Part shown: one piece after another, positions 1 through 64,000 of the stretch
Layout: the number at the start of each line of letters is the position of its first letter
Position numbering within the stretch: position 1 is the first letter of the stretch
Assembly (NCBI GenBank): GCA_004298115.1
Contig: SCRJ01000045.1
Location: forward strand, 1 to 64,000
DNA from: Acidobacteriota bacterium
GTDB lineage: Bacteria > Acidobacteriota > Thermoanaerobaculia > Thermoanaerobaculales > Thermoanaerobaculaceae
Length of the DNA: 64,000 nucleotides
Direction of reading: 5' to 3'
Made by a program: the position numbers and the translations under genes
The notes under the pieces: generated by a model
Told to the model about the DNA's origin: nothing
The model's input: only the letters and a program-made list of their open reading frames with translations
Databases searched by the model: none

Positions 1-1
1 C

Positions 2-1168
2 CGCCGGCACTCGGGTGGGAGCATCTCGGAGGACAACCTCCTGGGCCTGGGCAAGAGCTTCCTCCTCGATGTCACCTCCGACCCCGAGCGCACCAGCACG
101 ACGTTCCGGTACCGGGACTTCACGTTCCTGCACAGCCGATGGCAGCTCGGACTCGAGCACAAGAAGTCCTCCGACGGATCCACGGACACGTTCCAGCTCG
201 AGTACCCGTTCTTCGCCATCCTGACCCCGCGGGCCGGCGGGGTGGAGTGGCGGCGCGAGGGGCTGCAGGAGTACCTGTGGTCGGGCGGGCAGCGGAACGT
301 CGCGGGCCGGGCCAACACCCGGAGCTTCGAGGTGTGGGGAGGGCTGCGGCTGCCGGGCGACGGCATCCTCACCAACCGTCTCACCCTTGGAGTCTTCGGG
401 GAGCAGGCCATTTTCCACGACTGGCGCCGCCTCGACGGCTCTCCCTATCCGCAGCCGCGCGACCGCGACCTCCTGGGTGTCGAGGTGGGTTGGGAGCACC
501 AGACCTTCAACTGGAGGGTCGTCCAGGGGTTCCGTGCGTGGATGCGGCAGGAGGACCTCCCGCTGGGGCCCAACTGGCTGGTGAATGTCGGTCTGTCGCT
601 GCCGGCGTTCGGCGGCGACCGCACCCGGTTGCGCTACCACGGCTCTCTCACCTTGGGAAGGATGAACGGGAGCACGTACTCATGGTTGATCGCCGACCTC
701 TCGGGACGGCTCGAGCAGGGCGGCGTCGCCAACGGCGTCACCCACGTCGAGGTGGGAGGCGCGCTCACCGGGACGGCGGGCTGGCGAGCGCGCCTGGCGG
801 CCGATCTCGGCTACAACCTCGACGGCGATCGGCAGCTCACGCTGGGCGCCGACACGGGACTCAGAGGCTGGGACCCCAACACCTTCGACGGCACGTCCAG
901 GGTGGTGACCAACCTGGAGTGGCGCCGCCGCATCACCGGCGAACTCCTCCACGTGGCGGCCCTGGGCGTGACGGCGTTCGCCGACGGCGGCAAGACGTGG
1001 GGCGCGAGAGTCGGACCGTCCACCGGCGGGTGGCGCGGCGACGTCGGCGCCGGTCTGCTCGTCGAGATCACCCGCGCCTCGGTGGTGCGCATCCTCCGCC
1101 TGGAGGTCGCCTACCCCGACCGCGGCAAGGGTCCGGTGTTCCAGCTCACCAGCGACTCGCTCTTCTGA
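2..1168 (+). CDS. Omp85-superfamily outer-membrane barrel protein, 3' part only
   Basis: The reading frame is open from the window edge, so the N-terminus (and any POTRA domains) lies outside. The visible 388 residues alternate polar and hydrophobic residues with frequent aromatics, as expected for beta strands. Late in the protein is GLRGWDPNTFDG followed by a strand NLEWRRRI. This resembles the (V/L)RGF/Y motif and following strand of Omp85 barrels (BamA, TamA, surface antigen D15). The protein ends in Phe (SLF), the usual outer-membrane insertion signature. Its role (assembly factor, secretion pore or orphan barrel) cannot be decided from this part. It converges on the peptidase gene downstream. 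Confidence 0.72.
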   Translation, partial: RRHSGGSISEDNLLGLGKSFLLDVTSDPERTSTTFRYRDFTFLHSRWQLGLEHKKSSDGSTDTFQLEYPFFAILTPRAGGVEWRREGLQEYLWSGGQRNVAGRANTRSFEVWGGLRLPGDGILTNRLTLGVFGEQAIFHDWRRLDGSPYPQPRDRDLLGVEVGWEHQTFNWRVVQGFRAWMRQEDLPLGPNWLVNVGLSLPAFGGDRTRLRYHGSLTLGRMNGSTYSWLIADLSGRLEQGGVANGVTHVEVGGALTGTAGWRARLAADLGYNLDGDRQLTLGADTGLRGWDPNTFDGTSRVVTNLEWRRRITGELLHVAALGVTAFADGGKTWGARVGPSTGGWRGDVGAGLLVEITRASVVRILRLEVAYPDRGKGPVFQLTSDSLF

Positions 1169-1215
1169 CCTGTCGTGGGACCGCGCTCCCCTCGTCGATC
1201 CCGGAGACGAAGCGC

Positions 1216-1240
1216 CGGCGCCCCGCAGGGGGCGGCGCCG
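1216..1240. terminator. Hairpin between convergent genes
   Basis: Arms CGGCGCC (1216-1222) and GGCGCCG (1234-1240) are complementary, and the inner CC/GG can extend the stem around a bulge. It lies between the ends of the barrel gene and the M28 peptidase gene. There is no T tract, so termination is only a guess from position. Confidence 0.3.
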
Positions 1241-1277
1241 TCGCGCCGGCGAAGGCGCGGGCGACGGCCGATCGTCC

Positions 1278-2900
1278 TCAGCTGGAGCCGGTCGGGGGTG
1301 CCGGGCGCGGCGCCGGGACGGCCGCCTTCTCGGCCGGTCTCCACTGCGGGCGGGTCGCGGCGTCGGCGATCCGCCGCCCGAGGTCCAAGATGAACTGGCC
1401 CTGCTGCACCAGGCCGCGCACGTCCCAGGCGGGGTCGTAGTCGTCGCTCTCCTGGTGGTAGCGGTCGAGGAAGGTGCGCGCCTTGGCCCGTGAGCCTTCC
1501 GGGTCCTCCAGGTAGTCGCGCTGGCCCGCCAGCGAGAAGCCCGGGGAGAGCGCGGGGATGCCGGCCTTGGCGAACGGGAAGTGGTCGCTGCGGAAGTACA
1601 GCCCCTGCACGTCCGGCTCGGACGGGCGCAGCACCATGCCCATCGCCCGCGCGGTCTCCTCGCCCAGCTGCCGCAGGTCGCTGCGCTCGCCGCCGAGGAA
1701 CTCGATGTCATGGGAGGGGCCGACCCAGTTGAGGCTCTCGAAGTTGAGGTCGGCGACGGTCTGCGCCGGCGGGCGGAGCGGGTGCTGCGCGTAGGCGGAC
1801 GCGCCGAGCAGCCCCTGCTCCTCGCCGCAGGTGAAGAGGAACATCTGCGAGCGGCGGGTCGGGTGGCCCACCGAGGCCTGCGCGACGGCCAGCAGCGTGG
1901 CCAGGGCGCTCGCGTTGTCCACCGCGCCGTTGTAGATCCGCCCGTCCTGGATCCCGAGATGATCCCAGTGGGCGCTGTAGATCACCAGCTCGTCCTTGAG
2001 CTTCGGGTCGCTCCCCTCGACGACGCCGGCGACGTTGAACTGCGGGAAGCGGCGCACCGCGCTCGCCAGCCTCCCCGTGGCGCGCACGTCGAGCGCCACC
2101 GGATGGAACGACCGGGCCTGCGCCTGCCGCCGCAGCTCGTCGAGGTCGCGGCCGGCGAGCGCGGCCAGTCTGCGGGCGGCGTCCTCGCGGATCCACCCCT
2201 GCAGCGGTGTCAGCCGGGGAGCGTCGGCGAGCTGAAACCGTTCGCCCTGGAAGCCGTTGCGGGCGACGGTCCAGCCGTAGGTGGCGCTCGCGTCGGTGTG
2301 GATCAGCAGCACTCCGGCCGCGCCGCGTCGCGCCGCCTCCTCGAACTTGTAGGTCCAGCGGCCGAAGTAGCTGAGGTCGTCGCCGTCGAAGCGCGCGGGC
2401 TCGTCCGCGGTCGGCGGCGGCTCGTTGACCATCATCACCAGCAGCTTCCCTCGGCAGTCCGCGCCCTTGTAGTCGTCCCAGCGCTCGCCGGGCGCGTCGA
2501 TCCCGAACCCGACGAAGAGCAGCGGCGCGTCGATCGCGTTGTCGGGCAGCCCGTTGCCGGCGCCGTAGACCACCTCGTCGCCGAACACGGGACTGAACTC
2601 CCCGCCGCCGGGGTGGCGGAACACGAGCCGGCTCTGCTCGGTGGCCAGCTTGACCCCGAGGAGGTCCACGCGCTGCAGGAAGCTGTCGCCCGCGGCGGGC
2701 GCCAACCCCAGCGCCCGCAGCTGGGCTTCCAGGTACTTGACCGCCAGCGCACCGCCGCGCTGGCCGGTCCCCCGTCCTTCCAGGAGATCGTCCGCCAGGA
2801 ACGCGATGTGGGCTCGGATCGGCGCCTCGCGGACCGTCGGGGGGCCGGAGGCCAGGGAACCGGCGGTGGCGAGGAGGCAGAGCATGAGGGTGGCAGGCAT
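1278..2900 (-). CDS. Secreted M28-family zinc aminopeptidase with PA domain
   Basis: A 540-residue exported peptidase. A short signal peptide (MPATLMLCLLATAGSLA) is followed by an N-terminal segment, a PA-like insert (about residues 90-270) and the M28 catalytic core. Zinc and catalytic residues are visible: H311 (SAHWDHLG), D328 (AVDNASA), E360-E361 (GEEQG) and H440 (SDHFPF). The fourth metal ligand, normally Asp, appears as E388 (NFESLN). The start at 2900 is preferred because GGAG lies 8 bases upstream and the signal peptide begins there; an upstream in-frame ATG at 2936 gives a non-signal extension. Probable role: trimming peptides in the periplasm or outside the cell. It is transcribed away from the NTF2-like gene. 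Confidence 0.88.
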   Translation of the reverse strand: MPATLMLCLLATAGSLASGPPTVREAPIRAHIAFLADDLLEGRGTGQRGGALAVKYLEAQLRALGLAPAAGDSFLQRVDLLGVKLATEQSRLVFRHPGGGEFSPVFGDEVVYGAGNGLPDNAIDAPLLFVGFGIDAPGERWDDYKGADCRGKLLVMMVNEPPPTADEPARFDGDDLSYFGRWTYKFEEAARRGAAGVLLIHTDASATYGWTVARNGFQGERFQLADAPRLTPLQGWIREDAARRLAALAGRDLDELRRQAQARSFHPVALDVRATGRLASAVRRFPQFNVAGVVEGSDPKLKDELVIYSAHWDHLGIQDGRIYNGAVDNASALATLLAVAQASVGHPTRRSQMFLFTCGEEQGLLGASAYAQHPLRPPAQTVADLNFESLNWVGPSHDIEFLGGERSDLRQLGEETARAMGMVLRPSEPDVQGLYFRSDHFPFAKAGIPALSPGFSLAGQRDYLEDPEGSRAKARTFLDRYHQESDDYDPAWDVRGLVQQGQFILDLGRRIADAATRPQWRPAEKAAVPAPRPAPPTGSS

Positions 2901-3123
2901 GGGCAGCTCCGGTCCCGATCCTACTCCCGATGGCACCTATCGCGAGCGTGCCGGCCGGCTCGCCGCGGCGGCGGCCGCCCCCGGCGCTCATCGCCCGCAG
3001 GGGGTCGCCAAGGTCGTGTTCCTCGGCGCGCACGCTTCCTGTGCCCGGCGAGGGTGCACCGGACCTTGGCCGGGAATACCGCGGGGCGGGCGGATCGTTG
3101 CGACGACCAAGGGAGACATCACA

Positions 3124-3597
3124 ATGAGACGGACGGTTGGTTTCGTTGGAGTCGTGTCGCTGGTCTGTCTGGCGACGCTGGTCGCGGCGCCGCTGCACGC
3201 CCAGGAGTGGTCGGCCGCCCAGAAGGACGTGTGGAAGAGCGTCGAGACCTACTGGGCGCTCGACGCGAAGGGCGACGTCGACGGGTTCATGGCCTACTTC
3301 GATCCCAGCTACGTCGGGTGGTCGAACGACAGCCCCGTCCCGGGCGACAAGGCCACCGTGAAGAAGTTCATCACCCAGGAGTACCAGATGTCGAAGACCC
3401 TGGTCTACGACATCAAGCCGTTGGCGATCCAGGTGCACGGCAACTTCGCCTTCGCCGACTACTACTACGTGCAGCTGGTGAAGAACGCCGAAGGCAAGAC
3501 CGAACAGCTCAAGGGCCGCTGGACCGACATCCTCATGAAGGAGGGGGACCGCTGGGTGTTGATCGGGGACCACGGCGGCCGGGTCAAGGGCGACTGA
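3124..3597 (+). CDS. Secreted NTF2-like (SnoaL/DUF4440-type) protein
   Basis: 157 residues. A signal peptide ending in a typical site (APLHAQ) is followed by one NTF2-like fold: an N-terminal helix pair (AAQKDVWKSVETYWALDAKGDVDGFM) and beta strands containing the family pattern F-A-Y-F-D-P-x-Y, A-D-Y-Y-Y and RWTDILMKEGDRWVLIGDHGG. Such domains bind small ligands or act as isomerase-like enzymes; no catalytic set is obvious here. GGGAG stands 8 bases before ATG. The reading frame is open far upstream, but that extension lacks protein-like composition. A strong hairpin follows the stop. The gene appears monocistronic. Confidence 0.75.
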   Translation: MRRTVGFVGVVSLVCLATLVAAPLHAQEWSAAQKDVWKSVETYWALDAKGDVDGFMAYFDPSYVGWSNDSPVPGDKATVKKFITQEYQMSKTLVYDIKPLAIQVHGNFAFADYYYVQLVKNAEGKTEQLKGRWTDILMKEGDRWVLIGDHGGRVKGD

Positions 3598-3637
3598 CGC
3601 GGCGCCGGGCTCGGCTGTGGCCTCGGGCGGTCGTCGA

Positions 3638-3664
3638 GGGGCCCGGCGCGTGGCGCCGGGCCCC
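3638..3664 (+). terminator. Perfect 12-bp hairpin after the NTF2-like gene
   Basis: GGGGCCCGGCGC (3638-3649), loop GTG, and its exact reverse complement (3653-3664) start 41 bases after the stop codon. No T run follows, so it may be a factor-assisted terminator or an mRNA-end stabiliser. The rest of 3598-3894 is GC-rich sequence in which I see no gene. Confidence 0.45.
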
Positions 3665-3894
3665 GGCGGTCTCGCGACACGCGGAGAGACCCGGCCCCGC
3701 CGGCCGGGCGCTCGCCGAGGCGGCGCGAACCGCGGCCGGCGCGGTGCGCGACCTTGCCGAGCGCCTCCTCGAGCGGCGCCGGGGCAGGTTCCGAGGAGGA
3801 CTCCCGAGCCGCGCGCGCCGGCGCTCCAATCCGGGTCTGCCCGCCCGAGGCCGGCGGCCGGCCGCGCGCGAATCCGTCCGCTGCCCGAGCGGGA

Positions 3895-4386
3895 TCAGCG
3901 GTGCGGAATGGTGATACAGAGGCACTGCGCGTCCGCGTAGTTCGCGCCATCGCGCCCGACGAGCCGGCCGTGGACCATAACCTTGCGGCCTGCGGACCAG
4001 ACCACACGGCTCGCGAGCGTGACCACCCGCTGCAGCGGCAGCATCATGCGGAAGCTCACGTTCAGGTTGCCGACGACGACCGGATACCCGGCGGCCCAGG
4101 CCGCCAGGCCGAGCGCCTCGTCCATCGTGGCCGCGATCGAACCGCCGTGGGCATGACCGGGAGGGCCTTCCGCCTCCGGACCGAACCAGATGCGCGCGTG
4201 CAGGCGGCGCTCGGCGTCGAGGTAGTAGCGCACGCGGAAGCGGTTGCCCTCCGGGTCGCCGGAAACGAAGCGCAGCGATTCCCCGACCAGCGACAGCGCG
4301 TCGAACGGGGTCCAGTCCGCCTCGCCGCTCAAGTCCACGGCGGCGCCGGACGACTCGGAACTGCGCTCGTGTTCGGCTGCTTCCAC
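3895..4386 (-). CDS. PaaI-like hot-dog-fold thioesterase
   Basis: 163 residues, the usual size for a single hot-dog domain. The central helix region GHAHGGSIAATMDEALGLAAW matches the PaaI/YbgC-type pattern HGG-x(3)-(T/L)-x-(D/E)-E, and the following strand NLNVSFRMMLPL is the conserved beta strand lining the acyl-thioester pocket. Likely hydrolyses acyl-CoA thioesters in the cytoplasm; the substrate cannot be read from sequence. It starts with GTG, with AGGAG 6 bases upstream. It diverges from the large membrane protein across a 305-base spacer. Confidence 0.82.
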   Translation of the reverse strand: MEAAEHERSSESSGAAVDLSGEADWTPFDALSLVGESLRFVSGDPEGNRFRVRYYLDAERRLHARIWFGPEAEGPPGHAHGGSIAATMDEALGLAAWAAGYPVVVGNLNVSFRMMLPLQRVVTLASRVVWSAGRKVMVHGRLVGRDGANYADAQCLCITIPHR

Positions 4387-4691
4387 TGGAATCTCCTGAC
4401 GAACCCACGGGGTGGGGAGCCCCCCGCGCCGCTCTCGAGTGTAGGGCCGCCCGGGGCGCTGTCAAGGCGCGGCGTCGCGAGGAGCCGGGCGCAGAGAAGG
4501 GGAGACGCGGGGTCGGCGGCCTGTGGTCCGTGCTCTGGACCGACCTCCTCAGGGCCGCCCCTCCCGGGTTCTTGCCTGGGACGTGCGGATGGTATGAAAT
4601 CCCCCATGGTGTGTCGTCAGAACGCGCGGTCCGTCCGGGCGCCTCGCGGCGAGTTCCGACCTCTGGGCGCCGCGGTCGCGGGAGATCGGGG
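4387..4691. other. Divergent intergenic region, 305 bases
   Basis: This spacer separates the thioesterase (minus) from the duplicated membrane protein (plus) and should hold promoters for both. The only candidate I see is TTGCCT (4572-4577) with TATGAA (4593-4598) on the plus strand. Their 15-base gap is short, so support is weak. No small gene or strong hairpin is evident. Confidence 0.3.
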
Positions 4692-7600
4692 ATGAGCACC
4701 CGCACCGACCGCGCCATCGGCCTGGGGTTGCTGGCCTGCGCGCTGGTCTTCAACGGGATCCTCCTCGCGCCGGAGGTGCGCATCGGGCGCGTCCCGCTCA
4801 ACGATGCGGTGTTTCACCTCGCGGCGTCGGAGCGGCTCGGCGAGAGCTTCGCGCGAGGCGAGCCGTTCCTCGACCCCTGGGTCTCCGAGTGGGCGCTGGG
4901 GTACCCGGTCTGGCGCAGCTACCAGCCCCTGCCTCACCTCCTGGGGGCCGGCGTGCTCGCCCTCTCGCCGGGTCAGGCGGCCCACCCGGCGTGGTTCGCG
5001 GCGCTGCAGTACCTGCTCGTCGCACTGCTGCCCGCCAGCGTGTTCCTCGGGGCCAGGCTCCTCGGCCTGGGGCCGGCCGCGGCCGGGCTCGCGGCGTGCC
5101 TCGCGCTCGCGCCCAGCGGCGCCGGCGACTTCGGGCGTTACGGCCTCGGCTACGGCGCCACGGTCTGGCGCGGCTCCGGCCTGTTCACGCAGCTCGTCGC
5201 GCTCCACTTGTTGCTGCCCGGCCTCGGCGTCGTCGCGCGCGCCCTCGACGGCGGTCGCCGCCGCCCCCTCGCCTCGCTGCTCCTGGCGCTGACGTCGCTG
5301 TCGCACATCGTCTTCGGGTACGTGGCGTTCGTCAGCGCCGGCGTGCTCGCCGTGGTCGGGCCCCGCGGCGAGCGCCCGCGCCGCGCCGTGCGGCTCGCGG
5401 CCGTGGTCGGGCCCGCGCTGCTGCTGCTCGCCTGGTTCGTGGTCCCGCTCTTCCTCGCTGCGGGCACGATCAACCACAGCCGCTGGGAGCCGCCGTGGAA
5501 GTGGGACTCGTTCGGAGCGCCGGTGATCGTGAGCGAGCTCGTCTCCGGCCGCCTGCTCGACGCCGGGCGCGCGCCTCTGCTCTCGCTGCTCGTCCTGGCC
5601 GGCGCGGCCGCCGCCGCGCTCGCCTGGCGCGAGCCGATCGCCCGCCGCCTGCTGGCGCTCGCCGGCACCTGGCTCGCTCTCTACTTCGGACGCCCGACGT
5701 GGGGCCATCTCCTGCTCCTCGCCGGCGTGCCGCGCGACATGCCCCTCCACCGCTTGCAAGCGGCGTTCGAGCTTTGCGCGGTCCTCCTCGCCGCCTGGGG
5801 CGTGGCGCACCTCGTGCATCTCGCCTGGAGCGCCGACCGCCGCGGCGGCCTCGCGATGGCGGCGATCGTCGGGGTCGCGCTCGCCGGCCTCGGCGCCGAC
5901 CGCGCCCGCTACCTCGGCGAGAACGCGGCGTGGGGCGAGGCGAACCTCGCGGCGTACGCGCGCGAGCGCGGCGACCTCGGGGCCGCCCTGGCGGACGTGC
6001 GGGCGATCCTCGCCGAGCGGCCGGGGCGCGTGTCGGCTCTGCTCGCCGCACGAGGAGGCAGCGACTTCAAGGTCGGCGACGTCCCGGTCTACGCGTTCCT
6101 CACCCGGGCGCACCTCGACGAGGCGAGTTTCCTGTACCACTCGATGTCGCTCACGTCGGACGTCATGGTGCTGCGGGACGAGGCGAGCCAGGCGCAGGAG
6201 ACCGCCTTCGGCGTGCGCGCGGTGATCACACCCGCCGGCGCGCCCGCGCCCCCGTGGTTCGCCAAGCGAGGCGTGCACGGCCGCTTTGCGGTATGGGAGG
6301 CGTCGCGCGAGGGGTACTTCGGGCTCGTCGACGTCGAAGCCCGCTACACCGGTCCCGCGGCGACGGCGTACGAACCGAGCGCCGCCTGGCTGGCCAGCCG
6401 TTTGCCGTCCCTGGGGGTCATGGTCGCGCTCGCCGGCGGCGGCGCGGGGCTGCCCGGCGTGGAGCGGTGGGCGCCGCTCCCGATTCCACCCCCGGCCCTG
6501 ACGGCGCCGCGCGGCCGGATCCTCGAGGAGCGCAAGCGGGGCGAGGTGTACGGCGCCAGGGTTGATCTGACGAGGCCGTGCGACGTGGTCGTCAAGATCA
6601 CCTGGGACCCCGGGCTGCGTGCGAGGGTGGACGGGCGCGCGGCCACGCTCCTGCGGGTGACCCCCGGCTTCGGCGCGGTCGCGGTCCCCGCGGGCGTTCA
6701 CGACGTCAGCGTGCGCTACCGCCCCGGACCGCTGCGGCCTGTCCTCCTGGTGCTGGGAGCCGGGCTCTTCGCGGCGTGCGCGTGGGCCCAGCGGAGGCCT
6801 CGGACCGCCGCGCTCGAGGAAGCGGCCGCGGGCTGGCTCGACGCCCGCACGGCGGGATGGTGGACGCCGCGGCGGCGGGCCGCCGTCGCCGTCGCCCTCC
6901 TCGCCCTGATCGCCCTGCGGCCGCTGCTGCGCGGGCGTCTGATCGACGGGCACGACGCGACCGAGTACCCGCCGCGCCTCGTCGAGTTCGCCCGGGTGGT
7001 CTCGGGCGGGCCCCTGCCGCCGATCTGGGCGCCCGACCTCGGCAACGGCTACGGCCAGCCGTTGTTCGAGTTCGCTCCCCCGCTGGTCTACGCGGCGGCG
7101 CTGCCGTTCCACGCCGTGGGGCTCGGCCTGGCGGACGCGCTTCAAGCCGGCCTGCTCCTCCTGTACGGCGCCGGGGCCGCCGCGCTGTACCGGTTCGCCC
7201 GGCGCTGGGAGGCCGACCGAACGGCGTCGGTCGCAGCTGCCGCGTGCTGGCTCTTCGCGCCCTACCTGAGCCTCGACCTCTTCGTCAGGGCCGCGTTCGC
7301 CGAGGCCGCGGCCGTCGCCGTCGCGCCGATCGCCCTGCTCGGTCTGGCGCGCGCCCTCGACCGTCCAGCGCCGGGAAGGGTGCTGGCCGGCGGCGCGGCG
7401 GTTGCGCTCGTCCTCCTCGCCCACAACGCGGTGGCGCTCCTGCTCATCCCCGCGCTCGGCCTGTTCGCCCTCGCGTCCAGCGTCGCGCCCACCCTCTCCG
7501 TTCGGCGCGCCGTCGCGGGTGCAACCACCCTGGTCGTCGGGCTGGGTCTGGCGGCGTTCTTCTGGCTGCCCGCGCTCGCGGAGAAGGGCTTCGTCAAGGT

Positions 7601-8561
7601 CGACCTGCTGCGCGAGGGCTTCCTCGCGTGGTCCCACCACGCCGTCTATCCGCTGCAACTCCTGTGGTCGCGGTGGGGGTTCGGCCTGTCCGTGGCGGGG
7701 CCGAACGATGGGATGTCCTTCGCGGTCGGCGCACCCCTCATCGTGCTCGGCGCCTCCGGAATCTGGGTGCTCCTGCGCGGCCGTGCCTCACGTCGCCTCG
7801 CCGAGGGCGTGGCCTGCGCGGCGGCGGCGTTGGGCGGCGCGCTGCTGGCGACGACGTGGGCCGCGCCTGTGTGGCAGCGGGTTGCCACGCTGCAGTACCT
7901 CGCCTACCCCTGGCGGTGCCTCGTCCTCCCCGCTCTGTTCCTGCCGCTGCTCGCCGCCGTCGCGGTCGCGCGCCTGCCCTGGCGTTGGCAAATGGCAGTG
8001 GTGGCGCTCGTGGTGGGGGCCAACCTCGCCCACACCGAGCCGAAGGGGTACCTGACGTTCGACGACGAGTACTACGCCCCGGCCTCGATCGCCGCGCGAG
8101 GGATCACGACGTCGACCCGGGAGGAGTACGAGCCGAAGTGGGTCGCCGTTCGTCCCGCCCCGGCAGCGAGGAAGCTGGCGGGCGTGACGGCGCCCGTCGA
8201 GGTGGTGTCCTCGCGCCTGGGCCCCGGCCGCCAGGAGTACGTCGTTCGCGCCGACGCCGCCACCGACGTGGAGGCGGCGACGTTCTACTATCCCGGCTGG
8301 AGCGCCCGCGTCGACGGGGCGCGAGTCCGGATATGGGCCGCGCCGGGAACCGGGACGATCGTGCTTCGCGTCCCCGCCGGTACGCACCGGGTCGTCATCA
8401 CCTTCGCGGCGACCCCCGTGCGGCGACTTGCGCTCCTACTCACCGCCGCGGTGCTGGGGATCGCGGTGATCGCTGTCGCCGCCGGGCGACTCGCGCGATC
8501 GCGCCGCGCCGTGGCGCACGAGGATGCGAACGCCCCGCCGGCGCACGGAGGGGCGCGGTGA
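4692..8561 (+). CDS. Large polytopic membrane protein with two tandem GT-C/YfhO-like halves (PTPS-related membrane family)
   Basis: 1289 residues with two similar modules. Each begins with an acidic loop and a family pattern: DAVFHLAASERL...YPVWRSYQPLPHLL near residue 35, and DGHDATEYPPRLVEFAR...GNGYGQPLFEFAPPLVY near residue 755. Each continues through about ten membrane helices and ends in a periplasmic beta-sandwich (ARVDGRAATLLRVTPGFGAV; WSARVDGARVRIWAAPGTGT) plus a last helix. The second module fits the membrane family annotated as 6-pyruvoyl-tetrahydropterin synthase related (PF10131), which resembles GT-C glycosyltransferases. A role in transferring lipid-linked sugars is inference. 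The start is ATG with GGGAG 7 bases upstream; an earlier in-frame ATG at 4530 would add a non-membrane tail. Confidence 0.7.
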   Translation: MSTRTDRAIGLGLLACALVFNGILLAPEVRIGRVPLNDAVFHLAASERLGESFARGEPFLDPWVSEWALGYPVWRSYQPLPHLLGAGVLALSPGQAAHPAWFAALQYLLVALLPASVFLGARLLGLGPAAAGLAACLALAPSGAGDFGRYGLGYGATVWRGSGLFTQLVALHLLLPGLGVVARALDGGRRRPLASLLLALTSLSHIVFGYVAFVSAGVLAVVGPRGERPRRAVRLAAVVGPALLLLAWFVVPLFLAAGTINHSRWEPPWKWDSFGAPVIVSELVSGRLLDAGRAPLLSLLVLAGAAAAALAWREPIARRLLALAGTWLALYFGRPTWGHLLLLAGVPRDMPLHRLQAAFELCAVLLAAWGVAHLVHLAWSADRRGGLAMAAIVGVALAGLGADRARYLGENAAWGEANLAAYARERGDLGAALADVRAILAERPGRVSALLAARGGSDFKVGDVPVYAFLTRAHLDEASFLYHSMSLTSDVMVLRDEASQAQETAFGVRAVITPAGAPAPPWFAKRGVHGRFAVWEASREGYFGLVDVEARYTGPAATAYEPSAAWLASRLPSLGVMVALAGGGAGLPGVERWAPLPIPPPALTAPRGRILEERKRGEVYGARVDLTRPCDVVVKITWDPGLRARVDGRAATLLRVTPGFGAVAVPAGVHDVSVRYRPGPLRPVLLVLGAGLFAACAWAQRRPRTAALEEAAAGWLDARTAGWWTPRRRAAVAVALLALIALRPLLRGRLIDGHDATEYPPRLVEFARVVSGGPLPPIWAPDLGNGYGQPLFEFAPPLVYAAALPFHAVGLGLADALQAGLLLLYGAGAAALYRFARRWEADRTASVAAAACWLFAPYLSLDLFVRAAFAEAAAVAVAPIALLGLARALDRPAPGRVLAGGAAVALVLLAHNAVALLLIPALGLFALASSVAPTLSVRRAVAGATTLVVGLGLAAFFWLPALAEKGFVKVDLLREGFLAWSHHAVYPLQLLWSRWGFGLSVAGPNDGMSFAVGAPLIVLGASGIWVLLRGRASRRLAEGVACAAAALGGALLATTWAAPVWQRVATLQYLAYPWRCLVLPALFLPLLAAVAVARLPWRWQMAVVALVVGANLAHTEPKGYLTFDDEYYAPASIAARGITTSTREEYEPKWVAVRPAPAARKLAGVTAPVEVVSSRLGPGRQEYVVRADAATDVEAATFYYPGWSARVDGARVRIWAAPGTGTIVLRVPAGTHRVVITFAATPVRRLALLLTAAVLGIAVIAVAAGRLARSRRAVAHEDANAPPAHGGAR

Positions 8562-8600
8562 GGGCGGCGCAGGCCGGCGCCCTCACCCGGGTGTGACACC

Positions 8601-9581
8601 ATGCCGCCCGTGCCGCCAGCCCACCGCCCGCGACGGCCAACCGAACGACCGGAACCGAGGACGACCTCGCCCGCGGCCGATGGGGCCGTCGCCGCGGCCG
8701 CGTGGGCGAGGGTGGCGGCGCTCGCCGGCTCGGAGGTCGTCGCGGCGGCGCCGGCGCGCTGGGGTTTCACCAACCGGACGTGGCTGGCGACGCTCGCGGA
8801 CGGGCGCCGGGTCGCGGTGCAGCTGCTGGCGGGGCGCGAGGTCGCGCGGCGGCGGCTGCGGGTCGGGGCGCGGCTCGCGGAGCGTCTCGCGGCCGCAGGC
8901 GTCCCGACGGCGCCGCTGCTCGGCGGCGACGCGGACGCAGCCGCACCGTTCGCGCTCCACGCCTTCGTCGCGGGGCGCAACGGCGCCGAGGCGCTCGCCG
9001 CGGACGCCGGCGCGGTGCGACTCGCACGCCTGATGGGCGGGCTGGCGCCGCGGCTCGCCGCCGTGGACACCCGCGGTCTCCGGCTGCCGTCCACGTGGGC
9101 GGACCCGGCGCGCCTGGCGGGCGCCGCGCGGCGCTGGCTCGAGCGGGCCGGGCCCCGGCTCGACGGCGCCACGTCCCGGGCGCTGCGCGCCGCCGTCGCC
9201 GGCGTCGAGCCGTTGTTCGCCGGACGGCGGCCGGTGTTCGCCCACGGCGACTTCGCGCCGGTCAACGTGCTCCTCGCGCCCGTCCCGGGGCGTCGCGCCG
9301 AAACGGCCGCGGCGCTGCTCGACCTCGAGTTCGCCCGCCCTGCCGACCCGCTGCTCGACGTGGCGTGGTGGGGGTGGATCGTCCGCTTCCACCACCCGTC
9401 CCGCTGGCCGGTCGCGTGGCCGGCGTTCCTCGCCGCGGCGGGCGGGCCCGACGCGTCGGCCGCGTTCGCCGATCGCGTGCGGACGCTCCAGCTGCTGCGG
9501 CTCCTGGAGCTGCTCGATCGCGCCGGCCGGCGCGCCGCCGATACCTGGGCCGCCCGGCTCGCCGTCACGGCGCGCTGGTAG
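8601..9581 (+). CDS. Aminoglycoside-phosphotransferase-like kinase
   Basis: 326 residues of the APH/choline-kinase fold. The catalytic loop is FAHGDFAPVNVLL (H-x-D-x4-N, around residue 215) and the magnesium-binding motif is LLDLEFARPADPLLD (around residue 240). The N-lobe has a WGFTNRTW strand and RVAVQLL, where the usual lysine that positions ATP is replaced by Gln, which is worth noting. Sugar or amino-alcohol kinases of this family often stand beside carbohydrate genes; here GlgX is next door. The substrate is unknown and an antibiotic-resistance role is not supported. The first 30 residues are low-complexity, so the true start may lie further in. Confidence 0.7.
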   Translation: MPPVPPAHRPRRPTERPEPRTTSPAADGAVAAAAWARVAALAGSEVVAAAPARWGFTNRTWLATLADGRRVAVQLLAGREVARRRLRVGARLAERLAAAGVPTAPLLGGDADAAAPFALHAFVAGRNGAEALAADAGAVRLARLMGGLAPRLAAVDTRGLRLPSTWADPARLAGAARRWLERAGPRLDGATSRALRAAVAGVEPLFAGRRPVFAHGDFAPVNVLLAPVPGRRAETAAALLDLEFARPADPLLDVAWWGWIVRFHHPSRWPVAWPAFLAAAGGPDASAAFADRVRTLQLLRLLELLDRAGRRAADTWAARLAVTARW

Positions 9582-9591
9582 GCCGGACCCC

Positions 9592-11733
9592 TCACCGCCC
9601 GATCAGCACCACCGTGCTGTGCGGATTGACGAGGTAGAAGCCGGGCGGGTCGAGGAGGACCTCGGCGCCGGGGAGCACGATCTCCTCGCCGGCCGGCAAG
9701 GCGGTGTCGACGAGGCGGTGCCACGCCGCCCCCTCGGGCAGCGGCGGCAGGGTGAAGCGCTCCAGCGTGGCGGCGGCGTTGAGGATGAAGTAGAGCCGGT
9801 ACGGTCCGAGATCGGATCGTTCCGCGCCGCCGTCGAGCATGGCGGCGACGCTCCGCGCCTCGGGGTCGTCCCACGCCGGGGCGTTGAGGTCGGCGCCGTA
9901 CCAGACGACGTCGGGGACGCCGTCGCCCTCGCGGTCGCCGCCGTCGAGGAAGCGGCGCCGCTGCAGGATCGTGCAGCGGCGGGTGAGCTCGATGGCGGCG
10001 CGGAAGAACGCCAGGATCTCCCCGTTGGCCTCGACCTCGCGCCAGTCGAACCACGACAGCTCGTTGTCCTGGCAGTACGCGTTGTTGTTGCCGCGCTGCG
10101 TGCGGTAGAACTCGTCGCCGCCGAGGATCATCGGCGTGCCGGCGGCGAACAGGAGGTGCGAGATGAAGTTCTTGGCCTGTTGCCGGCGCAGGCGCTCGAC
10201 GGCCGGGTCGTCGGTCTCGCCCTCGACGCCGCAGTTCCACGAGTTGTTGTCGTCGCTGCCGTCGCGGTTCTCCTCACCGTTGGCCTCGTTGTGCTTGCCG
10301 TCGTAGCTCACCAGGTCGCGCAGCGTGAAGCCGTCGTGGCAGGTGACGAAGTTGACGCTGTTGTACGCCGCGCGGCCGTCGTCGCGGTAGAGGTCGGCGG
10401 AGCCGGTGAGGCGCGCGCCGAGGTCGCGCAGCTGCCCCGGGTCGCCCTTGAAGAAGCGGCGCACGGTGTCGCGGAACCGGCCGTTCCACTCCGACCAGTC
10501 GATCGGGAAGTTGCCGACCTGGTAGGTGCCGAGGTCCCACGGCTCGGCGATCAGGGTGACGCGGGAAAGGACCGGGTCCTGGGACACCGCGTCGAAAAAG
10601 CCCGCGTTGGCGCGGAACGTCCCATCCTCGGCGCGGCCGAGCACCGAGGCGAGGTCGAAGCGGAAGCCGTCCACGTGCATCTGGCGGACCCAGTAGCGCA
10701 GCGAGTCCATCACCAGCCGGATCACCGCCGGCCTGGCGAGGTCGAGCTCGTTGCCGGTGCCGGTGAAGTTCAGGTAGTAGCGGCCCGGCTGGCCGGCGGG
10801 GCCGCCGAGCGCGTAGTAGGTCGGGTTGTCGATGCCGCGCAGCGACAGCGTCGGGCCGAGCTCGTTCCCTTCCGCGGTGTGGTTGTAGACCACGTCGAGG
10901 ATGACCTTGATCCCGGCGCGGTGCAGCTCGCGCACCAGAGTCTTGAACTCGGCCACCTGGCGGCCGGGCCGGGCACACGTGCCGTACGAGATCTCGGGGG
11001 CGAAGAACGCGAGCGTGTTGTACCCCCAGTAGTTCGTGAGCCCGCGCTCCTTGAGGAAGTCCTCGGTGTAGTGCTCGTGCACCGGCAGCAGCTCGACCGC
11101 ATTGATCCCGAGCCGCTGCAGGTGGGGGATCTTCTCGACGAAGCCGAGGTAGGTACCGGGGTGGGCGACCCCGGACGAGCGGTGGGCGGTGAACCCCTTG
11201 ACGTGCACCTCGTAGATCAGGAGCTGCTCGAGCGGGATGTCGGGGGTGGCGTCTCCCCGCCAGTCGAACGCGTCGTCGTCGATCACGATCCCCTTGGGCA
11301 CGGCGCGGGTGTCGTCGCGCCCGTCGCGCGAGAGGTCGCGCGCCGGGTCGGCGGGGTCGTAGCCGAGGAGGAGGTTGTCGGTATTCTGGACCTTGCCGGT
11401 GAGCGCCTTGGCGTACGGGTCGATGAGCAGCTTCGCCGGGTTGAAGCGCAGGCCGCGGGCGGGGTCGAACTCGCCGTGGACGCGGTAGCCGTACAGCTGG
11501 CCCGCCCCGAGCCCGTGCACGAGCACGTGCCAGATGTCACGGTTCCGGTTCTCGACGGGGATCACATCGGTCGGATCGCCAGTAGGGTCGTCGAACAGCA
11601 GCAGCTCGACCCGACTAGCGTTGCGCGAGTAGAGCGCGAAGTTGACCCCCTCGGGGGTGAGCGTCGCGCCGAGCGGGACGATCGCCCCGCGCGAGAGCTT
11701 CTGCGCGGCGCCTGCTCGGTTGCTCGCGCCCAT
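9592..11733 (-). CDS. glgX: Glycogen debranching enzyme (GlgX/isoamylase type, GH13)
   Basis: 713 residues. An N-terminal CBM48-like domain (GVNFALYSRNASRVELLLFD) precedes the GH13 barrel. All GH13 regions are present: DVVYNHTAEG (region I), GFRFDLASVLGR with the nucleophile Asp (II), LIAEPWDLG with the acid Glu (III) and VTCHDGFTLRDLV (IV). The stretch ENRDGSDDNNSWNCG is characteristic of GlgX/TreX. It hydrolyses alpha-1,6 branches of glycogen left after phosphorylase action; the alpha-glucan phosphorylase lies 17 kb away. GGGAGG stands 4 bases before the chosen ATG. An upstream in-frame ATG at 11778 gives an unlikely extension. Divergent from the MFS gene. Confidence 0.93.
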   Translation of the reverse strand: MGASNRAGAAQKLSRGAIVPLGATLTPEGVNFALYSRNASRVELLLFDDPTGDPTDVIPVENRNRDIWHVLVHGLGAGQLYGYRVHGEFDPARGLRFNPAKLLIDPYAKALTGKVQNTDNLLLGYDPADPARDLSRDGRDDTRAVPKGIVIDDDAFDWRGDATPDIPLEQLLIYEVHVKGFTAHRSSGVAHPGTYLGFVEKIPHLQRLGINAVELLPVHEHYTEDFLKERGLTNYWGYNTLAFFAPEISYGTCARPGRQVAEFKTLVRELHRAGIKVILDVVYNHTAEGNELGPTLSLRGIDNPTYYALGGPAGQPGRYYLNFTGTGNELDLARPAVIRLVMDSLRYWVRQMHVDGFRFDLASVLGRAEDGTFRANAGFFDAVSQDPVLSRVTLIAEPWDLGTYQVGNFPIDWSEWNGRFRDTVRRFFKGDPGQLRDLGARLTGSADLYRDDGRAAYNSVNFVTCHDGFTLRDLVSYDGKHNEANGEENRDGSDDNNSWNCGVEGETDDPAVERLRRQQAKNFISHLLFAAGTPMILGGDEFYRTQRGNNNAYCQDNELSWFDWREVEANGEILAFFRAAIELTRRCTILQRRRFLDGGDREGDGVPDVVWYGADLNAPAWDDPEARSVAAMLDGGAERSDLGPYRLYFILNAAATLERFTLPPLPEGAAWHRLVDTALPAGEEIVLPGAEVLLDPPGFYLVNPHSTVVLIGR

Positions 11734-11807
11734 CCGACCTCCCTTCTCCGGCGGCGACGAGTATACGGCCGAGCACATCCGGCCGCGCCGGCGCTAAGCT
11801 GAACACC

Positions 11808-13073
11808 TTGAGCGCGCCACCGCACTTCCGTGCTGCGACTCTGCGGGGTTTCCTGAGAACCCTGGGCAAGGACGGCCATCGGCTGTTCGCGACGCGTCTC
11901 GTGCGGCTTTTCGCCTACGGCTCCTTGTCGGTGGTGCTCGTGCTCTACCTTGCCCAGGCCGGCCTCTCGGAGGCGCGCATCGGGCTCCTGCTGACGCTGA
12001 CGATGCTCGGCGACACCGCGGTGTCCCTCTGGCTGACGACCACCGCCGACCGGTTCGGCCGCAGGCGCACGCTGGTCGCCGGTGCCGCCCTGATGCTGCT
12101 CGCGGGCGTGGTGTTCGCTCTCACCGGCAACTTCCTGCTGCTGCTGGTCGCCGCGACCGTCGGGGTCATCAGCCCGAGCGGCAACGAGGTCGGCCCGTTC
12201 CTCGCGGTCGAGCAGGCGGCGCTCACGCAGGTCGTGCCGGGGAGCGACCGCACCAGGGTGTTCGCGTGGTACGGCCTCGTCGGGTCGTTCGCGGCCGCCG
12301 CGGGATCGCTTGCCGGCGGAGCCGCAAGCCAGGCGCTGCAGGGGGCGGGGGCGTCGCCGCTCGCCAGCTACCGCGCCGTCGTCATCGGCTACGCGGCGTT
12401 CGGCGTGCTGCTGGCCGCGCTGTTCGCCGGGTTGTCCCGCGGCGTCGAGGCACCGGCCGGGGAAAGTGCCGGGGTGGCAAGGCGATTCGGCTTGCACCGC
12501 TCGCGCGGGGTGGTGGCGAGGCTCGCCGCCGTCTTCTCGCTCGACGCGTTCGCCGGCGGCTTCGTGGTGCAGAGTCTGGTGGCGTACTGGTTTTACCGCC
12601 GCTTCGGGGTCGAGCCCGCGACGCTGGGCGGGATCTTCTTCGGCGCCAACATCCTCGCCGGGATCTCGGCGCTCGTCGCGGTGCGAGTGGCCAGGAGGAT
12701 CGGACTCGTCAACACGATGGTCTTCACCCACCTGCCGTCCAACGTCCTCCTCCTGCTGGTGCCGCTGATGCCGACGCTGCCGCTCGCGGTCGCGGTCCTG
12801 TTCCTGCGCTTCTCGATCTCGCAGATGGACGTGCCGACGCGGCAGTCGTACACGATGGCGGTCGTGAGCCCCGACGAGCGCTCGGCGGCGGCCGGCGTGA
12901 CAGGGGTCGCTCGGACGACCGGGGCCGCGCTCTCGCCGGTGATCGCGGCGCCGTTGTTCGCCTCGCCCCCGCTGATGGGCGTGCCGTTCTTCCTCGCGGG
13001 CGGGCTGAAGATCGTTTACGACCTCCTGCTGTGGCGCTCGTTCCGGGCGCTCAAGCCCCCGGAAGAATCGTAG
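11808..13073 (+). CDS. Major facilitator superfamily transporter
   Basis: 421 residues with about twelve predicted membrane helices in two six-helix halves. The loop between helices 2 and 3 is TTTADRFGRRRTLV, a good match to the MFS D-R-x-G-R-R/K signature. The middle loop (AGESAGVARRFGLHRSRG) is cytoplasmic and basic. The later SQMDVPTRQSYTMAVV motif occurs in a group of bacterial efflux-type MFS proteins of unknown substrate. It begins with TTG and has no clear ribosome-binding site, so the start is tentative. The 74-base gap to divergent glgX must hold both promoters. Confidence 0.85.
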   Translation: MSAPPHFRAATLRGFLRTLGKDGHRLFATRLVRLFAYGSLSVVLVLYLAQAGLSEARIGLLLTLTMLGDTAVSLWLTTTADRFGRRRTLVAGAALMLLAGVVFALTGNFLLLLVAATVGVISPSGNEVGPFLAVEQAALTQVVPGSDRTRVFAWYGLVGSFAAAAGSLAGGAASQALQGAGASPLASYRAVVIGYAAFGVLLAALFAGLSRGVEAPAGESAGVARRFGLHRSRGVVARLAAVFSLDAFAGGFVVQSLVAYWFYRRFGVEPATLGGIFFGANILAGISALVAVRVARRIGLVNTMVFTHLPSNVLLLLVPLMPTLPLAVAVLFLRFSISQMDVPTRQSYTMAVVSPDERSAAAGVTGVARTTGAALSPVIAAPLFASPPLMGVPFFLAGGLKIVYDLLLWRSFRALKPPEES

Positions 13074-13109
13074 CGCCCGGCCGCCCGCGGCCGTGCACCT
13101 CTCCCGGCG

Positions 13110-14831
13110 TCAACCGCCGAGGCGGCGCGCGACGGCGCGGCCGAGCAGGCGGAGCCGGTCGGCGAACGGGAGGCGGCGGAACGTGGTTGCGACCACGCCG
13201 CGGGTGAAGAACGTCTTGCGCGAGTAGTCGATCGCGACCTCGAGCATCACGGGCCGCCCGGAGCGGGCGATCTCGAGGGCGCGCGCGAGCGCCGGCCGGA
13301 CCTCGGCGTCGCTCGCCGCGGCCGCGTACTCGCAGTTGGTCGCGGCGGCGAGCGACGCTGTGCTGTACGGCGCCAGTTTCGACGCGGTCGCCCGGTTGAG
13401 CGTCGTGCGCTGGAACTGCGCGATCTGCGCGAGCTCGCCGTCGCGCAGCACGACCACGACCACGCCGGCGCCGTACGCCGCCGCGGTGAGCAGCTCGAGA
13501 CCGGTCATCAGCAGCGCCCCGTCGCCGGCGAGCGCAACGACGTCGCGCCCCGGGTTCGCGAGCTTGGCGCCGATCGCGGCCGGCACGGCGTACCCCATGC
13601 AGGAGTAGTCCACCGGCGCCAGGAAGCGCCCGGGCGCTTCGAGGCGCAGGTGTTCCATGGCGAGGAAGGTCCCGTTGCCGGAGTCGGCGGAAAAGATCGC
13701 ATCCGCCCCGCACAGCGACTGCAGCGCGTCGAACAGCGCCGCCGGGCCGACCCGCCCGGGCTCGCCCGGCCTCCGCTGCGCCTCGCGAACGGCGCGGTGG
13801 CCGTCGGCGATCGCGCGCTCGAGCCCGCCGTCGCGGACCCGTTCCGGGAGCCGGCCGGCGAGCGCGGCGAGCGCGGCGGCGGCGTCGGCCGCGACCGTGA
13901 CCGCGGCGGGAAGGTTGCGGCCGAACACCTCGGGGTTGATGTCGATGTGGACGAGCGCGCCGGGCGGCTCGAACCCCCAGCTCGCGGTGCCGACCTCGGA
14001 GAAGCGGCAGCCGACCGCGAGCATCGCGTCACAGCGCCCCTCGATCTCGCGCACGAACGCCGGCGCGCTGCGGCCGAGGCCGTTCCAGAGGAACAGCGCG
14101 TGCGACTCGGGGAACACGCCCTTGCCCTGAATCGTGGTGGCGACCGGCGCGCCGAGGCGCTCGGCGAGCCGCAACAGCTCGCCCGCGGCGCCGCGGGCGC
14201 CGTACCCCGCGTAGACGAGGACGCGGCGGGCGCCGGCGAGGAGCCCGGCCGCTCGCCCGACGGCGTCGGGGTCGGGGGCGGCCGCCGCGGCCGGCTCCGG
14301 TTCCCACACGGGTGAGCCGGACTCGTGCCGGAGCAGGTAGAACTCGGCCGGCACCTCGACCACGACGGGCCCCGGCGTGCCGGCGCGGGCGAGTGCGAAC
14401 GCGCGGCGGACGGTGGCGTACAGCTCGCGCGCCTCGCGCACCGGAACGACGGCCTTGGCTACCGGGCGGACCACCGCGAGCTGGTCGATCGCGTGCAACT
14501 GATAGGCGCGGCCGGTGTCGGTGCGGATCCCGCAGGCGAGCACGACGAGGGGAATCCCGTCCATGAACGCCTCGGCGATGCCGGAGAGCGCGTGCGTCAT
14601 TCCGGCGCCCGGCACGAGGTTGACCACGCCGACGCCCCCGGAGCTGCGCGCGACGCCGTCGGCCATGAACGACGCCGCCTGCTCGTCGGTCACCAGCACC
14701 GGCGTGACCCGCGCCGATGCGGCGAGCGCGTCGTACAGCTCGATGTTGTGCGTGCCGGGGATCCCGAAGGTGAACGTCGCGCCCTCGTCCTCGAGCGCCC
14801 GCACCACCGCCCGCGCGCCGGATTCGCTCAC
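13110..14831 (-). CDS. Thiamine-diphosphate enzyme of the acetolactate-synthase family
   Basis: 573 residues, the normal length for ThDP decarboxylase/synthase enzymes. The N-terminal Pyr domain has the activating Glu in VTDEQAASFMADGVAR, and the C-terminal PP domain has the cofactor motif starting GDGALLMTGLE. The expected Asn about 28 residues after GDG falls in RDGELAQI. The middle domain has a VYAGYGARG strand. Acetolactate synthase itself is unlikely, since no small subunit or ilv genes are nearby and the start overlaps the GMC oxidoreductase by 4 bases (GTGA). A carboligase or decarboxylase acting on a 2-keto acid or aldehyde linked to that oxidase is inference. Confidence 0.8.
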   Translation of the reverse strand: MSESGARAVVRALEDEGATFTFGIPGTHNIELYDALAASARVTPVLVTDEQAASFMADGVARSSGGVGVVNLVPGAGMTHALSGIAEAFMDGIPLVVLACGIRTDTGRAYQLHAIDQLAVVRPVAKAVVPVREARELYATVRRAFALARAGTPGPVVVEVPAEFYLLRHESGSPVWEPEPAAAAAPDPDAVGRAAGLLAGARRVLVYAGYGARGAAGELLRLAERLGAPVATTIQGKGVFPESHALFLWNGLGRSAPAFVREIEGRCDAMLAVGCRFSEVGTASWGFEPPGALVHIDINPEVFGRNLPAAVTVAADAAAALAALAGRLPERVRDGGLERAIADGHRAVREAQRRPGEPGRVGPAALFDALQSLCGADAIFSADSGNGTFLAMEHLRLEAPGRFLAPVDYSCMGYAVPAAIGAKLANPGRDVVALAGDGALLMTGLELLTAAAYGAGVVVVVLRDGELAQIAQFQRTTLNRATASKLAPYSTASLAAATNCEYAAAASDAEVRPALARALEIARSGRPVMLEVAIDYSRKTFFTRGVVATTFRRLPFADRLRLLGRAVARRLGG

Positions 14832-16324
14832 GCCGGCAGCTCCGCAATGCGGTCGCGCACGCGCTCGGCGACGCGGTCGGCGAGCGCCATGATCGTCACG
14901 TACGGGTTGATCTCCGAACAGCGCGGGAACAGGCTGCCGTCGGCGACGAAGAGCCACGGCACGCCGTGCACCTGCCCCCACGCGTCGGTCACGGATTCGG
15001 CCGCGTCCGCCCCCATCCGGCACCCCCCCATCAGGTGGGCGCTCGAGATCGAGACCTTGCCGAGCCGGAACGGCGCGCGGGTGATCAGCTCGTCGATCCG
15101 CCCGGCCTGGCTCGCGCCGATGAAGAACGTGGCGCCGGCCGGCGCGTGCACCCGCCGGCAGCCGGCGGCGAAGAAGATGCGCGCCGCGGCGCGCTGCGAT
15201 GCGACGAGGGCGTCGAGCACGCCGTCCGTGAAGCGGTAGTCGACGACCGGTTCGCCGTCCCGGGCGAGGACGACGCGGTTCTCCGCGAGGGCGGGGTCCA
15301 CCGCCAGCACCAGGATCATCTGCATCCGGTCCATGCGGCGCATCAGCTCGGCGTGCTCGGCGCCGAAGCCGATCAGGTTCTTCGCCGTGGTGAACGGGAA
15401 GTACATGCACGTCTCGAGCAGGAAGCCTTCGTCGACGAAGTGGTCGCAGTAGTAGCTCTTCGGGTGGCCGAAGTAGTTGGTGATCGGCTTCTCGTGCTCG
15501 CCGACGAGGATGAGCGCGGGGTGGGCGGTCAGGTAACGCCCGAGCGCGGGCAGTCGCACCGGCAGGCGGGAGCGCAGCAGCAGGGCGGGGGAGTTGACCG
15601 CGCCGCCCGCCACGACGATCGCGCGAGCCCGGATCCGGTAGCGCCCCGGCTCCCAGCGCGACGGCTCGCCGTACGGCGGGTTGGCGACGGTCGCCGTGCA
15701 CTCGCGCTCCCCGATCGCCTCGACCTTGCAGTTCGTCACGACCTCGACCCCGGCGGCCTCGGCGGCGGGGAGCTGGACGCGGTTCGTCCCCTGCTTGGCC
15801 GCGTTCGGGCAGCCCAGGTTGCACACCCCGGCGCCGCGGCACCCCTTGACGTTGATCGGGAACTGCTGCACCCGATAGCCGAGGCGGCGGCACGCCGCGT
15901 TGAAGAGGCGGTTGTTGTCGTTGAGCTTGTCGTCCTCGAGCAGGTGGACGTTGTTCTCTCCGAGCGCCTTCTCGGACCGGCGCCTCAGGTCGGCGAACTC
16001 GAGGCCGGGGACGTTCCAGCGCGCCAGCACCGGCTCCGGCAGCGGCAGCGACGTGCCGGTGTAGACCACGGTGGAGCCGCCGTAGGCGCGTCCGAACGCC
16101 AGCGTCATCGTGCGGTCGCGGGTGAGGACGCCGCCGGAGTCGAAGTACAGCTTGTCGGCCATCTCGACCTCGCGGCCGGTGTACTCGGACTCGCGCAGCT
16201 TCGCGCCCCACTCCAGCACCGCGACCCGCAGCCCCTGCCGGGCCAGCGGCGCCAGCTCCTTGGCCACCGTGCCGCCACCGGCGCCCGAGCCGACGATCAC
16301 GACGTCGTAGCTCCTCTCAACCAT
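14828..16324 (-). CDS. GMC-family FAD-dependent alcohol oxidoreductase (long-chain alcohol oxidase-like)
   Basis: 498 residues. The N-terminal FAD-binding motif is DVVIVGSGAGGGTVAKEL, the GMC signature region is GRAYGGSTVVYTG, and the C-terminal catalytic region is SSAHLMGGCRMG with a later SEINPYVTIMALADR. A Cys-rich segment KGCRGAGVCNLGCP (about residue 190) is found in the long-chain alcohol oxidase/cholesterol-oxidase-like subgroup. It probably oxidises a hydrophobic alcohol to an aldehyde. There is no signal peptide. It overlaps the small upstream gene by 8 bases and the ThDP enzyme by 4, so the three are very likely co-translated. Confidence 0.87.
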   Translation of the reverse strand: MVERSYDVVIVGSGAGGGTVAKELAPLARQGLRVAVLEWGAKLRESEYTGREVEMADKLYFDSGGVLTRDRTMTLAFGRAYGGSTVVYTGTSLPLPEPVLARWNVPGLEFADLRRRSEKALGENNVHLLEDDKLNDNNRLFNAACRRLGYRVQQFPINVKGCRGAGVCNLGCPNAAKQGTNRVQLPAAEAAGVEVVTNCKVEAIGERECTATVANPPYGEPSRWEPGRYRIRARAIVVAGGAVNSPALLLRSRLPVRLPALGRYLTAHPALILVGEHEKPITNYFGHPKSYYCDHFVDEGFLLETCMYFPFTTAKNLIGFGAEHAELMRRMDRMQMILVLAVDPALAENRVVLARDGEPVVDYRFTDGVLDALVASQRAAARIFFAAGCRRVHAPAGATFFIGASQAGRIDELITRAPFRLGKVSISSAHLMGGCRMGADAAESVTDAWGQVHGVPWLFVADGSLFPRCSEINPYVTIMALADRVAERVRDRIAELPA

Positions 16325-16721
16325 GGAGGCGCTCGTTTCCGGAGAACGACGGGGCGTACCCGATCGCGCCCCACGTCTCGGGCTGGCCGTAGTACCCCAT
16401 GAACACGAGCGCCCGCAGGCCCCAGAAGCCGCCGCGCAGCTTGCTCACGGGCGCGTCCATGAACCAGCGCAGGGTGGCGTCCTGCGCCGCCGGGGCGAGG
16501 TGGTCGAACGGCGCCCCGAAGCGCGGCGCCGGCGCCCAGCGCAGCACGGTGAGGAACAGCGCGAACTGGCGCCGCAGTGCGGGCGCTCGAGCGGCGAGCG
16601 CCGCGGCGACGATCGCGGCGAAACGCTCGCGGCCGCCGGCATCGAGGCCGGCGACCGGCGGGGCGACGCGGGCCGCGACCGCGAGGAACGTGCCCCACCG
16701 CCGCTGGTCGAGAGGTGTCAC
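16317..16721 (-). CDS. Small partner protein of the GMC oxidoreductase
   Basis: 134 residues, Arg/Ala-rich helices followed by a hydrophobic C-terminus (GFWGLRALVFMGYYGQPETWGAIGY). The ending W-x-A-I-G-Y resembles the segment just before the FAD domain in plant and fungal long-chain alcohol oxidases, where it is part of a single chain. From this I infer a detached N-terminal domain. It starts with GTG; the stop overlaps the oxidoreductase start by 8 bases. Proteins in this position are sometimes called gluconate 2-dehydrogenase subunit 3-like, and I cannot exclude that family. Confidence 0.6.
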   Translation of the reverse strand: MTPLDQRRWGTFLAVAARVAPPVAGLDAGGRERFAAIVAAALAARAPALRRQFALFLTVLRWAPAPRFGAPFDHLAPAAQDATLRWFMDAPVSKLRGGFWGLRALVFMGYYGQPETWGAIGYAPSFSGNERLHG

Positions 16722-16798
16722 CGGGGCATTAGAGCGCCGCACGATCCGACGCGTCAAGGCCGTCGCGGCCGCTGCGCGCCGAGCGGCCGTCGCGGCGG

Positions 16799-17404
16799 CT
16801 ACGTTTCGCCTTCGTCCGGGGGGTACAGCTCGGGTTCCTGGCCCGGGCCGCCGGGCTCGAAGCAGCGGCGGCAGCGCGCCTCGTAGATGTCGGCCGCGCC
16901 GACCACGACCTGCTCCTGCGCCTGGGAAAGGCGTTGGGTGTACGACGCCGGCGCGCCGCAACGGGCGCAGATCGCGTGCACCTTCTCGACGTCCTCGGCG
17001 ACCGCGAGCAGCTCCGGCATCGGCCCGAACGGCTGCCCGCGGAAGTCCATGTCGAGGCCCGCCACGATCACCCGCTTGCCGAGGTCGGCCAGGTGGCCGG
17101 CGACGCGGACGAGGTCGGCGTCGAAGAACTGCGCCTCGTCGATCCCGACGACCTCGGTGCGGGGGTCGACCAGGTCGAGGATCTCCGCCGCCTTGGCGAC
17201 GCGCTCCGCCTCCAGCCGCCACTTGGAGTGCGACACGACCTGGCCCGCGGCGTAGCGGTCGTCGAGACCCTGCTTGAAGACCTGGATGCGTTGGCGCGCG
17301 ATGATCGCCCGGCGCAGGCGCCGGATCAGCTCCTCGGATTTCCCCGAGAACATGCTGCCGGTGATCACCTCGATCCCACCGCCCCAGGGGTTGCGTGGCT
17401 GCAT
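16799..17404 (-). CDS. tdk: Thymidine kinase, type II
   Basis: 201 residues. The P-loop is [18 protein letters not shown], the Walker B-like catalytic segment is [10 protein letters not shown], and there are two zinc-binding Cys pairs (CARCG and CRRCF), as in tetrameric bacterial/human-TK1-type enzymes. The lasso-loop region with [21 protein letters not shown] contacts the thymine base. It phosphorylates thymidine for nucleotide salvage. The ATG at 17404 fits the family N-terminus ([15 protein letters not shown]); no strong ribosome-binding site is seen. It stands alone between the GMC operon and nth. Confidence 0.95.
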
Positions 17405-17582
17405 GCGAGGGGTATACCACGGCCCGCCGCGCGCCGCCAGCGCGTCACCCCGAGGCGCCGTCCGGCGGCGAGGCCTCCCCGTCACTGCGAGGCGTCCCGC
17501 CGCAGGCGGGACCGCAGGCGGGACCGCAGAGCGCTCTCGTGTCCCGGGCAGGGCGGCGGGGGCGCCACGGTTTCCCCGAGCT

Positions 17583-18236
17583 CTACACGCCGACCCGCGG
17601 GCAGAGCGCGGCGAGCGGGCAGCCGTCGCACGCCGGTTTGCGGGCGCGGCAGACGCGGCGGCCGTGGAGGATCAGGCGGTGCCCGAGAGCGACCCAGGCA
17701 TCCGGCGGGAACAGCGCCATCAGGTCGCGCTCGACCCTCTCGGGATCGTCCTCGCTGGTCAGAGCGAGCCGCCGCGCCAGGCGGCCGACGTGGGTGTCGA
17801 CGACGACGCCGGTGGCGAGGCCGAACGCCGTGCCGAGGACGACGTTGGCGGTCTTGCGCCCGACGCCGGGAAGCTGCGTCAGGGCGTCCATCGTTGCGGG
17901 GATCTCGCCGTCGTGGCGGTCGGCCACGGCCCGCGCCATCCCGAGCAGCGACTTGGCCTTGTTGTGGAAGAAGCCGGTGGAACGGATCAGCGCCTCGAGC
18001 TCCTCGGGCCCCGCGGCGGCGAGGGCGCGCGCGTCGGGGAAGCGAGCGAAGAGCGCCGGAGTCACGGTGTTGACCCGTGCGTCCGTGCACTGCGCGGAGA
18101 GGATCGTGGCCACCAGCAGCTCGAACGGGTCGGCGAAGTCGAGCTCGCACGCCGCGTCGGGATAGGCGGTCGCGAGCGCCGCGGCGACCGCCGCGGCGCG
18201 CCCGGCGCCGGCCTCGGCGGCGCCCACCCGGCTCAC
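17583..18236 (-). CDS. nth: Endonuclease III
   Basis: 217 residues, standard for this DNA glycosylase/AP lyase of base excision repair. The helix-hairpin-helix [14 protein letters not shown] carries the catalytic Lys, followed by the catalytic Asp in [14 protein letters not shown]. The C-terminal 4Fe-4S motif C-x6-C-x2-C-x5-C is [17 protein letters not shown]. It removes oxidised pyrimidines. It starts with GTG in a GTGA overlap with the upstream DUF502 gene, so the two are co-translated. Confidence 0.95.
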
Positions 18237-18940
18237 GGTTCCGCGTCCCTCGGCGCCGGTGCGCCCGGGAACACGCGCCCCTGGCCGGCGCTCACGAGCC
18301 CGCCCGAGATCACCATACGGATCGCCTCCTCCACCGACATGTCCGTGGCTCGGACCGCCGCCTCGGGATACACGAGGAAGAAGCCGGTGGTCGGGTTGGG
18401 CGTCGTCGGCATGAACACCGCGACCGTGCGCCGCGGCCCGCCGGGCGTCGCCTCCTCGAACTCGGTGGTGACGAACGCGACCGCCCACACGTTCTCGCTG
18501 GGGAACGGCACCAGCACGACGCGGCGGAAGCTCTTGGCGCGGTTGCCGGCGAACGCGCGCGTCACCTCGCGAGTGCCGGTGTAGACGGCGCGCAGCACCG
18601 GGATGCGCGCGAACAGCCTCTCGCCGAACTGCAGGATGCGCCGGCCGATCACGTTGTGGGCGAGGACCCCGAGGAGGAACACGCCGACGACGAAGACCGC
18701 GGCCCCGAAGCCGGGGACCGGGCGCCTGAAGAGCTGCTGGCTGATCGGGTCGGCCCAGCGGTCGATCAGGTCGAAGAGAAAGCGGCCGAAGAACAGCGTC
18801 ACGACCAACGGGAACGACACGAACAGGCCGGTGACGAAACGGGCGCGGAAGTACCCGAAAAAGGTCAGCTTTTTGCCGGGCTCCTCGGGGTTGATCGGCA
18901 AACCCATCGACCCGGAATCGGTCGTCCGCGTTTCGTCCAT
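18233..18940 (-). CDS. DUF502 family inner-membrane protein
   Basis: 235 residues with two membrane helices near residues 30-52 and 75-100 and a cytoplasmic C-terminal domain. The pattern P-x-(L/V)-R-x-V-Y-x-(G/T)-x-(R/K)-(E/Q) in IPVLRAVYTGTREV, VVLVPFPSENVWAVAFVT and FMPTTPNPTTGFFLVYP are hallmarks of DUF502. In other organisms the family has no firm biochemical role. The start is ATG; the last 4 bases overlap nth. A stretch of 116 bases with a hairpin separates it from the metal-stress operon upstream. Confidence 0.88.
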   Translation of the reverse strand: MDETRTTDSGSMGLPINPEEPGKKLTFFGYFRARFVTGLFVSFPLVVTLFFGRFLFDLIDRWADPISQQLFRRPVPGFGAAVFVVGVFLLGVLAHNVIGRRILQFGERLFARIPVLRAVYTGTREVTRAFAGNRAKSFRRVVLVPFPSENVWAVAFVTTEFEEATPGGPRRTVAVFMPTTPNPTTGFFLVYPEAAVRATDMSVEEAIRMVISGGLVSAGQGRVFPGAPAPRDAEP

Positions 18941-19008
18941 CGCACCGCCATTGTAGCGGCGTCCGCGCCCCCTCGCGCCGCGGCTCCGGCGGCGGCGCCC
19001 GAGACGGA

Positions 19009-19037
19009 GCGGCCCGCGGCGCGGAGCCGCGGGCCGC
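19009..19037 (-). terminator. Perfect 12-bp hairpin after the sigma-factor operon
   Basis: GCGGCCCGCGGC (19009-19020), loop GCGGA, exact complement (19026-19037). It begins 20 bases beyond the stop of the Cys-rich protein gene on the minus strand. No T tract is present, so it is assigned by shape and position. Confidence 0.42.
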
Positions 19038-19056
19038 GGACAGCTCGAACGCGGGA

Positions 19057-19518
19057 CTACGACTGCGACGCGGCGCCGCCCTTGGCGTACGGGCACTTGC
19101 CGGTCATCGCCTTGCCGTGGGCGCCCATTCCGGCCCGGTGCGGGCACGCCTTCTCCCACATCGTCGCGGCATGCTCCTGCAAGGCCTTGACCGTGGCGGC
19201 GTCGGTCGCGGTCGCGGTGATCACGACCCCGGCGTCGGTCTTCTCGACCGTGCGCGTGACGCCCTTGGCCTGCATCGGGCAGTCCTTGGCGCACCCCGGC
19301 TTCGGGCAGGAGGCGGTCTCGTCCTTGATCTGCGCCGCGACCTTGGGGTCGGTGGAGGTGATCGTGATCTTGACGCCGTTGTCGAGGTTGGTGACCGTGT
19401 GCTCGGCGCCTGCGGCTTTCAGGCAGCACCCCGCGGCGGTTGTGGCCGGGGCGTCGGCGGCCAGCATCGGAGCAGCCGCCAGGGCGGCCAGGACCAGCAA
19501 CAGGAAGATGCGCTTCAT
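19057..19518 (-). CDS. Secreted Cys/His-rich protein with two repeats, probably metal-binding
   Basis: 153 residues: a signal peptide (MKRIFLLLVLAALAAAPMLA) and a mature part made of two similar units. Unit 1 has TVTNLDNGVKITITSTDPK then CPKPGCAKDCPMQ; unit 2 has TVEKTDAGVVITATATDAA then CPHRAGMGAHGKAMTGKCP. There are also paired Cys (GCCLK) near the mature N-terminus. I do not recognise a named family. The Cys, His and Met clusters and the operon with an ECF sigma factor suggest periplasmic sensing or buffering of a soft metal; this is inference. The ATG at 19518 is favoured over 19557 because the signal peptide starts there. Confidence 0.6.
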   Translation of the reverse strand: MKRIFLLLVLAALAAAPMLAADAPATTAAGCCLKAAGAEHTVTNLDNGVKITITSTDPKVAAQIKDETASCPKPGCAKDCPMQAKGVTRTVEKTDAGVVITATATDAATVKALQEHAATMWEKACPHRAGMGAHGKAMTGKCPYAKGGAASQS

Positions 19519-19528
19519 TCGTCTCTCC

Positions 19529-19972
19529 TTACGGTTGTCCGTGCAGCGGTTGGTCATTGGGCCGCGCCCCTGCCGCCGGCGTCGGGGCGCAGCACGCTGC
19601 TCCCTCGCCGTTCCGCCAGGGACACAGCAGCCTCGTCATCATCGTCCCGAGAGCCGCCCGTTCACCGGGGGCGGCGCCCGAGCAGCGGGCAAGCCAGCGC
19701 TCGACGATCTCGTTGCGCTGGCCGGCGCGCACCTGGTCGAGGCGCGCGAGCGATGCGTCGATCGCCGCGCGGTCGGGTGTGCGGGTGCACAGCGCGGCGG
19801 CCAGTTCCTCGCGCACCGTCCTCTCCTCCTGGCATAGCGGGGCCGCGCAAACCGGCCCGAGCGCGGCGGCCGCGGCTCCGGTCCCGTGCCAGGAGACCCA
19901 GAGCGCGACGCCCAGCGTCACGTTGGCCGCAAGCGAAAGCCCGAGGGCCAGGACGAACCAGCGGGTCCTCAT
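19529..19972 (-). CDS. CnrX/Spy-like membrane-anchored periplasmic protein
   Basis: 147 residues. One N-terminal membrane helix (WFVLALGLSLAANVTLGVALWV) is followed by a helical periplasmic domain (LDQVRAGQRNEIVERWLARC) that resembles CnrX/ZraP/Spy-type heavy-metal-resistance proteins, with four or more Cys (CAAPLC, LCPW, ACCAP). The position after sigma and anti-sigma genes parallels the cnr metal-sensing systems. ATG lies in an ATGA overlap with the anti-sigma stop. The metal, if any, is unknown. Confidence 0.6.
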   Translation of the reverse strand: MRTRWFVLALGLSLAANVTLGVALWVSWHGTGAAAAALGPVCAAPLCQEERTVREELAAALCTRTPDRAAIDASLARLDQVRAGQRNEIVERWLARCSGAAPGERAALGTMMTRLLCPWRNGEGAACCAPTPAAGARPNDQPLHGQP

Positions 19973-20412
19973 CGCCGCACCTCGGCCGGCGCCGCCGCGA
20001 TCGCCGCGGCGGCGGGCGCGTCGAGAGCGGCGGCCAGCTGGGTTGCCGCCGAGCGGTCTGCGGCAACCGTCTCGCCGAGCCGCGCGCCGGCCAGGGCCGC
20101 GAGTGCCAGCAGCGCGACGAGTCCGGCCCGCCACGGCGCTGGGAGCGTCAGCCACCACAGCGGCGCCTCCGGCCGGCGCCGGGCGACCGCCCGCCGGCGC
20201 GTCGCCGCGGCGAACCCCACCGGGAGGGGCGCCTCCGGTGCGGCCAGCGCCTCGCCGAGCGCCCGGTACGCCGCAACGGCGCCTTGGCACTCGCCGCAGC
20301 GGGTCACGTGAGCCGCGGCGCGCGCGGCCTCCTCGCCGGCCAGCTCGCCGTCGAGGAGGGCTTCGATCCGAGGGTGTGTCCGGTCGCGCATCGTCGTTCC
20401 CATCTCCTTCAA
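19969..20412 (-). CDS. Zinc-finger anti-sigma factor
   Basis: 147 residues. The N-terminal anti-sigma domain carries HVTRCGECQ, the H-x3-C-x2-C zinc motif of the zf-HC2/ZAS family. One membrane helix follows (residues about 95-115, APWRAGLVALLALAALAGA), then a short periplasmic tail. It is expected to hold the ECF sigma at the membrane until a signal arrives. ATGA overlaps join it both to the sigma gene upstream and to the CnrX-like gene downstream. Confidence 0.8.
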   Translation of the reverse strand: MKEMGTTMRDRTHPRIEALLDGELAGEEAARAAAHVTRCGECQGAVAAYRALGEALAAPEAPLPVGFAAATRRRAVARRRPEAPLWWLTLPAPWRAGLVALLALAALAGARLGETVAADRSAATQLAAALDAPAAAAIAAAPAEVRR

Positions 20413-21023
20413 CCCCGGTTTCGGGGTTTTCCTGCGCGCGGATCGTGTCCGGCGTCACACCCCTGGGCCAGCCAACCTGCCAGTCGGCCCCGGAGCCGGG
20501 CCCGCGCCCGCGAGAGCAGCGATTCGACGGCCCCGGCGGTCGTGTCGAGCGCCGCCGCGATCGCCTGGTAGGAGAGTCCCGCCTCGTGACGGAGCAGCAG
20601 CGCGGCCCGCTGGTTCGGGGGCAGCGCCGCCAGCTCGGCGGCGAGCGCGGTGCCCAGCTGCGCCGAGGCCGCGAGGCGTTCCGGGTCGGGGGCACGGTCG
20701 CCCGGGTGCGCCGCCTCGTCGTCGGCCGGCAGCGATCCGTGCGCCGGCCGCCGCAGCAGCGAGCGGCGGCGGTTCAGGCACAACCGGGTGACGATCGTGT
20801 GGAGGTACGTCGAGAGCGTGGCGGTGGGCCGCCACCGGCGACGCGCGCGCCAGAGCCGTACGAACGCCTCCTGGACGACGTCCTCGGCCTCCTCCGGGTC
20901 CGCGAGCGTTCGCCGGGCGAAGCGCAGCAACCCGGGCGCGAACGCCGCCACCAGCACATCGAGCGCACCCTCGTCGTCGCGCGCCAGGCGCTCCATCAGC
21001 TCGGTGTCCCGGTCGGCCGCCAT
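20409..21023 (-). CDS. ECF RNA polymerase sigma factor
   Basis: 204 residues. Region 2 is seen in LLRFARRTLADPEEAEDVVQEAFVRLWR and YLHTIVTRLCLNRRR; region 4 is in LPPNQRAALLLRHEAGLSYQAIAAALDTTAGAVESLLSRARARL with its helix-turn-helix. Regions 1.1 and 3 are absent, as in sigma-70 group 4. It is first in a four-gene, translationally coupled operon with its anti-sigma, a CnrX/Spy-like protein and a Cys-rich secreted protein. A candidate autoregulated promoter lies directly upstream. Confidence 0.93.
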   Translation of the reverse strand: MAADRDTELMERLARDDEGALDVLVAAFAPGLLRFARRTLADPEEAEDVVQEAFVRLWRARRRWRPTATLSTYLHTIVTRLCLNRRRSLLRRPAHGSLPADDEAAHPGDRAPDPERLAASAQLGTALAAELAALPPNQRAALLLRHEAGLSYQAIAAALDTTAGAVESLLSRARARLRGRLAGWLAQGCDAGHDPRAGKPRNRG

Positions 21024-21032
21024 CGCTCTGTC

Positions 21033-21060
21033 CTCAACAACCCCGCGGGCTGCAGTTTCC
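21033..21060 (-). promoter_or_regulatory. Candidate ECF-type autoregulated promoter
   Basis: Reading on the minus strand, GGAAAC (21060-21055), 16 bases, then GTTGAG (21038-21033), 9 bases before the sigma ATG. GGAA-C boxes with a 16-base spacer and GT-rich -10 elements are typical of ECF promoters. The very short leader is a weakness of the call. Confidence 0.35.
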
Positions 21061-21133
21061 TCCGTTCGGCGCTGCGGTGCACCGGTGCGGGAGGCCAGGC
21101 CGCATGGGGCGCGTGGGAGAGGAAGGGTAGGGT

Positions 21134-21207
21134 GGAGGTGACGGGCGGAGTCGAACCGCCGAATGAGGGCTTTGCAGGCCCCTGCCTTACCACTTGGCTA
21201 CGTCACC
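21134..21207 (-). tRNA. tRNA-Cys (GCA)
   Basis: On the minus strand the acceptor arms GGTGACG and CGTCACC pair perfectly. The anticodon arm is GGGCC-TGCAAA-GCCC with GCA in the loop, the T arm contains GTTCGACTC, the discriminator is U73 (an identity element for Cys) and the CCA end is encoded. The gene is 74 bases with CCA. Confidence 0.95.
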
Positions 21208-21216
21208 GCGCGGGAA

Positions 21217-21246
21217 AGTCTAGCGGCAGGTTGGGGATGGTGTCAA
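21217..21246 (-). promoter_or_regulatory. Sigma-70-type promoter of tRNA-Cys
   Basis: TTGACA (21246-21241) and TAGACT (21222-21217) on the minus strand, separated by 18 bases, lie just upstream of the mature 5' end at 21207. Confidence 0.6.
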
Positions 21247-21301
21247 CGCGACCGGAGGGTTGCCGGGCGCGCACCGGCCGCGCCGGCCTCCCGCACCGGC
21301 G

Positions 21302-22288
<987 letters not shown>

Positions 22289-22530
22289 GCGTTCCTCCCT
22301 GGTTGCTCTCGTGCGGTGCCGGGGTGCGCCCGCCGCGAGCCCGCGACCCGGCCGGCGCCGCCGCGGGGCCCGTTCCGGTCAAGGCGCGCGGCGCCCGGGC
22401 CATTCCCGGGCGAGGAAGCGGGGCCGCGCCGCCGGTCGCCGCCGGTCGCACTGTAACCCTTCCCCGGTCGCCGTGCGTCTCACGTGGTGTCCGGGATGGC
22501 AGCGCCGGACTGGAAGGGTGGGCAACGACG

Positions 22531-23019
22531 ATGGACAGACTGAAGCGGAGACTTGCGGTGACCTTCATCATGATGGCGGCGGCGGGCGCGGCCTTCGCCG
22601 CGGGAATGCCGCCGGCCGGCGGCGGGCCCGGGTGGCGGGGGCGCGGGGGTCCTCTGAAAGGGGCGCTGGCGAGCCTGAACCTCAGCGCGGATCAGCAGGC
22701 CAAGGTGCAGGCGCTCCTGGCGCAGGAGCAACCGCAGTTCGCCGCCTTGCGCGAGCAAGCGCAGTCGGCCAGGGAGGCGCTGAAGGCGACGATGCAGGCG
22801 CCGACGCCCGACCCGGCGGCGGTCGGGTCGGCGATGTTGAAGGTGAAGGCCGCGCGCCAGGCGGTGCGGGCCGAGATGACCAAGGTCCACGACGCGATCG
22901 TCCCGATCCTGACGCCGGAGCAGGCCGCCGCGTTCAAGGGTTACATCCAGGCGCTGAAGGACATGCGCGGGCGCTGGCGCGGCCACGGCCACGGCGCGGG
23001 CGCACCACCGCTCGGTTGA
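22531..23019 (+). CDS. Spy/CpxP-family periplasmic protein
   Basis: 162 residues: a signal peptide (RLAVTFIMMAAAGAAFAAG), a Gly-rich linker and an all-helical domain. The LTxxQ-type motif occurs as LSADQQAKVQALL and again as LTPEQAAAFKGYIQ. This family acts as a periplasmic chaperone or envelope-stress/metal-related protein. The His/Gly tail (GHGHGAG) might bind metal; that is inference. ATG chosen at the signal peptide; the Shine-Dalgarno is weak (GAAGGGTGGG). It ends before a good intrinsic terminator. Confidence 0.75.
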   Translation: MDRLKRRLAVTFIMMAAAGAAFAAGMPPAGGGPGWRGRGGPLKGALASLNLSADQQAKVQALLAQEQPQFAALREQAQSAREALKATMQAPTPDPAAVGSAMLKVKAARQAVRAEMTKVHDAIVPILTPEQAAAFKGYIQALKDMRGRWRGHGHGAGAPPLG

Positions 23020-23048
23020 CCCGCCCGGCACGCTCTCCGGGCTCATCC

Positions 23049-23085
23049 GGGGTCGCGGCCTGCACACGGCCGCGGCCCCATTTTT
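23049..23085 (+). terminator. Intrinsic terminator after the Spy-like gene
   Basis: GGGGTCGCGGCC (23049-23060), a 7-base loop and GGCCGCGGCCCC (23068-23079) form a 12-bp stem with one G-U pair, followed by A and five T residues. It is the clearest rho-independent terminator in the window. Confidence 0.75.
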
Positions 23086-23133
23086 CGTCCCGGCGAGGCC
23101 CGCCCGCGGCCGCCGCCCTGCTACCCTGCGGCG

Positions 23134-23793
23134 GTGCCCGAGCTCGACGCCGCCGTGCGCCGTGAGATGGAACGCACGCGCCGCCTGTTCAACCGGGCGG
23201 GACCGCTGTTCCCCGTCATCGAGCGCTGGCTCGAACCTCGATACCGCGCGGCGCTGGACGCGCTCGACCTGCCTCCGGGCCACTCCGTCCTGGACCTCGG
23301 CACCGGCACCGGCAGCCTCGCCCGGGTGCTGGCCCAGCGCGGCCACCCGGTCACCGGCATCGACGTCGCCGAGCGGCTGCTGCGCCGGGCGGCGCGCCGG
23401 GTCCCGGCGGCGCGCTTCCTCCGCATGGACCTCGCCGATCTCGGCGGCGTGGCCGACGCCTCGTTCGACCTCGTCTCGGTCGGCTACGTGCTGCACGGCC
23501 TCGCCCCCGAGCTGCGGCGACTCACCCTGGCGCACGCCGCCCGCATCGCCGCGCGGGAGGTGGTGATCGTCGACTACGCCGCGCCCGGACCGTGGTACGT
23601 GCGCCTCGTCGAGCACCTCGAGGGCCCGCACTACCCGGGCTTCGTGCGCGCGCCGATCGGGGAGGCGCTCGCCGGCCTCGGCCTCACCCTGGTGCGCACC
23701 CTCCCGATCTCGCCCGCCTCCGCGTGCTGGCTGTTCCTGCACGGCAACGGGGCCGTCAGCGCGGCGGCCCGGCCGGGCCGCAGCGCGCCTTGA
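23134..23793 (+). CDS. Class I SAM-dependent methyltransferase
   Basis: 219 residues. Motif I is VLDLGTGTGSLARVLAQRG, motif II is VTGIDVAERLL and the post-II acidic segment is FLRMDLADL, with a later FDLVSVGYVLHGL. This matches UbiE/Methyltransf_11-type enzymes acting on small molecules. The N-terminal helix (RRLFNRAGPLFPVIERWLEPRYR) is typical of a group acting on lipophilic substrates, but no substrate can be named. GTG start. The 3' end overlaps the convergent FmdE-like gene by 38 bases, which is unusual. Confidence 0.83.
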   Translation: MPELDAAVRREMERTRRLFNRAGPLFPVIERWLEPRYRAALDALDLPPGHSVLDLGTGTGSLARVLAQRGHPVTGIDVAERLLRRAARRVPAARFLRMDLADLGGVADASFDLVSVGYVLHGLAPELRRLTLAHAARIAAREVVIVDYAAPGPWYVRLVEHLEGPHYPGFVRAPIGEALAGLGLTLVRTLPISPASACWLFLHGNGAVSAAARPGRSAP

Positions 23794-24448
23794 GCGTGTC
23801 CGCGCGGGGGGCGGCGATCGGGTAGGGGAACGCGGGCAGCGCAGCCACGGTGAACACGCCGGCCGGATCGGCCGCGAGCACGCGGCGGATCAGCTCGTCC
23901 TGTACCGCCGCGACCCGCGCCATGAGCGGCCGGTCGCAGCCGCGCGAGCGCAACTCGCTCTCGAGCCCGGGCAGCTCGGCGGGCTTGATGCCGGGCTTCA
24001 ATCCGACCCGGACGGTGGCTCCGGTGGAGCGGCGGTGGAGGATCCAGGCGTCGCCGAGGTCCTTGTCGACGACGAGCGTGCCGTAGCGCGCCCGGGCGCC
24101 GGTCAGGTACGCCGTCGCGTCGCCGTAGCACGGCGACGCGTTCGTCGCCGCGACCAGGTCGGTGCGGTCCACGACGCCGTCGGGGAACAGCCGCGCCAGG
24201 CCGTACGCGACCCCCGCCGCCGCCACGACGAGGCCGTCGCAGGGGTGGCCGTGGTAGCGCACCAGGTCGGTCAGCGTGACGGTCTGGGGAACGGTCGCGA
24301 GCGGGCCGAGCGAGGAGACCGTGTCGACCACCTTGACCACAGGTGCAAACTTCGCGGCGGCAGCCTGGGCCGTGTTCAGCGGCGCCTGCGCCGATGCGAC
24401 CCCCAGCGAAAGCAGCAGCGCGAACGTGACGAGGCCTGCTCGTTGCAT
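23756..24448 (-). CDS. Exported FmdE-domain protein
   Basis: 230 residues. A clear signal peptide (MQRAGLVTFALLLSLGVASAQA) precedes a domain resembling subunit E of formylmethanofuran dehydrogenase: LVRYHGHPCDGLVVAAAGVAYGLA and a later DLVAATNASPCYGDAT. In cytoplasmic FmdE proteins the HGH-C segment and later Cys bind metal. An exported version cannot be part of methanofuran chemistry here, so its role is unknown. It lies 63 bases beyond the CPRC redox gene, on the same strand, and may belong to that transcript. Confidence 0.7.
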   Translation of the reverse strand: MQRAGLVTFALLLSLGVASAQAPLNTAQAAAAKFAPVVKVVDTVSSLGPLATVPQTVTLTDLVRYHGHPCDGLVVAAAGVAYGLARLFPDGVVDRTDLVAATNASPCYGDATAYLTGARARYGTLVVDKDLGDAWILHRRSTGATVRVGLKPGIKPAELPGLESELRSRGCDRPLMARVAAVQDELIRRVLAADPAGVFTVAALPAFPYPIAAPRADTLKARCGPAGPPR

Positions 24449-24511
24449 GGCTCCTCCCGAGGCTCGTCCGGCCGGCCATCCCGCTGCATGTCGGGAGCGC
24501 CGGCGGCGGCG

Positions 24512-24763
24512 TCACTCAAGGTGCAGCAGGGCGCGGACCTCCTCGGCCTTCGGGATGCGCCCGGAAATGACGACCGTGCCGTCGAACGCGACGCCGGGGG
24601 AGGCCATCATCCCCAGCTCGGCCATGCGTTGGATCGACTCGTTCTTGATCACGCTGCAAGTCAGGCCGGCGCTCTCCACGACGTGCTGCACCACCCGGAA
24701 CGTCTCCCGACAGCGCGGGCATCCGGGACCGAGGACCTCGATCGTGGTCGGAATCTCGCTCAT
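24512..24763 (-). CDS. Small thioredoxin-like CPRC protein (redox-active disulfide protein 2 type)
   Basis: 83 residues. The pattern is VLGPGCPRCRETFRVVQHVVE...GVAFDGTVVISGRIP, the glutaredoxin-like fold of the redox-active disulfide family, with active site CPRC and cis-Pro in SPGVAFDG. Such proteins often sit with arsenic, mercury or CcdA-like genes. No signal peptide, so cytoplasmic. It is 31 bases downstream of the CcdA-like gene and probably the third gene of the ArsR-controlled thioredoxin operon. Confidence 0.85.
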   Translation of the reverse strand: MSEIPTTIEVLGPGCPRCRETFRVVQHVVESAGLTCSVIKNESIQRMAELGMMASPGVAFDGTVVISGRIPKAEEVRALLHLE

Positions 24764-24794
24764 ATGCTTGCTCTCCCTTCGCAGATCAGACCGA

Positions 24795-25496
24795 TCAACC
24801 CCAGGCGAGGCGCGCCAGCGAGACCAGCAGGCCGACGCCGACCCCGGCCAGGATCACGCCGAACCCCTGATGGACGCGTTTGGCCCACGTCGCCGCCCGG
24901 CTGCCGATGTAGGCGGCCGCGAAACCCGAGGCCGCGCCGGCGGCGAACAGCAGCACGACGTGGCCGAGCGAGTACGCGGCCAGCAGCGTCGTGCCCCACA
25001 CGATCTTGCGTTCGAACGCTACCAGCGACAGCACGACGGCGAGGATCGGCGTGGCGCACGGCGACGACAGCGTCCCGGTGAGCGCGCCCAGGCCGAACGC
25101 CCCCGCCAGGCCGGCGTTGCGAAACCGCCGCCCGTCGAGCTGGGGCAGGGGCAGCGTGATCAGGCCCGTGAGGTGCAGCCCCATGACGATCAGGACGGCG
25201 GCGAGCACGGCTTTCCACACCCAGCCCACGTCGCCGATGAGCGAGCCGGTGAGGGCCGCGATCGCCCCCAGCGCGGTGAAGCACAGCGCCAGCCCGGTGA
25301 CGAACGCGAGCGTCAGCGCCACGGCCCGCCCTCGCGACGTCGCACCGCCGCCGACCGTGGCCACCACCAGCGGCACCGCCGCCAGCACGCACGGGCTCGC
25401 CGAGGAGACGACGCCGCCGAGGAAGACGAGCAGCAGCATCACGAGGGGCGGCGCCGACGCGGCGCTGGCCGCGAGCGACTGGAGGAGCTGGTCCAT
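24795..25496 (-). CDS. CcdA-like thiol-disulfide transmembrane protein
   Basis: 233 residues with six predicted membrane helices. Two conserved Cys lie in SSASPCVLAAVPLV (helix 1) and TLSSPCATPILAVV (helix 4). These are the P-C-x and S-P-C-A-T-P motifs that carry electrons across the membrane in CcdA/DsbD proteins. Electrons would pass from cytoplasmic thioredoxin or CPRC protein to periplasmic partners such as the exported thioredoxin encoded just upstream. The start overlaps that gene's stop by one base (TGATG). Confidence 0.9.
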   Translation of the reverse strand: MDQLLQSLAASAASAPPLVMLLLVFLGGVVSSASPCVLAAVPLVVATVGGGATSRGRAVALTLAFVTGLALCFTALGAIAALTGSLIGDVGWVWKAVLAAVLIVMGLHLTGLITLPLPQLDGRRFRNAGLAGAFGLGALTGTLSSPCATPILAVVLSLVAFERKIVWGTTLLAAYSLGHVVLLFAAGAASGFAAAYIGSRAATWAKRVHQGFGVILAGVGVGLLVSLARLAWG

Positions 25497-25909
25497 CAGA
25501 GGATGCCGAGCTTTTGCAGGGCGGCGTGGAACTCGGCCGGCGGGAAGTAGCCCATGTGACGGAAAACCTCCTCGCCCTTGGGGTTGAACACCACCTGCGT
25601 GGGCATGAGCATGATCTTGTGCCGCTGGGCCACGTCGGGGTGGTCCTGGATCCAGAAGTTGCGGATGACGGCCTTGGCGCCCACGGCGTCGCGCAGGTCC
25701 TGCAGCACCGGCTGCATGTGCTTGCACGGGATGCAGTGCTCGCCGCCGAACTCCATGATCACCCACGTCCCCGAGCCGAGCAGGCTCGCGAGCTCCTGCG
25801 GCGTCGCGGCCGGCACCGGCGCGCGCTGCGGGGCCGGCCCGGCGGTGAGCCCGGCGCTGACGAGGGCTAGGAGTGGAAGGGCCAAGGCGGCGGTGCGGGT
25901 CCGGTTCAT
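25496..25909 (-). CDS. Exported thioredoxin-fold protein
   Basis: 137 residues. A signal sequence (MNRTRTAALALPLLALVSAGLTAG) is followed by a thioredoxin fold with the active site EHCIPCKHM and a cis-Pro at MLMPTQVVFNPKGEE. Strand EVFRHMGY is typical of TlpA/DsbD-gamma-like thioredoxins. GGAGG stands 6 bases before the chosen ATG. It is the first gene of a three-gene unit (thioredoxin, CcdA-like, CPRC protein) preceded by the same operator and promoter as acr3. Confidence 0.88.
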   Translation of the reverse strand: MNRTRTAALALPLLALVSAGLTAGPAPQRAPVPAATPQELASLLGSGTWVIMEFGGEHCIPCKHMQPVLQDLRDAVGAKAVIRNFWIQDHPDVAQRHKIMLMPTQVVFNPKGEEVFRHMGYFPPAEFHAALQKLGIL

Positions 25910-25958
25910 GTCGTTCCTCCAGAGGCTCGTTGGGGTACCGCAGGTGGACACGGCTTAC

Positions 25959-26000
25959 GATTCGTCATCGTGCGAAATGTAGAGCTACAGCGAGCGGCTG

Positions 26001-26004
<4 letters not shown>
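25959..26004 (-). promoter_or_regulatory. Promoter and ArsR-type operator of the thioredoxin-CcdA operon
   Basis: On the minus strand TTGACA (26004-25999) and TACATT (25981-25976) are 17 bases apart. The -10 overlaps the palindrome GATTCGTCATCGTGCGAAAT (25959-25978), whose CGAAAT half-site and 8-base centre match the two other ars operators. The -35 overlaps the stop codon of acr3, so the promoter begins inside the upstream gene. Confidence 0.72.
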
Positions 26005-27083
<1,079 letters not shown>

Positions 27084-27131
27084 CCGTTCACCTCCGGCAC
27101 CGGCGTGACGGGCGTGGAGCTCGGGGTCATT

Positions 27132-27177
27132 ATTTCGTCACCACGCGAAATGTAGACCTTGCGATTTCGGCTGTCAA
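27132..27177 (-). promoter_or_regulatory. Promoter and ArsR-type operator of acr3
   Basis: On the minus strand TTGACA (27177-27172), a 17-base spacer and TACATT (27154-27149). The palindrome ATTTCGTCACCACGCGAAAT (27132-27151) has perfect 6-base arms and covers the end of the -10 and the start site. Architecture is the same as at the thioredoxin operon. Confidence 0.78.
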
Positions 27178-27237
27178 GCCGTCACCGGCATCCGGAGAAA
27201 GGACGAGCGGCCGGATGTGCGCCTCATGCGGCGGGGT

Positions 27238-27627
27238 CTATGGTCGCCTGATTCCGAGCTTGCGCACGTCGAAATCGACGCGGCACAGCTCCTCCGGCCC
27301 GAGGGCGCGCAGCCTCGCCACCACCGCGGCGTCGGCCGCGAGCGTCGTGTCGCCCTTCACATCCGGCGCGACCGAGGCGAGCAGCGACGCGCCCTCGTCG
27401 GAAAGGGCGTAGAACACCCACCGGCCTTCCTTGCGTTCCACGACGCAACCGGCTCGCCGCAGCTCCGCCAGGTGCGCGGACACGGTCGAAGCCGCGAGCT
27501 GCAGCACCGCCGTCATCTGGCAGACGCACAGTTCGCCGGCGCGCAGCATCACCGCGATCCGCATGCGGGCCGGATGACCGAGCGCCTTCAGGCGCTGCAC
27601 GGTGGTCCTCAGGGGCGATGTTCCCAT
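27238..27627 (-). CDS. arsR: ArsR-family arsenic-responsive repressor
   Basis: 129 residues with the winged-helix DNA-binding fold. The metalloid site ELCVCQM is the classic alpha-3 ArsR motif (C-x-C), inside the recognition segment ELCVCQMTAVLQLAASTVSAHLAELRRAGCV; another Cys (AGCVVERK) may be the third ligand. It should repress the three ars promoters and release DNA on As(III) binding. The ATG at 27627 lies inside the operator, so the leader is very short; an internal GTG at 27600 with AGGA upstream is an alternative start. Divergent from arsC. Confidence 0.92.
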   Translation of the reverse strand: MGTSPLRTTVQRLKALGHPARMRIAVMLRAGELCVCQMTAVLQLAASTVSAHLAELRRAGCVVERKEGRWVFYALSDEGASLLASVAPDVKGDTTLAADAAVVARLRALGPEELCRVDFDVRKLGIRRP

Positions 27628-27655
27628 TTCGCGACCAGACGAAATATCTTATACT
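27626..27655. promoter_or_regulatory. ArsR-type operator with divergent promoter elements, arsR/arsC
   Basis: The palindrome ATTTCGCGACCAGACGAAAT (27626-27645) has perfect 6-base arms and an 8-base centre like the other two. On the plus strand TATACT (27650-27655) can serve as the -10 for arsC, with the operator filling the -35 to -10 spacer. On the minus strand TATAAG just upstream of the operator can serve arsR. Confidence 0.7.
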
Positions 27656-27690
27656 CGGATCCGTTTGCGATGCAAGAGGAGGGGAACGAG

Positions 27691-28116
27691 GTGGCGGACC
27701 GCAAGCGCGTGCTCATCCTTTGCACCGGAAACTCCTGCCGCTCCCAGATGGCCCAGGGGTGGGTCAACCATCTGCTCGGCGGGCGCTGGGAGGCGCACTC
27801 CGCGGGGACGCGGCCGGCCGATCGCGTCCACCCGCTCGCGGTCAGGGCGATGGCGGAAGTCGGCGTCGACATCTCCGGCGGCGTGCCGACGCCCGTCGCG
27901 CGCCACCTCGACGCGGCGTGGGACCTGGTGATCACGGTCTGCGACTCGGCGAAGGAGACGTGCCCTCTGTTCCCGCGGCCGGTGGAGCAGATCCACGTCT
28001 CCTTTCCGGACCCGTCCGAGGTCGCGGGGAGCGAGGCGGAGCGCATGGCGGCGTTCCGCGCCGTGCGCGACGACATCCGCGCCCGCCTCATACCGGAGCT
28101 GGAGCGTCGCCCGTAG
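27691..28116 (+). CDS. arsC: Arsenate reductase, low-molecular-weight phosphatase type (thioredoxin-coupled)
   Basis: 141 residues. The P-loop CTGNSCRSQMAQGW contains the nucleophilic Cys, and the redox pair is in TVCDSAKETCP, as in the S. aureus pI258/B. subtilis ArsC class, which is reduced by thioredoxin. It converts arsenate to arsenite for export by Acr3. GTG at 27691 is preferred because GAGGAGGGG lies 6-7 bases before it; an ATG at 27670 would leave no Shine-Dalgarno. A thioredoxin-dependent reductase fits the co-regulated redox genes nearby. Confidence 0.93.
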   Translation: MADRKRVLILCTGNSCRSQMAQGWVNHLLGGRWEAHSAGTRPADRVHPLAVRAMAEVGVDISGGVPTPVARHLDAAWDLVITVCDSAKETCPLFPRPVEQIHVSFPDPSEVAGSEAERMAAFRAVRDDIRARLIPELERRP

Positions 28117-28130
28117 GCTGTGGTCGTCAT

Positions 28131-28154
28131 GCCGCCCGCTGGGCGGCGGGCGGC
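28131..28154. terminator. Hairpin between convergent arsC and glgP
   Basis: GCCGCCCGC (28131-28139) pairs exactly with GCGGGCGGC (28146-28154) across a 6-base loop. It lies between the two stop codons and may serve both directions. No T tract. Confidence 0.38.
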
Positions 28155-28187
28155 AACGCTCCACGCAACGCGGCGGCGGATCGGTGC

Positions 28188-30332
28188 TCAGGCGGAGGAG
28201 AGCCTGCCCCCGGCGGCCAGGTAACCGTGCCGGACGTAGTCGGCGACCATGCGGTCGGCGTTGTAGCGCCAGGCGAGGGTCATGATCGAGCGCTTCATCC
28301 GCTCGACCCACCCTCGCGGCGGCGCCGCGCCCTCGCGGTCGTAGAACAGCGGCACGACCTGCTGCTCGAGCTGCCGGTAGAGCGATTCGGCATCCCGCGC
28401 CCACTGCACGGCCGGGTCGGCGTGCACCATCCCGTCGCCGATCGCGAACCCGTTCTTGCCGTCGTAGCCCTCGGCCCACCAGCCGTCGAGCACGGACAGG
28501 TTGAGGCCGCCGTTGAGGACGACCTTCTGGCCGCTCGTGCCGCACGCCTCCATCGGCCGCAGCGGCGTGTTGATCCACACGTCCACGCCCTGGACCAGGT
28601 GGCGCGCGACGTTGATGTCGTAGTCCTCGACGAAGACGATACGCCGCTCGAAGCGGGAATCGCGCGCGATGCGGATCAGCTCCTGGATCAGTTTCTTCCC
28701 CGCCTCGTCGCGCGGGTGCGCCTTGCCGGCGAAGACGATCTGAACGGGGCGCGCGGGGTCGCCGAGGATCCCCGCCAGCCGGTCGAGGTCGGTCAGCAGG
28801 ATCGTGCCGCGCTTGTAGGTGGCGAAGCGCCGGGCGAACCCGAGCGTGAGCGCGCGCTCGTCGAGCAGCTCCGGCCGTCCCGCCCGCCGGCGGACGAACT
28901 CGACGAGGTAGCGGCGCAGGACCTCGTGGGTCTCCCACAGCTCGCTGTCGTCCACGTTCGCGATCGGACGCCAGGCGGCGCAGTCGCTCTGCCGCGCCGG
29001 CCAGTCGGCGCCGAGGTAGCGGTCGTAGATCCGGTTCATCGAAAGGGCGAGCCACGAGCGCACGTGCACCCCGTTGGTGATGTGCCCGATCGGCACCTCC
29101 TCCTCGTCGCGTCCCGGCCAGATGCGTTGCCACATCTGCCGCGCGACATGGCCGTGCAGGCTCGAGACGCCGTTGCGCCGGCGCGAGCCGCGGATCGCCA
29201 GCACCGTCATGCAGAACGGTTCATGGCGGTCGCCTGGGTCCACGCGCCCGAGGGCCATCATGCGCTCGGGTTCGAGGCGCAGCGCCGCGCGCAGCCAGCC
29301 GAGCTCGCGCTCGACCAGGTCCGGTGCAAAGCGGTCGTGCCCGGCTTCCACCGGTGTGTGCGTCGTGAACACGGTCTGAAGCGCGGTCTCGCGCAGCGCG
29401 TCGTCGAACGACATCCCTTCTTCCTCGAGCCGCTCGCGGGTCCGCTCGAGGATCGCGAAGGCGCTGTGCCCCTCGTTCAGATGCATGACCGCCGGCCGGA
29501 TCTCGAGCGCGCGCAGGGCGCGCAACCCGCCGATGCCGAGCAGCACCTCCTGGCGGATGCGCGTGACCTCGTCGCCGCCGTACAGCCTCGCCGTCAGCTC
29601 GCGCAGGTACGGCGGGTTGGCCTCGACGTCGGAGTCGAGCAGCAGCAGCAGGGTGCGGCCGATGCGCGCGACCCAGACCGCGGCGTGCAGCGTCTCGCCG
29701 TTGCACGGCACATCGACCATGATCGGCGCCCCGTCGGGGCCTACCGGCCGCCGCAGCGGCAAGGCCGCGACGTCGATGTGCCCGTACTCCTCGGTCTGCC
29801 AGCCGGTGGCGTCGAAGTGCTGGCGGAAGTAACCGGTCGCATAGAACAGGCCGACCCCGACGACCGGGAGCCCTAGGTCGGAGGTGCTCTTCAGGTAATC
29901 GCCGGCGAGGACGCCGAGGCCGCCGGAGTACAGGGGGAGCGACTCGTGCAGCCCGAACTCCGCGGAGAAGTAGGCGATCGGCGTCGCCTGCAGACCCCCG
30001 GCGTGGATGGCGCACCAGGACGACTCGCCGTTCAAGTACTCCTGCAGCCGGCGGTAGTGGAAGCTGATCGTGTTCTCCAGCGACAGCTCCGCGGCACGCG
30101 CGGCGAGCGCCCCCGGTTCGAAGCGCTTGAGCAGGGCGATCGGGTTGTGGTTCGTCTCGGACCACCCGGCGGGATCGAGCTGGCGGAACAACTCGAGGAC
30201 CTGGGGGTGCCAGTTCCACCAGAGGTTGAACGAGAGCTCCCGCAGCTTGTCCTCGACGAGGACCGAGGCCCTCTCCTGCGGCAGCGTGTCACCGAGCGTC
30301 CGCGACGCGAGATCCAGCAGCTTCCGGTACAT
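28188..30332 (-). CDS. glgP: Alpha-glucan (glycogen) phosphorylase, short bacterial/archaeal type
   Basis: 714 residues. The N-terminus FNLWWNWHPQVLELFRQLDP is the DUF3417-like domain of the short GT35 phosphorylases. The active-site region holds HTPVEAGHDRF, IEFVEDYDINVA-like VFVEDYDINVARHLVQG and the PLP loop EACGTSGQKVVLNGGLNLS, with the cofactor lysine expected in GQK. It releases glucose-1-phosphate from glycogen, and GlgX in this window would remove the limit branches. GGGAGG stands 5 bases before the chosen ATG (30332); the in-frame ATG at 30362 has no such signal. Confidence 0.93.
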   Translation of the reverse strand: MYRKLLDLASRTLGDTLPQERASVLVEDKLRELSFNLWWNWHPQVLELFRQLDPAGWSETNHNPIALLKRFEPGALAARAAELSLENTISFHYRRLQEYLNGESSWCAIHAGGLQATPIAYFSAEFGLHESLPLYSGGLGVLAGDYLKSTSDLGLPVVGVGLFYATGYFRQHFDATGWQTEEYGHIDVAALPLRRPVGPDGAPIMVDVPCNGETLHAAVWVARIGRTLLLLLDSDVEANPPYLRELTARLYGGDEVTRIRQEVLLGIGGLRALRALEIRPAVMHLNEGHSAFAILERTRERLEEEGMSFDDALRETALQTVFTTHTPVEAGHDRFAPDLVERELGWLRAALRLEPERMMALGRVDPGDRHEPFCMTVLAIRGSRRRNGVSSLHGHVARQMWQRIWPGRDEEEVPIGHITNGVHVRSWLALSMNRIYDRYLGADWPARQSDCAAWRPIANVDDSELWETHEVLRRYLVEFVRRRAGRPELLDERALTLGFARRFATYKRGTILLTDLDRLAGILGDPARPVQIVFAGKAHPRDEAGKKLIQELIRIARDSRFERRIVFVEDYDINVARHLVQGVDVWINTPLRPMEACGTSGQKVVLNGGLNLSVLDGWWAEGYDGKNGFAIGDGMVHADPAVQWARDAESLYRQLEQQVVPLFYDREGAAPPRGWVERMKRSIMTLAWRYNADRMVADYVRHGYLAAGGRLSSA

Positions 30333-30366
30333 GCTCCCTCCCGGGTCGCCGCGGCCCCGCACGGGC

Positions 30367-31296
30367 TCACGGCGACCGCTCTTCGTCCCAGCTGGCGAGG
30401 ATCTTCGTCTCGCCGCACCCCGTCACCTCCGGCTCGAGCGTCGCGTGGGCCACGCCCCAGCGGTCGTGGAGAAAGACCTTGATCTCGGCGAAGAGACACT
30501 CGATCGCGCGCCCGTCGAGCGCCTCGCTCACGACCACGTGGGCCGTGAGCAGGCGCTGCCCCGGACCGTTCTGCCAGAAGTGGAGGTGGTGCAGCGTGGC
30601 GCCCGGGAACGCGGTCGTGACGTCATCGAGGAGCGCTTCGAGTGAGACGTCCGGCGGCGCGCCCTCGAGCAGCGTGGAGAGCGTCTCCCAGACCAGGGAC
30701 AGACCGCTGCGCAGCACCGCGAAGACGACGATCAGCGCCGCGGCGGGGTCCACGTACAAGCCCACGGGGGTGTGAGCGAGCAGCGCGGCGGCCACCACCG
30801 CCAGCGAGGCCAGGGCGTCCTGGGCCATGTGCAGGAAGGCGCTGCGGACGTTGACGTCGTCCTTCTCGTGGCGGCGCAGCAGCAGCACCGAGCCGACGTT
30901 GGCGGCGAGGGCCACGAGCGCAACGGCGAGCATGAGGCCTTGCTGGACGGGGGTGGGGTAGAGGAGGCGCTCGAGGGCCTCGCGCGCGATCACGACCGAG
31001 ACGCCGATCAGCAGCACGGCGTTGGCGAGGGCGGCGAGCACCTCGGCGCGCTTGAAACCGTAGGTGTGGTGGGGCGTGGGCGGGCGCCGGCTCAGGCGCC
31101 TCGCCCACAGGGCCAGGGCGACGGCCGCCACGTCGCTGAAGTTGTGCGCGGCATCGGAGAGCAGCGCCAGGCTGCCCGAGAGAAGTCCGCCGACCAGTTC
31201 GGCGAGAGTGATCACGACGTTGAGGGCGGCGCTGGCCCACAAACGCCGGTCCATATCGGCGCCGGCAACGGGTGGATGGGCGTGCCGGCGGCTCAC
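30367..31296 (-). CDS. Cation diffusion facilitator (CzcD/ZitB-like)
   Basis: 309 residues with six membrane helices and a C-terminal cytoplasmic domain. The transport-site motifs are SDAAHNFSDVAAVA (helix 2, H-x3-D) and HMAQDALASLAVV (helix 5, H-x3-D). The first cytoplasmic loop contains HHTYGFKRAEVLAAL, typical for the family. It exports Zn(II) or a related divalent metal in exchange for protons. It starts with GTG in a 4-base overlap with the AhpD-like gene, so it belongs to that transcript. Confidence 0.92.
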   Translation of the reverse strand: MSRRHAHPPVAGADMDRRLWASAALNVVITLAELVGGLLSGSLALLSDAAHNFSDVAAVALALWARRLSRRPPTPHHTYGFKRAEVLAALANAVLLIGVSVVIAREALERLLYPTPVQQGLMLAVALVALAANVGSVLLLRRHEKDDVNVRSAFLHMAQDALASLAVVAAALLAHTPVGLYVDPAAALIVVFAVLRSGLSLVWETLSTLLEGAPPDVSLEALLDDVTTAFPGATLHHLHFWQNGPGQRLLTAHVVVSEALDGRAIECLFAEIKVFLHDRWGVAHATLEPEVTGCGETKILASWDEERSP

Positions 31297-31694
31297 CGCG
31301 TCGTCTCGCCGGACGCCGGCTCCGCCCCGAGATCGGCGAGCAGCGGGGTGGCGGCGTCGATGATGCCGGCAGCCGCGAGGTGGCGCGCGATGCGGACCGT
31401 GTCCAACACCTCCTCGGCCGTCGCACCCGCTTGCCGGGCCATGTAGGCCTGCGAGCGGGCGCAGTTCGCCTGCCCGCGCCCGAGCGCGGCCGCCACCGCG
31501 ATCAGCGAGCGGTACCTGGCCGGGATCGGGCTCGCCTCGCGGCCGACGCTGCCGGCCGAGTTCATCGCGGTGCCCACGAGCAGGTCCGGGGCCAGGTCGG
31601 CGAGGAGTTTCGGCCAGGCGGGAAGGGTTTCCCCCATCTTCTGGCTCATCATGGCCAGGACCTGCTCCGGGGTTGGTGGGGTCGGGTTGCTCAT
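31293..31694 (-). CDS. Carboxymuconolactone decarboxylase/AhpD-like protein
   Basis: 133 residues, all helical. The region RYRSLIAVAAALGRGQANCARSQAYMARQAGATAEEVLDTV is the CMD-family core. AhpD-type C-x2-C is not present; only one Cys (NCARS) is seen, so peroxidase activity through a disulfide is doubtful. GGAGA precedes ATG by about 5 bases. It lies 77 bases beyond the RND gene and overlaps the CDF gene, suggesting the end of a long efflux operon. Confidence 0.78.
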   Translation of the reverse strand: MSNPTPPTPEQVLAMMSQKMGETLPAWPKLLADLAPDLLVGTAMNSAGSVGREASPIPARYRSLIAVAAALGRGQANCARSQAYMARQAGATAEEVLDTVRIARHLAAAGIIDAATPLLADLGAEPASGETTR

Positions 31695-31771
31695 CGTTCT
31701 CTCCTTTGCTTCGTCGACATCGGTCACCGCCGGTCTCACGAGGTCCTCGTCCCAGTGTAATCGCGCGTCGC

Positions 31772-34700
31772 CTAACCGGCCGGCGTCTCCTCGGCCGCGG
31801 GGACGGCTTTGCGGCCCCCGGTCAGCCAGATCCTGGCGTTTTCGAACATGTCGTAGAACACCGGCACGTAGATCAGCGTCAGGAACGTCGAGACCATCAG
31901 GCCGCCGATGGCGACGACCGCCAACGGCGAGAGGCGTTCGAGGCCGATCGCCCACTGCAGCGCGATCGGCAGCATGCCGACGGCCGTGCCCACGGCCGTC
32001 ATCAGGATCGGCCGCGTCCGCACCCGGACGGAGCCGGTGAGCGCGTCGTGGAGGCTCTCGCCGCGCGCCCGTGCCTCCTCGATGAAGTCGATCAGCAGGA
32101 TCGAGTTCTTCACCACGATGCCGGCGAGCAAGATCATCCCCATGAACGCGGGCATGCACTGGTGCTTGCCGACGATCAGCATCGACCAGGTGGCGCCGAT
32201 CATGCCCAGCGGGATCGCCACCATGATCGTGAGCGGGTGCAGGAACGACTTGAACGCCGGGATCAGCGAGAAGTAGAGCAGGACGAGGCCGAGCACGAGC
32301 GCCGCCATCAAAGCGGAGAACGCCTCGTCCATGGTCTTGCGTTCCCCTTCCTCGGTGATCGTGTACCCGGGCGGCAGCTTCAAGCCGGCCATCGCCTTGT
32401 CGACGTTGTCGTTGATGTGGGTCACGGCCGAGACGTTGCGGTAGCCGAGGAGGTCGACCGTCGGCGCGATGTCCTGGTGGGTGTACAGCGTCGGCACGGT
32501 CGCCGTCGAGATGCGGCCGAGGCTGGCGAGCGGCACGGTCCCGCGCGGCGTCAGGATGGGGAGCGTCTCGAGGCGGGCCGGGCTGTCGCGGCGGGCGGCT
32601 TCGGCCTGCACCCAGACCGCGAACGAGTCCTGGTTGGGGACGCGGAACAGCGTCGCCGGGAAGCCGCGCACCTGGCCTCCGACCTGCGCCGCCACGGCGG
32701 CGGCGTTGACGCCGTAGATGGACAGGCGCTCGGGGTCGGGGAGGAAGCGGTACTCGACGCGGTCGAGCGTCCAGGTGGGTACCACCGACGTGATCCCGCC
32801 GGCGGTCATCAGCCGCTGCTGCACCTGCTGGCGCAGGCCGTCGAGCACGACGGGGTCGGGTCCTGAGATCATGAGGTCCACCGTCGAGCGGATGGTGGAG
32901 AGCGGCGTCGCCCCGTAGTCGAACGCCGCCGGGAAGCGGATCCCCGGGATCGTCTGCAGCTCGGCGAGCCCCCTCCCCTCGATCGCCCACATCGTCTCCT
33001 TGCGCTGGAAGCGGTTGACGAGGTGGACCGTCACGAACGCCTGCTGCGGGTTGCGCCCGGAACCGAACGAGAGCACGCCGGGCTCGGAGCCCAGGGTGCT
33101 CGAGGTCATGGTGACGCCGGGCTGCCGCCAGATCGCCTTCTCGGCCGCTGTGAGCAGCGTTTCGGTCTGCCCCAGCGACGTGTTCGGGTAGCTCTCGAAC
33201 GTGACGCGGAAGATCCCGGTGTCCATCGGCGGCATCAGGTCGCGGCCGATCAGGGGGATCACGACGCGGCCGGAGAACACCAGCAGCATCATCGCCGGCA
33301 TGATGAACAGGGCCTTGTGGCGCAGCGCCACGCCGAGCGTCTTGACGAAGAACTCCTGGATCGGGTGGAGCACCTTGCCCTGGACGAAGCGGTCGAGCGC
33401 GAGCTCCCAGCGGAAGCGCTCCACCTTGCCGCCGAGGCGCAGGATGAACGGCGCCAGGATCGGCAGGATCGTCACCGACACCAGGTACGACGCGATCAGC
33501 GCGATCGACAGCGTCAGCGAGAGCGGCCGCAGCACGGTCTGCACGAAGCCGCCGATCCAGATGATCGGCACCAGCACCACGACCGTGGCGTAGGTGCCGG
33601 AGAGGATTGCGAGCATCACCTCCTGGGTGCCGCCGACGACGGCGTCTTCGAGCTTGGCCCCGAGCTTGTGGTAGTGGCGCTCGATGTTCTCGAGCACGAC
33701 GATCGCGTCGTCGAGGAGCATGCCGACCCCGAGGATGACTCCGGTCAGCGTCACCATGTCGAACTCGAAACCGAACAGCCACATGAACGCGAAGGTGATG
33801 AGGTAGGTGAAGGGGATCGAGATCCCCGCCAGCAGCATGCCGCGGGTGTCCGCGAGGAACAGGAAGATGACGATGACGGTCATGATGATCGCGTCGCGCA
33901 ACGCGTCCACCATGTTCGACACGCTGGTGGAGATCAGCTCGCCCTGGGTGTCGGCGACGGTGAACTCGAGGCCCGGGTACTGCTTCTCCAGCTTCGGCAG
34001 GTCGCCGAGCACGGACTGGATCGTCGGCAGCGCGAAGCCGGAGAGGGCGCGTTGGATGTTGATGCCGATCGCCGGCTTGCCGTTGCCGTGGAACGCCGAC
34101 GCTCGCTCCTGGATGCCGACGTGGACGTCGGCCACGTCCCGCAGGTAGACGGGCGGCCCCGGCGCGGCGCTGACGACGATGCCGCCGACCTCCTCGGGGC
34201 GGACGAACTCGCCCTGGCTCTTGAGCAGGATCTGGCTTCCTTTCGAGAGCACGAGGCCCTCCGGGGTGTTGCGGTTCCAGGTGGCCAGCGCCTCGACCAC
34301 CTGGCCGGGCCCCAGGTGGAACGCCTGCAGCCGGTTGGGGTCGAGGTCCACCTGCACCACGCTCTGGTAGCCGCCGAACACCTCGACGTTCTCGACGCCG
34401 GGGAGGCGCAGCAGCGTCTCCTTGATCGGGTTCTCGGCCAGGCGGCGGACCTGTGCGAGGTCGAGGTGCGAGCCCGGCTTGGGCGTGACGGCGAGGGTCA
34501 GCACCGCCGCGGTGGCGGAGGAGATCTTGTACACCTGGAACGGGCGGATGTCGGGCGGCAGCAGCGAACGGATCTTGTTGAGCGAGTTGGACACGTCGGT
34601 CGCCGCCGAGTCCAGGCCCTTGCTGTACTCGAACTCGGCGGTCACCACCGAGACCTCGTCGTTGGCGGTCGACGTCACGCGGCGCACCAGCTCGACCGTC

Positions 34701-34915
34701 TTGAGCTCCTTCTCGATCACGCGGCTCACGTCGCCCGCCACGTCGCCGGCCGAGGCGCCGGGCCACACGGTGACAACCGCGATCTGCGGCCGCTCGCTGT
34801 CGGGGAAGAGGTTCACCGGCATCTTGAAGAACCCGACGAGCCCCACCACCGCCAGCAGCAGCACGACGGAGAGCAACAGGTGCGGCTTCTTCACGTACGA
34901 ACCGACGAAGTTCAT
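31772..34915 (-). CDS. RND-family efflux pump inner-membrane subunit (HAE1-like)
   Basis: 1047 residues, the normal RND length. After helix 1 is a large periplasmic domain (PVNLFPDSERPQI...), then helices 2-6. Helix 4 reads LGVGMLLDDAIVVLENIERH with the proton-relay Asp pair typical of hydrophobe/drug pumps (HAE1) rather than metal pumps (HME). The second periplasmic domain begins at LMPPMDTGIFRV. It takes up toxic compounds from the periplasm and works with the adaptor and TolC protein encoded upstream. ATGA overlap with the adaptor gene. Confidence 0.94.
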   Translation of the reverse strand: MNFVGSYVKKPHLLLSVVLLLAVVGLVGFFKMPVNLFPDSERPQIAVVTVWPGASAGDVAGDVSRVIEKELKTVELVRRVTSTANDEVSVVTAEFEYSKGLDSAATDVSNSLNKIRSLLPPDIRPFQVYKISSATAAVLTLAVTPKPGSHLDLAQVRRLAENPIKETLLRLPGVENVEVFGGYQSVVQVDLDPNRLQAFHLGPGQVVEALATWNRNTPEGLVLSKGSQILLKSQGEFVRPEEVGGIVVSAAPGPPVYLRDVADVHVGIQERASAFHGNGKPAIGINIQRALSGFALPTIQSVLGDLPKLEKQYPGLEFTVADTQGELISTSVSNMVDALRDAIIMTVIVIFLFLADTRGMLLAGISIPFTYLITFAFMWLFGFEFDMVTLTGVILGVGMLLDDAIVVLENIERHYHKLGAKLEDAVVGGTQEVMLAILSGTYATVVVLVPIIWIGGFVQTVLRPLSLTLSIALIASYLVSVTILPILAPFILRLGGKVERFRWELALDRFVQGKVLHPIQEFFVKTLGVALRHKALFIMPAMMLLVFSGRVVIPLIGRDLMPPMDTGIFRVTFESYPNTSLGQTETLLTAAEKAIWRQPGVTMTSSTLGSEPGVLSFGSGRNPQQAFVTVHLVNRFQRKETMWAIEGRGLAELQTIPGIRFPAAFDYGATPLSTIRSTVDLMISGPDPVVLDGLRQQVQQRLMTAGGITSVVPTWTLDRVEYRFLPDPERLSIYGVNAAAVAAQVGGQVRGFPATLFRVPNQDSFAVWVQAEAARRDSPARLETLPILTPRGTVPLASLGRISTATVPTLYTHQDIAPTVDLLGYRNVSAVTHINDNVDKAMAGLKLPPGYTITEEGERKTMDEAFSALMAALVLGLVLLYFSLIPAFKSFLHPLTIMVAIPLGMIGATWSMLIVGKHQCMPAFMGMILLAGIVVKNSILLIDFIEEARARGESLHDALTGSVRVRTRPILMTAVGTAVGMLPIALQWAIGLERLSPLAVVAIGGLMVSTFLTLIYVPVFYDMFENARIWLTGGRKAVPAAEETPAG

Positions 34916-36018
34916 GACGCGCCTCCGCCCTGGGCGGCGACGCGAGTACCCGCCGTGAGAGCCATCAGCTCGCTCGGCAGGCCCACGACCACGGTGTCGC
35001 CCGCCCTCAGTTCGCCGGCCTGCGCCGTGACGACCGCGCCCTCGTCACCTCGACGCACGATCGTGACCGGAACGGGCCGGGCCGTGTCGTTCTCGACCTT
35101 GACGACCAGCGTCGCCGCGATGCCTTGCAGCAGCGCCTCGTTGGGCACGACGAGCCCCTGGGCGGGCGCGGCGGCGTAGCGGGCGCTCACGGTGGCTCCC
35201 GGCGGCAGGTCGAACGGCGAGCGCGGCAGGACCGTCTCGATCGAGCCGAGGTGGGCGGCGTCGAGCGCGGGATAGATGCGGCTGGTCGTCCCCACCACGG
35301 CGGTTGCGCCGCTGCCGAACGTCACCCGGTCGCCGGCCCGCAGTTGCGCCAGCTGGTCCTGCGCCAGCTTCGAGAGCAGCTTGACGGGTCCCGGGACCTG
35401 GATCGTGTACAGCGGTTTGCCGGGGAAAGCGAGATCGCCGGGCTCCGCGAGCCGGGCGGTGACCACGCCCGCGTAGGGAGCGGACGTCGAGGCGTAGGAA
35501 CGCACCACTCTGGCCGATTGCAGCGCCTTCTCGGCGCCGACCCGCGCCGCGGCGGCGCCGGCGAGCTGGGCCTTGGAGATGTCGAACGCCTGCGGCGCGA
35601 TCGCCCCGCCGTCGAGCAGCGCCTTGTCGCGCGCGAAGATCGCCTTCTGCTTGCCGTAGTCCTCGTCGGCGGCGGCCAGGCGCGCCTGCGCCGTCTGCAC
35701 GGCGTCCTCGAGGGTGCGGGGATCGATGAGCGCCATGACCTGGCCCTTCGCCACCCGGTCACCCTCCCGCCAGCGCATCTCGAGGATCGCCCCGGGGACC
35801 TGTGCCGCGACGGTCGCGGCCGTTTCCGACTGAACGAGCGCCACGGTCTCGACGCTGTTGCTCGCCTGCCCGTCGCGCACCGCAGCCGTGCGCACCGGCG
35901 TGGGCGGGTTGGGGGGAAGCGGGAGGTGGGCGAGCTGTTGCTTCTTGTGCACCACCACGAGGGCGAGGAGCACCACGACGATGACGGCGAATCCGACGGT
36001 CACGAGTCTCTTAGTCAT
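34912..36018 (-). CDS. RND periplasmic adaptor (membrane fusion protein)
   Basis: 368 residues. One N-terminal membrane anchor (TVGFAVIVVVLLALVVV) is followed by a lipoyl-like half (AAQVPGAILEMRWREGDRVAKGQVMALID), a helical hairpin (residues about 95-150), the second lipoyl half (STSAPYAGVVTARLAEPGDLAFPG) and a beta-barrel domain. It bridges the RND pump to TolC. Start ATG with GGAGG upstream; overlaps of 8 bases with the TolC gene and 4 with the RND gene show translational coupling. Confidence 0.93.
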   Translation of the reverse strand: MTKRLVTVGFAVIVVVLLALVVVHKKQQLAHLPLPPNPPTPVRTAAVRDGQASNSVETVALVQSETAATVAAQVPGAILEMRWREGDRVAKGQVMALIDPRTLEDAVQTAQARLAAADEDYGKQKAIFARDKALLDGGAIAPQAFDISKAQLAGAAAARVGAEKALQSARVVRSYASTSAPYAGVVTARLAEPGDLAFPGKPLYTIQVPGPVKLLSKLAQDQLAQLRAGDRVTFGSGATAVVGTTSRIYPALDAAHLGSIETVLPRSPFDLPPGATVSARYAAAPAQGLVVPNEALLQGIAATLVVKVENDTARPVPVTIVRRGDEGAVVTAQAGELRAGDTVVVGLPSELMALTAGTRVAAQGGGAS

Positions 36019-37327
36019 GCTGGCCTCCCTGGGCCGATACGAAGTCGAGGTAGTCGACGGCGCTCTGCAGGGCGTACAGGCCCTGCCAGTACCCGGTCTC
36101 ACCCTGCATCTCCTGCGTCCGGGCGGCGAGGTAGTCCTCCATCTTGCCGGTGCCCTGCTCGAGCTTGAGGTGCTCCACACGCGCCACCTCGGAGCCGAGC
36201 GAGCGCTGCGCCTCGCCGGCCGCGAGCTGGGCGCGCGCCGCCTGCACCCGTCCCAGGGCGTCCTGCACCTGCGCCAGGACCTCGAGCTCCTTGGCCCGCT
36301 GCTGCCGGCGTGCGGCCTGGAGGTCGAAGGCGGCGGCGCGCAGCGCGTGGACCCGCTGCCCGCCCTCGAACAGGGGCAGCTTGAGGTAGAGTCCGAACTC
36401 GTTGGTGTCGATGCGGTCCTCGACCCCCGGCGCGGAGTTGGCCATGACGTTGCCGCCGAGCATGAGCTGCGGGCCGAACGCCTCCTTCGCGAGGATCCGC
36501 TTGCGTTCGGCGATCGCCACCGTGACCTTGACGGCCGCGAGGTCGCGCCGGCCGCCGAGCGCCGCCTCGGCGTTGTCGCGGAGGGTACCGGCGGGAGGGG
36601 CGGGCGCCTCGGGGACGTCGGCGAGGGCGTACCCCTCGGGCGGCAGGTCTTCCCCCATGAGCGCCGCGAGCAGCGCGTCGACCGAGTCGATTCCGGCCTG
36701 AACGGCCTCCCGCTGCGCCCGGGCGCTTGCGAGCGCGAAGTGGACCTTGGCGCCGTCCACGCTCGCCCAGGCGCCGACCTTCACCTTGAGGTCGGCGTCC
36801 TTGGCGTCGTTCTCCAGCGCCCGCTCGTACGCCGCGACCGCGGTCAGCGCGTGCGTGAGCGTGAGCGCGTTGCGGTACGCCGCGCGCACGTTGTAGCGCG
36901 CCTCGTCCGCGCCGTAGAACGCGAGGTCGTCGGCGGCGCGCTGCGCCAGCTTCGCGATCAGCCGTCCCTCGTGAAGCTGGCCGCCGGCCAGCAGCGGGAT
37001 CTGGTAGGCGATCCCGTAGTGCAGCTGATTGCGGTCCCAGGGGAGCTGGTAGAACCCCAGGCTCGGGTTCTTGAAGAGATCGACCGAGATCGGCACCAGC
37101 GAGCGGTTGCCGTCGTAGTGGTTGTACGAGCCGACCAGGTCGACCTCGCCGTACCTGCGTCCGGCCGCTTCCTGCGCCCGCTGCGCCGCGGCGAGGGCGG
37201 ACAGCTTGGCGGCCTGGAGCCTGGGGTTGGCGGCCAGCGCGCGCGCCGTGGCCTCCTCGATCGTGAGGGAACGGGCGCTGGCGGGGACGAACACCGCGGC
37301 AGCGAGCAACGCCGCAAGCCATTTCAT
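36011..37327 (-). CDS. TolC-family outer-membrane efflux protein
   Basis: 438 residues. A signal peptide (MKWLAALLAAAVFVPASARS) precedes the duplicated TolC fold: LTIEEATARALAANPRLQAAKL, long coiled-coil helices and a second repeat with GLYLKLPLFEGGQRVHALRAA. It forms the outer-membrane duct of the RND pump. AGGAGG stands 5 bases before ATG. It is the first pump gene and follows the ArsR-like regulator by 130 bases. Confidence 0.93.
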   Translation of the reverse strand: MKWLAALLAAAVFVPASARSLTIEEATARALAANPRLQAAKLSALAAAQRAQEAAGRRYGEVDLVGSYNHYDGNRSLVPISVDLFKNPSLGFYQLPWDRNQLHYGIAYQIPLLAGGQLHEGRLIAKLAQRAADDLAFYGADEARYNVRAAYRNALTLTHALTAVAAYERALENDAKDADLKVKVGAWASVDGAKVHFALASARAQREAVQAGIDSVDALLAALMGEDLPPEGYALADVPEAPAPPAGTLRDNAEAALGGRRDLAAVKVTVAIAERKRILAKEAFGPQLMLGGNVMANSAPGVEDRIDTNEFGLYLKLPLFEGGQRVHALRAAAFDLQAARRQQRAKELEVLAQVQDALGRVQAARAQLAAGEAQRSLGSEVARVEHLKLEQGTGKMEDYLAARTQEMQGETGYWQGLYALQSAVDYLDFVSAQGGQHD

Positions 37328-37457
37328 GCCTGCCTCCTTGCCGGCCCGCCGCGGGGCCGGCCGTCGGGTTGTGCGAGATCGCTATTTCGAATGCTAACGC
37401 GGCAAGGGCGCCGCAGCGCCGAGCCGCCGCAACGTGTGGGCGAGGACCGGTCCGGGA

Positions 37458-37787
37458 TCATCGCCGGCGCTCCGCGACCCGGCCCCGGCGGCCAAACACC
37501 GCCTCGAGCTGCCGCAGCAGCGTGCTCGCGGTCTCGCCGTCGAGCGAGTAGAAGACGTTGGCGCCGTCGCGGCGCGCGCGCACCAGGCCGCCGTCCTTGA
37601 GGATGCGCAGGTGCCGCGACAGGGTGGCCTGCTCGACCCCGAGCGCGGACGCCAGGGCGCAGACGCACATCGCGGGGTCGCGCTGCAGCCGCTCGATCAT
37701 CGCCAGCCGCAAGGGATGGCCGGCTCGGCGCAGGCGCTCGGCGGTCGCCACCAACTCCGGCGGATCTCTGCGTATGTGGATAGCCAT
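37458..37787 (-). CDS. ArsR/SmtB-family regulator of the RND operon
   Basis: 109 residues with a winged helix: RRAGHPLRLAMIERLQRDPAMCVCALASALGVEQATLSRHLRILKDGGLV. CVC at the start of the recognition-helix region matches the position of the ArsR metal/thiol site. A beta-hairpin wing (ARRDGANVFYSL) follows. It is probably the local repressor of the downstream TolC-adaptor-RND-AhpD-CDF genes; the inducer is unknown. The ATG at 37787 fits the family, but GGAG is only 2 bases upstream; a TTG at 37802 is the alternative. No clean palindrome is seen in the 130-base gap to the pump genes, though GCTATTTCGAATGC lies there. Confidence 0.85.
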   Translation of the reverse strand: MAIHIRRDPPELVATAERLRRAGHPLRLAMIERLQRDPAMCVCALASALGVEQATLSRHLRILKDGGLVRARRDGANVFYSLDGETASTLLRQLEAVFGRRGRVAERRR

Positions 37788-38025
37788 ATCTCCGACCCCC
37801 AAGAAGAACCGGGCCGTCCCGGTTTTCGAAGGGCAGTGTCGGTCCTTCCCGCCCCGGGTTCCTTGTCGGCCGACAACTTTGCCCGAGCTCGGAGCGGAGG
37901 TCGCATCCGATGCGCGGCCGGCCCTTGCGGCCGTCCGCGCCGATGGCCTGTCGCAGGGAACCGTCCGGCTTGTTCGTCCCGGAGGGCGCCTCGTCCGTGG
38001 GACGGCGGCGGCGCGCCGCAGCGGC

Positions 38026-39576
38026 TCAGTGCGCGCCGATGGGGCCCTTGCCGGTGTCGCCGGAGAGCATGAAGACGAAGGGGAGGATGAGCACGAACGC
38101 GACCGTCAGCATCCAGAACACGTCCACGTACGACATGACGACCGCCTGCTGCTGCATCTGGCCGTACATCAGGCGCAGCGACAGCTCCTTCGTCGTGACC
38201 GGGTCGAGGCCGGCGGTGGGGAAGAGGCCGTTCGCCGCCCCCGCCAGGCGCTGCTGCACGATCGGGTTGAAGGCGTTGACGTGGTCGGCGAGGTTCGCCT
38301 GGTGCACCTGTGCGTGGCGCGCGAGCACGGTGGCGGACATCGCGATCCCGACCGAGCCGCCCTCGTTGCGGAAAAGGTTGAACAGCCCCGTGGCGTTACC
38401 GATCTGCTCGGGCGGGAGGTGGGAGAACGCCGCGGTCGAGATCGGCACGAACAGGAACCCGAGCCCGAACCCCTGCAGCAGGCGGGAGAACATCAGGTAG
38501 GTGAAGCTGACGTGGAGGTCGACCGACTGCAGCAGCCAGATCGCGGCGATGTTGAGCGCGGCGCCGAAGAGCACCAGGACCCGGGTGTCGATCTTGCCGA
38601 TGAGCGCGCCGACCATCGCCATGGCCACCAGCGACGCGATCCCGCCCGGCGAGATCACGAGGCCGGCCCAGGTCGCGGTGTAGCTCAGCATGGTCTGGGC
38701 GAACAGCGGCAGCATCGTGAACGAGCCGAACAGGCCGAACCCGACCAGGAACATCAGCACCGTGGCGGAGGCGAACGAGCGGTTGAGGAAGAGCCGGAGG
38801 TTGACCAGCGGCCGCTCGGCGGTGAGCGAGCGCCAGATGAAGAGCGCGACCCCGGCCACGGCCGCGAGCGCGAACGCCTTGATGAAGTTGCTGTTGAACC
38901 AGTCGAACCGCTGCCCGCGGTTGAGCGTCACCTCGAGGCTCCCGAGCCCGATGCAGATGAACAGGAAGCTGAGGAAGTCCACCCGTCCCTCGGGGCGCTT
39001 GAGGTACGGCGGGTCGGTGATGAACATGAGGCCGAGCAGGACGCCGAGGATGCCGAGCGGGATGTTGATGTAGAACACCCAGGGCCACCCCCAGTTGTCG
39101 GTGATCCAGCCGCCCAGCGTCGGGCCGATGATCGGGCCGAACACGACGCCGACGCCGAACAGCGCCATCGCCTTGCCGCGCTCCTCCCGGGGAAACGCGT
39201 CGAGCAGGATCGCCTGCGACATCGGCACCATCGCGCCCCCGGCGAACCCCTGCAGCACGCGCATCACGACCAGGAAGGTGAGCGACGGCGCCGCGCCGGA
39301 GCCGAGCGACGCGAGCGTGAACATGGTCAGACAGGAGATGTAGAACTTCTTCCTCCCGAAGTAGTTGGCGATCCAGCCGGTGATCGGCAGGATGACGGCG
39401 TTGGCGACCAGGTACGAGGTGATGACCCAGGTGATCTCGTCCACGCCGGCGGAGAACGTGCCCTGCATGTGGGGGAGCGACACGTTGGCGACCGACGTGT
39501 CCACCACCTCCATCAGCGTTCCCAGCATCGAGGTGAACGCGATCAGATACCGGTTCGTGGAGCGGCCCGTCGCCAT
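38026..39576 (-). CDS. emrB: DHA2-family MFS drug exporter (EmrB-like)
   Basis: 516 residues with 14 predicted helices. The loop 2-3 motif is GWIANYFGRKKFY, motif C is GVGVVFGPIIGPTLGGWI, and MEVVDTSVANVSLPHM in helix 1 is the DHA2 signature (motif D1). It exports hydrophobic compounds with proton antiport, working with the EmrA-like adaptor and TolC encoded upstream in the same direction. GGGGGAG precedes ATG by 4 bases. Confidence 0.93.
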   Translation of the reverse strand: MATGRSTNRYLIAFTSMLGTLMEVVDTSVANVSLPHMQGTFSAGVDEITWVITSYLVANAVILPITGWIANYFGRKKFYISCLTMFTLASLGSGAAPSLTFLVVMRVLQGFAGGAMVPMSQAILLDAFPREERGKAMALFGVGVVFGPIIGPTLGGWITDNWGWPWVFYINIPLGILGVLLGLMFITDPPYLKRPEGRVDFLSFLFICIGLGSLEVTLNRGQRFDWFNSNFIKAFALAAVAGVALFIWRSLTAERPLVNLRLFLNRSFASATVLMFLVGFGLFGSFTMLPLFAQTMLSYTATWAGLVISPGGIASLVAMAMVGALIGKIDTRVLVLFGAALNIAAIWLLQSVDLHVSFTYLMFSRLLQGFGLGFLFVPISTAAFSHLPPEQIGNATGLFNLFRNEGGSVGIAMSATVLARHAQVHQANLADHVNAFNPIVQQRLAGAANGLFPTAGLDPVTTKELSLRLMYGQMQQQAVVMSYVDVFWMLTVAFVLILPFVFMLSGDTGKGPIGAH

Positions 39577-39593
39577 CGCTCCCCCGCCCGCCG

Positions 39594-40631
39594 TCAGCGC
39601 GCGCCTTCCGGGGCCGCCGGCGTCGCGGCGGGGAGGGCGCGCGGCTCGGCCGTGGCGTCGACCTCGACGCGCACCGAAAGCCCCAGGCGCAGCGACCGGT
39701 CGGCGTCGCTGCCCGGGTCGATGGCGATGCGCACCGGCAAACGCTGCACGATCTTGACCCAGTTGCCGGTGGCGTTCTCGGGCGGGAGCAGCGCGAACGC
39801 GGCGCCGGTGCCGGCGGAGAGGCTTTCGACCCAGCCGTGGTAGGTGCGCCCCGGGTTCACGTCGGCGACGACCGTCGCGGGCAGGCCGACGCGGAGCCGC
39901 CGCAGGTCGGTCTCCTTGAAGTTCGCCTCGACCCAGATGTGGCCGCCGGAGAGGGGTACGACGGCGCACAGGGGCTGCCCCGGGGCGACGACCTGGCCCG
40001 ACTGCGCGCTCTTCCGGCTGACGACGCCGTCGACCGGCGCCACGATGGTGCAGTGGGAGCGCGTCAGCTCGGCGGTGGCGAGCCTGGTCTGCTGCACCTT
40101 GATGCGCTCCCCGGCGCTGCCGAGGTTGGCCTCGGCCACGGCGAGCGCCTTGCGTGCCGCGGCGACGTCGGCGGCCGCGACCTGCTCGGCGGTGACCGCG
40201 TCGTCGTAGCGCTGCTTGGGGACGGAGTTGCGCTTGAAGAGCTCGGAGAAGCGCTGCAGGTTGAGGCGTGCGAGCTCCAGCCGGCTCGCGTTGGCCGCCA
40301 CGCGCGCCTGCTCCTGCGCGATGTGCGCGTCGTTGGTCGCGAGCGCGGATCGCGCCTCGGCGAGCGCCGCGGTCGCCTGCTGCACCTCGGCGTCGTAGTC
40401 GCGCGGGTCGATCGTGGCGATGACCTGGCCCCGGCTCACCCGCTGGTTCTCCGTGACCTCGACGGTCGCCAGCCGGCCGGGGATGAGGGAGGAAACCGCG
40501 AACACGTCGCCCCCGACGTATGCGTCGTCCGTGTTGGGGTGGACTTGCGAGTGTCTCCAGTCGCGGTACGCGAAGATGGCGATCCCCGCCAGCACCAGAA
40601 CGATGGCCGCCAGGCTGATCCATTTCTTCAT
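39594..40631 (-). CDS. emrA: HlyD/EmrA-type membrane fusion protein
   Basis: 345 residues. An N-terminal anchor (WISLAAIVLVLAGIAIFAY) is followed by the typical EmrA sequence HPNTDDAYVGGDVFAVSSLIPG, a long coiled-coil (about residues 85-185) and a lipoyl/beta-barrel part (TIVAPVDGVVSRKSAQSGQVV). It couples EmrB to the outer-membrane duct. It is 1 base from the TolC gene stop and 17 bases before emrB. Confidence 0.93.
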   Translation of the reverse strand: MKKWISLAAIVLVLAGIAIFAYRDWRHSQVHPNTDDAYVGGDVFAVSSLIPGRLATVEVTENQRVSRGQVIATIDPRDYDAEVQQATAALAEARSALATNDAHIAQEQARVAANASRLELARLNLQRFSELFKRNSVPKQRYDDAVTAEQVAAADVAAARKALAVAEANLGSAGERIKVQQTRLATAELTRSHCTIVAPVDGVVSRKSAQSGQVVAPGQPLCAVVPLSGGHIWVEANFKETDLRRLRVGLPATVVADVNPGRTYHGWVESLSAGTGAAFALLPPENATGNWVKIVQRLPVRIAIDPGSDADRSLRLGLSVRVEVDATAEPRALPAATPAAPEGAR

Positions 40632-40632
40632 G

Positions 40633-42015
40633 TCACGGCTCCTGTTCTTTCGTGCCGACGGCGGCGAAGAACGTCGGCAGGTCCTCGCCGGCGAGGGTGA
40701 GCAGCACTCCCTGCTTGAGGTAGGCGTTGAAGTGCTGGTTGACCAGCGCGAAGCGGGCGTCGGCGAGCACCGCCTCGGCGTCGAGGACGTCGGTGCTCTT
40801 CGCCAACCCGGCCTTGTACTGGTCCTCCTCGATGCGCAGGTTCTCCGTGGCCGCCGCGACGTTGGTCTCGGCGGTGGCGGCCTCGGTGAGCGCCTGGCGG
40901 TAGGCGAGGAACGCCTGCTCCACCTGGACGTCGATCTGCCGTTGCAGGTCGGCGATCTCGGTGCGGGTCCGCTCGGCCCGGAACGCGGCCGCGCGCACGG
41001 CCGCCGCCCGCGCGCCGCCGTCGTACGGCTGCCACGACGCGCCGAGCATCAGGAAGTTGGCGTTCGGATAGACGAGGTACTGGTTCTGCTGGTAGGTGTG
41101 GGAGGCCTGCGCGAACAGCGACGGTTTGTCGTCGCTCTTCTTCAGGGCGACCGCATCCTCCTCGGTCTTGAGCCGCGCCTGCAGCGCCAGCAGTTGCGGG
41201 TTGGCCTTGGCCGCGCGCTTGGCCAGCTCCGCGGCGGACGCGGCCAGGGGCGGCGGTGGCGGCATCGTCCCGGGCAGGGCGACGGCCTCCGCCGGATCGC
41301 GCCCCATCAGCCGGTTGAGCGCCGCGGTGGCGACCGTCTCGCCGTTGGCGAGCGCGCCCCCCTGGTCCTGCACCAGCCGGAGGCGGACCTCCGTGGCGAG
41401 CAGATCGTTGCGCGCCACCACCCCCTGGTCGAAGAGGTCGTGCACCTCGCGCAGGTGATCCTGCAGCGTCACGACCCGCTGCGCCACGACCCGCCGCTGG
41501 GCCGTGAGCGTGAGGATCCGAAGGTACGTGCCGAGCCCCTCGAGCATCGCCGAGCTGACCTCGGCCCGGCCGCCGGCCGCGGTGGCGTGCTCGGCGCTGC
41601 GGGCGCCGGCGACCGCCCACGAGCGGCGCCCCCCGTCCCAGAGCAGCTGCGTCAGGTCGACCTCGCCGAAGAGGAAGTGGCTCTGCCCCGTCGGCGCCTG
41701 CAGGGCGCCGAACTTCGCCACCACCTCGTGGTCGCGCAGCTGGAAGCCGCCCGACAGGTCGAGCGCGGGGTGGAACGCGGCCTCGGCGCGCTTGGTGTCC
41801 TCCCGGGCCGCGCTCGTGTCCAGCGCGGCCGCCGTGGCCGCGGCCGAGTGCGCCGCGATCTCGCGCAGCGCGTCCGCGAGCGTGAGCGGCCCGGCGACGG
41901 GCGCCGCCGCGGCGGCGGCGGCAAGCGCCGCCAGGACGGCGACCGCCGCGGCGCTTGCCCGGCGGACGGTGCCGCGGCGCCTGTCCCTGTCATCGTGAGG
42001 GTGTTCGCGAGGCAT
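40633..42015 (-). CDS. TolC-family outer-membrane protein of the EmrAB system
   Basis: 460 residues. An Arg-rich start and signal peptide (SAAAVAVLAALAAAAAAAPVAG) precede two TolC repeats: [22 protein letters not shown] and, in the second half, GASWQPYDGGARAAAVRAAAF, with long helical segments between. The ATG at 42015 has GAGGAG 8 bases upstream; the open frame continues upstream through the tRNA-Gly gene, which cannot be coding. It forms an operon with emrA and emrB. Confidence 0.88.
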   Translation of the reverse strand: MPREHPHDDRDRRRGTVRRASAAAVAVLAALAAAAAAAPVAGPLTLADALREIAAHSAAATAAALDTSAAREDTKRAEAAFHPALDLSGGFQLRDHEVVAKFGALQAPTGQSHFLFGEVDLTQLLWDGGRRSWAVAGARSAEHATAAGGRAEVSSAMLEGLGTYLRILTLTAQRRVVAQRVVTLQDHLREVHDLFDQGVVARNDLLATEVRLRLVQDQGGALANGETVATAALNRLMGRDPAEAVALPGTMPPPPPLAASAAELAKRAAKANPQLLALQARLKTEEDAVALKKSDDKPSLFAQASHTYQQNQYLVYPNANFLMLGASWQPYDGGARAAAVRAAAFRAERTRTEIADLQRQIDVQVEQAFLAYRQALTEAATAETNVAAATENLRIEEDQYKAGLAKSTDVLDAEAVLADARFALVNQHFNAYLKQGVLLTLAGEDLPTFFAAVGTKEQEP

Positions 42016-42136
42016 CTGGTCATCTCCTCGGCGCCGGTCAACCGGCCCGGCCGGCCCGCCATTCCAGCAGCGACTCAGGATGGTGGCAACGGTTCCCATT
42101 CTAGACTCGGTCGGATTCAGGGCAGGGAAGGGAAGA

Positions 42137-42211
42137 TGGAGCGGGAAACGGGATTTGAACCCGCGACTTCGACCTTGGCAAGGTCGCACTCTACCACTGA
42201 GTTATTCCCGC
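42137..42211 (-). tRNA. tRNA-Gly (GCC)
   Basis: On the minus strand the acceptor GCGGGAA pairs with TTCCCGC. The anticodon arm GACCT-TGCCA-AGGTC places GCC in the loop, the T arm has GTTCAAATC, the discriminator is U and CCA is encoded. 75 bases with CCA. It stands 121 bases upstream of the TolC gene and in the same direction. Confidence 0.95.
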
Positions 42212-42214
42212 TCG

Positions 42215-42271
42215 CTCCCGCCGCCGGAACGGCGGGAGGAGAAAAATAGCAGCGTCTCCCGGCACCGTCAA
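42215..42271 (-). promoter_or_regulatory. tRNA-Gly promoter and leader hairpin
   Basis: On the minus strand TTGACG (42271-42266) and TATTTT (42248-42243) are exactly 17 bases apart. Between this promoter and the tRNA 5' end a perfect 9-bp hairpin, CTCCCGCCG (42215-42223) with CGGCGGGAG (42230-42238), would be at the very 5' end of the precursor. It may guide processing. Confidence 0.6.
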
Positions 42272-42360
42272 GACCGGGCCCTCCCAAGCGCCAGGGTGGG
42301 ACGCCCACGGTCAACGCCGCGGCCCGGAAAGGGAATGCGGGGAACCCTGGAGTTTCGCCT

Positions 42361-42419
42361 CACGGACCACGGACCACGGACCACGGACCACGGACCACGG
42401 ACCACGGACCACGGACCAC
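42361..42419. repeat. Perfect 7-bp tandem array (GGACCAC)n
   Basis: Eight uninterrupted copies of GGACCAC (42364-42419) preceded by a partial unit. The array ends 5 bases before the stop codon of the FAH-family hydrolase gene, which is read toward it. A larger, decayed array of the same heptamer occurs at 52715-52880. Confidence 0.95.
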
Positions 42420-42424
42420 GATCC

Positions 42425-43180
42425 CTACGCCACGGTATGGCGGAGGACGCCGATCCCCGCGATCTCCACCTCGACCGCATCGCCGGCCACCAGCGGGCCG
42501 ACGCCCGGCGGGGTGCCCGTCGTGATCAGGTCCCCGGGAAAGAGCGTCATGATGTGCGAGATGAAGGCGATCACCTCGGCGACGGTGAAGATCATGTCGG
42601 CGGTGGTCCCCTGCTGGCGGCGCACGCCGTTGACGCGGAGCTCGAGGTCGAGCGCCTGCGGATCGGCGATCCCGGTCTCGAGCCACGGGCCGACGGGGCA
42701 GAACGTGTCGAACCCCTTGGCGCGGGCGTACACCTTCTCGACGCGCTGGATGTCGCGGGCGGTGACGTCGTCGAGGCAGGTGTAGCCGAGCACGTGCTCG
42801 AGCGCCTGGGCGGCGTTGACCCTGGTTGCCGTCTTCCCGATCACCAGCGCCAGCTCGCCCTCGTGCTCGACGCGCTGCGACTGGCGCGGCACCGCGACGG
42901 CCCCTCCCGGGGCGAGCAGCGCGGACGGCGCCTTGAGGAAGAGCAAGGGCTCGGCGGGCAGCTCCTTGCCCATCTCGGCGGCGTGGGCGCGGTAGTTGAG
43001 GCCGACCGCGACGATCTTCGTCGGCTCGCACGGCGGCCGCAGCGTCGCGGTCGCGAGCGGCAAGGCGCCGCCGATCGTGCGCACCCCTTCCCACGGCGGC
43101 GCGGCCAACGGCGTCACCAGCTCCCCTTCGATCACGCCCCACCGGCTGGCGCCCGCGACTGCGATCCGACAGAGCCGCAT
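42425..43180 (-). CDS. Fumarylacetoacetate hydrolase family protein
   Basis: 251 residues. The FAH fold is marked by VAVGLNYRAHAAEMG, the metal ligands in EHEGELALVIGK (E-x-E) and GYTCLDDVTARDIQ (D), and the C-terminal GDLITTGTPPGVGPL. These hydrolases or decarboxylases act on 2-oxo acids or acylpyruvates such as oxaloacetate and fumarylpyruvate; the substrate is not determined. GGAGA precedes ATG by 6 bases. It starts one base after the TrkA-type channel gene ends, so the two are likely co-transcribed. Confidence 0.92.
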   Translation of the reverse strand: MRLCRIAVAGASRWGVIEGELVTPLAAPPWEGVRTIGGALPLATATLRPPCEPTKIVAVGLNYRAHAAEMGKELPAEPLLFLKAPSALLAPGGAVAVPRQSQRVEHEGELALVIGKTATRVNAAQALEHVLGYTCLDDVTARDIQRVEKVYARAKGFDTFCPVGPWLETGIADPQALDLELRVNGVRRQQGTTADMIFTVAEVIAFISHIMTLFPGDLITTGTPPGVGPLVAGDAVEVEIAGIGVLRHTVA

Positions 43181-43181
43181 C

Positions 43182-44201
43182 TCAACTCTCCTTTCCCGCG
43201 CCGCCGGCGCAGAACATCGCTTCGAAGTGCTCGAGGTGGTCCCGGATGCCGAGCACGACGAGCACGTCGCCCTCGTCGAGGGCGAGGTTCGGCTCCGGGT
43301 TCGGGAACAGCGTCGGCCCGCGCTGGACGGCGACGACCCCCACGCCGCACCGCCGCCGCAGGTCGGCCTCCGCAAGCGTGGAGCCCACCAGCGGGCTGGA
43401 GGCGGCGATCATGATCTGCTCGAGCTCGAGGCCGGGGACCTTGCCGGCGCCCAGCGAGAAGTCGAGGAAGTCCACCACCGTGGGCTTGACCACGAGCTGG
43501 GCGAGGCGCGTGCCGCCGTGCCGGTAGGGGTTGACCACGCGGTTGGCCCCGGCGCGCCGCAGGCGGGTTTCGGCGCCCTCCTCGCCGGCGCGCGCGACGA
43601 TGAACAGCTCGGGGTTGAGCGAGCGGGCGGTGAGCACGGTGTAGACGTTGTGCGCGTCGTCGTTGAGGCACGCCACCAGGCCGCGGGCGCGCTCGATCCC
43701 GGCGGCGCGCATGGACTCCTCGCTGGTCGCGTCGCCGGCAACCACCGGCAGGCCCTGGTCCTTGAGCTGCTGGACCTTCTCCGTCTTCGCCTCGATCACG
43801 ACGACGGTGCGGCCGGCGCGGCGCAGCTCCTCGACCACCGCGTGCCCCATGCGGCCCCACCCGCACACGATCTCATGGCCGGAAAGGTTCTCGATCATCC
43901 GCGACCTCCGCACGTCTCCCAACGCCTCGCGCAGCTCGCCCTCGATGACCGAGCGTCCGATCTCGGTCGCGGCCAGGAGGATGAGGCCGAGGCCGCCGAA
44001 CAGCATCGCGACGGTGAGGACCTGGCCGGCGCGCGAAAGCGTGGAGATCGAGTTGAACCCCACGGTCGTGAGCGCCAGCACGGTCATGTAGAAGGCGTCC
44101 CACCACCCGACGCCTTCGGTGAGCCGGTACCCGAACGTCCCGGCGACGAAGACGCCGGCGAGCACGACCGCCGAGCGCGCGAGACGCGTGCGCATGCCCA
44201 C
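43182..44201 (-). CDS. Potassium channel with RCK (TrkA-N/TrkA-C) domain
   Basis: 339 residues. Two membrane helices flank a pore loop LALTTVGFNSIS (residues about 43-54). A Rossmann RCK domain (IVCGWGRMGHAVVEELRRAGRTVVVIEA) and a TrkA-C domain at the C-terminus follow. The selectivity filter reads TVGFN instead of the usual TVGYG, resembling the GFN of TrkH/KtrB. It gates K+ flow in response to nucleotide or ion binding. It starts with GTG at 44201 or ATG at 44195; no clear Shine-Dalgarno decides. Confidence 0.85.
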   Translation of the reverse strand: MGMRTRLARSAVVLAGVFVAGTFGYRLTEGVGWWDAFYMTVLALTTVGFNSISTLSRAGQVLTVAMLFGGLGLILLAATEIGRSVIEGELREALGDVRRSRMIENLSGHEIVCGWGRMGHAVVEELRRAGRTVVVIEAKTEKVQQLKDQGLPVVAGDATSEESMRAAGIERARGLVACLNDDAHNVYTVLTARSLNPELFIVARAGEEGAETRLRRAGANRVVNPYRHGGTRLAQLVVKPTVVDFLDFSLGAGKVPGLELEQIMIAASSPLVGSTLAEADLRRRCGVGVVAVQRGPTLFPNPEPNLALDEGDVLVVLGIRDHLEHFEAMFCAGGAGKES

Positions 44202-44246
44202 ACTCTAGCGGAAACCGCGCCGCGCGGGCGCCGCCCGGGGGCGGCC

Positions 44247-44849
44247 TCAACCCGTGCGGCGCGGGAAGCCGGGGGAGGCCGTGATCGTCCGGAGCTGAAA
44301 CAGGTGGCGGCGCTCGTGGGCGCCGGCGATATCGACCCACTGGTACAGGTTGAGCTCGAACCCGAGCGGGTGGGGGAAGCGGAGGGCCCCGAGGTCGAGG
44401 CCCGCGAGCGCGGGGATCGTCGCCATCACGGCGGCGTGGCTCTCGATCAGGTCCCGGCACAGCGCCGCGATCGGGAACCCGTGGGCGGGCGTCACGCGGT
44501 CGGGGTTCTTGACCGGGCCGGAGGCGCCGATCTCGGCGATCGCGCGGATCCGCGGCCACGAGCGCCGCGTTTGGGGGCCGGCCGTGACCCCGGCGCGCCG
44601 GCCCTGCTGGATCAACTTCCTGGCCACGATGGCGAACGTCCGGTTGGCGAGGACGACGTGGTGCAACACCTCGCCCGCCGACCAGCGTTCCGGCGCGGGC
44701 CGCCAATCCGCCTCGACCTGATCGAGGGGCGTCACCGCCGCCAGCAGCGCCTCGAGGTCGGCCTCGAGCCGGGCGCGCAGCTCCTCGAGCTCGGGCTCGA
44801 GCGCACCGGGCGCGCCACTGGCCGCTCCGAGATCCTGCGACCCAGTCAC
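44247..44849 (-). CDS. DinB-like four-helix protein
   Basis: 200 residues of the DinB/YfiT fold. The metal-binding His appear in WSAGEVLHHVVLANR (helix 2) and in AHERRHLFQL (helix 4). The family includes thiol-dependent transferases (bacillithiol or mycothiol) and proteins of unknown function. An in-frame ATG with no strong ribosome-binding site begins the gene. It stands alone between the channel gene and the hydrolase gene. Confidence 0.78.
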   Translation of the reverse strand: MTGSQDLGAASGAPGALEPELEELRARLEADLEALLAAVTPLDQVEADWRPAPERWSAGEVLHHVVLANRTFAIVARKLIQQGRRAGVTAGPQTRRSWPRIRAIAEIGASGPVKNPDRVTPAHGFPIAALCRDLIESHAAVMATIPALAGLDLGALRFPHPLGFELNLYQWVDIAGAHERRHLFQLRTITASPGFPRRTG

Positions 44850-44885
44850 GAGCAGGATTATACACCGGCCGCGCCGCCGCCGCGG

Positions 44886-45731
44886 CTACGTGGACAGGAA
44901 CTCGAGGACCTCGGCGAGCAGGGCGCCGCCGCCCTCGGCGAGCACCGAATGGGCGGCGCCGGGGACCTCACGGTAGCGCGCCTCGGGGATCGCGGCGGCC
45001 AGCTCCCGGGTCGCCGTGGCCGCGACGAGCGGGTCGTGCTCGCCGGCCAGCACCAGCGTCGGGCAGGCGACCGCGGCGAGGTCGGCCCGCATGTCCCAGC
45101 CGGCGCGCAGCGCCGCGAGTTGCTGCAGCGCGCCGGGGCGATCGTCCGGGTCGAGCGTCCACAGCCTGGCGGCCTGGTCCACGAAGGAGGGGTACTTGTC
45201 GGCGAACGCGCTGGCGAAAGCGAACGCCATGAACGCCTCGGCGGCCTCGGCCGGATCGAGGCGCGTGAAGGCGATCTCGAAGAAGCGCATGACGCGCCGG
45301 TGCGATGGGGTCAGCCGCGCCCCGCACGAGGCCACGACGAGGCGGCCGACGGCGGCCGGATGGCGGACGGCGAGCTGGCAGGCGACGAGGCCGCCCATCG
45401 AGACGCCGATCACGCCGGCGGCGGCGAATCCGGCGTGCGCCAGCACGGTCGCGGCGTCGTCGGCGGCGCCGGCGAGGGTGAACGTCTCGCCGCCGCGCGA
45501 GCCGCCCACGCCGCGATTGTCGGGGGCGAGCACGGTGAACCGGTCCGCGAGCAGCCGCGGCAGCTCACCCCACAACCGGGCCCGCGAGCCGAGCCCGGCG
45601 AGGAGGAGCAACGGGGGGCCGCCCCCCCAGCGCTCGTAGGCGATCGGCCCGCGCGGTCCGGCGATCGTCAGGTCGTCCGGGGCGGGACGAGGCGCGCCGG
45701 TGTGAGGCGGAGTCTCGGCCTTCGGGCTCAT
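44886..45731 (-). CDS. Alpha/beta hydrolase
   Basis: 281 residues. The oxyanion segment is LLLLAGLGSRARLWGELPRLL, the nucleophile elbow is IGVSMGGLVACQLA, the acid is in LVLAGEHDPLVAA and the His in PGAAHSVLAEGG. It resembles 3-oxoadipate enol-lactonase/BphD-type esterases, but the substrate is not known. It ends 154 bases from the DinB-like gene start and begins 12 bases after trxA ends, so it is probably co-transcribed with trxA. Confidence 0.9.
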   Translation of the reverse strand: MSPKAETPPHTGAPRPAPDDLTIAGPRGPIAYERWGGGPPLLLLAGLGSRARLWGELPRLLADRFTVLAPDNRGVGGSRGGETFTLAGAADDAATVLAHAGFAAAGVIGVSMGGLVACQLAVRHPAAVGRLVVASCGARLTPSHRRVMRFFEIAFTRLDPAEAAEAFMAFAFASAFADKYPSFVDQAARLWTLDPDDRPGALQQLAALRAGWDMRADLAAVACPTLVLAGEHDPLVAATATRELAAAIPEARYREVPGAAHSVLAEGGGALLAEVLEFLST

Positions 45732-45743
45732 CCCCCGCGCCCG

Positions 45744-46070
45744 TCACAGCAGGGCGGCCAACTTCTCCTTCAGGACCTTCTTGTCCACCGCGCCGATGAC
45801 GCGGTCCACCATCTTGCCGCCCTTGAAGAACAGCAGGGTCGGGATCGACTGGATGCCGAACTTGATGGCGACCTGCCGGCTCGAGTCCACGTCCACCTTG
45901 GCGACGATGGCCTTGCCGGCGAACTCCTCGGCGAGCGCCTCGACGTGGGGCGCGATGATGCGGCACGGACCGCACCAGGTGGCCCAGAAGTCCACCATCG
46001 CGGGCTTGCCGGCGTTGACGACGGCGGCTTCGAAGGTTTCGTCGGTGACCTGCGTGACGTTTCCAGACAT
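45744..46070 (-). CDS. trxA: Thioredoxin
   Basis: 108 residues, the canonical length. Active site FWATWCGPCRIIAP, cis-Pro in SIPTLLFFKGG, and buried Asp in MVDFWA. It is the general cytoplasmic disulfide reductase and probable electron donor for the ArsC in this window. AGGAA precedes ATG by about 8 bases. It is divergent from rsmA across a 156-base spacer, where I see no convincing promoter. Confidence 0.97.
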   Translation of the reverse strand: MSGNVTQVTDETFEAAVVNAGKPAMVDFWATWCGPCRIIAPHVEALAEEFAGKAIVAKVDVDSSRQVAIKFGIQSIPTLLFFKGGKMVDRVIGAVDKKVLKEKLAALL

Positions 46071-46226
46071 TGCGGCCTTCCTCTCTGTTCTCCGGGGACG
46101 AAGCGGTTTCGCCCCCGGCTCGCGTGCATGCAAGCGCGGCCGCGGCCGCGCAAATTCCGCCTCGGACCGTTCGCGGGCGGCGCACCGGACCTCCGGAGCA
46201 GGTATTGTAGGCAGGAGGGGACGGGG

Positions 46227-47051
46227 GTGGCAACCGTGCGCACGCGGCGCCAGAGGCTCGGGCAGCACTTCCTGCGCGACGCAGCGACGGCGCGCGCCGT
46301 TGCCGCCGCGCTCGCCGCCGCGCCGCCGCGGGTGCTCGAGATCGGGCCGGGGCGAGGCGCGCTCACCGGGCCGCTCCTCGAGCGCTTCGGCCGGGTGCGC
46401 GCCGTCGAGGTGGACGCCGCCCTCGCCGCCGGCCTCGCGGCGCGACTGGGCGCCCCTCCCGGCCTCGAGGTCCGGCACGCCGACGCCCTGGCGGACGACC
46501 TCGAGGCGCTCGCGGAAGGGGGGCCGTGGCAGGTCGCCGCGAACCTCCCCTACAGCGTCGGCACGGCGATCGTGCGCCGCCTGCTGCCCCGCCGCGACCT
46601 GTTTCCGCGCCTCGTCGTGATGGTGCAGCTCGAGGTCGCCCAGCGCATGGTGGCGCCGCCGGGAGGCGGGAACCGGGGGTTGATGACGCTGGCCACCGAG
46701 GCCTGGGGCCGGGCCGAGATCCTGTTCACGGTGCCGCCGGGGCGTTTCGCCCCCCCGCCCAAGGTGAACTCGGCGGTCGTCCGCATCGAGCTGCGGCCGG
46801 ACCCGGCGCCGGCGGCCGCGATCGAACGCGCGCTGGCGCTGGCGTCGGCCGCATTCGCGCAGCGCCGGAAGAAGCTCGCCAACGGGCTCGCGGCGCTGGC
46901 GACGCCGGCCGCGATCGCGGCGGCGTGCGCCGCCGCCGGGGTGGATGCCGGCGCGCGGCCGCAGGAGCTGGCGTGGGAGGCGTGGCTCGCGCTGGCGCGG
47001 GCGCTCCCGGACCGCGGCGGCGCCGCGGCAGCGGCCGGGGGACCGGGCTGA
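46227..47051 (+). CDS. rsmA: 16S rRNA dimethyladenosine methyltransferase A
   Basis: 274 residues. The start RQRLGQHFLRD is the family N-terminus; SAM motif I is VLEIGPGRGALTGPLL, motif IV is VAANLPYSVGTA, and the C-terminal lobe contains FAPPPKVNSAVVRI. It dimethylates two adjacent adenines near the 3' end of 16S rRNA (KsgA). It starts with GTG, with AGGAGGGG 6 bases upstream. The stop overlaps the RNase J start by one base (TGATG). Confidence 0.96.
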   Translation: MATVRTRRQRLGQHFLRDAATARAVAAALAAAPPRVLEIGPGRGALTGPLLERFGRVRAVEVDAALAAGLAARLGAPPGLEVRHADALADDLEALAEGGPWQVAANLPYSVGTAIVRRLLPRRDLFPRLVVMVQLEVAQRMVAPPGGGNRGLMTLATEAWGRAEILFTVPPGRFAPPPKVNSAVVRIELRPDPAPAAAIERALALASAAFAQRRKKLANGLAALATPAAIAAACAAAGVDAGARPQELAWEAWLALARALPDRGGAAAAAGGPG

Positions 47052-48673
47052 TGGCGACGCTGGTGGCGCTGGGCGGCCTCGGGGAGTTCGGCGCCAACTC
47101 GCTCCTGGTCGAGGACGAGGGCGGCGCGCGGGTGCTCCTCGACGCCGGCGCGGCGTTCTCGGACCTCGCGGCGTTCGGCGTCGGGTACGAGGTCCCGGAC
47201 TTCGCGGCGATCGGCGGCGGGCCTCCCGCGGCCGTCGTCGTGACGCACGCGCACGACGACCACATCAAGGGGATCGCGTTCCTGCGCGAAGCGCACCCCG
47301 CGATCGAGCTGGCGGCCAGCCGCACCACCCTGGCGTGGGCGCGCCGCGCGACCGGCAACGGCGCCGCGCTCGCGACGCGCGAGCTGCAGCTTGGGATCCC
47401 GGTGCCGGCCGGCCCGTTCACGGTGCACGCGGTCCCGGTCTCGCACTCGATCCCGGGGACGGTGGCGTTGCGCCTGGAAGGGGCCGACGGCGCCCTCGTG
47501 CTCGCCACCGACCTGCGGCTCGCCCCGTCGGCGCTCGAGGAGTCGACGTCGCAGGAGGCGCTCGCGGCCTGGGGGGACGCCGGCACGGACCTGTTGCTCC
47601 TCGACTCGACCAACGCTCTGGTCCGGGCCGAGCCGCCGTCCGAGGCGACCGTGGCCGAGGCGATCGAGGAGCAGGTGCGCAAGGTGCGGGGGGCGGTGAT
47701 CGCGGTCTCGTTCGCCTCGCAGCTCGGGCGCTTCCGCCAGCTCGCCCGCGCCGCCGCCGCGACCGGCCGGCTGGTGGTGCCGGTGGGCCGCGGCCTCGTC
47801 GAGTCGCTCGAGGTCCAGGCCCGGCTCGGCGGCCTCGGCCTGCCGCTCGGTCTCGTGCGTCCGGCGCGCGAGCTGCCGTCACTGCCCCGCGACCGGGTCA
47901 TCGTGGTCGCCACCGGGTCCCAGGGAGAGCCGGGCTCCGCCTTCTCGCGCCTCGCCGTGGACCTGCTCCCCGGTTTGCGTCTGCGGCCCGGCGACACGGT
48001 GCTGCACGCGGCCCGCGTGATCCCCGGCAACGAGCGCCGCCTGGCGCACCTGTTCGACCACTGCGTCCGCCGCGGGGCGCGGGTGGTGACCGCCGCCGAG
48101 GCGCCGATCCACGCCTCGGGCCACCCCCACCAGGCGGAGCTCGCGCGCCTGCTCGACCTCGTGCGGCCGCGTTGGGTCCTGCCCGTACACGGCCGCCGCC
48201 GCCACCTCGAGGCCGTCGCCGAGCTCGCGCGGGCCCGCGGGATCGGCACGCTGGTGGTGGAGAACGGCGAGGAGGTGGCGTGGGGGCGCTCCGGCGTCGC
48301 CGTGACCGGGGAGCTGCGCCAGGTGGGGCGCATCCTCCTCGACGACGTCGGCGAGGAGGTCCTCGACCCCGCCATCCTGCGGCACCGGCGCTCGCTGGCG
48401 CGCGAGGGGATGGTGGTGGCCGTGCTGCCCTGCTCGCGCGCGGCGCCGGGAGGGCTCGGCGACGTGCAGATCCACGTCTCGGGGATGCCCGCCGCCGCCG
48501 GACTGGTGGACCAGCTCGCGGTGGGACTGACCGCGGAGATCGGCCGGGCCGGGATCCTGGCGCGGCGCGACCCCGAGTGGCTGCGCAGTACAATGGCGCG
48601 GTGGCTGCGCAGTGAGGTGCGCCGGCGCACGCGCCGCCGCCCGGTGGTGGTGGCGCTGGTCGTGGAGCTCTGA
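47051..48673 (+). CDS. rnj: Ribonuclease J
   Basis: 540 residues of the metallo-beta-lactamase/beta-CASP class. The zinc motif is VVVTHAHDDHIKG (H66, H68, D70, H71). The beta-CASP motifs follow: VVATGSQGEPGSA, IHASGHPHQAEL and VLPVHGRRRHLEAVAELA. The C-terminal domain is present. It works as a 5'-3' exonuclease and endonuclease in rRNA and mRNA turnover. ATG overlaps the rsmA stop by one base; the next 50-codon ORF starts immediately after its stop. Confidence 0.95.
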   Translation: MATLVALGGLGEFGANSLLVEDEGGARVLLDAGAAFSDLAAFGVGYEVPDFAAIGGGPPAAVVVTHAHDDHIKGIAFLREAHPAIELAASRTTLAWARRATGNGAALATRELQLGIPVPAGPFTVHAVPVSHSIPGTVALRLEGADGALVLATDLRLAPSALEESTSQEALAAWGDAGTDLLLLDSTNALVRAEPPSEATVAEAIEEQVRKVRGAVIAVSFASQLGRFRQLARAAAATGRLVVPVGRGLVESLEVQARLGGLGLPLGLVRPARELPSLPRDRVIVVATGSQGEPGSAFSRLAVDLLPGLRLRPGDTVLHAARVIPGNERRLAHLFDHCVRRGARVVTAAEAPIHASGHPHQAELARLLDLVRPRWVLPVHGRRRHLEAVAELARARGIGTLVVENGEEVAWGRSGVAVTGELRQVGRILLDDVGEEVLDPAILRHRRSLAREGMVVAVLPCSRAAPGGLGDVQIHVSGMPAAAGLVDQLAVGLTAEIGRAGILARRDPEWLRSTMARWLRSEVRRRTRRRPVVVALVVEL

Positions 48674-48826
48674 ATGACCATGTTGGATGCGGTCGGACTG
48701 GGAATCGTGCGGGGGCTCACCGAGTTCCTGCCGGTTTCCTCTCGCGGGCGGCTGTGCCGGTTCGCCGGGTACCTGCCGCCGTTGGCCGCGCTGACGGTCG
48801 TCCCCGCCGAGATGGGCATCTGGTGA
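48674..48826 (+). pseudogene. Remnant of undecaprenyl-diphosphatase UppP (BacA), 50-codon ORF
   Basis: The short ORF contains GLGIVRGLTEFLPVSSRGRL, an almost exact copy of the first catalytic loop of UppP (consensus GIVQGLTEFLPVSSxGHL). The catalytic Glu is kept (E17), but the conserved His after SSxG is Arg (R26), and the chain stops at 50 residues where UppP runs to about 270. Nothing resembling the second half of UppP follows. It begins directly after the rnj stop and its TGA overlaps the ftsK ATG by one base, so it is still placed as a coupled gene. Most likely an internal-deletion relic; a small membrane peptide that has kept a coupling role is the alternative. Confidence 0.72.
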
Positions 48827-51213
48827 TGGCGCGCAGCCGGGAGGAGATCACCCGCGAGGTCGCCGGCTTCCTGCTCGGGATCATGGGCGTCCTGGTCCTG
48901 CTGGCGGCCGTGACCTACCACCCCCTCGACCCGTCGCTGTTCGCGGCGGGGAGCGACGTCGTCCACAACCTCCTCGCCTGGGGCGGCGCGGCGATCGCCG
49001 GGATCGTGGTCGGGCTGCTGGGTGCGCTTGCCCCGGCCGTGCCGGTGATGATGATGGCGGTGGGGTGGCGCTGGCTGCGCGGGCGGGAGCTGGAAGCCCC
49101 GGCCGTCGTGGGAAGCGCGTGGGCCGTGGCCGTCGTGGGCGGCGACGGTCTCCTCGCCGCGCTGGTGGGGCGCACGGGCTATCGCGGCGGCGAGCTGGAG
49201 TGGGGGGGCGAGGTCGGACGCCTCGTCGCCCGCGGGCTCACCGGCTCGCTCGGGCCGGTGGGGGCGCTGGTGATCTGCGCTGCGGCCGTGCTGGCGGGAG
49301 TGACGTTCGGCGTGAGCGGTTCGCTCGTGCAGGTGTTCGCCGGGGTCGGCGGCCTCGTCACCCACAAGCGCTCCGAGATGGCGGCGAAGTGGGCGCGCCG
49401 GCGCGACGCCCGGCAGCGCGGCGAGATGCGCAAGAAGCTGCTGCGCCGCCACCAGGAGCGCCACCCGGGAGCGCCGCGGCCGCCGCTGGTGGCGCGGGAG
49501 CGGGCCGGCGACGTCTCGTTCAGCATCCGCCGCCTGCGCCACGTCGCGGTGGTGAGCGAGGAACCCCCGGCGCAACGTTCGGTGGCGGCCTCCAGGGCGC
49601 CTGCGGGCGGCGGCGAGGCGACCGAGCGGCGCGCGCCCTCGCCGCGGCCGCAACGTCCGGCGGCGCGCCGGGTCGAGTCGGTGGCGGTGCAGGAGGCGTT
49701 CGACTTTCCGGAGGCGCCGATCTCGCCGTTGCCGGAGAAGACGATGCTCGCGCTCGCGCCGCCGGCGCCGCAGATCGATCCCAAACAGCTCGCCCAGATG
49801 CGGGAGCACGTCGAGGCCAAGTGCCAGGAGTTCCGGGTGGACGGCGCGGTCGAGGACGTGCTGCCGGGCCCGGTCATCACCACCTACGAGTTCCGCCCCG
49901 CGGCCGGGGTCAAGTACGCCCAGGTGGTTCGCCTCGAGGAGGACCTCGCTCTCGGTCTCCAGGTCGAGGCGGTGCGGATCGAGCGCATCCCCGGCAAGGC
50001 GACGGTGGGGATCGAGGTGCCGAACCCCGAGCGCCACACCATCGTGCTGCGCGAGATCATCGAGTCCTCGAAGTTCGTCCACTCCGCCTCGCCGCTCACC
50101 CTGGCGCTGGGCAAGGACATCCACGGGCGGCCGTTCGTCGCCGACATGCAGCGCATGCCGCACCTCCTGATCGGCGGCTTCACCGGTTCGGGCAAGAGCG
50201 TGGGCATCAACGCCATGATCATGTCGATCCTGTTCAAGGCGACGCCCTCCGACGTGCGCTTCATCCTGATCGACCCGAAGCAGGTGGAGCTCGGCATGTA
50301 CGAGAAGCTGCCGCACCTGCTGACGCCGATCATCTCGGACCCCAAGGAAGCCGCGCGCGCCCTGCGCTGGGCGGTGCGCCAGATGCGCGAGCGCTACGCG
50401 CTGCTGGCCGCGTGCAAGGTGCGTAACCTCACCCAGTACAACGCCCTGCTCGGCGACAGCGAGGCCCGCAAGGTGGCGGCCGAGGGCGCCGGCACGGTCG
50501 AGCTGCAGCCGCTGCCGTTCATCGTGATCATCATCGACGAGCTGGCCGACCTGATGATGACCTGCGCCAGCGAGGTCGAGGACTCGATCGGCCACCTGTC
50601 GCAGATGGCGCGCGCGGTCGGCATCCACCTGCTGTTCGCGACGCAGCGCCCGAGCGTCGACATCGTGACCGGCGTGATCAAGGCGAACTTCCCCTGCCGC
50701 ATCGCCTACAAGGTGCGGACGCGGTTCGACTCGCGGACCATCCTCGACACCGAGGGCGCCGAGTGCCTGCTCGGCATGGGCGACATGCTCTACCTGGCGG
50801 CGGGCACCTCGCGGCCGGTCCGCCTCCACGGCTGCCTCGTGCGCGAGGACGAGATCCTGACCGTGCTCAAGCACCTGCGCCGGCTCGGCAAACCCGAGTT
50901 CGACCCCGCGGTGCTGGCGGAGCCGGAACCCGGGGCCGGGTTCGGCGGCGAGGCGGAGTGGGACGACCCGATGTACGACCAGGCGGCCCGGCTGGTCGTC
51001 GGCTCGCGCAAGGCCTCGGCCTCGTACATCCAGCGCAAGATGCGGCTGGGGTACGCGCGTTCCGCCCGGCTTCTCGATATGATGGAACAGCAGGGCCTCG
51101 TCGGGCCCTCGCAAGGCTCGCGCGGACGGGAGGTCCTGGTGCCGCCCGAGTACTTCGGTGAGGTGGATGCGACGCAGTTGGACGGCGGCGGGGAGGCGAC
51201 CACCGATGATTGA
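48826..51213 (+). CDS. ftsK: DNA translocase FtsK
   Basis: 795 residues. Four membrane helices in the first ~185 residues are followed by a basic, Arg/Pro-rich linker (about 185-330), the RecA-type motor with Walker A GGFTGSGKSVGINAM and Walker B FIVIIIDELADLMM, and the C-terminal gamma winged helix (DQAARLVVGSRKASASYIQRKMRLGYARSARLLDMMEQ). It pumps chromosomal DNA through the septum and activates dimer resolution. ATG in a TGATG overlap with the UppP remnant; its 3' end overlaps orf99 by 8 bases. Confidence 0.96.
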   Translation: MARSREEITREVAGFLLGIMGVLVLLAAVTYHPLDPSLFAAGSDVVHNLLAWGGAAIAGIVVGLLGALAPAVPVMMMAVGWRWLRGRELEAPAVVGSAWAVAVVGGDGLLAALVGRTGYRGGELEWGGEVGRLVARGLTGSLGPVGALVICAAAVLAGVTFGVSGSLVQVFAGVGGLVTHKRSEMAAKWARRRDARQRGEMRKKLLRRHQERHPGAPRPPLVARERAGDVSFSIRRLRHVAVVSEEPPAQRSVAASRAPAGGGEATERRAPSPRPQRPAARRVESVAVQEAFDFPEAPISPLPEKTMLALAPPAPQIDPKQLAQMREHVEAKCQEFRVDGAVEDVLPGPVITTYEFRPAAGVKYAQVVRLEEDLALGLQVEAVRIERIPGKATVGIEVPNPERHTIVLREIIESSKFVHSASPLTLALGKDIHGRPFVADMQRMPHLLIGGFTGSGKSVGINAMIMSILFKATPSDVRFILIDPKQVELGMYEKLPHLLTPIISDPKEAARALRWAVRQMRERYALLAACKVRNLTQYNALLGDSEARKVAAEGAGTVELQPLPFIVIIIDELADLMMTCASEVEDSIGHLSQMARAVGIHLLFATQRPSVDIVTGVIKANFPCRIAYKVRTRFDSRTILDTEGAECLLGMGDMLYLAAGTSRPVRLHGCLVREDEILTVLKHLRRLGKPEFDPAVLAEPEPGAGFGGEAEWDDPMYDQAARLVVGSRKASASYIQRKMRLGYARSARLLDMMEQQGLVGPSQGSRGREVLVPPEYFGEVDATQLDGGGEATTDD

Positions 51214-51505
51214 GCTCTCGACGCAGATGGTCATGTACTTGCTGGCGGCGGTCGGGATCCTGCTGCTCCTGTTGGTCGTGAGCCTCCTGTCGCGGCCGCG
51301 GGTCTTCACCCAGTACCTGGAGGCGATGACGGGGATCAAGCTCTCCGCCCGGGACGTCGCGCGCGTCTACAAACAGCGCGGCAAGTCGGGCGTGCGCGAC
51401 ATGTTCCTCGAGCTGATCATCCGCGAGGACCTCAAGAGCGGCCCGCGGATCACGCCCGACTCGGCGCCGGACCTCGAGTCGCTCGTGCCGGAGCCGAGGA
51501 AGTGA
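51206..51505 (+). CDS. Single-pass membrane protein of unknown function
   Basis: 99 residues. One N-terminal membrane helix (MVMYLLAAVGILLLLLVVSLL) is followed by a charged cytoplasmic domain (VARVYKQRGKSGVRDMFLELIIREDLKSG). I recognise no family. The start lies 8 bases inside ftsK and the stop overlaps the decarboxylase alpha gene by 4 bases (GTGA), which suggests it is a real, regulated member of the division operon. Confidence 0.65.
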   Translation: MIELSTQMVMYLLAAVGILLLLLVVSLLSRPRVFTQYLEAMTGIKLSARDVARVYKQRGKSGVRDMFLELIIREDLKSGPRITPDSAPDLESLVPEPRK

Positions 51506-51987
51506 GCGCGTCGCGCCGGCTCGACGCCCTGCTCGCGGCCGGGGTCGGCTTCGTCGCCGGGGTGCCGTGCTCCTACCTGAAGACCTTCTTCGCCGGGTGC
51601 GCGGAGCTGCCGCTGTCCTCGTTCCTGCCCGCCGTGCGCGAGGACCACGCCGTGGCGGCGTGCGCCGGCGCCTGGCTCGGCGGGACGCGGGCCGCGGCCG
51701 CGATGCAGAACTCCGGCCTGGGGTACTGTCTGGAGGTCCTCACCTCGTTGCACCTCATGTACGCCGTCCCGCTGCCGATGCTGGTCTCCGACCGGGGGGA
51801 CCCGGGCGACTTCGAGGAGCACCGCATCCTCGGGCAGCGCACCCGGCGGCTGCTCGACCTCTTCGAGATCCCCTGGGCCGAGGCCCGGTCCGGCGCCGAA
51901 GGCGACGACGCGAACTGGCTCGTCGCCGCCGCCGAGCGTGGGCGCCGTCCGGCGGTCCTGCTGGTCGGCAAGGGGGCGGACTCGTGA
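51502..51987 (+). CDS. ThDP-dependent 2-keto acid decarboxylase, alpha (Pyr) subunit
   Basis: 161 residues resembling the N-terminal half of phosphonopyruvate decarboxylase and ComD of sulfopyruvate decarboxylase: GVPCSYLKTFFAG, VREDHAVAACAGAWLGG with the activating Glu, and MQNSGLGYCLEVLTSL. It forms the pyrimidine-binding half of the ThDP site; the PP half is the next gene. Both starts and stops overlap neighbours by 4 bases (GTGA). Substrate not determinable; no phosphonate or coenzyme M genes are in the window. Confidence 0.82.
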   Translation: MSASRRLDALLAAGVGFVAGVPCSYLKTFFAGCAELPLSSFLPAVREDHAVAACAGAWLGGTRAAAAMQNSGLGYCLEVLTSLHLMYAVPLPMLVSDRGDPGDFEEHRILGQRTRRLLDLFEIPWAEARSGAEGDDANWLVAAAERGRRPAVLLVGKGADS

Positions 51988-52544
51988 CCCGCGCCGAAGC
52001 CGTCGCCGTGGTGCTGCCGCTCCTCGCCGACGACGACATCGTGGTCGCCGCCGACGGCGCGATCTCGCGTGAGGCGTACCGCGCCCATGACCGCTCGCGG
52101 ACGTTCTACATGCTGGGCTCGATGGGGCAGGTCGCCTCGATCGCGCTCGGCCTCGCGTTGACCCGGATGGAGAGGGTCGTCGCCCTCGACGGCGACGGCA
52201 ACCTGCTCATGGGGCTCGGCGGCCTCGCCCTCGCCGGCGGCCGTCAACCCGCGAACTTCTACCACCTGGTGCTCGACAACGGCTGCTACGCCACCACCGG
52301 CGGCCAGCCTGCGCTCTCGCAGGACGTCGATCTCGCCGCCGTGGCGGCCGGCGCCGGGTACGCGTGGGCGCGGCGCTGCTTCTCCGCCGAGCACGTGACC
52401 GAAGCGATGACGGCGTGGCTGGCGGCGCCCGGCCCCGCGTTCCTCGACATCGAGGTGGATGCGTCCAACACCGACCCGGCGCCGCGGGTGCCGATGACGC
52501 CGGAGGAGATGGCGGCGCGGGTCCGCGCCGCCCTCGCCACCTGA
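51984..52544 (+). CDS. ThDP-dependent 2-keto acid decarboxylase, beta (PP) subunit
   Basis: 186 residues. The diphosphate/Mg motif is VVALDGDGNLLMGLGGLALAGG...FYHLVLDNGCYATTGGQPALS, matching ComE/Ppd C-terminal domains, with the GDG...N spacing intact. SRTFYMLGSMGQVASIALGLAL is the family strand before it. It should pair with the preceding alpha subunit to form an active (alpha-beta)n enzyme. GTG start, 4-base overlap. It is the last gene of the rsmA-rnj-ftsK operon before a 405-base repeat-filled region. Confidence 0.84.
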   Translation: MTRAEAVAVVLPLLADDDIVVAADGAISREAYRAHDRSRTFYMLGSMGQVASIALGLALTRMERVVALDGDGNLLMGLGGLALAGGRQPANFYHLVLDNGCYATTGGQPALSQDVDLAAVAAGAGYAWARRCFSAEHVTEAMTAWLAAPGPAFLDIEVDASNTDPAPRVPMTPEEMAARVRAALAT

Positions 52545-52613
52545 GCGCCGGCACGGCTGCACGCCTCGAGCGTGGCGGCCCTGCCTGGCGGCGCAGCGGT
52601 CGATTTCTCAGCT

Positions 52614-52690
52614 GTCATCCCCGCGAACGCGGGATCCAGGCGAGGCCGGTCGCGCGCCCATGACCGGATTCCCGCCGGCGCGGGAATGAC
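52614..52690. repeat. REPIN-like double-hairpin element, copy 1
   Basis: Starts GTCATCCCCGCG and ends CGCGGGAATGAC, so the two ends are inverted copies with one mismatch. Inside, each end forms its own small hairpin (CCCGCGAACGCGGG; TTCCCGCCGGCGCGGGAA) with a 25-30-base middle. A second copy of nearly the same length is at 63891-63968. Confidence 0.85.
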
Positions 52691-52714
52691 GGCAGAGAGG
52701 CGCGCTCGGGCCTC

Positions 52715-52880
52715 ACCACGGACCCCGGACCACCGACCACGGACCACCGACCACGGACCCCGGACCACCGACCACGGACCACGGACCACGGACCACTGAC
52801 TACTGACCACGGACCACGGACCACGGGCCACGGACCCCGGACCACGGACCACGGACCACGGATCACGGACCACGGGCCAC
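52715..52880. repeat. Degenerate 7-bp array based on GGACCAC
   Basis: About 23 heptamer units. Variants include GGACCCC, GGACCAC, CGACCAC, TGACCAC, TGACTAC, GGGCCAC and GGATCAC. The period is kept throughout while single bases have drifted, suggesting an old expansion of the same unit as at 42361-42419. Confidence 0.9.
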
Positions 52881-52949
52881 GCTCCTGTGTTGCGGTAAGA
52901 TCATCGGTAGTCAGGACGACAGGCGCGGACTCGGCAGCGGGAGGTGGGC

Positions 52950-53357
52950 GTGGGCAAGCTTGTGGTGATCGCCGACAACGTGGCGGCCGTGCGCGAGACG
53001 CTGCGGGAAACGATCGAGCAGCTGTACGAGGACAGGGTCGCCAGCGGCGAGCTCCGGGTGGACACCTACGAGGACGGCAGCGGCGTCGTGTCGCTGTGCG
53101 CCATGACCGCGCCCGATCTCGTCATCCTCGACGTCGCCATGCCCGGCCTCGACGGGATCGAGACGTTCTACTGCATCAAGGAGGTCGCGCCCGCCGCCGC
53201 GGCGAGGGTCGTCTTCCTGACGGGTCTGGCCGGCTCCGAAACGGTGCGGGCGCGGATCGACCGCGCGATCGCCGCCGGCGCGTGCGGTTGCCTCCCGAAG
53301 CCGGCGACGGCCGCCGAGATCAAGAGCCTCCTCGACGCGCGGGTGTTCGCGGCCTGA
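52950..53357 (+). CDS. Stand-alone response-regulator receiver domain
   Basis: 135 residues, receiver only. The phospho-acceptor Asp is in LVILDVAMPGLDG, the switch Thr in VVFLTGLAG and the Lys in CLPKPATAAE. Of the usual acidic pair only one Asp is kept (VIADN), the second position being Asn. No output domain. It should relay phosphate or act by protein contact; no kinase is in the window. GTG at 52950 is preferred (GGGAGG 5 bases upstream) over the GTG at 52944. Confidence 0.82.
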   Translation: MGKLVVIADNVAAVRETLRETIEQLYEDRVASGELRVDTYEDGSGVVSLCAMTAPDLVILDVAMPGLDGIETFYCIKEVAPAAAARVVFLTGLAGSETVRARIDRAIAAGACGCLPKPATAAEIKSLLDARVFAA

Positions 53358-53367
53358 GAGCGGGGGA

Positions 53368-53392
53368 GGGTCGCGCGGCGGCGAGGCGACCC
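53368..53392. terminator. Hairpin between convergent receiver and ppa genes
   Basis: GGGTCGC (53368-53374) pairs with GCGACCC (53386-53392) over an 11-base loop in the 46-base gap between the two stop codons. No T tract. Confidence 0.35.
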
Positions 53393-53403
53393 GGGCGGCC
53401 CCG

Positions 53404-53964
53404 TCACCCCCGCGGGCCGGCGGAGCGGTGCATGTACGAGAAGAGCTTGTCGTACAGCGCCATGGCGTGGCTGACCGCCTGCTTCGCCTCGCCGGGCCCG
53501 AGGAACTCCTGGACGCGGACCTCCTTCTGCTCGAGCTTCTTGTAGTCCTCGAAGAAGCGCCGCACCTCGTTCATGCGATGGGGGGGGAGCTGCGAGATGT
53601 CGGCGTACTCGCGATACTCGGGATCGTCGAGGTGGATCGAGATGATCTTCTCGTCGTTCTCCCCCTGGTCGAGCATCGTCATCATCCCGATCGGGCGCAC
53701 GCGCAGGATCGACAGCGGCACCACCGGCTCCTGCATCAGCACCAGGATGTCGAGCGGGTCGTGGTCGTCGCCCAGCGTCTGCGGGATGAAGCCGTAGCTC
53801 GCCGGGTAGATCACGGACGAGTACAGGATCCGGTCGACGCGCAGCAGGCCCGTCTCCTTGTCCAGCTCGTACTTGACCTTGCTCCCCTTGGGGATCTCGA
53901 TGACGGCCTGGAACTCGTCCGGCGCGCCGGGTCCGATGTGCACGTCGTGCCACGGGTGGCTCAT
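53404..53964 (-). CDS. ppa: Inorganic pyrophosphatase, family I
   Basis: 186 residues, typical of the prokaryotic soluble enzyme. Catalytic-site motifs are [29 protein letters not shown] and [13 protein letters not shown] (the D-x-D-P-x-D signature), with [14 protein letters not shown] and [10 protein letters not shown]-like [14 protein letters not shown] later. It hydrolyses pyrophosphate released by biosynthesis. AGAGGAG precedes ATG by 4 bases. It diverges from the tryptophan operon over a 144-base gap to its promoter. Confidence 0.96.
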
Positions 53965-54108
53965 GTCGCTCCTCTCCGGCGCCCGGCTCCTGCGACCCGT
54001 CGGCCGTGAGCCCGAGAACCGCCCCTCGCGCCCGGGTGTTCCCTCGCGCGGCGCCGGGTGCGGCCCGGGCCCGCGCCGGGGAATCCTAACGCAAACCGCG
54101 CCCAGGGG

Positions 54109-54136
54109 TTGACACGGTTCGTGTCGCTGCGATAGC
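54109..54136 (+). promoter_or_regulatory. Promoter of the tryptophan operon
   Basis: TTGACA (54109-54114) and GATAGC (54131-54136) with a 16-base spacer, in TGCGATAGC context. The predicted start lies only a few bases before the leader ATG at 54146, so the leader peptide would have an extremely short 5' UTR. The -10 is weak. Confidence 0.5.
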
Positions 54137-54145
54137 GTCTCGGCC

Positions 54146-54205
54146 ATGCGGTACCTTGGTGTTGCTCGGCATCGTGACGGCTGGCGCTGGCCCGTGCGGC
54201 GGTAG
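54146..54205 (+). CDS. trpL: trp leader peptide
   Basis: A 19-codon [22 protein letters not shown], ending in TAG at 54203-54205. Two Trp codons (54182-54184 and 54188-54190) separated by one codon lie seven and five codons before the stop, the classic layout of attenuator leaders, where ribosome stalling at Trp codons senses charged tRNA-Trp. It stands directly downstream of the promoter and directly upstream of mutually exclusive hairpins, before the aroDE-trp genes. There is no clear Shine-Dalgarno, in line with a leaderless start. Confidence 0.78.
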
Positions 54206-54297
54206 GCGGGGCGTGCCGTCCCCGCTTGGCCGCCGGGCGCAAGCGGGGAGACAAGGTGGAAACGGACCACAACCTCCCCGCTCCCGGCGGGGAGGTT
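54206..54297 (+). promoter_or_regulatory. trp attenuator with mutually exclusive hairpins
   Basis: Five pairing segments: A GCGGGG (54206-54211), B CCCCGCTT (54220-54227), C AAGCGGGGAG (54241-54250), D AACCTCCCCGCT (54271-54282), E GCGGGGAGGTT (54287-54297). A pairs with B; B also pairs with C (8 bp); C also pairs with D (9 bp); D also pairs with E (11 bp, 5-base loop). A ribosome stalled at Trp leaves A-B and C-D (read-through); a ribosome reaching the stop covers A, allowing B-C and D-E. D-E lacks a real T tract but holds the GGGGAGG of aroDE, so it may block translation as well as transcription. Confidence 0.72.
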
Positions 54298-54304
54298 TGA
54301 GTTG

Positions 54305-55801
54305 ATGGAGATCGTTGCCACCTTCGTTCCGAGCGGCCGCGGCGACCCCGCCGAGGAGCTGCGGCGCCCGCCTGCGGGCGCCACCATGGTCGAGTTGCGC
54401 GCCGACCTGATCGACGCCGGCGCCGACATCGGCGGCTTGGTCGGCGCCGCCGGCCTCCCGACCGTCGTGACGCTGCGCTCGCGTGCCGAGGGGGGCGAGG
54501 GGCCCGACGACCCGGCCGGGCGGCGCCGGTTCTTCGAGCGCGCGGCGTCGTCGTCCGCCGCGTTCGTGGACCTCGAGGCGGCGCGCGACCGCGACCTGGT
54601 GGACGCCGTCGTCCCGCGCGACCGGGTGATCCTCTCCGCGCACTTCGGCGCCGGGGTGCCGGCCGACCTCGAGGAGCGCGCCGCCGCGCTGCTCGCGGCG
54701 GGGACGCGGTTCGTCAAGATCGTTCCCGCGGCGCGGAGCCTGACGGACGTCGAAGCGGTGCTGCGCCTGGCGAACGCGTTCGATCGCGGCGCGCGGGCGG
54801 GCCGCCGCGCCGTGCTGTTCGCCTCCGGCGAGCTCGGTCGCGCGACCCGCCTGCTCGGCCCGCTGCTGGGAGCGCCGCTCGCCTACGCCGCCTGGGCGCC
54901 GGAGCGTCGCGCCGCGCCCGGCCAGTACCTTCCGGAAGAGATCGACGCCTTGATCGGCCACCTGGGCGGCCGGCCGCGCCGGCTCTTCGCGGTCCTCGGC
55001 AGGCCCGTGGCCGGCTCGCTCTCGCCGCGCATCCACGCCGCCGCCTACCGCGCCCTCGGGCTGCCGAACGTCTTCGTTCCTCTCGACGTGGCGGCGGCCG
55101 CGGAGCTCGACGGCCTGCTCGTTCCGGCGGGGGCGTCGTGGCTCGACGCGCTCGGGCTGGCGGCCGGCGGCTTCGCCGTGACGATGCCGTGGAAAGAGGA
55201 AGCCGCGCGCCGGTGCACGCTGCTCGCGCCGCGGGCACAGCGCGCCGGCGCCGCGAACACGGTGTTGCCGCGCGCGGGGAAGGTGCTCGGCGACTGCACC
55301 GACATGGACGGCATCACGCGCGTGCTCGCCGAGGAGGGCGTGAGCCTCGCCGGCGCCGGCGCTCTCGTGCTCGGGGCGGGCGGCGCGGCGCGCGCGGCAA
55401 CCGTGGCCCTGCGGCTCGGCGGCGCCGAGGTGGCGATCGCCGCGCGGGACGGGGAGCTGGGGGCGGCCGCGGCCCGCCGCCTGGGCGTTACCTCCGCCGA
55501 GGTCGCGGCGAGCGAGCGCGTCGCCGTCGTGGTCAACGCGACGCCCGCCGGCGCCGACGGCGAGGGCTCGCCGTGGCTGGAGGCGTTGCGGCTTCCGGCG
55601 GGAGGCGTGGTCGTGGACCTGCCCTACGGTCCCCGGCCGACCTTCCTCGAGCAGCTCGCCGAGCGCCGCGGCTGGCGCTACGTCTCCGGCCGCGAGGTGC
55701 TGCTCTTCCAGGCCGTGTCGCAGTTCGCGGCGATGACCGGAGCGGCGCCGCCGGTGCGGGCGATGGCGGCCGCGCTCGGCCTCGGGGAGGCGGCGCCGTG
55801 A
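54305..55801 (+). CDS. aroDE: Bifunctional 3-dehydroquinate dehydratase (type I)/shikimate dehydrogenase
   Basis: 498 residues. The N-terminal domain (1-220) is type I dehydroquinase with the Schiff-base Lys in RFVKIVP (K138) and catalytic His in ILSAHFG (H113). The C-terminal domain (225-498) is shikimate dehydrogenase: GSLSPRIH substrate loop, MPWKEEA with K297, CTDMDG with D333 and the NADP loop [11 protein letters not shown]. The expected Asn after the SLSPxxH motif is Ala. It supplies shikimate toward chorismate, feeding the trp enzymes. ATG 54305 or TTG 54302, both served by GGGGAGG, which lies in the attenuator stem. Confidence 0.93.
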
Positions 55802-55946
55802 GCGGCGCGGAGCGGCGGCCCGGGGGTCGCGGTGGAAAGCGCCGCCGCCTTGCGGGAGAATGGGTCGGATCCGACGGCAGTGCGGTTCGCGGCGTTCGCC
55901 AAGGGCGTCGCGGCCGGTGCGCCGGGACGCACCTGGGGAGGACGCG

Positions 55947-57227
55947 ATGAAGATCTGGCAAAGCGGCGAAGAGAAGGGCGAGCGCTACCTGCAGCAGCTG
56001 GAGGCGCGGTACGCCCGACTGTTTCCGGCTCAGCTCGACGAGAAGGCGCGCCGGACGGTGGCCGCCGTGGCCAAACAGGGGGACAAGGCCCTGGTGGCGT
56101 ACGTGCGCCGGCTCGACCTCAAGGGACGCCCGACCGAAGGGTTCCGGCTCCACGGGACGGTGGCTGGCGGGGAGGACGTCGGGGAGGAGTTCGTCAACGC
56201 CGTCGAGCTCGCGCTCGCCAACCTCAAGGGCTTTCACGAGCCGCAAGCCGTGAAGGGCTTCACGCCGGAGGGCGACGACGGCCTGGGGATCAGGGTGCGG
56301 CCGATCGAATCGCTCGGGGTCTACGTGGCGGACGGCTCTGCGGCGTCGCTGGCGTCGCTCCTGACGGCGGTGGTGCCGGCGCGCATCGCGGGGGTGTCGC
56401 GGATCGCGGTGGCGACCCCGCCGCGCGCGTTCCTGGCCTCGCCGCAGCTGCGCTACCTGCTCGACCGCCTCGACCTCCGCGAGATCTACCTGATGGGCGG
56501 CGCGCACGCCGTGGCCGCGCTCGCCTACGGCACCGACTCGGTCGCGCCGGTGGACAAGATCGTCGGCGCCGGCGGGCGCATGGTGGCGGCGGCGAAGCGC
56601 GCGGTCTGCGGCGTGGTGGGCGTCGACGCCGCGGCGGACCCCTATGAGATGGTGATCGTCGCCGATGCCCGCGCCGAGGCGGAGATCGCCGCCGGCGACC
56701 TGCTCGCCGCGGCCGGCCGGGACGAGGACGCGCTCGCGGTCCTGGTGACGTCGTCGAAGAGCCTGGCCGCGAAGGTGGAACGGCGCGTCGCCGCGCGGGT
56801 GCGGGCGCTGCCGAGGAAGCATCCGGCGCGTTCGGCGCTCAAGAACTGGGGCGCCATCGTGCTCGTCCCCGATCTCGACGCCGCGGCGGAGGTGGTCAAC
56901 CGCATCGCGCCGCAGCACGTCGAGCTGCTCGTCGCCGAGCCGCTGCGGGTGCAAGATCTCATCGAGCGTGCGGGGATGGTGTCCGTGGGGCCGTGGTCGC
57001 CGCCCGCGCTCGCCGACCTCGTGCTCGGCGGCGGCCTGAGCCTGCCGGCCGCGGGCGGCGCGCGCTTCGCCTCGCCGCTCGGGGTGTGGGACTTCGTGCG
57101 CCGGACGGTTGTCGCCCGCGCCGCGGCCCACCGCTACCCGGCGCTCGCGCGGGCCGCCGCGGCGCTGGCGCCGAAGGACGAGCTGCACGAGGAAGCGCTG
57201 CGCGCCGGCAGCCGGGGCACGATGTGA
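55947..57227 (+). CDS. HisD-family protein lacking histidinol dehydrogenase active-site residues
   Basis: 426 residues, full HisD length and fold pattern (GVYVADGS, MGGAHAVAALAYGT, VDKIVGAGG). Key residues of E. coli HisD are changed: catalytic Glu326-His327 is Q323-H324 (APQHVEL), zinc ligands Gln259 and His262 are A255 and R258 (LLAAAGRD), and His367 is L364. Asp360 (D357) is kept and H414 may match His419. The P-G-G of the NAD region is A-D-G. So zinc-dependent oxidation of histidinol is unlikely, and I give no function. GGGGAGG stands 5 bases before ATG. It sits between aroDE and trpE; the 145-base gap upstream is the largest in the operon. Confidence 0.85.
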   Translation: MKIWQSGEEKGERYLQQLEARYARLFPAQLDEKARRTVAAVAKQGDKALVAYVRRLDLKGRPTEGFRLHGTVAGGEDVGEEFVNAVELALANLKGFHEPQAVKGFTPEGDDGLGIRVRPIESLGVYVADGSAASLASLLTAVVPARIAGVSRIAVATPPRAFLASPQLRYLLDRLDLREIYLMGGAHAVAALAYGTDSVAPVDKIVGAGGRMVAAAKRAVCGVVGVDAAADPYEMVIVADARAEAEIAAGDLLAAAGRDEDALAVLVTSSKSLAAKVERRVAARVRALPRKHPARSALKNWGAIVLVPDLDAAAEVVNRIAPQHVELLVAEPLRVQDLIERAGMVSVGPWSPPALADLVLGGGLSLPAAGGARFASPLGVWDFVRRTVVARAAAHRYPALARAAAALAPKDELHEEALRAGSRGTM

Positions 57228-57273
57228 GCGCCGCCAAGCCGGGCCGGGGACGTTTCCCCGCCGGGAGCCGCCG

Positions 57274-58748
57274 TTGATCCGTCCGTCGCGCGAGCGGTTC
57301 GCGGAGCTGGCGAAGAGCCACCGGCTCGTGCCGGTGGTGCGCGAGCTGACCGCGGACACCGTCACGCCGACCGGGATGCTGCTGCGCCTGGCGCGCGCCG
57401 GCCGCCACCCGTTCCTGCTCGAGAGCGTCGAGGGTGGCGAGCGCGTCGCGCGCTGGTCGTTCGCCGGCGCCGACCCGGCGCGAATCGTCACGGTGCGCGG
57501 CGGGAAGGCGTCCGTGGACGGCGCCGAGGCGGCCGCGCCGCCGCTCGAGGTGCTGCGGGAGGCGGTCATGGCGCGCGGCCGCGCGCCGGTGGAGGACCTG
57601 CCGCCGTTCGCGGGCGGCGCGGTCGGCTGGCTCGGCTACGACGCGGTGCGGCTGATCGAGCGGCTCCCGGCGCACCTCCCCGACCCGCTCGGCCTGCCGG
57701 ACGCGTGGTTCGCCGTCTACCCGACGGTCGCGGCGCTCGACCGCGCCCGCCAACGCCTGCTCCTGATCGCCACGGTCGCGGTGGAGGACGGCGCCGACGC
57801 CGCGTACGCCCGCGCCGTCGCCGCGCTGGACCGCCTCGAGGGCGTGCTGGCGTCCCCGCTCGACGAGGCCCGGCCGGCGCCGCTCCCGGTGGCGGACGCG
57901 TCCCTCCAGCCCGACCTCTCGTGGCAGGTCGCCCCCGACGACGACCGCTTCCTCGCGGCGGTTGCGCTCGCGCGGGAGGAGATCCGCGCCGGCGAGTGCT
58001 TCCAGATCGTGCTCTCCCGCCGCTGGTCGCGGCCGAGCCCGGCCTCGCCGATCGCGCTCTACCGGGCGCTGCGCCTGGCCAACCCCTCGCCGTACATGTT
58101 CTACCTCGACGCGGGCGAGGCCCAGATCCTCGGTTCCTCCCCGGAGACCCTGGCGCGGCTGCGCGGGACCCAGGCGGGGACCTGTCCGATCGCGGGGACG
58201 CGGCGGCGCGGGCGCACGGCCGCCGAGGACGCTCGGCTGGCCGCGGAGTTGCTGGCGGACGAGAAGGAGCGGGCCGAGCACCTGATGCTCGTCGACCTCG
58301 GTCGCAACGACATCGGCAAGATCGCGCGCGCCGGTACGGTCAACGTGACGCGCTTCATGGAGGTCGAGCGCTACTCCCAGGTCATGCACCTGACGAGCGA
58401 GGTCACCGGGGAGCTGGAAGCGGGGCGCGCGGCGCTCGACGTGCTGCTCGCGTGCTTCCCGGCCGGGACCCTGACCGGCGCACCGAAGGTGCGGGCGATG
58501 CAGCTGATCGAGCAGCTGGAAGTCGTGCGCCGCGGCGTGTACGGCGGCGCCGTCGGGTACTTCGACTTCGGCGGCGACATGGACGCCTGCATCGCGATCC
58601 GCACGGCGGTGGCGGCGGGCGGCGCCGTCCACGTGCAGGCGGGCGCGGGGATCGTCTTCGACTCGCTGCCCGAGAGCGAGCTCGCCGAGTGCGGCAACAA
58701 GGCGCGGGCGCTCGCCCTGGCCGTGCTGCTGGCGGAAGGGATGCGGTC

Positions 58749-58752
<4 letters not shown>
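57274..58752 (+). CDS. trpE: Anthranilate synthase component I
   Basis: 492 residues. The N-terminal feedback site has FLLESVEGG (LLES binds tryptophan) and the catalytic domain carries CFQIVLSRRW, NPSPYMFYLD, CPIAGTRRRGR, MLVDLGRNDIGKIA, LLACFPAGTLTGAPKVRAMQ and VQAGAGIVFDSLPESE. It converts chorismate with ammonia from TrpG to anthranilate. It starts with TTG (GGGAG 6 bases upstream). The last bases overlap trpG (GTGA). Confidence 0.96.
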
Positions 58753-59335
<583 letters not shown>

Positions 59336-59339
<4 letters not shown>

Positions 59340-60361
59340 TCCGGGACCTGCTCGAGCCGTTGCTGGCGGGCGAGGACCTGCCCGCCGAGACGACGGAAGC
59401 CTGCTTCACGGCGCTGATGGCCGGCGAGTGGTCGGAGCCGGAGCAGGCCGCCTTCCTGATCGCGCTGCGGGCCAAGGGCGAGACCCCCGGCGAGGTGGCC
59501 GCGGCGGCCCGCGTGCTGCGCGCGTTCGCGGTCGCGGTCCCCAGCAGCCGGGCGCCCCTCGTCGACACCTGCGGCACGGGCGGCGACGGCGCCCACACCC
59601 TCAACATCTCGACCGGCGCGGCGTTCGTGGCCGCGGCCTGCGGCGTCGCGGTGGCCAAACACGGCAACCGCTCGGTGTCGTCGAGGTGCGGCTCCGCCGA
59701 CGTGGTCGAGGCGCTCGGGGTGCCGCTCGAGCTCGAGCCCGAGCGGCTCGGGGCGCTCCTCGACGAGGTGGGGTTCGCGTTCCTGTTCGCGCCGCGGCTG
59801 CACCCGGCGATGCGCGCCGTGATGCCGGTGCGCCGCGTGCTCGGCGTGCGCACGGTGTTCAACCTCCTGGGGCCGCTCGCGAACCCCGCCGGCGTGCGGC
59901 GGCAGGTCGTCGGCGTCTACAGCCGCGCGGTGATGGGGCTGGTCGCCGGCGCGCTCGCCGAGCTGGGGGCCGAGCACGCCTGGGTCGTGCACGGCCACGA
60001 CGGGCTCGACGAGCTGTCGGTGTGCGCCCCGACGGCCGTGATCGAGGTGCGCGACGGAGCCGTTGCGAGCGAGACGGTTGTCGAGCCGGAGGCGCTCGGC
60101 ATCCGCCGCGCCGACCGCGCCGAGCTGGCCGGCGGCGGTGCGGCGGAGAACGCCGCCAGGCTGCGGGCGATCCTCGCGGGCGAGGAGCGCTCCGCCGCCG
60201 CGGACGCGGTCGCGCTCAACGCCGCCGCCGCGCTGGTGGTGGCGGGAGCGGCGCCGGATCTCGCGGCGGGCCTTGCCCAGAGCCGGGCGAGCCTTGCCGC
60301 GGGCGCGCCGATGCGGACGCTTGCCGCGGTGATCCGCGCCGCGCGGAGGGTCGCGCCGTGA
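59336..60361 (+). CDS. trpD: Anthranilate phosphoribosyltransferase
   Basis: 341 residues. PRPP-binding DTCGTGGDGAHTLNISTGAAF and VAKHGNRSVSSRCGSADVVEALG, then FLFAPRLHPAMRAVMPVRRVLGVRTVFNLLGPLANPAG, are diagnostic. It joins anthranilate to PRPP. GTG start in a GTGA overlap with trpG; the stop overlaps trpC in the same way. Confidence 0.96.
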
Positions 60362-61161
60362 GCGCGCTCGAGCCCGACATCCTGGTGCGGATCACCGACG
60401 CGGTCCGCGACCGGCTGGCGGCCGAGCCGGCGCCGGCCGGCCTCGAGGCGCGGGCGCGCGAGGCGGCGGGGGTCCGCCGGCGCGAGGGGCGGCGCAGCCT
60501 GCTCGCGGCGCTGGAAGCCCCCGGCGTGCGGGTGATCGCGGAGTGCAAGCGGCGCTCGCCGTCGAAGGGGTGGTTGCGGCAGCCGTTCGAGCCGGTCGAT
60601 CTGGCGCGAGCGTACGAAACCGGCGGCGCCGCCGCGGTGTCGGTCGTCACCGAACCGCAGTTCTTCGCGGGCCGGCCGGAGTGGGTGGCCGCCGTGCGGA
60701 GCGCGGTCGCGCTCCCGGTGATGCAGAAGGACTTCCTGCTGGCGCCGCGCCAGCTCTTCGAGGCCGTGCTCCTGGGCGCCGACGCGGTGCTGCTCATCGC
60801 CCGGGCGCTCCCGGGGCCGCACCTCGGCGAGATGCTGGGGCTCGCCGCGGAGCTCGGGCTCGAGGCGCTCGTGGAGGCGCACGACGCCCGCGACCTCGAC
60901 CGGGTGCTGGCGCTGCCGGCGCGCATCGTCGGGGTCAACGCCCGCGACCTGGGGAGCTTCCGGGTGGACCTCGAAGCCGCGGCGGGGCTGGCCCGGCGGG
61001 TCCCCCCCGGAAGCGTGGCCGTCGTGGAGAGCGGGATCGCCGGCGCGGGCGACGTGCGGCGCCTGGCGGCGGCGGGCCTGCGGCGCTTCCTCGTCGGCGA
61101 GCACCTGCTGCGCTCGACCGACCCGCACGCGGCGCTCGAGGAGCTGGTCGCGTGCGCGTGA
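60358..61161 (+). CDS. trpC: Indole-3-glycerol phosphate synthase
   Basis: 267 residues, a TIM barrel. VIAECKRRSPSKGWL (catalytic Glu and Lys), VSVVTEPQFFAG, VMQKDFLLAPRQLFEAVLLGADAVLLI, VGVNARDLGSF and VVESGIAGAGDVRRL give the complete active site. It closes the indole ring. Separate from trpF here (fused in enterobacteria). GTGA overlaps at both ends. Confidence 0.96.
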   Translation: MSALEPDILVRITDAVRDRLAAEPAPAGLEARAREAAGVRRREGRRSLLAALEAPGVRVIAECKRRSPSKGWLRQPFEPVDLARAYETGGAAAVSVVTEPQFFAGRPEWVAAVRSAVALPVMQKDFLLAPRQLFEAVLLGADAVLLIARALPGPHLGEMLGLAAELGLEALVEAHDARDLDRVLALPARIVGVNARDLGSFRVDLEAAAGLARRVPPGSVAVVESGIAGAGDVRRLAAAGLRRFLVGEHLLRSTDPHAALEELVACA

Positions 61162-61850
61162 CCGTCAAGATCTGCGGCCTCACGAACCTCGCCGACGCGT
61201 GCGCCGCCGTGGCGGCGGGGGCCGACTTCGTCGGGTTCCTCTTCGATCCGGGCTCGCGGCGGTTCGTCGGGCCGTCCCCGGCCTGGATCCGGGGCGTGGA
61301 GGGCGCGAGCAAGGTCGGCGTCTTCCGCAACCAGGACGTCGCGACCGTGGCGCGGGCACGGGAGGCGGCCGCCCTCGACATCGTGCAGCTCCACGGCGAC
61401 GAGCCGCCCGAGGCGTGCGCGGCGCTCGGAGGCCCGGCGCGCGTCATCAAGGCCGTCTCCGTGTCCGGCGTGGTGGACTGGGCCGTCGTGGCGCGCTACG
61501 CGCGGGTCGCCAGGATCCTCTTCGACACCGCATCGGCGGCGGGCGGCGGTACCGGCCGGACCTTCGACTGGGACGCGCTCGCCGGCGCGCCGGCGGGCCT
61601 CGAGTTCTGGCTGGCCGGCGGCCTCGACCCGGAGAACGTCGCCGCGGCCGTGGCGCGCGTCCGGCCGGCGGGCGTCGACGTCGCGAGCGGCGTCGAGGCC
61701 GCCGTCGGGCGCAAGGACGCCGCGAGGATGCGGGCGTTCGTGGCGGCCGCCCGCGGAGCCGGCCGCGGTCCGGCGGCGGGCCGTCCCGCCGGCGGAGGTG
61801 GTACGGTGCGCCGCGCGGGGCACGGGGGGGACGATGAAACCGGTACCTGA
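61158..61850 (+). CDS. trpF: Phosphoribosylanthranilate isomerase
   Basis: 230 residues. [12 protein letters not shown] contains the catalytic Cys; Asp is in [21 protein letters not shown], with [12 protein letters not shown] the phosphate-binding region, [10 protein letters not shown] and [10 protein letters not shown]. It isomerises phosphoribosylanthranilate. GTG at 61158 (GTGA overlap) is favoured over GTG 61152. The C-terminal tail (about 25 Gly/Arg-rich residues) runs 17 bases into trpB and is probably disordered. Confidence 0.94.
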
Positions 61851-63027
61851 CAGCCGAGGATACTTCGGGCCGTACGGCGGGCGCTTCGTGCCCGAGACGC
61901 TGATGGCGCCGCTTGCCGAGCTGACCGCCGCCTGGCAGGAGGCGCGGCGCGACCGCGCGTTCCGGCGCGAGCTCGCCGGCCTGCTCGCGACCTACTGCGG
62001 CCGCCCGACGCCGATCTCGCACGCGGCCCGGCTCACCCGACACCTCGGGGGGGCGCAGGTCTTCCTCAAGCGCGAGGACCTCTGCCACACCGGCGCCCAC
62101 AAGATCAACAACGCCGTCGGTCAGTGCCTGCTGGCGCGGCGGATGGGGAAGGTTCGCGTGATCGCCGAGACCGGCGCCGGCCAGCACGGCGTCGCGGTCG
62201 CCACCGCCGCCGCGCTGTTCGGGTTGCGCTGCCGGGTCTACATGGGGACCGAGGACGAGCGCCGCCAGGCGCTCAACGTGTTTCGGATGAAGCTGCTCGG
62301 CGCCGAGGTGGTGGGGGTCGACGCGGGCTCGCGGACGCTCAAGGACGCGATCAACGAGTCGCTCCGGGATTGGGTGACCAACGTCGCGACCACCCACTAC
62401 GTCCTCGGTTCCGTCCTGGGACCCCACCCCTACCCGTTGATGGTACGGGAGTTCCAGTCCGTGATCGGGAGCGAGGCGCTGCTCCAGATCCGCGCGCAAC
62501 ACCGCTCGCTCCCGAACCTGGTGGTCGCGTGCGTCGGCGGCGGCTCCAACGCCGCCGGGATCTTCTCCGCGTTCGTCCCGCACCGGCACGTCGAGCTGGT
62601 CGGGGTCGAGGCGGGCGGGCGCGGCACGCGGTTGGGGGAGCACGCGGCGCGCTTCGCCGGCGGGTCGCCCGGCGTCCTGCACGGGACGCGCAGCTACGTT
62701 CTCCAGGACCAGGACGGCCAGGTCAGCCCGACGCACTCGGTCTCGGCGGGGCTCGACTACCCCGCGGTCGGCCCCGAGCACGCGTACTGGCACGACTCCC
62801 GCCGCGTTTCGTACGTGCAGGTCGCCGACCGCGAGGCGCTCGACGCGTTTCACCTGCTCTCCGAGTTCGAAGGGATCGTGCCGGCGCTCGAGACCGCGCA
62901 CGCGATCGCCTACGTCGCGCGCGTCGCCCCGCGCATGGCGAGCGCTCAGGCCGTGCTCGTCAACCTCTCGGGGCGCGGCGACAAGGACGTGGTCGAGGTC
63001 GCGAGGCTCGAGGGGGTGACGCTATGA
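61834..63027 (+). CDS. trpB: Tryptophan synthase beta subunit
   Basis: 397 residues. The PLP lysine is in [61 protein letters not shown] and [15 protein letters not shown] are family motifs of TrpB type 1. It joins indole and serine. Chosen ATG 61834, with a GGGGGG stretch 3-8 bases upstream, fits the TrpB N-terminus ([17 protein letters not shown]). The last bases overlap trpA (ATGA). Confidence 0.97.
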
Positions 63028-63827
63028 GCGGACGGATCGACAAGGCGTTCGCCCGGGCCGGCAAGGCGAAGCGGGCCGCGTTCATCGCGTACATCACCGC
63101 GGGCGACCCGGCCCCGGCCCGGACCGTCGTGCTCGCGCGCGCCCTCGAGCGCGCCGGCGCCGACATCCTCGAGCTCGGGGTGCCGTTCACCGACCCGATC
63201 GCCGACGGCCCGACCAACCAGCGCGCCGCCGAGCGCGCGCTGGCGCAGGGGACGTCGCTTCCCGGCGTGCTCGGCATCGTGCGCGAGCTGCGCTACTCGA
63301 GCGAGCTGCCGGTCGTGCTGTTCACCTACTTCAACCCGGTGCACGCCTACGGGCTCGCCCGCTTCGCCGTCGACGCCGCCGCCGCCGGCGTGGACGGGGT
63401 GCTGTTCACCGACGTCCCGGTGGAGGAGGCGGGCGCGGCGCACGCGGCGCTGCGGCGGGTGGGCGTCGAGCTCGTCCTGCTGCTCGCGCCGACGTCCACG
63501 CGCGAGCGCGTCAAGGCGGTGCGCAAGCTCGCGGGGAGCTTCGTCTACTTCGTCGCCCGCGCCGGCGTTACCGGCGCCCGCGCGACCCTGGAGGAAGGGC
63601 TCGAGGAGCAGGTGCGTCTGGTCCGCAGGCTCACGAAGACCCGCGTGGCGGTGGGGTTCGGCGTCTCCACCCCGGACCAGGTTGCGCGCGCCGCCCGCTT
63701 CGCCGACGGGGTCGTCGTGGGCTCCGCCCTCGTCGAGCGCATCGCCGAGCTCGGGGACGCCCCGGAGCTGCCCGGCGAGATCGAAGCGCTCGCGAGGTCC
63801 CTCGCCATCGCGACCAGGAGGAAGTAG
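63024..63827 (+). CDS. trpA: Tryptophan synthase alpha subunit
   Basis: 267 residues, TIM barrel. Catalytic Glu and Asp lie in [35 protein letters not shown] and [30 protein letters not shown] form the phosphate pocket. The usual YxVSxxGVTG region reads [13 protein letters not shown]. It cleaves indole-glycerol phosphate and passes indole to TrpB. ATGA overlap with trpB. It is the last gene of the operon; repeats follow and I see no terminator before the window end. Confidence 0.96.
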
Positions 63828-63838
63828 AACCCCGAGGG

Positions 63839-63885
63839 CACCGGGCACCGGGCTCCGGGCTCCGGAGAGGCGTGGTCCGTGGTCC
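63839..63885. repeat. Two short 7-bp tandem arrays
   Basis: CACCGGG twice then CTCCGGG/CTCCGGA (63839-63866), and GTGGTCC twice (63872-63885), the reverse complement of the GGACCAC unit seen elsewhere. Both have period 7 and stand 5 bases before REPIN-like copy 2. Confidence 0.75.
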
Positions 63886-63890
63886 TTGTC

Positions 63891-63968
63891 GTCATCCCCG
63901 CGAACGCGGGGATCCAGGCCATGGCCCACGCGAGTCCGTGACTGGGTTCCCGCGTGCGCGGGAACGAC
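63891..63968. repeat. REPIN-like double-hairpin element, copy 2
   Basis: Begins GTCATCCCCGCGAACGCGGG and ends CGCGGGAACGAC, with a middle containing CCAGG and CTGGGTTCCCGCG. The two ends are inverted near-copies and the total length matches copy 1 within one base. It lies downstream of trpA. Confidence 0.85.
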
Positions 63969-64000
63969 CCTCCGGTTCTGTCCTCACGTCTCTTTCGGAC

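Follow-up and report, generated by a model that had tools for sequence, protein, structure and literature searches.

A putative ribosome-mediated attenuator with tryptophan and histidine sensor codons upstream of aro-his-trp operons in Thermoanaerobaculaceae

A 64,000-nucleotide stretch of DNA (hereafter the window) from an uncultured organism of the Thermoanaerobaculaceae (Acidobacteriota) contains the operon aroDE-hisD-trpEGDCFBA, all genes of which lie on the plus strand behind a short leader. The leader region is probably a ribosome-mediated attenuator of this operon, acting at a hairpin (D:E) both on transcription and on the aroDE Shine-Dalgarno sequence. Modeling of the region suggests that the operon is probably turned on when tryptophan is short. 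The sequence parts of the element, their conservation and co-variation, the spacing of the promoter and the switch in constrained folding were computed directly. A covariance model of the region detected the element in 13 genomes from five genera of the family, with one copy in each, and the 13 homologs are alike in promoter, leader, hairpins and gene position. The features of the window are listed in Table 1.

Table 1. Features of the leader region and the downstream operon in the window.
Feature	Position	Strand	Details
Sigma-70-type promoter	54109-54138	+	TTGACA 54109-54114; 18-nt spacer; TAGCGT 54133-54138
Leader peptide ORF	54146-54205	+	19 codons; candidate sensor Trp codons 54182-54184 (W13) and 54188-54190 (W15)
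Segment A	54197-54211	+	Arg18-Arg19 codons CGGCGG and stop TAG (54197-54205), GCGGGG 54206-54211; 5' arm of the A hairpin
Segment B	54220-54228	+	CCCCGCTTG; partner A or C
Segment C	54240-54250	+	CAAGCGGGGAG; partner B (candidate anti-antiterminator) or D (candidate antiterminator)
Segment D	54271-54281	+	AACCTCCCCGC; partner C or E; core invariant
Segment E	54287-54297	+	GCGGGGAGGTT; holds the aroDE Shine-Dalgarno GGGGAGG 54289-54295
U-rich tail of the D:E hairpin (Shine-Dalgarno-to-start spacer)	54296-54304	+	TTTGAGTTG; U-tract interrupted
aroDE	54305-55801	+	Fused 3-dehydroquinate dehydratase/shikimate dehydrogenase
hisD homolog	55944-57227	+	TIGR00069, 318 bits; reading frame open, Zn-ligand and catalytic motifs gone
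trpE, trpG, trpD, trpC, trpF, trpB, trpA	57271-63827	+

Promoter and leader peptide

The initial annotation had proposed a 19-residue leader with two tryptophan codons, and the open reading frame upstream of aroDE reads in this way. At the tryptophan frequency of the operon's own proteins (0.84%), at least two tryptophans among 18 random residues are expected with a probability of about 0.01. Pooled over the homologs, 22 of the 219 leader residues are tryptophan and 30 of the 219 are histidine, as compared to only 0.8% and 1.7%, respectively, in the proteins of the window operon. The W-x-W motif is invariant in the five leaders of the window genus, and the residues before, between and after the two tryptophans vary; each of the two tryptophans keeps a constant distance to the stop codon in seven leaders from three genera, namely these five and those of G010 and G012. 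The terminal arginine codons and the stop codon, which are paired inside the A hairpin, are nearly constant across the leaders. The start codon, the stop codon, and either W-x-W or histidine runs are retained in 12 of the 13 homologs. The presence of tryptophan codons in homologous leaders, which had been suggested as a check on the attenuator proposal, was found in 11 of the 13; the other two, both from genus g6, carry four histidine codons.

A TTGACA box and a -10 element of the form TA-NNN-T are present in all 13 homologs. The -10 element and the start codon are separated by 7 nt in seven homologs, by 8 nt in four and by 9-10 nt in two, and the latter two also have an in-frame GTG located 3 nt upstream. 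As judged from this spacing, the expected transcription start coincides with the leader AUG or adjoins it in all 13 genomes, and the leader peptide is thus probably translated from a leaderless message. There is no room for a leader Shine-Dalgarno sequence, because the predicted transcription start adjoins the start codon.

Several repeats were recorded in the surrounding DNA. A tandem array of about 24 copies of the 7-bp unit ACCACGG lies in an intergenic region ahead of the operon, at positions 52715-52881 of the window, and palindromic-looking repeats of the dispersed REP-like kind, with translations such as WIPAFAGMT, are located at 52600-52700 and 63850-64000. Near the G011 leader, on the minus strand of locus L084 (2081-3086), there are about thirteen CRISPR-repeat-like matches (Rfam CRISPR-DR9, each below threshold), spaced mostly by 66-67 nt.

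Alternative pairing, co-variation and the folding switch

Segment A is predicted to form a hairpin with positions 54220-54235 (about -31 kcal/mol), a prediction that holds for all 13 sequences. The A:B helix comprises six perfect pairs, or nine when G-U pairs are included (TAGGCGGGG/CCCCGCTTG), and is extended by six more pairs through the two arginine codons (CGGCGG/CCGCCG). An exhaustive helix search gave 9-10 bp for B:C, 9 bp for C:D and 11-12 bp for D:E. A nested chain of at least 6/9/9/11 bp did not occur in any of 2000 dinucleotide shuffles of the region, and a relaxed chain of 6/8/8/9 occurred in one of 2000. Hence, the five mutually exclusive segments that had been described as pairing perfectly over 6-11 bases were recovered, with 6, 9, 9 and 11 perfect pairs for A:B, B:C, C:D and D:E, respectively. 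The minimum-free-energy z-score of a 202-nt fold of the region is modest (-2.1).

Compensatory changes had been predicted for segments B, C, D and E of related genomes. Since MAFFT misaligned segment B between genera, the segment cores served as anchors for scoring the pairing, in place of RNAalifold. In a partner-swap permutation test on ten diverse sequences, cognate segments paired more strongly than swapped ones for B:C (-20.3 vs. -17.6 kcal/mol, p = 0.007) and for C:D (-18.9 vs. -17.8 kcal/mol, p = 0.004), whereas the A:B result was borderline and only suggestive (p = 0.056); these p-values are to be taken loosely because the evolutionary events are few. The homologs are few in number, of common ancestry and from metagenome assemblies. 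For D:E (p = 0.19), the near-invariance of both segments leaves no useful co-variation. At the position B+3/C-3, UA, UG, CG and GC pairs are found, and two sequences are unpaired there. In both genomes of genus g6, segment C has a G-to-A change for which B and D carry compensating C-to-U changes; segment E likewise has a G-to-A change in G015 and keeps the G, giving a U-G pair, in G013.

The effect of the ribosome on this pairing was modeled by constrained folding of the RNA at the moment when D is completed, with the leading edge of the ribosome set 12 nt downstream of the first nucleotide of the codon in the A site. For the window, a stall at Trp13 gave a probability of 1.00 for C:D and 0.00 for B:C, and a stall at Trp15 gave 0.62 for C:D. 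With the ribosome at the stop codon the values were 0.88 for B:C and 0.12 for C:D, and C:D was again 1.00 when no ribosome was present. Most homologs switch in the same direction in folding, and stalls at histidine codons also favor C:D in G012, G015, G011 (at His11) and G016. The switch is poor in G010 and G014, inconsistent in G013, partial in G001 and G008, and broken in G006. In the full-length RNA at equilibrium, D:E is preferred in nearly all states, and therefore the decision must fall during transcription.

Proposed mechanism and its alternatives

From these features we infer a leaderless start, a response to tryptophan and termination at D:E, which would be combined as follows. RNA polymerase would start at or beside the leader AUG, and the leader peptide would be translated from the leaderless message. 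When charged tRNA-Trp is ample, the ribosome would reach the stop codon, cover A and free B; the formation of B:C would then make D available for E. The resulting D:E structure would serve as a terminator-like hairpin, whose U-rich tail runs up to the aroDE start codon, and as a lock on the aroDE Shine-Dalgarno sequence, turning the operon off. When tryptophan is short, the ribosome would stall at Trp13 (less cleanly at Trp15) and A:B would pair, so that C could capture D before E is made, and both transcription and aroDE translation would continue.

The location of the aroDE Shine-Dalgarno sequence within the off-hairpin, a point absent from the initial annotation, is common to all homologs: GGGGAGG is found in the E arm in 13 of 13, and the distance from GGAGG to the aroDE start codon is 7-9 nt in each. 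An exact-pattern search for the 3' end of the organism's own 16S rRNA yielded no match, and the anti-Shine-Dalgarno sequence was assumed. The spacer between the Shine-Dalgarno sequence and the start codon has a mean T content of 63% in the 13 leaders; the figure for 237 control spacers, taken from the window and from related loci, is 16%. The window has a standard terminator score of 12.8, and among the 13 homologs the score is positive in 10 and at or below zero in three. We favor the interpretation that D:E may terminate transcription and, in read-through RNA, hide the aroDE start site.

The copy of the element in G006 (L010, 1344-1510) has the appearance of a decayed attenuator, in which the stop codon TAG is replaced by TAC, one tryptophan codon is left, and the B:C pairing and the U-rich tail are lost, the tail being the least T-rich of the homologs. 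This copy may be a knockout that arose naturally, or it may result from faulty assembly.

Three other explanations were considered. The positive terminator scores, together with a layout that resembles the his attenuator with its extra hairpin (PMC1183508), would also suit an attenuator acting on transcription alone, like those of the E. coli trp and his operons; the Shine-Dalgarno sequence would then overlap E by coincidence and have no regulatory role. We regard this explanation as possible at best, since neither the GGGGAGG motif nor its spacing varies among the 13 homologs, and D:E necessarily covers the motif when read-through RNA refolds. Conversely, D:E could hide the aroDE Shine-Dalgarno sequence with no termination at all, and stalling would free it, as in a purely translational attenuator of the erm type. 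This would agree with the invariant E arm and its 7-9 nt distance to the start codon, with the interrupted U-tract, with the three homologs that lack a positive terminator score, and with the occurrence of terminator-like sites near chance level in sampled segments of the window. It is nevertheless rather unlikely, considering that the T-richness of the spacer goes beyond what Shine-Dalgarno spacing requires, and that the return to D:E at equilibrium would make a slow translational decision hard to hold open. Finally, that the hairpins are a mere operon-start terminator or structural element behind an ORF that arose by chance is highly improbable, for although GC-rich DNA folds readily and the folding z-score is only -2.1, the leader landmarks are kept in 12 of the 13 homologs, the promoter-to-start spacing is fixed and the alternative pairs co-vary.

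The preferred combination of transcriptional and translational control was compared to known systems. The extra segment A had been presented as a departure from the textbook four-segment design, and the element does have five segments as opposed to four in trpL; however, the fifth segment is no new design principle, because the enteric his attenuator has an extra hairpin that blocks read-through once the ribosome is released (PMC1183508). Like the his attenuator of E. coli and Salmonella, the element combines regulatory codons in a leader peptide, a terminator-like hairpin and an additional intermediate hairpin, which would prevent the antiterminator from forming after the ribosome leaves (PMC1183508). 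It differs in its tryptophan sensor (histidine or mixed in the relatives), in being probably leaderless, in using the Shine-Dalgarno sequence as a terminator arm, and in having no Rfam match: leader-family matches were absent from the window at the gathering threshold and from 11 loci at E-values up to 1. With E. coli trpL it shares two nearby tryptophan codons, a short leader ahead of trp genes, and a choice between termination and antitermination that would be made by leader translation. In contrast to trpL, the antiterminator is favored when the window RNA is folded without a ribosome, the operon opens with aroDE-hisD, and the terminator abuts the first start codon. The leaderless short ORFs of mycobacteria, which are candidate cysteine attenuators, are likewise short upstream ORFs in which codons for the end product are clustered, but they contain Cys rather than Trp or His codons, belong to another lineage, and have no described five-segment terminator/antiterminator (PMC4633059). 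The LEU element and the translational T-boxes of Actinobacteria also involve the Shine-Dalgarno sequences of amino-acid genes in leader or RNA structures; however, the Leu codons of the former pair with the Shine-Dalgarno sequence via a pseudoknot and T-boxes bind tRNA directly, and neither architecture is seen here (PMC1262725).

Sensor codons and operon content in the family

No copy of the element was found in other genomes of the class, or outside the family among 396 phylum-wide genomes, using strict filters by which weak matches can be missed. Family members with no match include G009, in which the contig ends inside aroDE, and G003 and G005, where aroDE was matched at the end of a contig. 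The named records with the element are Acidobacteria, Thermoanaerobaculaceae and Thermoanaerobaculum assemblies. A match in a record labeled Chloroflexi (L065) may be due to chance. In the neighboring family f2 the AroDE fusion is present, and no such leader was found in 16 loci (in L049 the upstream region is too short to judge). Several f2 loci (L046, L051, L056) have a hairpin followed by a T-run upstream of aroDE (e.g., GGCTCCC...GGGAGCCACTTTTTTG), with no Trp/His-rich leader ORF.

When aligned at the stop codon, the leaders outside the window genus read MRIETRRHHHHWHWTVRR in genus g3, MRMYGTHAHRHSTWAWPERR in g5, MNAMGYRTYGHWYWFHTPERR, MNAMGYRTYGHWYWFHTPGRR and MSNSVVALGRNCWHWYWVPVRR in g4, and MRAMGTTRHHHHVPPRR and MQAMGTTRHHHHGPPRR in g6, the last two with HHHH and no tryptophan. 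The control of shikimate steps, a HisD-like protein and all trp genes by one tryptophan signal, as initially suggested, is upheld for gene content, with an AroD-AroE fusion, HisD and TrpE/G/D/C/F/B/A all identified. As to the signal, the suggestion agrees with the leaders of the window genus and not with those of its relatives, which contain His and Trp, His, Trp and Tyr/Phe, or His codons only. Where the aro-his-trp operon of a relative is complete, the leader contains codon runs such as HHHHWHW or YGHWYWFH. In G010 and G012 the gene order is aroDE-hisZ-hisG-hisD-hisC-hisB-hisH-hisA-hisF-hisIE, followed by trpE and further trp genes, and the order in G011 is identical; the operon of the window genus contains only aroDE-hisD-trpEGDCFBA. 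Among the g6 genomes, G013 has aroDE, a hisG fragment, hisD, trpE and trpG, with trpA on a separate contig, and G015 has aroDE and hisG before the contig ends. We read the g6 leaders as appearing to extend the idea of an attenuator rather than refute it, because four histidine codons replace tryptophan and trpA is on another contig in G013, the contig of G015 being too short.

The window-type HisD has an open reading frame and a well-conserved sequence, yet both the Zn-ligand motif QAEH and the EH pair required for catalysis are gone in the window (QAEH to AAGR, EH to QH) as well as in G003, G005 and G007. QAEH or QTEH is retained in G001, G004, G006 and G008, although hisG and hisB are likewise missing there. 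Searches for hisG and hisB were negative in all nine genomes of the window genus, including six with a completeness of 90% or more, and the same searches were positive in controls and in sister genera. Since both genes are undetectable in every genome of the window genus, the gene content suggests that this genus is a histidine auxotroph. The HisD-like protein of the window, encoded in a genome with neither hisG nor hisB, is apparently a decaying relic; a pseudoenzyme with another role is a possible alternative.

Leader codons track operon content in outline, not strictly. A strict link between the number of histidine codons and the his genes was dropped, given that G008, with neither hisG nor hisB, has three histidine codons and G016, with both, has one. 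Multi-amino-acid leaders are known for the thr and ilv operons. Members of the family probably use one scaffold to respond to shortages of different amino acids, and a shortage of any one of these would suffice to open the operon. We lean, by a narrow margin, toward the view that one scaffold serves as an OR gate in fused aro-his-trp operons, where HHHHWHW, HRHSTWAW, YGHWYWFH and CWHWYW would sense shortage of His, Trp and perhaps Tyr/Phe, and that its specificity was re-edited codon by codon as the operons changed, leaving Trp with relict His in the window genus, which is devoid of hisG and hisB, and His only in the genus with trpA elsewhere (one genome being checkable). No precedent for a His+Trp leader on an aro-his-trp operon was found in the freely readable literature searched.

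The best-documented cases of leader-peptide attenuation come from Proteobacteria and Actinobacteria. The present analysis would add a case from Acidobacteriota, in an operon where genes of the shikimate, histidine and tryptophan pathways are combined. With the terminator, the Shine-Dalgarno sequence and the start codon overlapping within about 35 nt, one hairpin would act on both transcription and translation. The family constitutes a natural series in which one RNA scaffold carries sensor codons that differ as the gene content of the operon changes, and in which the evolution of regulatory specificity would be open to study by codon swaps.
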